Shown: piece by piece, positions 1 to 30,336 of the stretch | How the letters are laid out: each line of letters starts with the position of its first letter | Position numbering within the stretch: the stretch's first letter is position 1 | Origin: a virus | Virus record (IMG/VR): IMGVR_UViG_3300025127_000165 | Coordinates: 1-30,336 of that record | Reading direction: 5' to 3' (one strand) | DNA: 30,336 nucleotides | Position numbers and translations under genes: made by a program | The notes under the pieces: generated by a model | Databases searched by the model: none | Seen by the model: only the letters and a program-made list of their open reading frames with translations | Told to the model about the DNA's origin: nothing

Positions 1-1
1 G

Positions 2-1531
2 GGTGTAAATCAGTTTGTACTAGAAACTCTTGAATACTGTTGGGAGGAAAGAATAGAGGTTGGTTCATTGATAGATAGGGAGCTTGCAGAACTGCCAACA
101 AAACCACTCGATATAGATACCAATAAGGAAGCACGAAAAGAGTGGCGGTATATGGCTTCTTTAATCCATGATATGAACGCACAGAATATGGTCAAGCGGT
201 ATCAAATACTATCCATGATTGATACAGCAAAAAGATATTGTGATGAAAAATTTTATCACGTTTATCAGTTTGATTTTACTGGTCGTATGTACCCACTAAC
301 TGCACACTTCCACCCACAAGGTAATGATATAGCAAGAGGGTTGCATAGATTTCATGAAGGTGCAGAGATAAAGACTAAGCAAGACTTGAACTGGTTAGCC
401 ATAGCAGGTGCTAATCATTGGGGAATGAATAAACATACCTATGAGGAACGACTTGAGTGGGCTTACATAGAAGGAACTGATCTAGCAGAAGAAGTTTATA
501 AAGATCCGATAGGTAATGTTGGTGTATGGGGTAGAGCTAAAGAACCTTTCCAGTTTCTTGCTTGGTGTAAAGAGTGGTCGGAGTTTCAGATTACAGGGTG
601 GGGGTATATCTCTCATCATGTTTGCTGTCTTGATGGTACGAATAATGGGTATCAACACATAGCAGGTCTTATATCTAATCAACATTTAGCTAACAAAGTT
701 AACCTACAAAATGTTAATGAACCGCAAGATTTATATAAACAAATACTTGATGTTCTCTTGATGCTACTGAAGTATGACAAGTCTGAGCAAGCTGCAATCT
801 GGTATGCACAGAAAGATAAGTTGACAAGAAAGTTTATAAAAAAACCTGTGCTAATGATTCCATATAACTCAACAACATTCGGGATAGCAAACTACATAGA
901 AAAATATTTTGTAAACGAAAATGTTTTTATCGCAAAAAATTTTAAGAATAATTTTTATTTAGCAACCATGATTGAACAAGCTGTAAAGTATGTGACCCCA
1001 GAAAGTTATGAAGTATTGAAGTACTTGCAGACTACAGCGTTATGTTTCAACAAAGAGAATAAACCTATCTCTTGGCATACACCATCAGGGTTTCTTGTTC
1101 AACAGAACTACTACAAGAATGATGTCAAAAGAGTAAAGACTAAACTAAGTAACTCAAGTGTAAGGCTTAGTCTTGCTGAACCTGATACTACTAAGGTGGA
1201 TAAACGTAGACAGGCACAGGGTTTTCCTAGTAATTATATACATAGTCTTGACGCTGCACATTGCCACATGAGTTTAGTAGAAGCAAGCAAGCATGGACTA
1301 AAAAACTTTTGTGTCATACATGATTGCTATGGCAGTCCAGCTAGTGAGCTTCAAAGATTTATTGAATGTGTAAAGCAAAGTTTCTTTAATATTTATAGTG
1401 ACAACAATCTAGATAATTTATACCACCAAACAACACAACAACTTAGCGATACAAGTAAGTTACCAGCAGCACTAGATATGGGAGACTATGATATTACAGA
1501 TGTGTTGACAGCACCATATATATTTACATGA
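2..1531 (+). CDS. T7-like single-subunit RNA polymerase (5' end outside window)
   Basis: This is the C-terminal part of a DNA-directed RNA polymerase of the T7 gp1 family, which transcribes the phage's own genes. The reading frame is open from base 2, so 509 residues are visible and roughly 330 N-terminal residues lie upstream. Counting from base 2, the palm motif A (CLDGTNNGYQH) has the catalytic Asp at residue 211. Motif B keeps Arg276, Lys280 and Tyr288 with the same spacing as T7 R627, K631 and Y639. YIHSLDAAH carries the His equivalent to T7 H784 (residue 414), and motif C (VIHDCYG) has the second catalytic Asp at 441. The TGRMYP and PQGNDIARGL blocks also match T7. The protein ends in an aromatic/hydrophobic foot (APYIFT), like the T7 FAFA end. 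All catalytic residues visible are intact. The TTG at 68 is not a credible start. Confidence 0.97.
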   Translation, partial: GVNQFVLETLEYCWEERIEVGSLIDRELAELPTKPLDIDTNKEARKEWRYMASLIHDMNAQNMVKRYQILSMIDTAKRYCDEKFYHVYQFDFTGRMYPLTAHFHPQGNDIARGLHRFHEGAEIKTKQDLNWLAIAGANHWGMNKHTYEERLEWAYIEGTDLAEEVYKDPIGNVGVWGRAKEPFQFLAWCKEWSEFQITGWGYISHHVCCLDGTNNGYQHIAGLISNQHLANKVNLQNVNEPQDLYKQILDVLLMLLKYDKSEQAAIWYAQKDKLTRKFIKKPVLMIPYNSTTFGIANYIEKYFVNENVFIAKNFKNNFYLATMIEQAVKYVTPESYEVLKYLQTTALCFNKENKPISWHTPSGFLVQQNYYKNDVKRVKTKLSNSSVRLSLAEPDTTKVDKRRQAQGFPSNYIHSLDAAHCHMSLVEASKHGLKNFCVIHDCYGSPASELQRFIECVKQSFFNIYSDNNLDNLYHQTTQQLSDTSKLPAALDMGDYDITDVLTAPYIFT

Positions 1532-1550
1532 CAAAAGATCAAGGTATAGT
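1523..1550 (+). promoter_or_regulatory. Candidate host-type (sigma70-like) promoter upstream of ssb
   Basis: TTTACA (1523-1528, overlapping the end of the RNA polymerase gene) is separated by 16 bases from TATAGT (1545-1550); each box is one base from consensus. It lies in one of the few real spacers of the early region. A small inverted repeat, CGTCT/AGACG (1558-1572), follows. This is pattern matching in an AT-rich genome, so chance is possible, and a phage polymerase promoter in this spacer cannot be excluded. Confidence 0.35.
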
Positions 1551-1605
1551 TAGGGAACGTCTTTTATAGACGCAATAAAACGGAAACCAAACCAAGGTAT
1601 CAAAC

Positions 1606-2262
1606 ATGGAAGATCTCAAGCCTGAGACTATTAAGATAGTCACACCAAATCCTACTAACTTTAGGTATTCATATCTTGTAACCCCTGACGAGTACAAGGG
1701 TATCAAAAAATATAAAGCAGAATGTCTTATCAAGAAAGGCATTATGATGAAAGATGAAATGGGTAGAGAAGTTGATGCAGTAGAACATATCTACTCACAG
1801 CTAGAAGAACTACTAGAAAGATGGAAGGTTTCATTAAAAGAACACTATCCAGATAGAAAGTTTACTCTTACCAAGAATAAGTTTGGCGAACCTGCACTTC
1901 CTTATTACTTAGAAGATGAATACTTAGTCATCAAGACAAGTAAGAAGGCAGGTGGGGTAAAACAAAATGGTGAGGTATGGACTAATCCACCTGTTACTTT
2001 CTGGGCTAACGAAGACCCATTACGTCTAATGACAGACGAAGAAAAAGAACAGTATGAAAAGATTAGTCCTATGACAGAAGGACAGATGTCTATGAAGTGT
2101 AGTGGCTATGACGCAGGTGCTAATGGTGTTGGTATTAGATGTCAGCCTTTACAAGTCATAGTAAGAAAGCACGTTGAATGGACAGGTAGCCCAGACTTTC
2201 AAGCAGAAGCACCGAGTAGTTATGAAGAAAAAAGTACTGCGTCAACAGCAGCCGACTTCTAA
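1606..2262 (+). CDS. Single-stranded DNA-binding protein, T7 gp2.5-like
   Basis: This 218-residue protein fits the T7 gp2.5 family (232 residues in T7), which coats single-stranded DNA during replication and recombination and organises the replisome. Assignment rests on position (between RNA polymerase and endonuclease I), length and overall pattern: an N-terminal PNPTNFRYSYLVTPDEY stretch, a central YLEDEYLVIKTSKKAGG strand-like region and a late block containing VGIRCQPLQVIV. In T7 the last residues are strongly acidic and end in Phe; here the tail ends in ADF but is mainly Ser, Thr and Ala with only a few acidic residues. The gene follows a 74-base spacer and overlaps the start of the next gene by 41 bases, which suggests coupled translation. 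Sequence similarity to T7 is weak by eye, so context carries much of the call. Confidence 0.82.
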   Translation: MEDLKPETIKIVTPNPTNFRYSYLVTPDEYKGIKKYKAECLIKKGIMMKDEMGREVDAVEHIYSQLEELLERWKVSLKEHYPDRKFTLTKNKFGEPALPYYLEDEYLVIKTSKKAGGVKQNGEVWTNPPVTFWANEDPLRLMTDEEKEQYEKISPMTEGQMSMKCSGYDAGANGVGIRCQPLQVIVRKHVEWTGSPDFQAEAPSSYEEKSTASTAADF

Positions 2263-2638
2263 ATACAAGAGTAAATTTGAAAGTCAATTTGCTGACAACT
2301 TAACCAAAAAGAAAATTATCTTTACCTATGAAACTCTCAGCATTGACTATGAAATCACTTGCACCTATCGCCCTGACTTTATCCTCAACAATTTTATTGT
2401 TGAAACGAAGGGCTACTTCTCGAAAGAAGATAGACGCAAGCATCTTGCAATTAAGGAGAAACGACCCGACCTAGATATAAGGTTCTGTTTTCAAAATAGC
2501 AGAACCAAACTATCAAAAGCCAAGAACTCTATCTCTTATGCCAAGTGGTGTGAGAGACATGGGTTTCAATACTGCGACAAATTTATTCCTGATGATTGGT
2601 ATGAAGAGCCAATACAAAAACAAAATAGTTTGCCCTGA
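2222..2638 (+). CDS. Endonuclease I (Holliday-junction resolvase), T7 gp3-like
   Basis: This 138-residue protein matches T7 endonuclease I (149 residues), which cuts branched DNA and degrades host DNA. From the ATG at 2222 the active-site residues fall at Glu20, Asp52 (YRPDF), Glu61 and Lys63 (VETKG), the same set and nearly the same spacing as T7 E20, D55, E65 and K67. Downstream blocks (DRRKHLAIKE, SRTKLSKA, FIPDDW) also match T7. An in-frame ATG exists at 2174, but it would add 16 residues inside ssb with no counterpart in T7, so 2222 is preferred. The gene overlaps ssb at its start and primase-helicase at its end (38 bases), forming a nested overlapping cassette. Confidence 0.95.
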   Translation: MKKKVLRQQQPTSKYKSKFESQFADNLTKKKIIFTYETLSIDYEITCTYRPDFILNNFIVETKGYFSKEDRRKHLAIKEKRPDLDIRFCFQNSRTKLSKAKNSISYAKWCERHGFQYCDKFIPDDWYEEPIQKQNSLP

Positions 2639-4205
2639 GTGCGGTAAAAAAAACTGTGCAGTCTTTGATGATGGACACCACCATTGCTTCACTATGGACT
2701 GTGGCTACACCTACTACCCAAACAAAAAAGAAAAACCAGTGACCAGTAAGATTATTCCTATTTACAAACCAAACCCACAGTTACTTAAGGTAACACCGAT
2801 TGCTTTACCTAAACGTGGAATCACAAAGGAGACTTCAGAACTATTTGGTTATGGTATGTCAGAGTACAGAAGGCAGCCAGTACAAGTAGCTACATATAAA
2901 GATCAGAAAGGTAATGATGTTGCACAGCACATACGCTTTCAAGATAAAAAGTTTATATGGATAGGAGATATGTCAAAGGTACAACTGTGGGGTCAGCATC
3001 TATGGAGACAGCATGGAGGTAATGGTTCTGTCTTTTTAACTGTATGTGAAGGTGAGATAGATTGCATGAGTGCTAGTCAGATACAGGGTAATAAGTTTCC
3101 CTGTGTATCCATACCATCAGGAGTACAGTCAGCAGCTAAGTATCTAGCAGCAAACTATAAATGGCTTGATAGTTTTTGTCGTATAGTTATTTGCTTTGAC
3201 AATGATGAAGCAGGTAACAAAGCAGCAGAAAAATGTATGGAGGTACTGCCAAGAGGTAAGGCAGCTATAGCAAGACTAGATCGTAATGATATAAACGATC
3301 ATCTTGTATTAGGAGAAGGTGATCTTATTAAAGACAGACTATGGAAAGCTAGACCAGTAAGACCTGACTCTCTAATTAATGCAGCAGACGCTTGGGATTT
3401 ATTTACCAAAGAAACAAGTAAACCTGTATCAGACTTTCCATTTCCAAAGCTTAATGAATACACAAGAGGTTTGTTTCCTAGTCAGATATTTACAGTAGCT
3501 AGTGCTAGTGGTGCAGGTAAGTCAACGATATGTAGAGAACTATGTCACCACTTTTTAAAAAGAAACCTCAAGGTTGGTTACATAGGGTTAGAAGAATCAG
3601 TACAAAGAACTCTTCAAGGTCTAGTAGGCATTGACTTGAATATTCCTTTGCATTTAAATGAAGATGTCATAACTAAAGATGATCTGCGGATTGCGTTTGA
3701 TAACCTCACCTCAACACGCAATCTTTTTTTATACAACCACTTTGGTAGTCTTGAGCCTGATGTATTACTAGAACAGATAAGATACTTAGCAACTGTTGAT
3801 GGAGTAAAGGTAGTCATACTAGATCACATAAGCATAGTCTTGTCTGGTCTTGAACTAGATAATGAACGCAAAGCAATAGATATAATAATGACCAAGCTTA
3901 GAAGCTTGAGTGAAGCAACTGGCATAGCTATTGTATTGGTCAGTCATCTACGCAGACCACAAGGACAATCACATGAGTCGGGCAGAGAGGTAGATACATC
4001 TGACTTAAGAGGTAGTCATAGTCTTCTTCAACTATCAGATGTTGTACTATCTGCATCAAGAAACCAGACAGGAGATGCTAGTGAGAGACAGCGATTACAG
4101 CTAAAGGTACTTAAGTCTAGGCATACTGGCATGACAGGAGAAGTAGATAAATTATTGTACGACCAGAAGACAGGTCGGCTTGTTGTGTATGAGGATTTTA
4201 TTTAA
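2601..4205 (+). CDS. Bifunctional primase-helicase, T7 gp4-like, without acidic C-terminal tail
   Basis: This 534-residue protein would make RNA primers and unwind DNA at the fork. From the ATG at 2601 there is an N-terminal zinc motif with Cys11, Cys14, Cys29 and Cys34. The TOPRIM primase core follows, with EGEID (Glu150) and FDNDEAG (Asp200, Asp202). The RecA-like helicase domain has Walker A ASGAGKST (Lys307) and Walker B VVILDH (Asp408), followed by ERKAIDIIMTKL, SHLRRP, TSDLRGSHSLLQLSD and a final arginine-rich part, all close to T7. Longer in-frame starts from 2538 lie inside endonuclease I and precede the zinc motif by too much. The protein ends in VVYEDFI, just where T7 gp4 continues into an acidic tail ending in Phe that contacts DNA polymerase. 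The exonuclease gene starts two bases later, with no polymerase gene between. Confidence 0.97.
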   Translation: MKSQYKNKIVCPECGKKNCAVFDDGHHHCFTMDCGYTYYPNKKEKPVTSKIIPIYKPNPQLLKVTPIALPKRGITKETSELFGYGMSEYRRQPVQVATYKDQKGNDVAQHIRFQDKKFIWIGDMSKVQLWGQHLWRQHGGNGSVFLTVCEGEIDCMSASQIQGNKFPCVSIPSGVQSAAKYLAANYKWLDSFCRIVICFDNDEAGNKAAEKCMEVLPRGKAAIARLDRNDINDHLVLGEGDLIKDRLWKARPVRPDSLINAADAWDLFTKETSKPVSDFPFPKLNEYTRGLFPSQIFTVASASGAGKSTICRELCHHFLKRNLKVGYIGLEESVQRTLQGLVGIDLNIPLHLNEDVITKDDLRIAFDNLTSTRNLFLYNHFGSLEPDVLLEQIRYLATVDGVKVVILDHISIVLSGLELDNERKAIDIIMTKLRSLSEATGIAIVLVSHLRRPQGQSHESGREVDTSDLRGSHSLLQLSDVVLSASRNQTGDASERQRLQLKVLKSRHTGMTGEVDKLLYDQKTGRLVVYEDFI

Positions 4206-4207
4206 CT

Positions 4208-4942
4208 ATGACTTTACTTATTGATGCTGATTGGTTGATCTACAATTCTTGCTGTGCCTGTGAGCAAGACACAAGATGGAATGATTGGGAGCATACTCTT
4301 CACTCTGATGAAAGAGACATACTTAATTTGATAGAGAACAGATTAGATGTTTATAGAACTATTGCTGACAGCAAGCATGACATAGTTATGTGCTTTACTT
4401 CCTACCCTACATTTAGACATGAGATATTTCCTGAGTACAAGATCAACAGGATAGGTAAACGTAAACCACTAGCACTCAAGAGTGTTATCAAAGAAGTAAA
4501 AGAAAGATATGAAACTGTTGCCTATGAAAACCTAGAAGGAGATGACGTACTTGGATTGCTTGCTACAAATGGCAGATACAAAGACCCAATAATAGTTTCA
4601 GTAGATAAAGATATGAGAACACTACCATGCAAACTTATAGCTGATGATTCGATAGAACATATAACAAACAAGAAAGCAGACAGGCATTGGTTTGAGATGT
4701 CGTTAGCTGGTGATGCTGGTGACGGAATATTAGGTATCAAAGGTATGGGTATGGTTACAGCTTCAAAGACTTTAGCTAGTACACCTGATACCAAAGAAGC
4801 ACTATGGTCTAAGGTACAGGAGACATACACTAAGAAAGGTTACACGATTGCTGATGCCATCTTGAACGCAAGGCTTACAAGAATACTGCGAGAAGGAGAT
4901 TATGATTACAATACAGGTGAAGTAAAGCTTTGGAATCCATAA
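4208..4942 (+). CDS. 5'-3' exonuclease, T7 gp6-like
   Basis: This 244-residue protein belongs to the T7 gp6/FEN-type 5' nucleases, which remove RNA primers, generate single strands for recombination and degrade host DNA. Metal-binding acidic clusters are visible: LIDADW (Asp6, Asp8), LEGDDVLG (Asp112, Asp113), SVDKDM (Asp133, Asp135) and GDAGDG (Asp169, Asp172), the last next to the helix-hairpin-helix-like GIKGMG. The C-terminal ARLTRILREGDYDY...LWNP mirrors the end of T7 gp6. It is shorter than T7 gp6 (300 residues), mainly between the acidic clusters. The start follows the helicase stop by two bases (TAACTATG), suggesting translational coupling. It is the last gene of the DNA-metabolism block and is followed by hairpins. 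Confidence 0.94.
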   Translation: MTLLIDADWLIYNSCCACEQDTRWNDWEHTLHSDERDILNLIENRLDVYRTIADSKHDIVMCFTSYPTFRHEIFPEYKINRIGKRKPLALKSVIKEVKERYETVAYENLEGDDVLGLLATNGRYKDPIIVSVDKDMRTLPCKLIADDSIEHITNKKADRHWFEMSLAGDAGDGILGIKGMGMVTASKTLASTPDTKEALWSKVQETYTKKGYTIADAILNARLTRILREGDYDYNTGEVKLWNP

Positions 4943-4981
4943 AGAAAACCCCAAGAGGAACCACACCCTTGAGGTTTTCTT
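4942..4981 (+). terminator. Long hairpin after exonuclease, likely terminator or RNA-processing site
   Basis: AAGAAAACCCCAAG (from 4942) pairs with CTTGAGGTTTTCTT (to 4981), giving a 14-base-pair stem with one mismatch and a loop of about 12 bases. It starts on the last base of the exonuclease stop codon. The T-rich part is in the stem and not after it, so this is not a textbook intrinsic terminator. It marks the end of the DNA-metabolism block. Confidence 0.6.
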
Positions 4982-4989
4982 AGCGTTTC

Positions 4990-5011
4990 AACAAGGTAAC
5001 CACTCCTTGTT
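4990..5011 (+). terminator. Second hairpin at early/structural boundary
   Basis: AACAAGG (4990-4996) and CCTTGTT (5005-5011) form a perfect 7-base-pair stem with an 8-base loop, nine bases after the longer hairpin. It is followed by ACTTTC and not a T-run. The two hairpins in tandem may act together to stop or slow transcription, or to protect an mRNA end. Confidence 0.45.
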
Positions 5012-5032
5012 ACTTTCACATTAACATATAAT
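5007..5032 (+). promoter_or_regulatory. Candidate promoter for the structural block
   Basis: A perfect TATAAT (5027-5032) lies 23 bases upstream of the first structural-block gene. The best -35-like match, TTGTTA (5007-5012), sits at a short 14-base spacing and overlaps the arm of the second hairpin. Position right after putative terminators makes a promoter sensible, but the -35 is poor. The bases just downstream (AGAG/CTCT around 5035-5046) can form a short stem. Confidence 0.35.
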
Positions 5033-5055
5033 ATAGAGATAGCTCTTAAATTTTT

Positions 5056-5250
5056 GTGTCTTTACCAGTAATTACTGACGAACTTATACAAGCTTTAGAT
5101 GCTGTGTTTCCTGACAGATGTCCAGACCTATCGCTATCAGATCGAGAAGTGTGGTATCGTGCAGGGCAGAGGTCTGTTGTTGACTATGTTATCGAACAGC
5201 AACTAAGACAAAAAGAAACTATGTTAACTAACAGAGTATTGGAGAACTAG
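5056..5250 (+). CDS. Small conserved phage protein upstream of portal
   Basis: This 64-residue protein has unknown function. The GTG start at 5056 is chosen because the N-terminus SLPVITDELIQAL resembles short proteins that I recognise ahead of the portal gene in marine podoviruses, where a similar start is followed by an AFP(E/D)RCP-like stretch; here it is AVFPDRCPDLSLSDREVW. No good Shine-Dalgarno sequence precedes the start. It is mostly helical by composition, with no signal peptide or membrane segment, and ends in a charged helix (YVIEQQLRQKE). It opens the structural block and is followed two bases after its TAG by the next gene. A head-assembly or portal-related role is only suggested by position. 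Confidence 0.75.
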   Translation: MSLPVITDELIQALDAVFPDRCPDLSLSDREVWYRAGQRSVVDYVIEQQLRQKETMLTNRVLEN

Positions 5251-5252
5251 TC

Positions 5253-5612
5253 ATGTGTCTTGGAGGAAGAAGGCAGCCACCTCAAATTGCAACACAAGAA
5301 TCAGAATCAGAGTTTCAAAACAGACCTGTTACTGTAACTGGTAAACAGACAGGAGTTGATAACCCTAAAGATACAGCTAAAGCAACAGAGACTTTAAAGA
5401 TAAAGAGACAGAAAGAAGAAGGAACTTATGTAGACCCTAACCTTACAACAGCAGACATACTTACAAGAAGACGTTCTGGAAATAATAGATTTAAAAATAA
5501 CCTTCGCAATAGAAGAAAATCAGGAACAACTAAAGCACAAAAAATGGCACGTGCTAGATTAGGTAAGAAATTTAGTTCTAGTCCTACAGGTCGTAGAACA
5601 GGAGTTGCTTAA
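5253..5612 (+). CDS. Basic Met-Cys-Gly-start protein ahead of portal
   Basis: This 119-residue protein of unknown function starts MCLGGRRQPP, has a low-complexity polar N-terminal half and a strongly basic C-terminal part (RRRSGNNRFKNNLRNRRKSG, then KMARARLGKKF) ending in GRRTGVA. Such disordered, basic proteins with a Met-Cys-Gly start are common next to the portal gene in marine phages. The following gene has a similar start (MCVGRRR) and may be a diverged paralogue. The start follows the preceding TAG by two bases, with GGAG about nine bases upstream. A virion or DNA-contact role is possible from its charge but unproven. Confidence 0.75.
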   Translation: MCLGGRRQPPQIATQESESEFQNRPVTVTGKQTGVDNPKDTAKATETLKIKRQKEEGTYVDPNLTTADILTRRRSGNNRFKNNLRNRRKSGTTKAQKMARARLGKKFSSSPTGRRTGVA

Positions 5613-5614
5613 TT

Positions 5615-5914
5615 ATGTGTGTAGGAAGAAGAAGAACCCCTAAAGTTACAAGTCCAAGTACAACTAGAAGTACAACTAAAAGTACAAGCACCCCACTAAG
5701 AGACTCGGCTATAGAAAAAACTGCAACTAAAGTAGTACTAAGTGATGATAGGACTATGGGAACTCCTAAAGAGAAAAAAAGAAAACAATCATTTGATAAA
5801 GTAACAGGCGGAAAACAGGCTAGAGCCATAGCTCCAAAACGATTAGGTACTAGATCTTTGCAAATACCTTTGCTTATAGATAGTAATGCTTTCGGAAACT
5901 TAAATTATTCATAA
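5615..5914 (+). CDS. Basic Met-Cys-start protein immediately upstream of portal
   Basis: This 99-residue protein of unknown function begins MCVGRRRTPK, continues with a Ser/Thr-rich low-complexity stretch and a basic middle (KEKKRKQSFDKVTGGKQARA), and ends in GTRSLQIPLLIDSNAFGNLN, a hydrophobic short tail of a type I associate with small cyanophage structural proteins. It resembles its upstream neighbour at the N-terminus and may be a paralogue. It starts two bases after that gene's stop (TAATTATG) and ends one base before the portal start, so it is probably translated together with the portal. A head-to-tail or portal-associated role is a guess from position. Confidence 0.75.
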   Translation: MCVGRRRTPKVTSPSTTRSTTKSTSTPLRDSAIEKTATKVVLSDDRTMGTPKEKKRKQSFDKVTGGKQARAIAPKRLGTRSLQIPLLIDSNAFGNLNYS

Positions 5915-5915
5915 G

Positions 5916-7526
5916 ATGGAATATTTGGCACAAGGAACGACAGCAGCAGGTAGATATGAAGCACTTGTTAGTAGTAGGTCTGTCTATGATAGAGAAGCAA
6001 AAGAATCTTCTAAGCTAACCATACCTAGTCTGATACCAGAACAGACATCAGGTACTAGAGCTAAGATCAAGACACCTTTTCAAGCAACAGGTAGTCGTGG
6101 TGTTAATTCTTTATCAAATAAATTATTAATGACTTTGCTTCCACCAAGCACAGCATTTTTTAAATTAGAAATAGATGATCTTGAAATAAGAAAGCAAGGA
6201 CAAGAAGCACTACAAAGTGAAATAGATAAAGGATTACAAACAATAGAAAATGCTTTGATGAATCAGATAGAAATATCTAACGATAGAGTTGCTATGTTTG
6301 AAGCACTCAAGCATCTTGTAGTATCAGGTAATGTCTTGTTATATCTGACAGATAAAGGATTAAAAGTATATCCACTATCTAAGTTTGTTTGTAAGCGTGA
6401 TGAAGTTGGTAATGTTTTAGAAATATTGATTAAAGAAACAGTACACCCACAAGCTTTACCTCTTGAGTTCTTAGAACAGATCAAGAAGAAAGAGAACTAT
6501 GACGCAGACATGATGAAGGGTGACTTGGATATATATACATCTATTAAAAGAGTTAATGATGACTTTTTTTGGTTTCAAGAATGTAAAGGAGAAAAGATAC
6601 CAAATACAGATGGCAGATCAAAAGTAGATGTCACTCCCTTTATTCCTCTCAGGTTTATTCGGATAGATGGAGAAGATTACGGAAGAGGATATGTTGAAGA
6701 GTATCGTGGTGATTTGATTAGTCTTGAGTCTTTGATGCAAGCAATCATAGAAGGTGCTGCTGCCAGTGCTAAAACAGTATTCTTGGTAAACCCAAATGGT
6801 ATTACAAGAGCAGCTACTTTAGCTAAAGCACCTAATGGAGCCATACGAGAAGGTAGTGCTGGTGATATTTCTGTGATGCAAGTAGGTAAAGCAGCCGACT
6901 TCTCTGTTGCAGAAAGAGTTATACAAAGAATTGAGATGAGACTTGAAGCTGCTTTCTTGATGATTAGGTCAGTACAACGTGATGCAGAAAGAGTGACAGC
7001 AGCCGAAGTAAACCTTATGGCACAAGAATTAGAGAATAGTCTTGGTGGTATATATAGTATCTTGACTCAAGAGTTTCAATTACCATATTTAAAAAGACGT
7101 ATGCACCTTTTGGTAAGACAGGGCAAGGTTCCTAAACTGCCTGATGAACTGGTCAAACCTAAGATAGTAACAGGACTGCAAGGACTTGGTAGGGGTAATG
7201 ATAGAAACAAACTAATTGAGTTTATTGGAACTGTAGCTCAAGCATTAGGACCAGATGTGATGAGACAGTACGTAAATGTAGATGAAGCAGTAAAAAGACT
7301 AGCTACCAGTATCGGTATAGATACTGCTAATCTAGTAAAAACACAAGAACAAATCCAAGCTGAAGCTGAAGCTGCTGCACAACAACAGCTTATTCAAAGT
7401 CTTGGACCTGCTGCTCTAGGTTCTAAACTACTTGATCCTAAAGCAAATGCTGATGCTGGTTTAGCTGATGCAAAAACACAACAACTACAACAAGGAGGAA
7501 CCCCTGATGCCAACCAAGAAGTCTAG
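5916..7526 (+). CDS. Portal (head-tail connector) protein, T7 gp8-like
   Basis: This 536-residue protein, the same length as T7 gp8, forms the ring at the capsid vertex through which DNA is packed and ejected. The start MEYLAQGTTAAGRYEALVSS, the following SVYDREAKESSKLTIPSLIP block and GSRGVNSLSNKLLMTLLPP are typical of T7-like portals. The middle contains the RYVEEYRGDL-like stretch (GRGYVEEYRGDLISLESL) and the late part VTAAEVNLMAQELENSLGG, also hallmark portal sequence. The C-terminus is Gln/Ala-rich. It starts one base after the preceding stop and overlaps the next small gene by 20 bases. Confidence 0.96.
   Translation: MEYLAQGTTAAGRYEALVSSRSVYDREAKESSKLTIPSLIPEQTSGTRAKIKTPFQATGSRGVNSLSNKLLMTLLPPSTAFFKLEIDDLEIRKQGQEALQSEIDKGLQTIENALMNQIEISNDRVAMFEALKHLVVSGNVLLYLTDKGLKVYPLSKFVCKRDEVGNVLEILIKETVHPQALPLEFLEQIKKKENYDADMMKGDLDIYTSIKRVNDDFFWFQECKGEKIPNTDGRSKVDVTPFIPLRFIRIDGEDYGRGYVEEYRGDLISLESLMQAIIEGAAASAKTVFLVNPNGITRAATLAKAPNGAIREGSAGDISVMQVGKAADFSVAERVIQRIEMRLEAAFLMIRSVQRDAERVTAAEVNLMAQELENSLGGIYSILTQEFQLPYLKRRMHLLVRQGKVPKLPDELVKPKIVTGLQGLGRGNDRNKLIEFIGTVAQALGPDVMRQYVNVDEAVKRLATSIGIDTANLVKTQEQIQAEAEAAAQQQLIQSLGPAALGSKLLDPKANADAGLADAKTQQLQQGGTPDANQEV
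7492..7498 (+). promoter_or_regulatory. Strong Shine-Dalgarno site inside portal 3' end
   Basis: AAGGAGG is a perfect anti-16S match eight bases ahead of the ATG at 7507. It decides the start of the 51-residue gene, which otherwise could be read from an ATG at 7468 inside the portal gene. Such strong sites are rare in this window. Confidence 0.8.
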
Positions 7527-7662
7527 AAAAAGAGATGATGACGGAAAGTTTGTTGCTGAAAAAGCAGTCGTTAGTCGTGTAGGTGAGTACGAAAAAAACC
7601 CTGTACCAGAGAAGTCAGGTGATGTCACTACTAGACATGGCAGTACAATTCACTATAGTTAA
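7507..7662 (+). CDS. Small basic protein between portal and scaffold
   Basis: This 51-residue protein of unknown function starts MPTKKSRKRDDDGKFVAEKA. The start at 7507 is supported by a perfect AAGGAGG site and lies inside the last 20 bases of the portal gene. The protein has a Lys/Arg-rich head, an acidic patch and a polar tail (TTRHGSTIHYS), with no hydrophobic segment. It is one of a series of very small charged genes in the head module. Confidence 0.7.
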   Translation: MPTKKSRKRDDDGKFVAEKAVVSRVGEYEKNPVPEKSGDVTTRHGSTIHYS

Positions 7663-7676
7663 AAGAAAAAACCACT

Positions 7677-8525
7677 ATGACTTCATCACAAGTACAAGTA
7701 TCTGAAACACCACCAATGTCTCAACAAGATCTTGAAGGTCTTAAAGATGAGAATGGTTTGTATGCTGGTAAGTTTAAAACTGTAGAAGATCTTGCTAATA
7801 GCTACAAAGAATTAGAAGGTAAGCTTGGTTCTGTTACAGAAGAAGATCAAGTATCTGAATCAACAGAAGAAACTACAGGAGTACCAGAAGACTATAAAGA
7901 CTTTTATCAAGAAGATGGAACTGTAGATTACAACTCTGTAAATGAAAACTATGGGGAAATTCTAGGAGAAATATTTAAAGAGAATAGTATTGACCCATAT
8001 AAAATTGCTGCTGAGTTTGATAAAAACGAAGGAGAGATACCAGAAGAAATGTATCAATCTTTATTAGATGCTGGCTTATCTGCAAATGCTGTTGATTCTT
8101 ACCTTAAAGGAGTGGCAGTTGATAGAGGATTTATTGAAGGTGAAGAAGGGACAGCAGAAGAATTGGCACAAGAAGAAGTTAAAGGTATCAGAGATTCTAT
8201 AGGTGGAGATGAAGCCTATGGCAAGATGGTTAGTTGGGCTTTAGAAAATCTATCCAAACCAGAGATAGAAGCTTTTAATGAAGCAACAAACACAATGTCT
8301 GGACCACAACTTAGTATGATGGTACAAGGACTATATACTAGATACCAAAACGCTATGGGAGTTGAACCAAGTCTTTATTCTGGAAGACCTGCTGCTAGTG
8401 GACCTACACCTTACAGGTCAACAGCAGAAGTAGTAGCTGCTATGTCTGATCCTCGTTGGGAGAAAGACACATCTTACACAGAAAATGTAAAGGCACGTTT
8501 AGTGGGTTCTAACGTATTCGGCTAA
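7677..8525 (+). CDS. Capsid scaffolding/assembly protein, T7 gp9-like
   Basis: This 282-residue acidic protein (T7 gp9 has 307) would guide procapsid assembly and leave before DNA packaging. The recognisable N-terminal block is GKFKTVEDLANSYKELEGKL (residues about 30-50), followed by an acidic Glu-rich linker and a mainly helical body. The C-terminus has the sequence ARLVGSNVFG. Position between portal and capsid supports the call. It begins 15 bases after the previous gene; its stop overlaps the next start (TAATG). Confidence 0.9.
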   Translation: MTSSQVQVSETPPMSQQDLEGLKDENGLYAGKFKTVEDLANSYKELEGKLGSVTEEDQVSESTEETTGVPEDYKDFYQEDGTVDYNSVNENYGEILGEIFKENSIDPYKIAAEFDKNEGEIPEEMYQSLLDAGLSANAVDSYLKGVAVDRGFIEGEEGTAEELAQEEVKGIRDSIGGDEAYGKMVSWALENLSKPEIEAFNEATNTMSGPQLSMMVQGLYTRYQNAMGVEPSLYSGRPAASGPTPYRSTAEVVAAMSDPRWEKDTSYTENVKARLVGSNVFG

Positions 8526-8692
8526 TGGCTAAGTTATGTGCCAGAGGTAAAGCAGCAGCAAAGCGTAAGTTCAAGGTTTATCCTTCTGCTTACGCTAATG
8601 CTTACGCTGTTAAAGTTTGCAAAGGACAAGTAGCTGTTGGTGGCAAGAAACGAGTTGCTAGTGGTTACACAAGAAAATCATTGAGGATTTAA
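8525..8692 (+). CDS. Very small basic protein, YPSAYAN type
   Basis: This 55-residue gene starts within the scaffold stop (TAATG). The product is strongly basic: MAKLCARGKAAAKRKFKVYP, then SAYANAYAVKVCKGQ and a Lys/Arg-rich end. I recognise the KRKFKVYPSAYANAYA core from short proteins of cyanophages and other large marine viruses; I know no proven function. Two Cys residues (5 and 32) flank the core. Lack of hydrophobic segments and the net positive charge would suit contact with nucleic acid or capsid, but this is inference. Confidence 0.75.
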   Translation: MAKLCARGKAAAKRKFKVYPSAYANAYAVKVCKGQVAVGGKKRVASGYTRKSLRI

Positions 8693-8694
8693 CT

Positions 8695-8820
8695 ATGCCA
8701 TTAAAAGGTAAACAGTACAAACTAGATGTTGATGGTGATAAAAAAATCACTAGAAAAGATTTTATGATCTTATCTAAAAACTCTAAAAAGAAAAAGAAGA
8801 ATGGCAAAGCTAACACCTAA
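8695..8820 (+). CDS. 41-residue protein with a single EF-hand-like loop
   Basis: This tiny gene follows the previous stop by two bases (TAACTATG). The protein is MPLKGKQYKLDVDGDKKITR, then KDFMILSK and a lysine-rich tail. Residues 11-22 (DVDGDKKITRKD) fit the EF-hand calcium-binding loop: Asp at 1, 3 and 5, Gly at 4, Ile at 8 and an acidic residue at 12 (Asp where Glu is usual), followed by Phe. The flanking helices would be short, so it is a half EF-hand or dockerin-like unit. Function is unknown. Its last 20 bases overlap the next gene. Confidence 0.7.
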   Translation: MPLKGKQYKLDVDGDKKITRKDFMILSKNSKKKKKNGKANT

Positions 8821-8953
8821 ACAAATAGTAACTCTCAACAAACATTCAAAACATCATTCTAAAAAACACATGGATATGATGAGAAAGCTTATGCGTGAAG
8901 GTAAAACATTTAAAGCTGCACATACAGCAGCACAAAAAGAAGTAGGCAAATGA
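8801..8953 (+). CDS. 50-residue basic, His-rich protein
   Basis: This short gene overlaps both neighbours: it starts inside the EF-hand-like gene and its TGA overlaps the next ATG (ATGA). The product begins MAKLTPKQIVTLNKHSKHHS, has a His/Lys/Met-rich centre (KKHMDMMRKLMREGKTF) and ends in AAHTAAQKEVGK. It is probably helical and strongly basic. The pattern of a short helical repeat with HSKHHS and MxxMRKLM-like spacing is one I associate with small phage proteins of unknown role. The overlaps on both sides support it as a real gene. Confidence 0.65.
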   Translation: MAKLTPKQIVTLNKHSKHHSKKHMDMMRKLMREGKTFKAAHTAAQKEVGK

Positions 8954-9195
8954 GTTTACGCAGATGGTTTAAAGAAGAATGGGTAGACGTTAAAACAGGT
9001 AAGCCTTGTGGTCGGCAAAAAGGAGAGAAGCGTGGTGGCTACCCTGCTTGTAGACCTTCAAAGAGAATTAGTAGTAAGACTCCAAAGACTACAGGAGAAA
9101 TGAGTAGTAAAGAGAAGAGAAGATTCAAAGCAAGCAAGACCAGTTCAAAGAAGATAGCTTACCAACATAGACGCAATAGTTTAAAAATTAAGTAA
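8950..9195 (+). CDS. Small basic Cys-containing phage protein
   Basis: This 81-residue protein starts MSLRRWFKEEWVDVKTGKPC and continues GRQKGEKRGGYPACRPSKR, followed by a Lys/Ser-rich disordered tail. The W(V)DVKTGKPCGR...GYPACRP arrangement, with two Cys bracketing a Gly/Lys loop, is a pattern I recognise from small proteins of marine phages (sometimes listed as a domain of unknown function); no function is known to me. It overlaps the previous gene by four bases (ATGA). It ends before a 50-base spacer that holds a weak TATATT box (9202-9207). Confidence 0.72.
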   Translation: MSLRRWFKEEWVDVKTGKPCGRQKGEKRGGYPACRPSKRISSKTPKTTGEMSSKEKRRFKASKTSSKKIAYQHRRNSLKIK

Positions 9196-9245
9196 TAGTG
9201 TTATATTTGAAATAGCTTACATTTTTTATGTCTAAGGGTGTATCA

Positions 9246-9497
9246 ATGACTAAAGCAGATAAAGACCCCACTGGTGGTCTTACTGCTAGAGGTCGGAGAA
9301 AATACAACCGAGCAACAGGTGGAAACTTGCAAGCTCCTGTTACTAAAAAGACAGGTCTCTCTCCTAGACAAAAATCAAGAAGAAAATCTTTTTGTGCAAG
9401 AATGTCAAAGGTAAAAGGACCATTAAAAAAAGATGGCAAGCTAACTCGCAAAGCTCTTGCACTACGCAAGTGGAATTGTGGGTCTGTAAAAACTTAA
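9246..9497 (+). CDS. Small basic protein of the GGLTARGRRKYN family, upstream of capsid
   Basis: This protein has 83 residues from the ATG at 9246. That start is preferred over the ATG at 9228 because AAGGG (9234-9238) sits about eight bases upstream, while nothing suitable precedes 9228; the longer form would add six residues. Motifs are DPTGGLTARGRRKYNRATGG, RRKSFCARM and TRKALALRKWNCG. I recognise this as a conserved family in marine cyanophages (possibly DUF6321; this is recollection, not a search). It is rich in Arg, Lys and Gly with two Cys, which would suit DNA or capsid binding, but function is unknown. It directly precedes the capsid leader. Confidence 0.8.
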   Translation: MTKADKDPTGGLTARGRRKYNRATGGNLQAPVTKKTGLSPRQKSRRKSFCARMSKVKGPLKKDGKLTRKALALRKWNCGSVKT

Positions 9498-9610
9498 CAG
9501 AGTAGAAATCTAAATATCCTTGTGCCTGATGCGTCAGATACCACTTGAGAGAAAGGATTGAAACGAAGTTAGTTTCTCAAATTTGTAAACATTAATCAAG
9601 GAGTTTTTCT
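9498..9610 (+). other. Structured leader of the major capsid gene
   Basis: This 113-base gene-free stretch carries two stem elements: CTGA/TCAG around 9528-9538 and GAAAC/GTTTC at 9560-9564/9572-9576. The second can be extended by TTGA/TCAA using a bulge. It ends in a strong ribosome binding site. No tRNA, known riboswitch or T7-type promoter was recognised. Likely roles are mRNA stabilisation, processing or promoter function for the capsid transcript. Confidence 0.45.
9598..9603 (+). promoter_or_regulatory. Strong ribosome binding site of the capsid gene
   Basis: AAGGAG lies seven bases ahead of the capsid ATG at 9611, an optimal spacing. Most genes of the window lack such a site and are coupled to the preceding stop codon, so this fits independent, high-level translation of the major capsid protein. 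Confidence 0.75.
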
Positions 9611-10597
9611 ATGGCTAACGCCACAGTCTCACGTCTTGGTTTGGTCAACAATACAGGAACATCATTTGATGCCCTGTTTTTAAAGGTATTTAGTGGCGAG
9701 GTGCTAACTGCGTTTGCCAGAAACAATATCTTTAACGAGCAACTTCATTCAGTTCGTACTATCACAAGTGGTAAGTCAGCACAGTTTCCAGTATTAGGAA
9801 CTGCTACTGCTGCATACCATACAGTAGGAACTCCTCTTGTTGGTGCTAACCAAATCAAGGCAAACGAAAAGATTATCAACATTGATGATCTTCTAATTGC
9901 ACAGAGTTTTATCGCAAACATAGATGAACTCAAGAATCATTATGACGTAAGAGCTACTTACGCTGATGAATTAGGTAAGGCACTTGCTAGAACCTATGAC
10001 CAAAACGTAGCCAAGCAGATTGCAAACGCTTCCAGAGCTTCTACTACTCTTAGTGGTGGTAATGGTGGTCTTGTATTGACACTTGCTAATGGTAATACAT
10101 CATCTTCTGATGTTACTGGTGATGAGATAGCAGCAGCTATCTATGATATTGCACAAACATTTGACGAGAGAGACATCCCTCCAACAGATCGTTTCTGTGT
10201 ATTACCACCTGCTGAGTACTACAAACTTGCTGAGTCTGCTACAAGAACTGTAGACGTTGACTTCAACCCACAGGGTAATGGTTCGTTTGCTTCTGGCAAG
10301 GTACAACAAGTTGCTGGCATACCAATCATGATGTCTAACAACGTACCTCAGTCAAACGTAGGATCTAACCCAAGTGGTGCTAATAACACTTACTCAGGTG
10401 ACGATAGTAAGACTATTGGTCTTGTCTTCCATAAATCTGCTGTTGGTACAGTAAAACTTATGGACATGACAACTGAGATCTCAGGCTCCGACTACGGAAT
10501 TATGTATCAAGGTACATTAATGGTTGCAAAATACGCACTTGGTCATGGAATCCTAAGACCAGAATGTGCAGCTACTATTAAGTTATCTGCTTCTTAA
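9611..10597 (+). CDS. Major capsid protein, T7 gp10-like
   Basis: This 328-residue protein (T7 gp10A has 345) builds the icosahedral head with the HK97 fold. The N-terminus MANATVSRLGLVNNTGTSFD, then LFLKVFSGEVLTAFARNNIF, RTITSGKSAQFPVLGTATA and HYDVRATYADELGKALARTYD are typical of T7-like capsid proteins. Later blocks include PPTDRFCVLPPAEYYKLAES and the C-terminal YALGHGILRPECAATIK. Strong ribosome binding site before, intrinsic terminator after: it looks like a highly expressed unit. No slippery site for a T7-like 10B frameshift product is obvious at its end. Confidence 0.97.
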   Translation: MANATVSRLGLVNNTGTSFDALFLKVFSGEVLTAFARNNIFNEQLHSVRTITSGKSAQFPVLGTATAAYHTVGTPLVGANQIKANEKIINIDDLLIAQSFIANIDELKNHYDVRATYADELGKALARTYDQNVAKQIANASRASTTLSGGNGGLVLTLANGNTSSSDVTGDEIAAAIYDIAQTFDERDIPPTDRFCVLPPAEYYKLAESATRTVDVDFNPQGNGSFASGKVQQVAGIPIMMSNNVPQSNVGSNPSGANNTYSGDDSKTIGLVFHKSAVGTVKLMDMTTEISGSDYGIMYQGTLMVAKYALGHGILRPECAATIKLSAS

Positions 10598-10609
10598 TTT
10601 CAATTTATA

Positions 10610-10639
10610 GGGTATCTTATTATTAGATACCCTTTTTTT
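10610..10639 (+). terminator. Intrinsic terminator after the capsid gene
   Basis: GGGTATCT (10610-10617) and AGATACCC (10625-10632) form a perfect 8-base-pair stem with a 7-base loop, followed by seven T's (10633-10639). It begins 12 bases after the capsid stop codon, the position of the T7 terminator T-phi after gene 10. It is the clearest terminator of the window and should reduce, not abolish, read-through into the tail genes. Confidence 0.9.
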
Positions 10640-10645
10640 ATACCC

Positions 10646-10720
10646 ATGTATTCATCAAAGAAGAGAAAAAAGAAAAAGAAAAAAGGTGGGAGGGATTCAC
10701 TTAAAATAAAAAAGTACTAA
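10646..10720 (+). CDS. 24-residue lysine-rich mini-protein between capsid terminator and tail gene
   Basis: An open frame of 25 codons starts six bases after the terminator T-run and ends three bases before the tail tubular A start. The product is MYSSKKRKKKKKKGGRDSLK followed by IKKY, with more than half basic residues. There is no clear ribosome binding site. Its snug fit between terminator and next gene, and the many other tiny basic genes around the capsid, argue for a real gene, but an A-rich spacer can give such a frame by chance. Confidence 0.45.
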   Translation: MYSSKKRKKKKKKGGRDSLKIKKY

Positions 10721-10723
10721 ACA

Positions 10724-11335
10724 ATGACTGTAGCTGCAACCACTGAACTTGAAGCTGTCAATATAATGATGGCTGCTATAGGTGAATCACCTGTAAATAC
10801 TTTAACAGGTACACTACCTGCTGATGTTGTGATGGCTCGGTCTACTTTGACTGAAGTAAATAAAGAAGTACAGTCTGAAGGCTGGTCTTTTAATACTGAA
10901 ATAGATGTAACCCAACAAAGAACAAATGGTACAAATCATATTGATTTAAGTACTGATGTGTTAAGAATTGATCCTAATATTCATCAACACCCTACGATTG
11001 ATGCAATACAAAGAGGACTTAAGTTATACGACAGATTAAATAATACTTATATATTTAATGAAGATCTTATTTGTACTATTGTTTATTTAAGAACTTTTGT
11101 TGAAATACCAGAACCAGCAAGAAGATATATAACAATAAAAGCTGCAAGAATATTTGTAGATAGGCTTGTTGGAGATCAAGGATTAAGAACCTATACACAG
11201 CAAGACGAAACAAGAGCAAGAGCAATATTAATGGAGACAGACTATGCTAATGCAGATCATAATTTACTAAGAGGAGACCCTTCTTTAACAAGTATTTTTA
11301 ATACTTACAATCCTTCTAGTGCTTTAATTAGATAA
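10724..11335 (+). CDS. Tail tubular protein A, T7 gp11-like
   Basis: This 203-residue protein (T7 gp11 has 196) forms the gatekeeper ring between portal and nozzle. Typical features are the N-terminal TELEAVNIMMAAIGESPVNT, the SEGWSFNTE block and the C-terminal part IPEPARRYITIKAARIFVDR. Position right after the capsid and before tail tubular protein B supports the call. It ends two bases before the next start (TAACTATG). Confidence 0.95.
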   Translation: MTVAATTELEAVNIMMAAIGESPVNTLTGTLPADVVMARSTLTEVNKEVQSEGWSFNTEIDVTQQRTNGTNHIDLSTDVLRIDPNIHQHPTIDAIQRGLKLYDRLNNTYIFNEDLICTIVYLRTFVEIPEPARRYITIKAARIFVDRLVGDQGLRTYTQQDETRARAILMETDYANADHNLLRGDPSLTSIFNTYNPSSALIR

Positions 11336-11337
11336 CT

Positions 11338-13800
11338 ATGCCTGTCATTTCAAGAGCTATACCTACATTGTTGAGAGGTATATCACAATCTTCTGATGCC
11401 TTAAAGCAGCCAGATCATGCTGATATACAAGACAATGCTGACAGTAATCCTGTTCTTGGTTTAACAAAACGTAGTGGTTTGCAATACCTTGCAGCTTTAT
11501 CTTCTTCTACTCTTGGTAATGTTCATATACAAACTATTAATAGAGATGCTAACGAAAAATATGTAGCTGTATTTAGTAATGGTAATGTACAAGTTTTTGA
11601 ATTAGATGGAACAGAATTAACTGTTAATAAACCTGATGGCACTGCTTATTTAAATACTTCTGACCCAAGAAGTGTAATGAAAACAGTTACTATTGCTGAT
11701 TTTACTTTTGTTGTAAATACAAGTATTACAGCAGCTATGGATACTACTCTTAGCAGTGGTACTGGTACAAAGGCAATTATATTTATAAATCAAGCAACAT
11801 CAAAAACAACTTATTCAGTAACAATAGATGGAGTGACAGTTACAGATAACACTGCTACTGATTCCACTTTAAGTACGAGTACAATAGCTGCTGATTTAAA
11901 ATCAGGATTTGATTCTGGTCTTACTGGTTTTACTATTGAAAGAAATGGTCCTGTTCTATATGTAAGAAAAAATGATAATTCTAATTTTTCTATAGATGGT
12001 AGAGATACACAAGGTAATACTAAAATGACAATAATAAAAGATACAGTACAAAGATTTACTGACCTACCTACTGTTTCTCCTAATGGTTATGTTGTAGAAG
12101 TCAAGGGAGATGACGATACAGATTTTGATAATTATTACGTTAAGTTTGTAACTAATAATGGCGGTTCATTTGAAGAAGGGCAGTGGGAAGAAACTGTAGA
12201 AGCTGGAATACCTTTTAAATTTGACTATGCAACAATGCCACATGTTCTTATACGTCAGGCAGATGGTAATTTTAGATTTGCAAGGGTAGATGGTGATAGC
12301 TATAGCGTTACAGTTGGAGGTTCTACATTTTCATTTGATTTACCTAAATGGGGTGAAAGAACTGTTGGTGATGTTATATCAGCACCTAATCCTTCTTTTA
12401 TTGGTAATAAAATTAATAATGTATTTTTCTTTAGAAACAGACTTGGATTTCTTGCAGGTGATAATGTAATACTTTCAAGAGTATCAGAGTTTTTTAACTT
12501 CTTTCCTGAGACAGTTGTATCTGTTTTAGATAATGAACCGATAGATGTAGCTGCTTCTCATACCAAAGTTGCGATCTTAAAAAGTGCAGTAACTATGGGA
12601 GAAAAACTTATCTTGTTTTCTGAACAGACGCAGTTTGTATTGACTAGTTCAGCAGATAACCTTACTCCTAAAACAGCTAACGTGATAGTAGTAACTGAAT
12701 TTGAAAGTAGTGCAGCAGCACAGCCTGTAGGTTCTGGTAGTTCTATTTATTTTTTAACACAGAAAGGTTCTTTTGCTGGTATTAGAGAATATATTATTCA
12801 AGGTGAATCACAGATAAGAGATGCAGCAAATATTACTATTCATGTTCCAAGACTGATACCAAGTAATATTTTTAAAATGGCTGTATCTACTAACCAAGAT
12901 ATTCTTATTTTATTAGGTTCAGACAATACTAATAAACTATATGTATATAGATGGTTATATGGGGAGGGTGGACAGAAAGCTTTAAGTAGTTGGTTTACTT
13001 ATACAATCAACACTAATCGTTCTATTTTAAATGTAGATTTTATTGGTACAGATTTGTTTGCTGTTATAGAAGAAGCTAATAAAGTAACCTTAGAAAAAAT
13101 ACCATTTGAAACTGAATTTAATGAAGCTAATGCTACTCTTGAATATCATTTAGATCATAAGGTAACAGAAGCAACTACAGGTGTTAGTACTGCTTTTAGT
13201 AATGGTGTAACTACATTTACAGTTCCTTACAGGTTAAGAGCTAGCATGAATATTGTTGGTCGATTTTTAGATAAGTCCAGTAATGAAACAAGTACTTATG
13301 TTGATAGTAATGGAGCAACAAAAACTTTAGAAGAAGGTCAAGTAATACAGACAACAAATTCTACTGATGGTTCTACTTCTACAATTACAGCTACAGGAGA
13401 TTATACAAATAGTAAATTTATTATTGGTGAACCTTATGAAATGCACTACAGATTTAGTAAACAAAGATTAACAGAACAAGGTGCTGGAACACCAGAACTG
13501 ATAGGAGGTAGATTACAATTACATCATTTTTATATTAAGTATGAAGATGCTGGGTTTTTTAAAGTAGAAGTAACACCAGAGAATAGAGATACATCTACTT
13601 ATGAATTTACTGGTAATATATTAGGTGCAGCATCTAGCACAATAGGACAAATTAATTTAGATACAGGTACTTTTAGAGTACCTATTATGAGTAAATCAGA
13701 TAGGGTTGATATAGATATAAAGAACAATACTTTTTTACCTACAAGATTAGCTAGTGCAGAGTATGAAGGAGTATTTCATATGAGGAGTAGAAGAATTTAG
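11338..13800 (+). CDS. Tail tubular protein B (nozzle), T7 gp12-like
   Basis: This 820-residue protein (T7 gp12 has 794) forms the tail nozzle. Visible family hallmarks are the N-terminal RAIPTLLRGISQSSDALKQP with HADIQDNADSNPVLGLTKRSG, the middle NNVFFFRNRLGFLAGDNVIL block followed by SRVSEFFNFFPETV, the EKLILFSEQTQFVL strand and the late YRWLYGEGGQKALSSWFTY. It is beta-rich with Ser/Thr-rich loops. The region between residues 130 and 220 is a Thr-rich insert-like stretch. Its TAG overlaps the GTG start of the next gene by one base. Confidence 0.95.
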   Translation: MPVISRAIPTLLRGISQSSDALKQPDHADIQDNADSNPVLGLTKRSGLQYLAALSSSTLGNVHIQTINRDANEKYVAVFSNGNVQVFELDGTELTVNKPDGTAYLNTSDPRSVMKTVTIADFTFVVNTSITAAMDTTLSSGTGTKAIIFINQATSKTTYSVTIDGVTVTDNTATDSTLSTSTIAADLKSGFDSGLTGFTIERNGPVLYVRKNDNSNFSIDGRDTQGNTKMTIIKDTVQRFTDLPTVSPNGYVVEVKGDDDTDFDNYYVKFVTNNGGSFEEGQWEETVEAGIPFKFDYATMPHVLIRQADGNFRFARVDGDSYSVTVGGSTFSFDLPKWGERTVGDVISAPNPSFIGNKINNVFFFRNRLGFLAGDNVILSRVSEFFNFFPETVVSVLDNEPIDVAASHTKVAILKSAVTMGEKLILFSEQTQFVLTSSADNLTPKTANVIVVTEFESSAAAQPVGSGSSIYFLTQKGSFAGIREYIIQGESQIRDAANITIHVPRLIPSNIFKMAVSTNQDILILLGSDNTNKLYVYRWLYGEGGQKALSSWFTYTINTNRSILNVDFIGTDLFAVIEEANKVTLEKIPFETEFNEANATLEYHLDHKVTEATTGVSTAFSNGVTTFTVPYRLRASMNIVGRFLDKSSNETSTYVDSNGATKTLEEGQVIQTTNSTDGSTSTITATGDYTNSKFIIGEPYEMHYRFSKQRLTEQGAGTPELIGGRLQLHHFYIKYEDAGFFKVEVTPENRDTSTYEFTGNILGAASSTIGQINLDTGTFRVPIMSKSDRVDIDIKNNTFLPTRLASAEYEGVFHMRSRRI

Positions 13801-14252
13801 TGGGGTATTTAAGAAAATCAAACCTTAAAGATTTTAAGTTTGTTGTAGAAAACATGAGAGTTATGGATAAAATTGAAGCTATGTATCAAACAGGCATGAG
13901 TCCAGAAGATGCTCTTAGTTATACCTTTTTAGGTAGTAAAACTAATATGACGGTTGCTGATGATAATGACCAACCAATAGGATTATGTGGAGTACAACAA
14001 GATGGTTGTATATGGTTTGTTGCTACAGATGAATTGTTTGATAATAAAAAATATAGAATACAATTAATAAGACAGGGCAAAGAATGGGTTGATAATCTAC
14101 TTGAGTCTTATAAAATACTTTATAATTATGTATATGCAGAAAACAGTTCTGCTATAAAATGGTTAAAAGCTCTTGGGTTTACTTTTATAAAGTTACATGA
14201 GAGCTATGGTCAACAAAAAAAACCTTTTTACGAATTTCTGAGGATCGCCTAG
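13800..14252 (+). CDS. Internal virion protein gp13-like, GNAT fold
   Basis: This 150-residue protein resembles T7 gp13 (138 residues), a protein needed for correct virion assembly with an acetyltransferase-like (GNAT) fold. Matching elements are DGCIWFVATDELFD (T7: CWFVTSDQVW), the helix around EWVDNLLESYKILYNYVYAE (T7: YDTLWNYVW) and SSAIKWLKALGFTFIKLHES (T7: TSHIRFLKTIGAVFHEEY). The start is GTG, sharing its first base with the preceding stop codon; no other start gives the full N-terminus. It abuts the gp14 gene with no gap. Whether it has enzymatic activity cannot be told; an acetyl-CoA loop is not obvious. Confidence 0.85.
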   Translation: MGYLRKSNLKDFKFVVENMRVMDKIEAMYQTGMSPEDALSYTFLGSKTNMTVADDNDQPIGLCGVQQDGCIWFVATDELFDNKKYRIQLIRQGKEWVDNLLESYKILYNYVYAENSSAIKWLKALGFTFIKLHESYGQQKKPFYEFLRIA

Positions 14253-14807
14253 ATGTGTGTTGCTGCAGCAATAGGATTAACAGGTATTGGTGCAACAGCC
14301 TTTAACGTAGGGTTAGGTCTTACTGTTGCCAATGCTTTTGTTCAAAGGTCTGCTGCTCAAAGTGCAGCCGATCAAACATATAATCAAGCATTATTAGCAA
14401 AAGAAGCAGCAGAAAGAGATAGACAACAACAACAATTAGCTCTTGCTGAAAGAAAAGCAGAAGAAGAAAAATTTGCAGCACAAGATAAGTTTGCAAAAAC
14501 TATTGATGCTTTACAAGCAAGTCGATCTATAATAGCTTCAGAACAGGCAGGTACAACTGTAGGATTATTATTGATGGATCAAGAAAGACAAGCTGCTAAC
14601 TATAGAGAAAAAATAAATCAAAGTTTAGAGTCAATGCAAAGACAATATTTATTTAATATTGAATCAACAGAAGCACAATACGACAGTCGAATAAATCAAT
14701 TACAAAGCAATGTAAATGAAGCTTATAATGCTATACCAAGTCTAGGTCAGACTCTATTAAATATTGGTACTCAAGGTGCTGGTATGTACCTTAACGCACT
14801 TCCTTAA
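14253..14807 (+). CDS. Internal virion protein gp14-like
   Basis: This 184-residue protein (T7 gp14 has 196) is part of the inner core and of the channel made on infection; in T7, gp14 is found in the outer membrane after ejection. The N-terminus MCVAAAIGLTGIGATAFNVG parallels the hydrophobic MCWMAAIPIA start of T7 gp14. A long Gln/Ala/Glu-rich helical region follows (about residues 35-100), and a block QERQAANYREKINQSLESMQ matches T7 REANMVTENYRRDYQ in character. Its ATG follows the gp13 stop directly, and the gp15 gene starts two bases after its stop. Confidence 0.88.
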   Translation: MCVAAAIGLTGIGATAFNVGLGLTVANAFVQRSAAQSAADQTYNQALLAKEAAERDRQQQQLALAERKAEEEKFAAQDKFAKTIDALQASRSIIASEQAGTTVGLLLMDQERQAANYREKINQSLESMQRQYLFNIESTEAQYDSRINQLQSNVNEAYNAIPSLGQTLLNIGTQGAGMYLNALP

Positions 14808-14809
14808 TT

Positions 14810-17239
14810 ATGGTTTTACAAGTAGGCACTACAAGTTTTCAAAGTACAGCAGGTCAAAGCTCTAGACAACCTGTAGATACTTTTGTTGAACCTGTAAGCG
14901 TATTACCTAAAACAGGCATAATGGAGTTAGCTGAAACGTTGCAATCTATTAATCCTACACTACAAAAATTTGTAAACTTTACGATACAAAAAGAAAAACA
15001 AAAAGGAATATTAGAAGGTCAAAATCAAATCTTAGGTTCTACTCCTACTGAAATAAATAAAATAAAAAAAGAATTAGAAAAGAAAGAAGGTAAAAGATTT
15101 GCTAGAAATTTTGTTGGTGGGAATATATACACACAATATGGAATAGAAAAACAATTAGCAATTAATTTAGGTAATGCAGCAGAAGCAAAAACCAAAAAGT
15201 TTTTTAGTGAATATCAAGTAAATATTAATTTACCTAATGGAGAAACAATACAACAACCTCTATCACAGTTTGATGTTGACTCACCACAATTTGACGCAGC
15301 AGTAAATGAATTTCAAGAAACAAATTTACTTGATGTAAAAGGAATTAGACCTGATATATTAAATCAACATTTTTTACCAAGACAAAATTTAGCTTTACAA
15401 AAAGCTATTGGCAAACATACAGAAGATAGAGCCGATCAAAAAATACAATTAGCTACTACAACTTTTTCAAATTCACTTTTAGGTAGTTGGAATAATATAG
15501 ATAACATCAACGATAGTATTGAACTCAATGTTATAGATGATAACTTTGTTGACGATGGTTCTGGTCTATCCCAAGCAGAAAGTATTGCTCTTAAAGAAAT
15601 TCAAGACAATGCAGATTATATGGTGAGTATTGGATTGAGTGAAGCTGTATCACCTTCAAGTTTTAAAAATTATATTACAAGTAGTGTTAATACAATTCTT
15701 CAATCATATAAAGATTCTGATATGAGTGAATTAGAAGCTATGGAAGAGATAGATGATTTTATAGATTTTATAGGCAAAGTAAAAGTAGGGCCAAAAGGTC
15801 TTACTAAAACAGGACAGACAGTACAGAAAGATTTAAAAAGTTTTCTTGATGCAGATAATACTATAGTAAAACTAAAAAAAGAAATCTTTGAAGAAATAAA
15901 TAGTTTAGCAAAGCAAGAGAATGATTTTTTAGAAGCAGCAAAACAAAATGATATTAATAACAGATTAGATCAATTAGATTTTGCTAGTGATGATGCAGAA
16001 GTTATACAAAATAATGCAAGAATAATATCTGCTTTAAAACAAGATTATAAAAATGAAATAGATTTTGTTGATACACAAGTTACTCTTAGAAACTTTAATG
16101 TAGATGGTTGGTTTTTAAACTTTCAAAAAAGATGGGTTAGTGGTGAGTTTGATGGCAATAAGTTAGCTGCAAGAACAGAGTTAAATAATTTTATGATTTC
16201 ACTAGGTTCTAGTGCGACAAAAGAAGATAAAGGAGAATATACAAGATTAGATAATCTTGTTAAAAGTCAATCAGGACAAGGCTTATTAACACAATATCCA
16301 GAGATAAAAGGAGTTATAAAGTTTGGAGAAAAGGTATTAAGTGAAAAAGACCCAAATGGATTTGATTTTATGAATGTAGGTAGAGTACAACAAAAATATG
16401 ATCTTGATTTTAAATTTGAAAAAGAAGTAGAAGCAGTTGTTGTAGATACAGAAATTTCAACACAACAAAAAAGAAAAATAATTGATGATCTTATCAGTTT
16501 TTATAAAGAACAAATTGGAAATATTAAAGATAATACTTATACTTTTTTTGATGAAGATAATAACATTAGTGCAGCAAAGCCAAATCAATTTAAAAAGAGC
16601 CAAGAATCAAACTCTGTAGATATACCAGATGCTTTTAATTTAAGCAGTTTAAACACACCAGATAATCAAAGAATAGTAAGTGATGTTGTTAATACATTAG
16701 GTGGTAGAGATGGCAGCTTAATTGCTATGGCTAATCCTACAGATACAGAAACAACTACGATAGTAGGTGCAGAAGAACCAAGCGGAGTAAAAAGATTTGA
16801 AGCCAACTTTCCCGTCTTCTACAAATTAGCTAAAGATGCAGGGCATAAATTTCCAGAAGTAACAGCAGCACAAGTAATGTTAGAAACATCAAATGGTGCA
16901 AGTCCTTCTGCTACAAACAATTATCTAGGTTTAAAAGCTACGCAAGATGAAGCTGATAAAGGTCAAGCAACTCTACAAAACACTCAAGAAAATATTGAAG
17001 GCAAAGATGTTGATATACAAGATAATTTTAAAAACTTTAATAGTTTACAAGATATGATGAATCAATATAAGACACAGTGGAATGATGACTTTATGGGAAG
17101 AAAGGGTACTGTTAATGTAGATACTGCTGAAGAAGCAGCTAAGTTGTTGCAAGCAAATGTCTTTGCAACTGACCCTGACTATGCCAAAAAGATTATGCAA
17201 ATAATCAGAGATGCAAAACGTAATCCACCACTATTTTAG
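14810..17239 (+). CDS. Internal virion protein gp15-like with C-terminal glucosaminidase domain
   Basis: This 809-residue protein takes the place of T7 gp15 (747 residues), an inner-core protein ejected into the cell to form the periplasmic tunnel. Most of it is helical and charged. Residues about 662-805 look like a glucosaminidase/FlgJ-type peptidoglycan hydrolase domain: FPVFYKLAKDAGHKFPEVTA, then AAQVMLETSNGASPS with Glu692 as probable catalytic residue, NNYLGLKAT, NFKNFNSLQDMMNQY and a closing FATDPDYAKKIMQIIRD. In T7 the wall-degrading domain is a transglycosylase at the N-terminus of gp16, so here the activity sits on another protein. It probably opens the host cell wall for DNA entry. 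It starts two bases after gp14. Confidence 0.9.
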   Translation: MVLQVGTTSFQSTAGQSSRQPVDTFVEPVSVLPKTGIMELAETLQSINPTLQKFVNFTIQKEKQKGILEGQNQILGSTPTEINKIKKELEKKEGKRFARNFVGGNIYTQYGIEKQLAINLGNAAEAKTKKFFSEYQVNINLPNGETIQQPLSQFDVDSPQFDAAVNEFQETNLLDVKGIRPDILNQHFLPRQNLALQKAIGKHTEDRADQKIQLATTTFSNSLLGSWNNIDNINDSIELNVIDDNFVDDGSGLSQAESIALKEIQDNADYMVSIGLSEAVSPSSFKNYITSSVNTILQSYKDSDMSELEAMEEIDDFIDFIGKVKVGPKGLTKTGQTVQKDLKSFLDADNTIVKLKKEIFEEINSLAKQENDFLEAAKQNDINNRLDQLDFASDDAEVIQNNARIISALKQDYKNEIDFVDTQVTLRNFNVDGWFLNFQKRWVSGEFDGNKLAARTELNNFMISLGSSATKEDKGEYTRLDNLVKSQSGQGLLTQYPEIKGVIKFGEKVLSEKDPNGFDFMNVGRVQQKYDLDFKFEKEVEAVVVDTEISTQQKRKIIDDLISFYKEQIGNIKDNTYTFFDEDNNISAAKPNQFKKSQESNSVDIPDAFNLSSLNTPDNQRIVSDVVNTLGGRDGSLIAMANPTDTETTTIVGAEEPSGVKRFEANFPVFYKLAKDAGHKFPEVTAAQVMLETSNGASPSATNNYLGLKATQDEADKGQATLQNTQENIEGKDVDIQDNFKNFNSLQDMMNQYKTQWNDDFMGRKGTVNVDTAEEAAKLLQANVFATDPDYAKKIMQIIRDAKRNPPLF

Positions 17240-17241
17240 AT

Positions 17242-20200
17242 ATGACAGATTCAGCGATTTCTAACCAGTTTAGAGATAAAAATACTTTTGAAGAAGATCA
17301 AAGCCTTATAGATTTTGATACTACATATAGCTTAAGTGACACTATTAATAATTTTTATATAGATGAAAATGATCCTATAGATTTTAACTTTGAAGAAATA
17401 AATAAAACTAGAAAAACCTTTGCAAGCTTAACAGAACCACCAAAAGAAAAACAAAATTTAAAAGGTTTAGCTAAAGGTTTAGGTCTTGAGATAGGTGTTG
17501 GTCTTGGTGCTGATGCTTTACTTGCACCTTTATTAGGACTTGGCCCTGTTGGTATCGCAGCTTTTGGTGGAGGTCAATTTAGTGCTGGTTACTTTGCAAA
17601 CATACAAGCACAAAAATTAAGAGGAGTAAAACAAATAAGTCAGGCAGAAGCTATATCTGCTGGTCTATTTCAAATAATACCTTTTGGTTCTACAGCAAAA
17701 ATAGGTAAAGGTGGACTTAAAAAAGCTGCCATGCAAGGTGCTGGCTTTGCTACAGGTGAAACTTTTGTTAGAGATTTATTAGGAGATGATGTAAGTCGTG
17801 ATGAATATTTGGCAAGTATAGGTTTAGGTGGTGCTTTTGGTGTTGGCTTTAAAGGTTCTATAGATGGATTAGGTTCTATATTTAAAAAAATTAAAGATAA
17901 AACACCAGCAGAAGCAGATAAACTTTTAACTAAGAAAGATAAAAAAATTATTGATGAAGCTGTAGATAATTTAGATCAAGTAGGCAAGAAACAACAAACA
18001 GACTTACAGAATAAAGGAGTAAATATTGACAAGAAGAATCAAGTTGTTACAAGACCTTTTGTAATGCCTAATCAGTTCAAGAGAACTAAGCCTAATTATG
18101 GTAGTGCTTCTATAGTTTTTGAATCTGATTTTGATAAGCTTGCTTGGTCTTTAAGACTTGGTAAAAAAAATCCACCACAGAAAGAACAAGAAATGCTGCA
18201 AGCCTTTATATCACAAGGCTTTACAGAAAAAGAAGTAAGGCTACATGGTGCAAATATACATAAAAAAATTAAAGGTATTGTTACTGAAAAGACAGGAAGT
18301 GCAACTGCATCTCCTAGTAATACAAAAGGTTTGACTATTGAAGTACCAGCAGATGCTAAGTATGCAGGTGAAGTACAAACAACACTTAATAAGTTAGATA
18401 GTAAAAAACAAGACTTAGGAGATACAACTAAAAATCCACAACAAATATCTTTTATAAAAAGTTTAAAACCAAAACAACGAAAACTAATACAAGAAATGAC
18501 AAAAGTTTTAAAAGATGCTGATGTTTTTACTGGTCCTAAAAGTCAAATACAAACTAAACTAGAAGGTTTGGGTATGTTTGATGAAGGTGTCGTTAAACGA
18601 TCTAATACAAAATTTATAAAAGAATATGGTCAAATTTATGCAAAACTTTATAATTTAGTTCCTAGTGATTCTTTAAATTATGCAATAACTCAAACTATTA
18701 CATTACAGACAGAAGAAGTTGCCAATGTCAATAAAAAATTGATAGAAGCAATAAAAACAAAAAATACAGGATTAATTGATAAAACAATAGATGAATTAGA
18801 TGAATCGCTTTTAGATGTTGAAGAATGGTTAACTTTAGGTTTACCATTACGCACACAGTCAGCAAGAACAACAGCTTCACTTGGCATGAAGCCTGAGTCT
18901 GGTATTGAAGGTAAGACTGTTGATGAAGTAATGAATTTAACACCAGCAGAGAAATCAGCTTTGACAGAAAAGCAGCCTGATATAGAAATGGACTTAAATG
19001 AAAGTATTTTACGGAATGAAAAATTCAGAACAGATTTAAAAGATGCCTTAAAAGAAGCAACAGAAACAGATGACTATTCTGAATTAATTAAATTAACGAC
19101 TGATTTAGATACAGCATCAGGTAGTGTAGAAAAAATGATTGCTATAAAAAATGCTGATGCTTTTCAAATAGGTAAAAAGTTAGACAGAACAGCAAGAATA
19201 TATAACGAAATTGGTATCAATGCTTTACTGTCTGGTCCTACTACACAAAAAATTAATTTATATTCTGGTGTAGCACAGACATTTTTAAAAGCTTTTAACA
19301 ACTTCAGTAGTTCTTCTAACTTTACAGAGTTAGAAGCTGCTAGAAGGCATTTGTTTGCTTTATTTCAAAACTTTGATTTTGCTCTTAATGCTTGGAAAAG
19401 ATCATGGGATATGGAAGATAACTTTATAAATTTAGGAAATATCAAAGGAGAAACAAGTCAAAGATATATGATTTCTTCAGATAAACCATATTTTCCTTTT
19501 AAAGCTATAGACAAATTTGGTAAGTTTATTAGATTGCCTAGTCGTTTGATGACAGCTACAGATGCTTTAGTTCAAGCACCTAACATATTAGCTGCTGCTA
19601 ATTATCAAGCATATATGGAAGGAGTAAAACTTGGTAAATCAGGAGATGAATTAAATAAATATATTAAAAGTCATGTTGATGGAATTATTAGTTACTTCTT
19701 AAAAAATTCAAAAGGAGATGTAGGCAGACTTGAAATGATAGATGGTCAAGAAGTTTTTACTCCTGATGCAATAACACAAAGAATTTTAACTAGAGCAAAA
19801 GAATTTGGTAAACAAATTACATTTACACAAGATATAAGAACAGAAGATTTGTTTGGTACAGGTGCATCTAAGTTAAATAATTTAGCAGTGCAAAATCCTG
19901 TTGCTAGATTCTTTTTTACTTTTACAAGAACACCAACAAATATTATTAAAGAAGTTATGAGATATACACCTGTTATAAATAGACCAGTAAATAGAAGATT
20001 ACCAAATGGAGAATATCAAAATATAAATCTTCTTAATGCTTTATTGTTGCCAGAAATGAAAACAGATTTATTAAGTGCTGACCCTTTAGTAAGAGCAAAT
20101 GCAATAGGTCAAATTAGAATGGGATATGCTTTTGGATTATTGCTTGCTGGTCTTACTTTTGATGATTACTTATTTCCTAATTATGACTTAAATAAAGATC

Positions 20201-21555
20201 AACCACCGCATTTTAAATTAACAGGTGGTGGTCCTAATTATTTTACAAAAGAAGGTGCTGCAATGTTTATTTCTATGTATAAGAATGGTTGGCGACCTTA
20301 TAGCAGGGCATACCTTAAATATGATGAAAATGGTGAACCTTTGTTTAAAAATGGTGAACCAGTATATGAATATAAAACTTATGAAAATTTACCAGACCCA
20401 ATAGTTTCATTTGTAAGAATAATGGTTGATTTTACACAAGGCGGTCCTTTTGTGAAAGATAAAGAATTTGGTGAATTTACTTGTGGTTGGGCTTGTGCAT
20501 CTGGTCGTAATCTTTTTAACAGAAGTTATACACAACAAGTAAACGAAGCTATAAATTTATTTTCTGAAATACCTGCTGTTGGTAAAAATGTAGACCCAGA
20601 AGACAACATACCCTATACACAAAAGAAATTTTTAGATTATGTAGGCAGACAAGTTGCTGGTAGATCAATACCTTATTCAAGTTTTTTAAGTAAATTACAT
20701 AGACTACCTGCTGACTTGTTAACTGAAATGGGTTTTACAGAACAAGAAGCAAGAGAACTAGCAGAATCAAAAGGAGATTACAGTAAATTAAAATGGTTTA
20801 TGAAACCAGATACAAAGACAAGGGCAGGGGATTTAGCTAACGAAAGTGTAGATTTTGGTGACGAAGAATTTAATCAAGCTAATGTTGCATTACAAGCTTT
20901 AGATAATATTTATAACAAAGCAAAAGAAATCGTACCCCTAAATCTAGGTGGCAGACTCCCCTTACAAATAGAACACGTTACTGGTGATGCAATAACTTAC
21001 CCTCAAAAAGAAGGTGCAGATTTATTGTCTTTAGCAAGACATAGCACAAGTAAAAATCATAAATATTATATGGCTACTCAACTTATAGGTAGATTATTGC
21101 CAGAACCACCTGAGATAATAAGAGGTTCTAAATTTAAAGGAGTAGGTAGTAAAAACTTTGTACCAAAAAAATTAGATAAATATGAATACAATGCTTTAAA
21201 AATATATGTAAATAAAACTACATTAAGAATGGGTGGTAGAGATGTAACTTTAAAACAAGCTTTAGATAATTATTTTGATGGTACGTTTATGGGTAATGAT
21301 TACAAAGCAAACAAAGCAATTATTGAAGAGGAAGGTTTAGGCTCACCCGAAGGAGAAATGGCAGCAGAAAGAATTTTTCAAACAATGAACAAGATTAATA
21401 CTAAATTTACAAACAAAGGAATATTAGAATACACCCTAGATGTGATTGGCGAAAAAGAATATACTGATAGAATTAAGGCAAAGCAAAATCTACAAAAAAA
21501 TTATTTTGATAGATTAACTGAAACAATGAAAGAAATGAACATTGGAACCTTTTAA
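17242..21555 (+). CDS. Internal virion protein gp16-like (DNA ejection)
   Basis: This 1437-residue protein, the largest in the window, matches the position and size of T7 gp16 (1318 residues), which is ejected first and helps pull DNA into the cell. The N-terminus is acidic and polar with no lytic transglycosylase motif. Residues about 70-135 are Gly/Ala-rich and hydrophobic (GLAKGLGLEIGVGLGADALL, then LLGLGPVGIAAFGGG), suggesting membrane interaction. The region around residues 660-760 (RTARIYNEIGINALLSGPTT, then NLYSGVAQTFLKAFN) and the FFTFTRTPTNIIKEVMRY block at about 895-910 are typical for gp16-like proteins of marine podoviruses. It lies directly between gp15 and the tail fibre with 2-base junctions on both sides. 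Confidence 0.92.
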   Translation: MTDSAISNQFRDKNTFEEDQSLIDFDTTYSLSDTINNFYIDENDPIDFNFEEINKTRKTFASLTEPPKEKQNLKGLAKGLGLEIGVGLGADALLAPLLGLGPVGIAAFGGGQFSAGYFANIQAQKLRGVKQISQAEAISAGLFQIIPFGSTAKIGKGGLKKAAMQGAGFATGETFVRDLLGDDVSRDEYLASIGLGGAFGVGFKGSIDGLGSIFKKIKDKTPAEADKLLTKKDKKIIDEAVDNLDQVGKKQQTDLQNKGVNIDKKNQVVTRPFVMPNQFKRTKPNYGSASIVFESDFDKLAWSLRLGKKNPPQKEQEMLQAFISQGFTEKEVRLHGANIHKKIKGIVTEKTGSATASPSNTKGLTIEVPADAKYAGEVQTTLNKLDSKKQDLGDTTKNPQQISFIKSLKPKQRKLIQEMTKVLKDADVFTGPKSQIQTKLEGLGMFDEGVVKRSNTKFIKEYGQIYAKLYNLVPSDSLNYAITQTITLQTEEVANVNKKLIEAIKTKNTGLIDKTIDELDESLLDVEEWLTLGLPLRTQSARTTASLGMKPESGIEGKTVDEVMNLTPAEKSALTEKQPDIEMDLNESILRNEKFRTDLKDALKEATETDDYSELIKLTTDLDTASGSVEKMIAIKNADAFQIGKKLDRTARIYNEIGINALLSGPTTQKINLYSGVAQTFLKAFNNFSSSSNFTELEAARRHLFALFQNFDFALNAWKRSWDMEDNFINLGNIKGETSQRYMISSDKPYFPFKAIDKFGKFIRLPSRLMTATDALVQAPNILAAANYQAYMEGVKLGKSGDELNKYIKSHVDGIISYFLKNSKGDVGRLEMIDGQEVFTPDAITQRILTRAKEFGKQITFTQDIRTEDLFGTGASKLNNLAVQNPVARFFFTFTRTPTNIIKEVMRYTPVINRPVNRRLPNGEYQNINLLNALLLPEMKTDLLSADPLVRANAIGQIRMGYAFGLLLAGLTFDDYLFPNYDLNKDQPPHFKLTGGGPNYFTKEGAAMFISMYKNGWRPYSRAYLKYDENGEPLFKNGEPVYEYKTYENLPDPIVSFVRIMVDFTQGGPFVKDKEFGEFTCGWACASGRNLFNRSYTQQVNEAINLFSEIPAVGKNVDPEDNIPYTQKKFLDYVGRQVAGRSIPYSSFLSKLHRLPADLLTEMGFTEQEARELAESKGDYSKLKWFMKPDTKTRAGDLANESVDFGDEEFNQANVALQALDNIYNKAKEIVPLNLGGRLPLQIEHVTGDAITYPQKEGADLLSLARHSTSKNHKYYMATQLIGRLLPEPPEIIRGSKFKGVGSKNFVPKKLDKYEYNALKIYVNKTTLRMGGRDVTLKQALDNYFDGTFMGNDYKANKAIIEEEGLGSPEGEMAAERIFQTMNKINTKFTNKGILEYTLDVIGEKEYTDRIKAKQNLQKNYFDRLTETMKEMNIGTF

Positions 21556-21557
21556 TT

Positions 21558-24500
21558 ATGGCTACTAATACTGCTGCATCTTTTTCTACACCTACTGCTA
21601 ATGGTACTGCTGGTCCTTTTAATATAGGTTTTACTTACCTTGCACAATCAGAAATAGATGTAACAGTTAATGGTGACTTAAAAACTCTTGGTACTCATTA
21701 TATTTTTCACAGCACTACCCAAATATCTTTTACTTCTGGTAACTTTCCTACTGTTGGACAAACTATAAAATTTCAAAGAAATACCGATATATCAGCTAAA
21801 AAAGTAGACTTTCAAGATGGTTCCGTTTTAACAGAAACAGATCTTGATAATAATACCGATCAAATTTTATTTGGTTTACAAGAATTTACAGATGAATTAA
21901 ATAATAATACTGTCAAAAAAGATGCTGGTCTTGCACAAATAACTGATGCTGCTGCTCTTGCTGCTTTAACAGATACTGAAGTTCAAATTCTTGATGGAGC
22001 AACAATCAGTACTTCAGAATTAAATACATTAGATGGTGTCAATAATACTCTTACTGCTTCTGAGTTAAATACACTTGATGGTATTACAGCTTCTACTGCT
22101 GAACTAAACCAGCTTACAAACAAAGAAATAGAGACTTCTTTAACAGCTAACAGTGATGCAAAGATACCAACATCAAAAGCTGTTAATGATCGTATTCTTA
22201 CTGTTACTAATGCGTTAGGTGGTTTTGTTGCAATAGCAAACGAAACATCTTTTCCTTCTACACACCCTGATCCTAGTGGTAATGCTGGTACTGTAGTCTC
22301 TATCTCAGATGCAGGTGGTGTAGTCATAAATGGCAGTGGTGTTGCAACTATAGCTAATGGTGCAGGTTCTGGTAATACTGTTACGATTACAAGTTTTCCT
22401 TCAGATTTACATAGTAGAACTTTAGGTAGTGGTGTAGGTTTGCAAGTACAAACAACATCTACATTACATACTTACACTTATCATAAATCTTTAATTAAAG
22501 AATCAGATTTAGTAAATTTCAGTGCTGATCTTGATAGTTTCAGAAGTAGATATAGAGTTGTAGATACGACACCAACATCTAATAATGATGAAGGAGATTT
22601 AATTTTTAGAAAATCTGATAATAAATTACTTGTATATAACGGAACTGCTTATCAAGAAGCAAGTTCTGTTGGTAACTTTCATACAAATACCCTAAGTACT
22701 TTTAATGGTACTGGTGGAAATAGTGCAACTTTTAATGGTGTTGCATATAGATTTAATATTGACCACCCACCAGAATTAGCAGAACAATTACTTGTAAGTA
22801 TAAATGGTATTATCCAAAAACCTAATAGTGGTACAAGCCAGCCAAGTGAAGGTTTTGCTCTTAGTGGATCATCAGTAATATTTAGTGCTGCACCTGCTAG
22901 TGGATCAGACTTTTTTATAATTACTATTGGTAAATCAGTAGATATTGGTAATACTAGTGATGGTGTTATTACTAATGTCAAAGTAGCTAGTGATGCAAGT
23001 ATAGAAGGTACAAAAATAAATCCTAACTTTGGTAGTCAAAATATATTGACATCAGGCTTGGTAGACGGAAGAGATATATCTGCTGATGGTACAAAATTAG
23101 ATGGAATAGAAAGTAACGCAATCAACGCTTCTAATACTGCAATCACAAATAAACTATCGCTTGCAGGTGGCACTTTAACTGGCACTCTTAATATACAAAA
23201 TAGTACTCCTTCAATAAAATTTACAGATACTAGTGCTAATCCAAATTACTTTATTAAAAATGATAATGGATCTTTTATTATTCAAGATGCAACAGGTGAC
23301 AATAATAGATTAACTATTGCTACGAATGGCGATATAACAATTACAGGAGATTTGCAAGTACAAAGGGTTGGTACAGCAACAAATAATCCTTTTCAAATTA
23401 TTGTAGGTGGTTTTGTTCGTTTACATTGTGATACAAGCGGTAATATAAGAATACCGTCAGATAACAAAAAACTACAGATAGGTGCTTCTCAAGATTTAAA
23501 TCTATCGCATGACGGATCATCTTCTTACATAACAAATAATACTGGTTTTTTATTCGTACAAAGTAATGATTTAGCTTTACGATCTCAAGGACAAGAAAAC
23601 TTTTTAGTTGCTGCTGCTAATGGATCAGTAGAGTTATATTATGACAACGTTAAAAAGTTTGAGACTACTTCTGCTGGGGCTACTGTCACAGATGGAACAT
23701 TAATTATAGATAATGATGCTGATTCACCTAATACAAGTTTTGGAGTAGCTGAAGCTTTAAGAATTGATGATAGTGGTGTAACACAAGATAGAGGATTAAG
23801 TATTTATGAATATCATCAAAGTGGTGCAAGATTTTTTAGCCTAAATTATAACCTTGAATCAACATCTAATGGTTCAGCTTATGTATATACACAAGGACTT
23901 TACTCTGGCAGCACAATGCTTCAGATTGGTGCAAATGATTTTAGGTTTTTTGTTGATGCACAAGTATCTTCTGGAAGTACAGATGCAATCACACCAACAG
24001 AACGATTTAGGATTGATACTGGTGGGGCAAGGGTTACAGGTGCTGTTTCAGCAACAGCAATTAATGTTTGTCATTTAAAATCTGATACCACTGCAAGCGT
24101 TACATCTACTGCTGCTGTTATTAATTTCAATCAAGAATCAACAACTGATACTAATAAATTTAGTCATTCTGGTGGTGAGATAACAGTATTAACAACTGGT
24201 TGGTACGCAGTAAAAGCTAATGTAACTTATCAAAGTGCTGCTTCAAGTAGAAGAAATACTATAAAAACAGAAATACAAAAAAATGGTACATCTATTACAA
24301 GTGCAGAAAAATATACTTTTATTCAGTCAGATATAAAACCAATAGCTACAGCACACGTTAATGGTGGTGGAACTGTTATCAAACAAAATGGAGGTTTTAG
24401 CAGTATTACAAGAACAAATTTTGGAAGATATACATTAAACTTTACTAATGCAATGGCTGATGATGATTATCAAGTTTTTGGTCAAATTATAGAAGGAGAT

Positions 24501-24800
24501 ACTAGAGATGATATAAAGATTCATATTGTAGATAGTCAACAAACAACATCAGATTTTGATGTAGCAATATATGAAGGAGACAACTCTAGTACTGCTGATG
24601 TTCTTAGAGATAGAGATTTTTATATACAGGTATTAGATACAAACACTGCTTGGGGTAGGTATGGACAAGCTTCTATTGATACTTTTGTTTATTTAACAGC
24701 AAATGATGTAATTAGAATAAGAACACAACAGATAGATGAAGAAGGTACAACAACAATACTTGGTGCATCTTCTGAATTTTTTGTAAAAGCTGAAGTGTAA
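21558..24800 (+). CDS. Tail fibre protein, T7 gp17-type N-terminus, C1q-like tip
   Basis: This 1080-residue trimeric fibre likely recognises the host surface. Residues 1-110 (FNIGFTYLAQSEIDVTVNGD, then TVGQTIKFQRNT and KVDFQDGSVLTETDLDN) match the T7 gp17 virion-anchoring domain. A 13-14-residue ELNxLDG repeat follows at about 140-186. The shaft contains phage-fibre repeats such as DISADGTKLDGIESNA. The end looks like a C1q/TNF-type beta sandwich: FSHSGGEITVLTTGWYAVKA and IQKNGTSITSAEKYTFIQSD (about 850-925), completed by SIDTFVYLTANDVIRIRTQQ (about 1040-1060). Between the halves lies another domain (FGRYTLNFTNAMADDDYQVF, about 955-975). Starts two bases after gp16. Confidence 0.93.
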   Translation: MATNTAASFSTPTANGTAGPFNIGFTYLAQSEIDVTVNGDLKTLGTHYIFHSTTQISFTSGNFPTVGQTIKFQRNTDISAKKVDFQDGSVLTETDLDNNTDQILFGLQEFTDELNNNTVKKDAGLAQITDAAALAALTDTEVQILDGATISTSELNTLDGVNNTLTASELNTLDGITASTAELNQLTNKEIETSLTANSDAKIPTSKAVNDRILTVTNALGGFVAIANETSFPSTHPDPSGNAGTVVSISDAGGVVINGSGVATIANGAGSGNTVTITSFPSDLHSRTLGSGVGLQVQTTSTLHTYTYHKSLIKESDLVNFSADLDSFRSRYRVVDTTPTSNNDEGDLIFRKSDNKLLVYNGTAYQEASSVGNFHTNTLSTFNGTGGNSATFNGVAYRFNIDHPPELAEQLLVSINGIIQKPNSGTSQPSEGFALSGSSVIFSAAPASGSDFFIITIGKSVDIGNTSDGVITNVKVASDASIEGTKINPNFGSQNILTSGLVDGRDISADGTKLDGIESNAINASNTAITNKLSLAGGTLTGTLNIQNSTPSIKFTDTSANPNYFIKNDNGSFIIQDATGDNNRLTIATNGDITITGDLQVQRVGTATNNPFQIIVGGFVRLHCDTSGNIRIPSDNKKLQIGASQDLNLSHDGSSSYITNNTGFLFVQSNDLALRSQGQENFLVAAANGSVELYYDNVKKFETTSAGATVTDGTLIIDNDADSPNTSFGVAEALRIDDSGVTQDRGLSIYEYHQSGARFFSLNYNLESTSNGSAYVYTQGLYSGSTMLQIGANDFRFFVDAQVSSGSTDAITPTERFRIDTGGARVTGAVSATAINVCHLKSDTTASVTSTAAVINFNQESTTDTNKFSHSGGEITVLTTGWYAVKANVTYQSAASSRRNTIKTEIQKNGTSITSAEKYTFIQSDIKPIATAHVNGGGTVIKQNGGFSSITRTNFGRYTLNFTNAMADDDYQVFGQIIEGDTRDDIKIHIVDSQQTTSDFDVAIYEGDNSSTADVLRDRDFYIQVLDTNTAWGRYGQASIDTFVYLTANDVIRIRTQQIDEEGTTTILGASSEFFVKAEV
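21975..22115 (+). repeat. ELNxLDG repeats in the tail fibre
   Basis: Four successive units of 13-14 codons read TEVQILDG, TSELNTLDG, TASELNTLDG and TAELNQLTN. This (T)AELNxLDG repeat is common in marine phage fibres and probably forms a short trimeric stalk after the virion-anchoring domain. The DNA copies are diverged at third codon positions, so it is not a recent expansion. Confidence 0.8.
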
Positions 24801-24808
24801 TATATAAT
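24781..24808 (+). promoter_or_regulatory. Candidate host-type promoter for the accessory fibre genes
   Basis: TTGTAA (24781-24786) and a perfect TATAAT (24803-24808) are 16 bases apart, about 20 bases upstream of the ATG at 24824. This is one of the few non-overlapping gene junctions in the structural region. Low GC makes chance matches common, but both boxes and the spacing are good. Confidence 0.42.
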
Positions 24809-24823
24809 TAAAATAAAAGCATT

Positions 24824-25489
24824 ATGGGATTAACAGAAGCCAGTGCATTTAAAGATGGAAAGATAGTAAACGATGATGTAAACACTAGTGCTGCTATCGC
24901 AGGTACAAAAATTTCTCCTGTGTTTGGTAGTCAGAATATATCTACAAGTGGCAACTTAAGTGTTAATGGTGGACTAGTTACTATAAGTGGATCAACTGCT
25001 GCTGTTTCTTTTAATGATAATGAAGATAATCCCGATTATAGATTAGTTAATTCTGGTGGAGTTTTAAAAATAAGAGATAGTACTAATTCAGTTGATAGGT
25101 TAAAAATAAATACAGATGGTCATATTGATATAGCTGGCAATCTAGACGTTAATGGTCAGTTTAAATTATTTGATGATGACAATTCTCATAGTATAGGTTT
25201 CAAAGCACCTGCAACAGTAGCATCTAATGTACTTTTTACTTTACCTGCTACTGATGCTGCCTTTAGTGGTTATGCTTTAATTTCAGATGGTGCTGGTACA
25301 TTAAGTTGGGGTGTTGCTGGCGGTGCTAGAGGTAATGCAAATAATCAAGTTTTTTGGGAAAACGATCAAACAGTTACAGGAAATTACACAATAACAAGTG
25401 GTAAAAATGCTGGTAGTTTTGGCTCAATTACGATAGCATCAAATGTAACTGTTACTATTGGTTCTGGTCAAACTTGGAGTATTGTTTAA
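24824..25489 (+). CDS. Accessory tail-fibre protein (shaft-like module)
   Basis: This 221-residue protein begins MGLTEASAFKDGKIVNDDVN and repeats a module present in the large fibre: AGTKISPVFGSQNISTSGN and the later NPDYRLVNSGGVLKIRDST with NTDGHIDIAGNLDVNG match fibre residues about 477-600. It ends in NAGSFGSITIASNVTVTIGS, a beta-strand stretch common at the ends of marine phage fibre proteins. There is no virion-anchoring domain, so it probably attaches to the fibre or another tail part, or is a split-off distal fibre piece. It begins an array of small fibre genes; its stop is followed directly by the next ATG. Confidence 0.75.
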   Translation: MGLTEASAFKDGKIVNDDVNTSAAIAGTKISPVFGSQNISTSGNLSVNGGLVTISGSTAAVSFNDNEDNPDYRLVNSGGVLKIRDSTNSVDRLKINTDGHIDIAGNLDVNGQFKLFDDDNSHSIGFKAPATVASNVLFTLPATDAAFSGYALISDGAGTLSWGVAGGARGNANNQVFWENDQTVTGNYTITSGKNAGSFGSITIASNVTVTIGSGQTWSIV

Positions 25490-26056
25490 ATGAGTTCTAT
25501 AAAGTTAATACATTCTGGTGGTAATTCTGTTTCAATATCAGCACCAACTTCAAACCCATCATCTGATCGTACTTTGCTTTTGCCTAGCAATGCAGATTCA
25601 ACTATTGATACTTTAAATAGGGCTGGCAATATTTTACAAGTTCAACACAATCTGGATACGACTTCATCAGGTTTTTCTACTAGTAGCACCAGCTACGTTA
25701 CAGATAGTGTATTACCAACGCTTGCAATTACACCATCTTCAGCAAGCAGTAAAATTTATGTTAGTGCTTTTATAGGTATGCAACATGACCAAAGTGACCA
25801 AGTTGAAAATACAATTTACAGAATAATATCTGGTGGTGCAACTACAGATTTAAGTGGCGGTAATACTTATGGTTTAGTATTTAAAGGAGGAAATACACCT
25901 GAGTGGGGATATGCTGGTGTTCAATTTGTTGATTCTCCTAATACAACCTCCCAAGTAACTTACACTTGGTATAGCAGATCAGAATTTGGTGGAGCAGTAT
26001 CGCCAAGACAAAATGCCAGTTCAATCGGTATTACTTTAATGGAGATAGCAGCATGA
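25490..26056 (+). CDS. Accessory tail-fibre/receptor-binding protein
   Basis: This 188-residue protein starts MSSIKLIHSGGNSVSISAPT followed by SDRTLLLPSNADSTID, a start typical of small fibre proteins in marine phages. After a linker (STSSTSYVTDSVLPTLAITPS) comes a beta-rich domain (ASSKIYVSAFIGMQHDQ, then NTIYRIISGGATTDL) of a type often seen as a fibre head. No signal peptide or membrane segment is present. It starts directly after the previous stop codon and overlaps the next gene by four bases (ATGA). It probably contributes to adsorption, but its partner is unknown. Confidence 0.72.
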   Translation: MSSIKLIHSGGNSVSISAPTSNPSSDRTLLLPSNADSTIDTLNRAGNILQVQHNLDTTSSGFSTSSTSYVTDSVLPTLAITPSSASSKIYVSAFIGMQHDQSDQVENTIYRIISGGATTDLSGGNTYGLVFKGGNTPEWGYAGVQFVDSPNTTSQVTYTWYSRSEFGGAVSPRQNASSIGITLMEIAA

Positions 26057-26355
26057 ACACACCTCCTATTGTTTCAAAATTTAACTCTGTATACAGGCTT
26101 TATTTAGATGCTGTAAGCGTTTCTGAAAAAGATGGAGTTCTTAAAGCCTACGATAAAGATGGCAAAGAAATTTCTATAAATATGACAGATGTAGATGCTG
26201 ATTTTGCAAAGATTGACTATCAAAATAAAAGACACGCACAGTATCCAGATTGGCAAACACAAATGGATATGCAATATTGGGATTCTGTAAATGGAACAAC
26301 GACATGGAAAGATCTTATAGCTAAAATTAAATCAGACAATCCAAAGCCTAGTTAA
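26053..26355 (+). CDS. Small fibre-associated (chaperone-like) protein
   Basis: This 100-residue protein has an N-terminal half with VYRLYLDAVSVSEKDGVLKA and a C-terminal part containing YPDWQTQMDMQYWDSVNGTT followed by TWKDLIAKIKSDNP. The YPxxxxQxDMQYWDxVNG-like pattern is typical of tail-fibre assembly chaperone-type proteins in marine phages. The start at 26053 has GGAG nine bases upstream and overlaps the previous TGA (ATGA). It may help fold or trimerise the neighbouring fibre proteins; this is inferred from pattern and context. Confidence 0.65.
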   Translation: MNTPPIVSKFNSVYRLYLDAVSVSEKDGVLKAYDKDGKEISINMTDVDADFAKIDYQNKRHAQYPDWQTQMDMQYWDSVNGTTTWKDLIAKIKSDNPKPS

Positions 26356-26357
26356 TT

Positions 26358-26858
26358 ATGCCAGTAACAATTAACGGAAACGGAACAATATCAGGTCTTA
26401 CACAAGTAAGTGCATCAGCACAACCTTCTTGTTTATTAGGTAATCTTGTTAATGAAGTTATGACTGATGCTGATAATGATGATCCTATTGAATTTCATAA
26501 TATTGTTACGAATGTAGGTATGACAATAAATTCTGCAAAAAGTAGAATTACAGTTCCCCAAAATGGTACATATTTAGTAACTGCTTGTGTATCAGGAGAT
26601 AAATTAACAACTGATCCTATAGATGCTAATGATGGAATATTTTTCATATTGTTAAAAAATGGCAGCACATTCTCTAACGATACTGACACTTTTCCTTTTG
26701 ATGTTTTTGGTGCGACTGCTGGACAAGAATTTTCATTTGTTTTTAGTATTCCAGTACCTTTAGTAACTGATGATTACCTTGAAGTTGCTTTAAATAATAT
26801 TAATAATAGTTCAGGCGAAGTTAAAAATGGTTATTTTTCAGTTACTAGATTGCATTAA
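26358..26858 (+). CDS. C1q-like small fibre protein
   Basis: This 166-residue protein begins MPVTINGNGTISGLTQVSAS, a start common in marine phage fibres, and then forms a C1q/TNF-type jelly-roll domain: IVTNVGMTINSAKSRITVPQ, NGTYLVTACVSGDKL, FFILLKNGSTFSNDTDTFPF and a closing VTDDYLEVALNNINNSSGE. In such folds loops at the trimer top bind carbohydrate or other receptors, so host recognition is likely. It uses the TAATTATG junction to its upstream neighbour and the same junction to the next gene. Confidence 0.78.
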   Translation: MPVTINGNGTISGLTQVSASAQPSCLLGNLVNEVMTDADNDDPIEFHNIVTNVGMTINSAKSRITVPQNGTYLVTACVSGDKLTTDPIDANDGIFFILLKNGSTFSNDTDTFPFDVFGATAGQEFSFVFSIPVPLVTDDYLEVALNNINNSSGEVKNGYFSVTRLH

Positions 26859-26860
26859 TT

Positions 26861-27253
26861 ATGTCCACACTTAAAGTAAACAATTTACAAGATATAAACG
26901 GTGCTAATAACTCAACACCAGAACAGGTAGCACAAGGAAGAGCAAAAGCGTGGTGTCGTTTTATAGTTTCAAATGGTACACCTTCTATTGATGACAGTTT
27001 TAATATTTCTTCTATAACTGATAATAATGCTGGTGATTTTACCTTTACTTTTAACACGGCAATGGCAAATACTACTTACGCAACTCTATCAACTTCTCAA
27101 GTAAGTACTTCAAATATAAATATTCCTTGTCTTACGTCAGGCGGTCAAACGACAACTACTGCAAGACTTCAATATTTTAGAATTACTACTCTTGCTGGCG
27201 GTGGTAGTGTAATTGATCCTGTTTCTGCGGCAGTTGCAGTATTTGGTGATTAG
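26861..27253 (+). CDS. Small fibre-type beta-domain protein
   Basis: This 130-residue protein has a short N-terminal anchor-like part (STLKVNNLQDINGANNSTPE), an Arg/Ala linker (QGRAKAWCRFIVSNG) and a beta domain with FNISSITDNNAGDFTFTFNT followed by AMANTTYATLS. This domain type, with a D(F/Y)TxxFxTAM...Y core, is widespread in marine phage fibres. The same domain appears inside the C-terminal part of the large fibre (RYTLNFTNAMADDDYQVF). It is a likely receptor-binding or fibre-cap protein. It starts two bases after the previous stop. Confidence 0.75.
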   Translation: MSTLKVNNLQDINGANNSTPEQVAQGRAKAWCRFIVSNGTPSIDDSFNISSITDNNAGDFTFTFNTAMANTTYATLSTSQVSTSNINIPCLTSGGQTTTTARLQYFRITTLAGGGSVIDPVSAAVAVFGD

Positions 27254-27272
27254 TATTTTTTTGATATACTAA
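27250..27272 (+). other. Perfect inverted repeat at gene boundary, possible hairpin or promoter
   Basis: TTAGTAT (27250-27256) and ATACTAA (27266-27272) are exact inverted repeats around a T-rich 9-base loop. The left arm contains the stop codon of the preceding gene. The same stretch contains TATACT (27265-27270) with TTGGTG 16 bases upstream, so it may instead be, or also be, a weak promoter for the gene at 27284. Confidence 0.4.
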
Positions 27273-27283
27273 AAGAAAAACTT

Positions 27284-27484
27284 ATGGCTAATTCTGATAA
27301 ACGTATTATATACACTACAGATGATGGTGGTGTTGCAATCGTTATTCCAGCAGATAATTGTGGTTTAACTGTTGAACAAATTAGAGATAAGGATGTACCA
27401 AGTGGAAAAACATCTTATATTGTAGATAAGTCTGTAATTCCTACTGATAGGAGTTTTAGAGATGCTTGGACTTACACACCTTAA
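27284..27484 (+). CDS. Small conserved protein next to fibre genes
   Basis: This 66-residue protein starts MANSDKRIIYTTDDGGVAIV and continues IPADNCGLTVEQIRDKDVPS, ending in VIPTDRSFRDAWTYTP. Proteins with RIIYTTDDGGVAI and IPxDRSFRxAW are familiar beside fibre genes of marine phages, usually followed by a gene like the next one. Function is unknown; a tail or fibre-assembly role fits the context. It follows a 30-base spacer containing an inverted repeat and a -10-like box. Confidence 0.75.
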   Translation: MANSDKRIIYTTDDGGVAIVIPADNCGLTVEQIRDKDVPSGKTSYIVDKSVIPTDRSFRDAWTYTP

Positions 27485-27489
27485 TTATT

Positions 27490-27756
27490 ATGGGATTTGG
27501 CGTAGACATGGCGAAAGCCAGAGAAATTCACAAACTAAAAATAAGGACTGCAAGAAAACCAAAACTTGAAGAACTTGATGTTGAATTTCAAAGAGCAATA
27601 GAAACTAATGATGATACCAAGAAAGCAGAAATAGCAGTTAAAAAACAAGCATTAAGAGATGCACCTGCTGATTCTAGCATCAGTGATGCTAAAGATGCTT
27701 ATGCTTTAAAAGCACAATGGAAAACAGATATTCTTGGAACTTCACCTTATAGTTAG
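27490..27756 (+). CDS. Small tail-assembly-chaperone-like protein
   Basis: This 88-residue protein is read from the ATG at 27490, which follows the previous stop by five bases; an upstream TTG at 27466 lies inside the previous gene and is less likely. It is charged and helical: MGFGVDMAKAREIHKLKIRT, KPKLEELDVEFQRAIETNDD and ALRDAPADSSISDAKDA. The ALRDAPAD-type motif and the length resemble small chaperone-like proteins found beside fibre genes, which bind and protect fibre subunits. Its TAG shares a base with the GTG of the next gene. Confidence 0.72.
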   Translation: MGFGVDMAKAREIHKLKIRTARKPKLEELDVEFQRAIETNDDTKKAEIAVKKQALRDAPADSSISDAKDAYALKAQWKTDILGTSPYS

Positions 27757-28259
27757 TGGATTATCCAAAGATTAATCTGCCTGATACAAATAATATTCTT
27801 ATACCACCTAAAACAATTTTTTATCCACCTGTGGCAGAGATTCCATATCTAGATCCTCTACTCCTTCCAAGTCTGGAACAAGTTCAGTCGGGACTTGGGG
27901 AAGATCAGGGATCTTCTGGCGAAGAAGAAAAATCATCTTCAAAGGAGGAAGCGTTAGAAGTAACACCAGAGACAATACCGAAAGACCTGCTAGACCCCAA
28001 AGAAACCTTATCAAGTGAAGAAGCTATAGCTACCTTTACTATACCTTTCTATGGTGAAATGCCTATACCTGCACCAGAAGTTATAGCTTCTAGTGTGATA
28101 GCAGCAGGTACAGCTTCAGTTGCTAGTGTGGTTGGTGGTATAGCTATGCAATCGGTATTAGCTTTTATTAAGAAAACATTTAAGAAAATGTTTACTAAAG
28201 TTCTTAAAAAAGAGGTCACAAATGTGAAAGAAAAAATGGATAATAATAAAGGTAGCTAG
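27756..28259 (+). CDS. Acidic protein with C-terminal membrane segment
   Basis: This 167-residue protein starts with GTG, its first base shared with the previous stop. It has a Pro-rich start (YPKINLPDTNNILIPPKTIF), an acidic Glu/Ser-rich linker (about residues 50-80), the conserved-looking TIPFYGEMPIPAPEV, a Gly/Ala-rich hydrophobic segment (about 109-137: SSVIAAGTASVASVVGGIAM and following) and a very basic end (FIKKTFKKMFTKVLKKEV). This suggests a membrane-associated protein with a cytoplasmic basic tail. I recall similar proteins with IPFYGEMPIPAPEV in other marine cyanophages; function is unknown. It is the last + strand gene before the reversed cassette. Confidence 0.75.
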   Translation: MDYPKINLPDTNNILIPPKTIFYPPVAEIPYLDPLLLPSLEQVQSGLGEDQGSSGEEEKSSSKEEALEVTPETIPKDLLDPKETLSSEEAIATFTIPFYGEMPIPAPEVIASSVIAAGTASVASVVGGIAMQSVLAFIKKTFKKMFTKVLKKEVTNVKEKMDNNKGS

Positions 28260-28298
28260 AGTTCACATGCCTGTACGTGTGGCGTCTAAACTAGCTAC
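28252..28298. terminator. Inverted repeat between convergent genes, probable bidirectional terminator
   Basis: GTAGCTAG (28252-28259) and CTAGCTAC (28291-28298) are perfect inverted repeats. Inside lies a second stem, CACATG/CGTGTG (28264-28269/28276-28281, one G-T pair). An A-rich flank on the left and TTAAATTTTT on the right give a T-run for each direction. The left arm ends with the TAG of the + strand gene and the right arm contains the TAG of the - strand gene. Confidence 0.65.
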
Positions 28299-28831
28299 TT
28301 AAATTTTTCAGAGTTAGCTTTTACATAACTTCGTATATTGATTACATCATTGCAGATGTATGCGAACTTGGACTTAGGATTTATCATATAACCGCTTGCG
28401 TGAAGCTGCCCACACTTCAAGATACGAACTAGCTGCTTATCATGCACTTGCTTGTCTAGTTCTTCTTTGGCTAGGTCTAGCTTTACTTTTGCTAGTTCAG
28501 AACACGTTTCATTATTAGTTCCTAGCGGTATCATAAAACTCATTTGAAATCCCCAACCTTCATTAATACTATAGGTTTCACTATCAGGATTCTCAGCATC
28601 ATTACCTGTATAAAAAGGGGTAAATGCCATTGTTGGTTGACTACATATTAAATTTCCAAACTGCAACTTACCTGTCATTCCATTATTAACATTCATATTT
28701 TGATTGATAATACTTGAGTTACCAATTGCATTTGGTTGAGCTACGACATCAGTATCGCCTTCAGCTTTTACCTTATTACTGACTAAACACAGACAAGCTA
28801 GTAATAACGCTTGTAGTCGTAATTGTATCAT
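28295..28831 (-). CDS. Secreted four-cysteine protein (conserved in cyanophages)
   Basis: This 178-residue protein has a probable Sec signal peptide (MIQLRLQALLLACLCLVSNK, cleavage after VKA at about residue 23). The mature part has an Asn/Gln-rich stretch (IINQNMNVNNGMTGKLQFGN), TPFYTGNDAENPDSETYSIN, GWGFQMSFMIPLGTNNETC and a helical C-terminal part (LVRILKCGQLHASGYMINP, then YICNDVI). Four Cys remain in the mature part and could form two disulfides. I recognise this family, with its FxxGxMIPL-like and ILKCxxLxxxGYxxxP blocks, as one of the usual secreted unknowns of marine cyanophages. Its start overlaps the upstream gene by 56 bases. It may act in the periplasm or on the cell surface; function is unknown. 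Confidence 0.75.
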   Translation of the reverse strand: MIQLRLQALLLACLCLVSNKVKAEGDTDVVAQPNAIGNSSIINQNMNVNNGMTGKLQFGNLICSQPTMAFTPFYTGNDAENPDSETYSINEGWGFQMSFMIPLGTNNETCSELAKVKLDLAKEELDKQVHDKQLVRILKCGQLHASGYMINPKSKFAYICNDVINIRSYVKANSEKFK

Positions 28832-29141
28832 TCTGTGTGATTTGTTCTGTTAATGCACTAGCAGCCCTTGTAGTCGTACTTAAAGTCCATTCAGCAGTAC
28901 TATCTGTTGGAGTAAATACTGCATCTGTAGCTGTTATTCCACCACTTGTATCTGAAGTAACAGTAATGTTTGTAGCTTCCCAAGTGTTTAATGCTGATCC
29001 GTATTTCTCAGTAACAATACTGCGAGTTATTGTTTGTGTAGTATTTTCAGTTCTATTAGATGAACCTGTAGTCCAAGTTGGCACTGTGTTTGCGTAACAA
29101 GGTGCAGTTATAAACAACCCTAGTAATAAAAGTTTTTTCAT
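28776..29141 (-). CDS. Secreted Ser/Thr-rich protein (conserved in cyanophages)
   Basis: This 121-residue protein starts with a clear Sec signal peptide (MKKLLLLGLFITAPCYA, cleavage probably before NTVPTW). The mature protein is Ser/Thr/Asn-rich and probably beta-structured: TWTTGSSNRTENTTQTITRS, then WEATNITVTSDTSGGITATD, ending in TTSVITSLSVFSQ. The ANTxPTxTTGSxN start and SxSVFSQ end are features I recall from a family common in marine cyanophages and of unknown function. It overlaps the upstream membrane-protein gene by four bases and the downstream secreted-protein gene by 56 bases, so the three genes form one - strand operon. Confidence 0.75.
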   Translation of the reverse strand: MKKLLLLGLFITAPCYANTVPTWTTGSSNRTENTTQTITRSIVTEKYGSALNTWEATNITVTSDTSGGITATDAVFTPTDSTAEWTLSTTTRAASALTEQITQNDTITTTSVITSLSVFSQ

Positions 29142-29392
29142 TTGATACCTACCTTGTTTTTACTATTATCCACTATTTTAGGAGAATTGCCATTTTTCTT
29201 TTGTCCAACGGAAATTCCATAAGAACCTAACACACCACTAACTAAACCTGCGGTAAATGCTCCATCAATTCTTACCTTGCCCATGTATCCAAGAGTCATC
29301 ATTGATAAACTCCAAGTCAAGATTAAAAATCGAACAGCATGACCAAACAGGTCACCCCAATCAAAACCTTCCTTTTCTTCTTTTTCTTCCAT
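29138..29392 (-). CDS. Small two-helix membrane protein, holin candidate
   Basis: This 84-residue protein begins with a highly charged head (MEEKEEKEGFDWGDLFGH), then two hydrophobic segments (about 19-37, AVRFLILTWSLSMMTLGYM; and about 44-62, GAFTAGLVSGVLGSYGISV) separated by a charged turn (GKVRIDG), and a basic polar tail. Size, two segments and charged ends would suit a class II holin, and the position, between fibre genes and terminase, is where T7 keeps its holin gene 17.5. There is no sequence match to the T7 holin, and the gene lies on the opposite strand with two secreted-protein genes, so another membrane role is equally open. Confidence 0.7.
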   Translation of the reverse strand: MEEKEEKEGFDWGDLFGHAVRFLILTWSLSMMTLGYMGKVRIDGAFTAGLVSGVLGSYGISVGQKKNGNSPKIVDNSKNKVGIK

Positions 29393-29458
29393 GAAAAGTT
29401 AAGACTCTTGTTTAATACTAGCAATGTAGCTATGTTTGGAAAGTAACACAAGATTATT
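29393..29458. other. Divergent spacer between reversed cassette and terminase-side genes
   Basis: This 66-base gap separates the starts of the - strand membrane gene and the + strand 54-residue gene. It must contain, or lie near, at least the promoter of the - strand operon. I see only weak boxes: TAGTAT reading leftward, without a convincing -35. No strong ribosome binding site precedes either start, and no inverted repeat of note is present. Confidence 0.35.
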
Positions 29459-29623
29459 ATGCTGAAATTCTTAAAACCAATACTACTAAAGTTCTTTACT
29501 ACAACTGCTGTGAAGCGACTTATCGTGGATTTGCTTCGTGCAATCTGTAAGCAGACCTCGAATACTCTTGATGATCGTGCTGTTGATATGTTAGAGCAAC
29601 AGTTGTTTCCTAAAATGAATTGA
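29459..29623 (+). CDS. 54-residue conserved-looking small phage protein
   Basis: This short gene encodes MLKFLKPILLKFFTTTAVKR followed by LIVDLLRAICKQTSNTLDDR and a helical end (AVDMLEQQLFPKMN). The pattern of a basic amphipathic N-terminus, V(D)LLRAxxKxTxNxLDD and a final helix is one I recognise from tiny proteins near lysis and packaging genes in many phages; function is unknown. It overlaps no neighbour: the next gene starts one base after its stop. The hydrophobic N-terminal part might associate with a membrane but is too short and charged for a clear membrane span. Confidence 0.68.
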   Translation: MLKFLKPILLKFFTTTAVKRLIVDLLRAICKQTSNTLDDRAVDMLEQQLFPKMN

Positions 29624-29624
29624 T

Positions 29625-29933
29625 ATGACACATAAAGAATTTTTCAAAGTACTTATCGGCAATCCACCGCCAGAAATAGAGTTTGAAATTGAAATAAAGC
29701 AACGTGAAACAGAACAACTACCTGATGAAGCTATAAGGGCTTACTGTTTAGACCTAGTTAAATACACCAAGCTACAAGATTTGCTTTTAACTTCAGCAAT
29801 AATGCGTATATCAGAAATAGAAACCAAACTATATCGCTATGAGAAAGGTATGAGACTATACAAAAAAGTTAGAAAGCTAAGTTTTTTTGGTAAAATAAAG
29901 TATCTTCTATCTGGCAATACAAGTGAGAAGTGA
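29625..29933 (+). CDS. Unknown helical protein upstream of terminase
   Basis: This 102-residue protein is not recognised. It starts MTHKEFFKVLIGNPPPEIEF, has an acidic and then a charged helical body (DEAIRAYCLDLVKYTKLQDL, RISEIETKLYRYEKGMRLY) and a basic end (KVRKLSFFGKIKYLLSGNTS). There is no signal peptide; the last 25 residues are amphipathic and basic. It starts one base after the preceding stop. Position before the terminase genes gives no firm clue. It is followed by a 27-base spacer with a TATATT box (29935-29940). Confidence 0.7.
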   Translation: MTHKEFFKVLIGNPPPEIEFEIEIKQRETEQLPDEAIRAYCLDLVKYTKLQDLLLTSAIMRISEIETKLYRYEKGMRLYKKVRKLSFFGKIKYLLSGNTSEK

Positions 29934-29960
29934 TTATATTATTTAAAAACAAGACTTATT

Positions 29961-30182
29961 ATGGATAAAAACTTAAAAATACTTAAGACCATACATTATG
30001 AGTTAGCAAAACATATACTTGATCTGATAAAAAGTGGTGAAGCAAAGGCAGGGGATTTAAACGTAGCTAGACAGTTTTTAAAAGATAATGGTATTGAGTG
30101 TATTCCTGTAGAAAACAACCCAATGGAAGAGCTTATGAACAACTTACCAGACCTAGATGCTGTACCTTTAGCTGATTTATAA
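29961..30182 (+). CDS. Small terminase subunit, T7 gp18-like
   Basis: This 73-residue protein sits directly upstream of the large terminase, where T7 has gp18 (89 residues), which recognises concatemeric DNA and regulates cutting. Its sequence fits short phage small terminases: an N-terminal helix (LKTIHYELAKHILDLIKSGE), a DLNVARQFLKDNGIE segment, the kind of helix seen in many phage small terminases, and a C-terminal tail NPMEELMNNLPDLDAVPL, likely used to bind the large subunit. The large terminase starts immediately after its TAA. Confidence 0.85.
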   Translation: MDKNLKILKTIHYELAKHILDLIKSGEAKAGDLNVARQFLKDNGIECIPVENNPMEELMNNLPDLDAVPLADL

Positions 30183-30336
30183 TTGCAACCCCTACCAAAA
30201 AAACTACAGGACTTTAGATATTTCTTAATCGTTACTTGGAGACATCTAAACCTACCAGACCCTACACCTGTTCAGTTAGACATAGCTGAATATCTACAAT
30301 ATGGTGCAAGACGTAAAATCATACAGGGATTTCGTG
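30183..30336 (+). CDS. Large terminase subunit, T7 gp19-like (3' end outside window)
   Basis: This is the first 51 codons of the DNA-packaging ATPase/nuclease. The visible N-terminus, LPKKLQDFRYFLIVTWRHLN followed by LPDPTPVQLDIAEYL and RRKIIQGFR, is nearly the T7 gp19 N-terminus (LPKKLQDFRNFL, NLPDPTPIQYDIADYLQ, RRKIIEAFR). The Walker A motif should follow just outside the window. No ATG is available: the previous gene ends in the same frame at 30182, so the TTG at 30183 is the most likely start, giving a start directly abutting the small terminase stop. Confidence 0.95.
   Translation, partial: MQPLPKKLQDFRYFLIVTWRHLNLPDPTPVQLDIAEYLQYGARRKIIQGFR

Follow-up and report, generated by a model that had tools for sequence, protein, structure and literature searches.

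The window analysed here is a stretch of 30,336 bases that corresponds exactly to one IMG/VR record, and this record is itself a fragment of a phage genome. Its left end carries a T7-like module in the order RNA polymerase (cut), single-stranded DNA binding protein (SSB), endonuclease I, gp4, exonuclease, three small ORFs and portal. The features that are relevant to this analysis are as follows:

2 to 1531, plus strand: T7-type RNA polymerase, C-terminal 509 residues, cut by the window start (PHROG 414, E 9e-137; PF00940, E 6e-77)
1606 to 2262, plus strand: gp2.5-like SSB (PHROG 112, E 2e-6; tails compared)
2222 to 2638, plus strand: endonuclease I, gp3-like (PF05367, E 1e-38; PHROG 945, E 7e-44)
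2601 to 4205, plus strand: gp4-like primase-helicase (PHROG 239, E 1e-160; Pfam domains; alignment; tail comparison)
4206 to 4207, plus strand: gene 5 (DNA polymerase) position, empty, with two bases separating gp4 from the exonuclease
4208 to 4942, plus strand: gp6-like 5'-3' exonuclease of the FEN family, starting with the ATG at 4208 (PHROG 107, E 4e-47; PF02739, E 2e-14)
5056 to 5914, plus strand: three small ORFs (64, 119 and 99 aa) without an assigned function, between exonuclease and portal
5916 to 7526, plus strand: portal, or head-tail adaptor (PHROG 449, E 2e-166)
9611 to 10597, plus strand: major capsid protein (97% identical to that of P-SCSP2)
29961 to 30182, plus strand: terminase small subunit, with the large subunit past the window end as in relatives (PHROG 891, E 3e-15)

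The presence of a single-subunit T7-type RNA polymerase together with a T7-like gene order is what is expected of the Autographiviridae. A comparison of start codons across 73 loci places the start of endonuclease I at the ATG at 2222, with the longest ORF running from a TTG at 2174, and the gene overlaps the end of the SSB gene in a different frame. Likewise, the conserved gp4 start (MKSQYK) lies at 2601 and the longest ORF begins at 2538. Alignment shows that the zinc-binding cysteines, the TOPRIM motifs and the DnaB-type ATPase/helicase motifs of gp4 are all intact. The SSB ends in AADF and thus keeps the terminal DF of T7 gp2.5-type proteins, and gp4 ends in VVYEDFI and is missing the acidic -DF tail.

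There is no DNA polymerase gene between gp4 and the exonuclease in the window. The sequence-only reading had described the gene 5 position as empty, and this was confirmed with gp4 ending at 4205 and the exonuclease ATG at 4208. Its claim that no polymerase motifs occur elsewhere in positions 1 to 30336 was also borne out, as six-frame profile searches of the whole 30,336-base record returned zero matches to PF00476 (family A), PF07733 (Pol III alpha) and PF03175 and PF00136 (family B). With PF00476, the gene is detected in all of 13 T7-like relatives that have a polymerase, indicating that the family A search works on such genomes. A hidden or split polymerase within the window is ruled out by these family A, B and C profile searches together with domain searches. 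The T7-type RNA polymerase at 2-1531 is the sole polymerase that the window encodes, and the phage-encoded family A polymerase (gp5) of a T7-type replisome is missing from it.

The evidence supports the window as a 30.3-kb fragment of an uncultured, P-SCSP2-like ocean cyanopodovirus of the MPP-C clade. This assignment follows from 80.5% DNA identity and 97% capsid identity to P-SCSP2, and from its grouping with P-SCSP2 and P-SCSP1a at full support. Specifically, in a seven-protein tree (3,390 columns, 17 phages) the window and P-SCSP2 group with a support of 100, and P-SCSP1a joins them also with a support of 100. Placement in a tree with known polymerase-lacking cyanopodoviruses, which the sequence-only reading had proposed as a check, therefore puts the window inside MPP-C. 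The core-gene phylogeny groups it with P-SCSP1 and P-SCSP2, apart from MPP-A and MPP-B, and MPP-C itself stands beside polymerase-bearing cyanopodoviruses including P-RSP2 with a support of 94, which is not decisive. Because the MPP-C capsid and gp4 proteins have higher identities to those of roseophages, a nesting of MPP-C with roseophages was also considered; it is rejected by the tree and by an AU test (p-AU 0.00025). The MPP-C clade was named and described by Cai et al. 2022 (PMC9860041), so a polymerase-less lineage is already published and the window is a further uncultured member and not the first case, as the sequence-only reading had suspected. The host is probably Prochlorococcus, judging solely by the likeness to P-SCSP2. 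None of the auxiliary metabolic genes psbA, hli, nrd, thyX and talC was found among the window proteins scanned, which include part of the small ORFs, and the nrd position holds small ORFs only.

We then compared this locus across relatives by scanning IMG/VR with the gp4 of the window and with those of P-SCSP1a, CRP-361, HTVC109P, HTVC011P and P-SSP7. The six scans together comprise 446 sequences, reference genomes included. A locus was typed by its best gp4 match and was considered informative when the exonuclease was visible; MPP-C-type loci are the 77 window-like and 24 P-SCSP1-like ones. The polymerase is missing in 101 of 101 informative MPP-C-type loci, with a gp4-exonuclease distance of <=50 nt in all of them, and is present without exception in 278 of 278 informative loci of other T7-like marine types, although redundancy among contigs means that 101 and 278 are not independent counts. 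The uniformity of the 101 loci indicates that the arrangement is not due to chance. It also bears on the idea that a deletion or mis-join during assembly took a polymerase gene from between gp4 and the exonuclease, for which there is only the fragmentary state of this contig. Against this, the junction, either a 2-nt gap or a 4-nt overlap, recurs in dozens of independent contigs and in the cultured isolates P-SCSP1a and P-SCSP2, which already refute an artefact, so that its chance is practically nil. On the tree, one state change suffices for the absence of the polymerase. The contrast between 101 loci without and 278 with a polymerase, together with this one state change, indicates that gene 5 was lost a single time, in the MPP-C ancestor, as one loss would explain the whole distribution.

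As the window record is a fragment, absence of the polymerase from the whole phage has to be judged through relatives. Mapping to P-SCSP2 indicates that ~7.1 kb is missing from the window, which gives a whole genome of ~37.4 kb as compared with a published MPP-C range of 37.3-37.9 kb. The equivalent stretch in relatives G001 (gp4 99% identical) and G002 contains the large terminase subunit, a few small ORFs and an integrase, and that of G007, a contig with a 77-bp exact terminal repeat, contains the same kinds of gene plus an ArdC-like protein (the ArdC and terminase domain names for this stretch come from P-SCSP2). No candidate polymerase is present in the equivalent stretch of these three relatives, and PF00476 has zero matches in P-SCSP2, P-SCSP1a and 21 IMG/VR relatives. 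A polymerase in the missing part is therefore rejected for the relatives, both by zero PF00476 matches in 22 records and by the gene content of the stretch. That this phage alone carries one there, making the gene absent from the fragment only, would agree with the incompleteness of the record, but with relatives of up to 99% gp4 identity having a terminase subunit, small ORFs and an integrase in that stretch, and with the gene in 0 of 22 records, we consider this very unlikely. The sequence-only reading had offered two alternatives, reliance on a host polymerase and a polymerase gene located beyond the window; complete and near-complete relatives that are polymerase-less leave the second with very little room, and the first stands as the favoured one.

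The same stretch has other features. The ArdC-like antirestriction protein (N-terminal ArdC domain plus a zincin-like peptidase) is encoded downstream of the large terminase gene, at 35301-36251 in P-SCSP2 and at 39281-40270 in G007 (reverse complement). A tyrosine integrase gene is located upstream of the RNA polymerase in 16 of 22 relatives (e.g. G001:C1:8552-9046; P-SCSP2 892-1731), and these phages may thus be temperate. As for integrated relatives in bacterial genomes, the only candidates were a pair of contigs from a single MAG, which probably stem from free phage that was binned along with it, and integration was rejected.

A divergent, unrecognised polymerase could also be encoded elsewhere in the MPP-C genome. 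Very divergent proteins do escape profile searches, and Cai et al. (PMC9860041) could not exclude such an enzyme. However, nearly all P-SCSP2 products of >250 residues are assigned by annotation or profile, as integrase, RNA polymerase, gp4, portal, scaffold, capsid, gp12, tail fibres, terminase and ArdC-like protein, and a 437-residue protein is of the tail-fibre type. The proteins at the gp15/gp16 positions, which are assigned by position and size only, are replaced between subgroups, unlike what is seen for a replication enzyme. This makes a divergent polymerase highly improbable.

A possible change in polymerase contact is seen in the C-terminal tail of gp4. In T7, the acidic tails of gp4 attach to basic patches of gp5, and processivity drops from 17 kb to about 5 kb once 17 residues are deleted (PMC12593628). 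When distinct gp4 tails are compared, a terminal F is found in 0 of 18 from MPP-C as compared with 110 of 143 from polymerase-bearing phages, and net acidity averaged across the final 17 residues is 0.9 and 3.0, respectively. The T7-type acidic gp4 tail with a terminal phenylalanine is therefore not a feature of MPP-C, and we infer that gp5-type docking may have been relaxed after loss of the polymerase. This tail change is suggestive only, since MPP-C represents one event and since HTVC011P-type pelagiphages keep a polymerase without a gp4 terminal F; gp4 ends in E in 30 of the 143 polymerase-bearing tails. The terminal DF or EF of the SSB is kept in all MPP-C members examined.

These tails bear on whether host DNA polymerase I has been recruited to copy the fork, possibly made more processive by a phage factor. 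Like T7 gp5, Pol I belongs to family A, it is the option that Cai et al. (PMC9860041) name first, and MPP-C retains the DF-ending SSB tail, which makes contact with gp5 in T7. On the other hand, MPP-C has an altered version of the gp4 tail by which a gp5-type enzyme is docked. The genomes examined also yielded no recognisable processivity gene, thioredoxin-like or otherwise, and Pol I of the host serves chiefly in repair (PMC9860041). Overall we regard Pol I as an unlikely choice, though one to be taken seriously. S-TIP28 has an annotated thioredoxin gene at 11169-11471, between gp4 and the DNA polymerase. As T7 takes thioredoxin from its host as a processivity factor, S-TIP28 may bring its own.

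The reading that we prefer, with a probability of about 0.62, is that the window comes from an MPP-C phage whose lineage lost gene 5 once, and whose fork is primed and unwound by phage proteins and copied by a host polymerase, most likely Pol III. The ancestor would have lost gene 5 and kept the RNA polymerase, SSB, endonuclease I, primase-helicase and exonuclease. With its zinc-binding cysteines, TOPRIM and helicase motifs retained, gp4 would unwind and prime the phage fork, so that primer synthesis and unwinding are both done by the phage itself. The SSB would coat single strands, the host enzyme, of which the Pol III holoenzyme together with its clamp and clamp loader is the likeliest, would extend the phage primers, the phage exonuclease would remove primers or host DNA, and endonuclease I would resolve junctions. 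In phages T1, P4 and SPP1, a phage helicase works together with Pol III of the host. These precedents, of which SPP1 is cited in PMC9860041, and the matter of processivity favour Pol III over Pol I. A clamp-binding motif as the Pol III recruitment signal was rejected, as no such motif occurs in the replication proteins of the window; there is also none in the SSB and exonuclease of P-SCSP1a or P-SCSP2, and two weak matches are present in P-SCSP2 gp4 only. Thus, recruitment of Pol III to the window phage would have to be indirect. We consider it an evenly balanced proposition that the result is a hybrid fork, in which a T7-type primase-helicase freed of its gp5-docking tail works directly with the bacterial Pol III holoenzyme.

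Analysis of the module also leads to a correction of the literature. Cai et al. (PMC9860041) reported no recognisable endonuclease in P-SCSP2, but the gp3 endonuclease is present there. An intact, unannotated endonuclease I gene lies at about 5257-5628 of P-SCSP2 (OM416780), overlapping the end of the SSB gene, with an in-frame ATG upstream and a conserved core that is 96% identical to that of the window. The gene is found in all MPP-C loci with enough upstream sequence (67/67). The interval between endonuclease and gp4 contains one or two additional small ORFs in several relatives (L057, L031, L032 and others) and none in the window. MPP-C is also without a ribonucleotide reductase, whereas by annotation many polymerase-bearing relatives have one between exonuclease and portal; HTVC011P, HTVC025P and CRP-804 have a polymerase and no ribonucleotide reductase. 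Nucleotides could be drawn from host DNA by the retained endonuclease and exonuclease.

The single loss, the lack of a candidate in the missing stretch of relatives and the gp4 tail change together narrow the three options of Cai et al. to the inferred use of a host polymerase, as none of the others keeps strong support. MPP-C may make up nearly half of the cyanopodovirus reads from the surface ocean (PMC9860041), and the lineage is missed by surveys that use DNA polymerase as a marker. The hybrid fork, if true, would be a case of the T7 polymerase being naturally replaced by the host replisome, and the gp4 tail provides a specific, testable contact with a polymerase.

Outside the module, the window encodes at 14810-17239 an 809-residue internal virion protein with a C-terminal glucosaminidase domain (PF01832, E 1e-16), a domain that was not detected in its P-SCSP2 counterpart. 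As positions 15-21.5 kb of the window are also mostly without DNA similarity to P-SCSP2, the injection proteins seem to have been replaced. On the minus strand, 28295-29392 contains three genes, one of which matches PHROG 650; they occupy the same positions in P-SCSP2 and P-SCSP1a and are possibly lysis genes.

Among known systems, P-SCSP2 is the nearest named genome, with its 80.5% DNA identity extending over 67% of the first 12 kb of the window. It shares the gene order, the 2-nt gp4-exonuclease gap and the lack of both DNA polymerase and ribonucleotide reductase, and differs in the internal virion proteins and the tail-fibre region. P-SCSP1a to P-SCSP1u, the other MPP-C subgroup, also have no DNA polymerase but differ from the window in a 4-nt gp4-exonuclease overlap, a gp4 that is 53% identical, terminase genes on the opposite strand and no annotated integrase. 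The MPP-A/B phages and P-RSP2 (P60, S-TIP28, P-SSP7) share the T7-like replication module and cyanobacterial hosts and are the nearest tree neighbours. In contrast to the window, they have a family A DNA polymerase between gp4 and exonuclease, and a ribonucleotide reductase is annotated in P60, S-TIP28 and P-SSP7. Finally, roseophage CRP-361 and pelagiphages HTVC120P/HTVC109P have the closest gp4 outside MPP-C (40-44%) and the same order of SSB, endonuclease, gp4 and exonuclease, but unlike the window they carry a DNA polymerase.

Follow-up and report, generated by a model that had tools for sequence, protein, structure and literature searches.

The DNA analyzed here, called the window throughout, is the whole 30,336-bp IMG/VR virus record IMGVR_UViG_3300025127_000165. 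Judged by gene A, its closest annotated relative among the matches listed is Prochlorococcus phage P-SCSP2 (88% over 90% of A), which is assigned to the MPP-C clade in the available text of PMC9860041. The initial annotation had described three overlapping genes read leftward in an otherwise all-forward genome, and the list of open reading frames (ORFs) agreed with both statements. Genes A, B and C were found on the minus strand, and of the 35 non-nested ORFs of at least 60 aa in the window, only five are minus-strand, namely these three genes and two ORFs that were judged to be shadows (Table 1). On the basis of its sequence relatives, the forward gene X is a fourth family of the same module, one that was absent from the original three-gene set. 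Elsewhere in the window, the 809-aa internal virion protein (14810-17239) carries a C-terminal glucosaminidase domain (PF01832, E 1.4e-16).

Table 1. Features of the module and its surroundings in the window.
Feature	Position	Strand	Evidence or remark
Gene X, 167 aa, GTG start	27756..28259	+	phrog_9426 E 4.2e-8; convergent with A
Stem-loop between the 3' ends of X and A	28250..28300	.	MFE -19.5 kcal/mol; z -3.0 (+), z -2.4 (-)
Gene A, 178 aa	28295..28831	-	phrog_1755 5.3e-26 (residues 30-172), phrog_848 8.1e-25
Predicted signal peptide of A	28763-28831	-	N-terminal MIQLRLQALLLACLCLVSNKVKA, predicted cleavage before EG
B/A overlap, 56 nt	28776..28831	-	...SLSVFSQ end of B is read as hydrophobic core of A's signal, +1 frame
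Gene B, 121 aa	28776..29141	-	phrog_650 2.7e-13 (residues 7-121)
Predicted signal peptide of B	29091-29141	-	N-terminal MKKLLLLGLFITAPCYA, predicted cleavage before NT
Gene C, 84 aa, DUF6450	29138..29392	-	PF20048 E 5.8e-7; phrog_21865 2.2e-11
Divergent gap, 66 bp, putative site of leftward C-B-A promoter	29393..29458	-	position
54-aa gene, podovirus neighbor, outside module	29459..29623	+	phrog_2738 1.7e-18; synteny
Terminase small subunit, right-hand landmark	29961..30182	+	PF11123 8.9e-19
Minus-strand ORFs judged shadows	9188-9469, 29323-29631	-	ORF census

The protein features that had been claimed for the leftward genes were recovered. A and B both have signal-type N-termini, with 11-residue Kyte-Doolittle peaks of 2.82 and 2.31, respectively, and in an alignment of A relatives the cleavage-type motif of A is retained; cleavage of both signals is predicted from these sequences. 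The four cysteines noted earlier in one mature protein are those of A (precursor positions 63, 110, 140 and 160), and they are invariant in an alignment of 15 sequences. By PHROGs profile, A belongs to phrog_848/phrog_1755 and B to phrog_650. Mature B is rich in Ser and Thr and has a C-terminal SLSVFSQ that is conserved in the alignment, and the record of phage P-SSP7 labels its B homologue 'possible SignalP'. Neither Pfam nor NCBIfam has a family that matches window A or B; for DUF6322 (PF19847), which Syn9 gp166 matches at 2.5e-40, no match was obtained with window B, nor for any other Pfam family at E <= 1. The third protein, C, has the two membrane segments and charged ends that had been described, with two segments by hydropathy, an acidic N-terminus and a basic C-terminus (end charges -5/+5), and it passes the curated cut-off of DUF6450 (29.7 bits versus 25). 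The P-SSP7 record says of its C homologue '2 transmembrane regions predicted by TMHMM'. The C-terminal residues of window C (IVDNSKNKVGIK) and of C from siphovirus MED4-184 (IVDNKNSKVGIK; L008:3965-4204) are nearly identical, which suggests exchange between phages of different morphotypes.

Structure prediction, which the initial annotation had proposed for the mature proteins, was informative for B in that two long strands were modeled, and gave no trusted fold match for either A or B. The AlphaFold2 model of A, with a β-hairpin and then a 39-residue helix after a disordered start, is poor (pLDDT 68, pTM 0.40). In the fold search there was no credible match for A, as the matches were mostly to long helices and those of TolC/OprM type were weak; the sequences of solved structures likewise gave no match (best E 0.22). 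The model of B (pLDDT 87.6, pTM 0.46) consists of strands of 22 and 23 residues around a small β part. B had no match among the sequences of solved structures (best E 0.35) and no Foldseek match in the PDB at E <= 0.001, where the top match overall was a phage upper-tail protein (E 0.037) and the best pore match was lysenin (E 0.087). Three BFVD matches were obtained at E <= 0.001, all to unnamed or uncharacterized viral proteins. All 11 VIA matches listed for B are stems of β-pore proteins (Z 2.3-3.9, rmsd 3.7-10), and the stem hairpins of the anthrax PA pore, CDTb, iota Ib, lysenin and aerolysin align with the 22-23-residue strands of B. However, the Z scores are far below trust and no sequence similarity to these proteins was found, so the modeled likeness to pore-toxin stems is weak and amounts to a shared long hairpin, no more.

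X consists of a proline-rich N-terminal part (16 Pro) and a C-terminal part with a membrane segment (hydrophobic peak at residues 120-138) and a basic tail (C-terminal charge +3). It is homologous to the cyanomyovirus family T4-GC234 (phrog_570) in that iterated profiles of the two recover each other's loci, with no direct pairwise match. The stem-loop between X and A recurs, with z < -2 in 30 of 33 foldable MPP-C X/A gaps after identical sequences were dropped; in this count, as in the codon and promoter-motif counts below, the labels MPP-C and MPP-A/B denote the orientation of X and not phylogeny. The stem-loop is likely to be a bidirectional terminator or a processing hairpin. Scanning for terminators revealed no hairpin with a T tail in the X/A interval, and the word terminator here therefore refers to the stem. 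In the 66-bp gap upstream of C, no sigma-70-like pair was found, the sigma-70 scan as a whole gave 16 sites versus 12.1 expected, and 12-mers common to the region upstream of C and other intergenic regions did not exceed those in shuffles, either in P-SCSP2 (5 versus 3-12) or in the window (1 versus 0-7).

To follow the module across phages, gene neighborhoods were compared in 16 annotated phage stretches together with a profile tally over loci. Because the loci come from several scans that repeat some contigs, the tallies given here count loci and not independent viruses. Among 50,697 phage records searched with each protein, relatives were found in 412 for A, 39 for B and 50 for C, and the A protein of S-RIM2 as query matched 444 records compared to the 412 with window A; the relatives of A that were viewed are the best 60 of the 412. 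Judged from these sequence matches, the families recur more than expected by chance. The earlier statement that such secreted families recur in cyanophages is thus upheld for a four-family module of X, C, B and A, which was found in cyanopodoviruses, T4-like cyanomyoviruses and one siphovirus, that is, in all three tail morphotypes. The possibility raised at the outset, that the genes might not be conserved together, fails in the gene-neighborhood survey because C-B-A is conserved as a unit.

The arrangement differs between groups. In MPP-A/B podoviruses such as P-SSP7, X-C-B-A is co-oriented with the late genes, between the tail fibers and the small terminase, and the pattern TerS g54 A B C X accounts for 61 loci in the profile tally. 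In MPP-C, C-B-A occupies the same place in the opposite orientation, with A turned toward X (65 loci), and P-RSP2 also has C-B-A inverted, with A-B tail to tail with X. The block PSSP7_042-045 of P-SSP7 thus holds the same four families at the same locus as the window, P-SCSP2 and P-RSP2, but in the opposite orientation of C-B-A. In T4-like cyanomyoviruses the module lies between regA and hsp20. One strand carries C, T4-GC219 and X as well as a 'plasmid stability' gene, which follows C; A, B and B1, a cyanomyovirus paralogue of B, are on the other, and A and X meet tail to tail (27 loci for the fullest pattern). Siphovirus MED4-184 has a mixed arrangement. The T4-type late promoter word, NATAAATA, was present in the 100 nt that precede B1 at 28 of 77 myovirus loci compared to 57 of 1540 mononucleotide shuffles. 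With regard to the orientation of the leftward genes, the initial annotation had expected a separate promoter and perhaps different timing. The first part stands, since MPP-C needs its own leftward transcription, although no promoter motif was found. The second is unsupported, because the same genes run forward in the late block of many podoviruses, and reverse orientation by itself is no sign of different timing.

The cyanomyovirus form of this module corresponds to the 'cluster of five hypothetical proteins' of Sullivan et al. 2010, for which functional linkage and mobility were already proposed, and whose treatment there, in the available text, is limited to T4-like phages (PMC3037559). The window therefore holds a variant of a module already noted, and left unexplained, in myoviruses. 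Compared to the T4-GC 218/219/234/235/237 cluster (Syn9 gp161-gp167), C corresponds to 218, X to 234, A to 235 and B to 236, and the window has homologues of all four together, with A convergent with X. In contrast, the T4-GC cluster also contains B1 (237) and 219, neither of which is in the MPP-C patterns listed, and the window module has no 'plasmid stability' gene. Unlike in the T4-GC cluster, C of the window is upstream of B in one operon, and A is in the +1 frame of B, whereas it is in the -1 frame in the T4-GC cluster. What is new here is the very probable dual coding of the B/A overlap in MPP-C, the module-less phages Syn5, P60 and S-CBP2, and the cyanobacterial relatives of A and, weakly, of B.

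The genes of the leftward block overlap at both junctions. C and B share 4 nt (ATGA), and 214 of 222 C-B pairs, a set that includes contigs present more than once, have this junction. The B/A overlap is much longer, and its coding constraint was analyzed in 90 distinct MPP-C B genes from which identical sequences had been dropped. In the last 18 codons of B, which overlap A, synonymous-codon identity was 2.01 times the expectation compared to 1.11-1.34 upstream, and this constraint indicates that both the B and the A frames of the MPP-C overlap are very probably translated. No such rise over the last 18 B codons was observed in MPP-A/B (1.30 versus 1.19) or in the myoviruses (1.28 versus 1.23). 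In a -1 overlap, the third base of B is the first base of A, where changes are tolerated by a hydrophobic segment, and the flat constraint is therefore no disproof of dual coding.

The start of A also differs between these groups. An ATG at the expected distance before the A cleavage site was present in 121 of 125 MPP-C loci, versus 14 of 73 MPP-A/B and 11 of 86 myovirus loci. In the latter two groups A is read in frame -1 relative to B (71 of 73 and 82 of 86 loci, respectively), and the hydrophobic core of the A signal is read from the nucleotides of the conserved SLSVFSQ end of B. Most MPP-A/B and myovirus A genes have no ATG, GTG or TTG near the signal peptide (loci L002, L003, L091-L095, L249), and some records, that of P-SSP7 for example, annotate A from an internal start with the signal dropped. 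Possible origins of A in MPP-A/B and the myoviruses are a non-AUG start, a distant ATG or a -1 frameshift. The production of A by a -1 frameshift is a guess, and no classical slippery heptamer was seen by eye at the B/A junctions.

To determine whether the module has relatives outside phages, cyanobacterial genomes were searched with the phage profiles. The phage A profile matched 4 of 201 cyanobacterial genomes. Two of these matches are weak and chromosomal (E 3.7e-10 and 1.1e-8, in the family of a Prochlorococcus single-cell genome), and the other two are on contigs that also carry C. PF20048 was found in two of the 201 genomes, both A-positive and on the same contigs as A, and the G068 stretch carries phage structural and terminase genes. 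A mixed profile, A6, matched 10 of 386 genomes of the phylum, and the four cysteines of A are largely kept in the chromosomal relatives. The host A homologue is next to further small Sec-type proteins in 10 of 11 loci, with signals assigned by eye and one locus (L354) cut off at a contig end. In L356, L367 and L368, A is directly followed by a small B-like protein, as judged by eye, and the B profile gave weak matches beside host A at L356 7717-8097 (E 1.3e-4), which encodes a second protein of this kind, and L343 5454-5924 (E 6e-4), among 522 ORFs. The C and X families were not found in the host A loci. A search of the 201 genomes with phrog_564 (B1) was set aside as uninformative, because its zero matches were equaled by zero for the controls.

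Judged from these matches, a few cyanobacteria carry relatives of A and, weakly, of B on their chromosomes, where they are grouped with genes for other secreted proteins, and this company points to a surface structure. The cyanobacterial A loci (L343, L352, L353, L356, L367-L370) are similar to the phage module in combining A with secreted β-rich neighbors, but differ in their extra secreted proteins and in that C and X were not found. Several secreted proteins cluster around the A homologue in L343 (4275-8926), L352, L353, L369 and L370, and some proteins of the host clusters end in aromatic motifs (NSLTVFDQ, FSSAFSQNF, FATSF). Some of the clusters adjoin very large adhesin-like genes, and in L344 (5967-7959) a transposase gene splits the host A homologue.

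In three relatives, Syn5, P60 and S-CBP2, A, B, C and X are all absent by profile, while TerS was found in each; the A profile, which gave matches in other searches, also gave none in S-PM2 (0 of 4 records in all). Where the module is missing, other genes take its place, and in two of the three relatives these are annotated as lysozymes. P60 has at the locus gp37, annotated as a lysozyme, with an endolysin annotation among the best 60 of its 1409 relatives, and gp38, a small protein that by eye is hydrophobic near its N-terminus and has a tail that is helical and charged. The S-CBP2 locus encodes a C39-like peptidase annotated as a lysozyme. Syn5 has a small protein that by eye resembles P60 gp38, and no annotated endolysin at the locus. 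In P-SCSP2, which has the module, endolysin, holin and spanin families were absent from the best 25 of 34 Pfam families (E up to 9.6e-7) in a scan that covered 40 of its 44 proteins. In myovirus DSL-LC03, A and B occur together with an annotated endolysin nearby, and the module is therefore not simply a replacement for an endolysin.

Given the secretion and membrane features, a role at the envelope, as originally supposed, is the natural reading of the leftward genes. The reading we tentatively favor, with a probability of about 0.4, is that X, C, B and A constitute a late-expressed, trans-envelope module with a part in the exit of virions from the cyanobacterial cell. C, with its two-segment and putatively holin-like topology, would sit in the inner membrane along with X, whose anchor would hold a proline-rich, probably periplasmic arm. 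B and A would be exported by Sec and would fold in the periplasm, A with disulfides, after which they might assemble at the outer envelope and, as infection ends, breach or weaken the peptidoglycan/outer-membrane barrier; the four proteins would form one assembly. That the module acts late is itself inferred.

Several observations argue for exit. The module lies between the tail fiber and the small terminase, which is where T7 has its holin gene 17.5, and lysozyme-annotated genes are found at the locus in P60 and S-CBP2, which are both without the module. The late promoter word precedes B1 in many myovirus loci, the recognized lysis families are missing from the top Pfam matches of P-SCSP2 as described above, the module extends across all three tail morphotypes, and the long strands of B weakly resemble pore-toxin stems. 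The T7 lysis genes 17.5, 18.5 and 18.7 likewise adjoin the small terminase and have a small two-segment membrane protein and overlapping small envelope genes. However, there is no family match between them and the module, and, unlike the T7 genes, A and B carry cleavable-type signals and A has no C-terminal anchor. No single gene was matched to a known lysis class: no lipobox of a two-component spanin (Rz/Rz1 type) was found, with none in B by eye; for A as a spanin lipoprotein, the hydrophobic-core Cys is missing in NATL1A-7, S-SBP1 and S-RIP1, and an AxA-type site is kept; and for C, considered as a class II holin (T7 gp17.5 type), every PHROGs or Pfam family that it matched is of unknown function.

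Against exit, A, B, C and X matched no enzyme, holin or spanin families in PHROGs and Pfam (A and B also in NCBIfam), and the module of S-SM1 and Syn9 lies away from recognized lysis genes. The endolysin beside A and B in DSL-LC03, the Syn5 locus without an annotated endolysin, the absence of A from S-PM2, the host-chromosome relatives of A among secreted proteins, and fold matches below any trust threshold with a poor model of A all weigh in the same direction.

The host relatives bear most on a second explanation, surface remodeling or superinfection exclusion, which we consider doubtful and less probable than exit. A and B, exported late, would coat or alter the surface of the infected cell such that further phages fail to adsorb or progeny avoid re-binding debris, with X and C guiding or anchoring export, and A and B would be phage versions of a cyanobacterial secreted-protein pair. 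This agrees with the chromosomal A homologues found by A6 beside Sec-type proteins, with the two weak B-like matches adjoining host A, with the B-like aromatic ends of several host neighbors (NSLTVFDQ and FSSAFSQNF), and with the description of the cassette as mobile in cyanomyoviruses in the available text of PMC3037559. However, the module occurs in nearly all cyanophages, which are mostly lytic, and this sets it apart from typical accessory genes; it is also swapped at its locus with lysozyme-annotated genes.

It is quite unlikely that A and B are virion or virion-maturation proteins, exported and then added to particles or processing the tail tip at the envelope. The podovirus module does come directly after the tail-fiber genes, and the top Foldseek match of B is the upper-tail protein, but both A and B carry Sec signals, and the myovirus location, between regA and hsp20, is not near tail genes. 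In addition, A, B and B1 are each entered as 'hypothetical protein' in the S-SM1 record, in spite of a virion proteome in which 41 proteins were reportedly detected.

Cyanophages carry many host-like genes, and the S-SM1 neighborhood includes hsp20, pstS and phoA. Even so, the least probable reading is an auxiliary one, an envelope stress or nutrient module whose periplasmic proteins would maintain or feed the infected cell until lysis, since no catalytic or binding domain was found, and MPP-C, reported in the available text of PMC9860041 to be without auxiliary metabolic genes, keeps the module.

A more far-reaching form of the exit reading is unlikely. Marine cyanophages of all three morphotypes would have domesticated a cyanobacterial A/B pair and combined it with inner-membrane X and C into their own machine for breaching the outer envelope, a lysis unlike that by holin, endolysin and spanin. 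In most clades A would be read in frame -1 relative to B, with no usual start codon close to the signal, possibly as a frameshifted B-A fusion that is exported as one unit.

As far as our literature searches reach, how marine cyanophages breach the envelope is apparently undescribed. No dedicated paper was found by title for cyanophage holin/spanin or cyanopodovirus endolysin/holin, DUF6450 was not found in the literature searched, and the available parts of PMC5082946, PMC8776855 and PMC10575957 hold no data on the module genes. Hundreds of cyanophage records contain the module (window A matches 412 of 50,697, the A protein of S-RIM2 444), and A and B, being small and secreted, could be tested in an engineered cyanophage, which would open a poorly defined problem to direct experiment. 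Through its relatives in host chromosomes, the module is tied to an uncharacterized cyanobacterial secretion or surface cluster.

Two further observations concern the annotation of related DNA. The cyanophage 'plasmid stability' protein (T4-GC414; L249:7071-7334, L008:6503-6739) has by eye a single N-terminal membrane segment and a proline-rich tail, and reads as an envelope protein rather than a plasmid-stability factor. Contigs with cyanophage-type A (L330, L331, L334 and L335) were binned in Neomarinimicrobiota, Crocinitomicaceae and Flavobacteriaceae MAGs, and these are probably mis-binned phage DNA.
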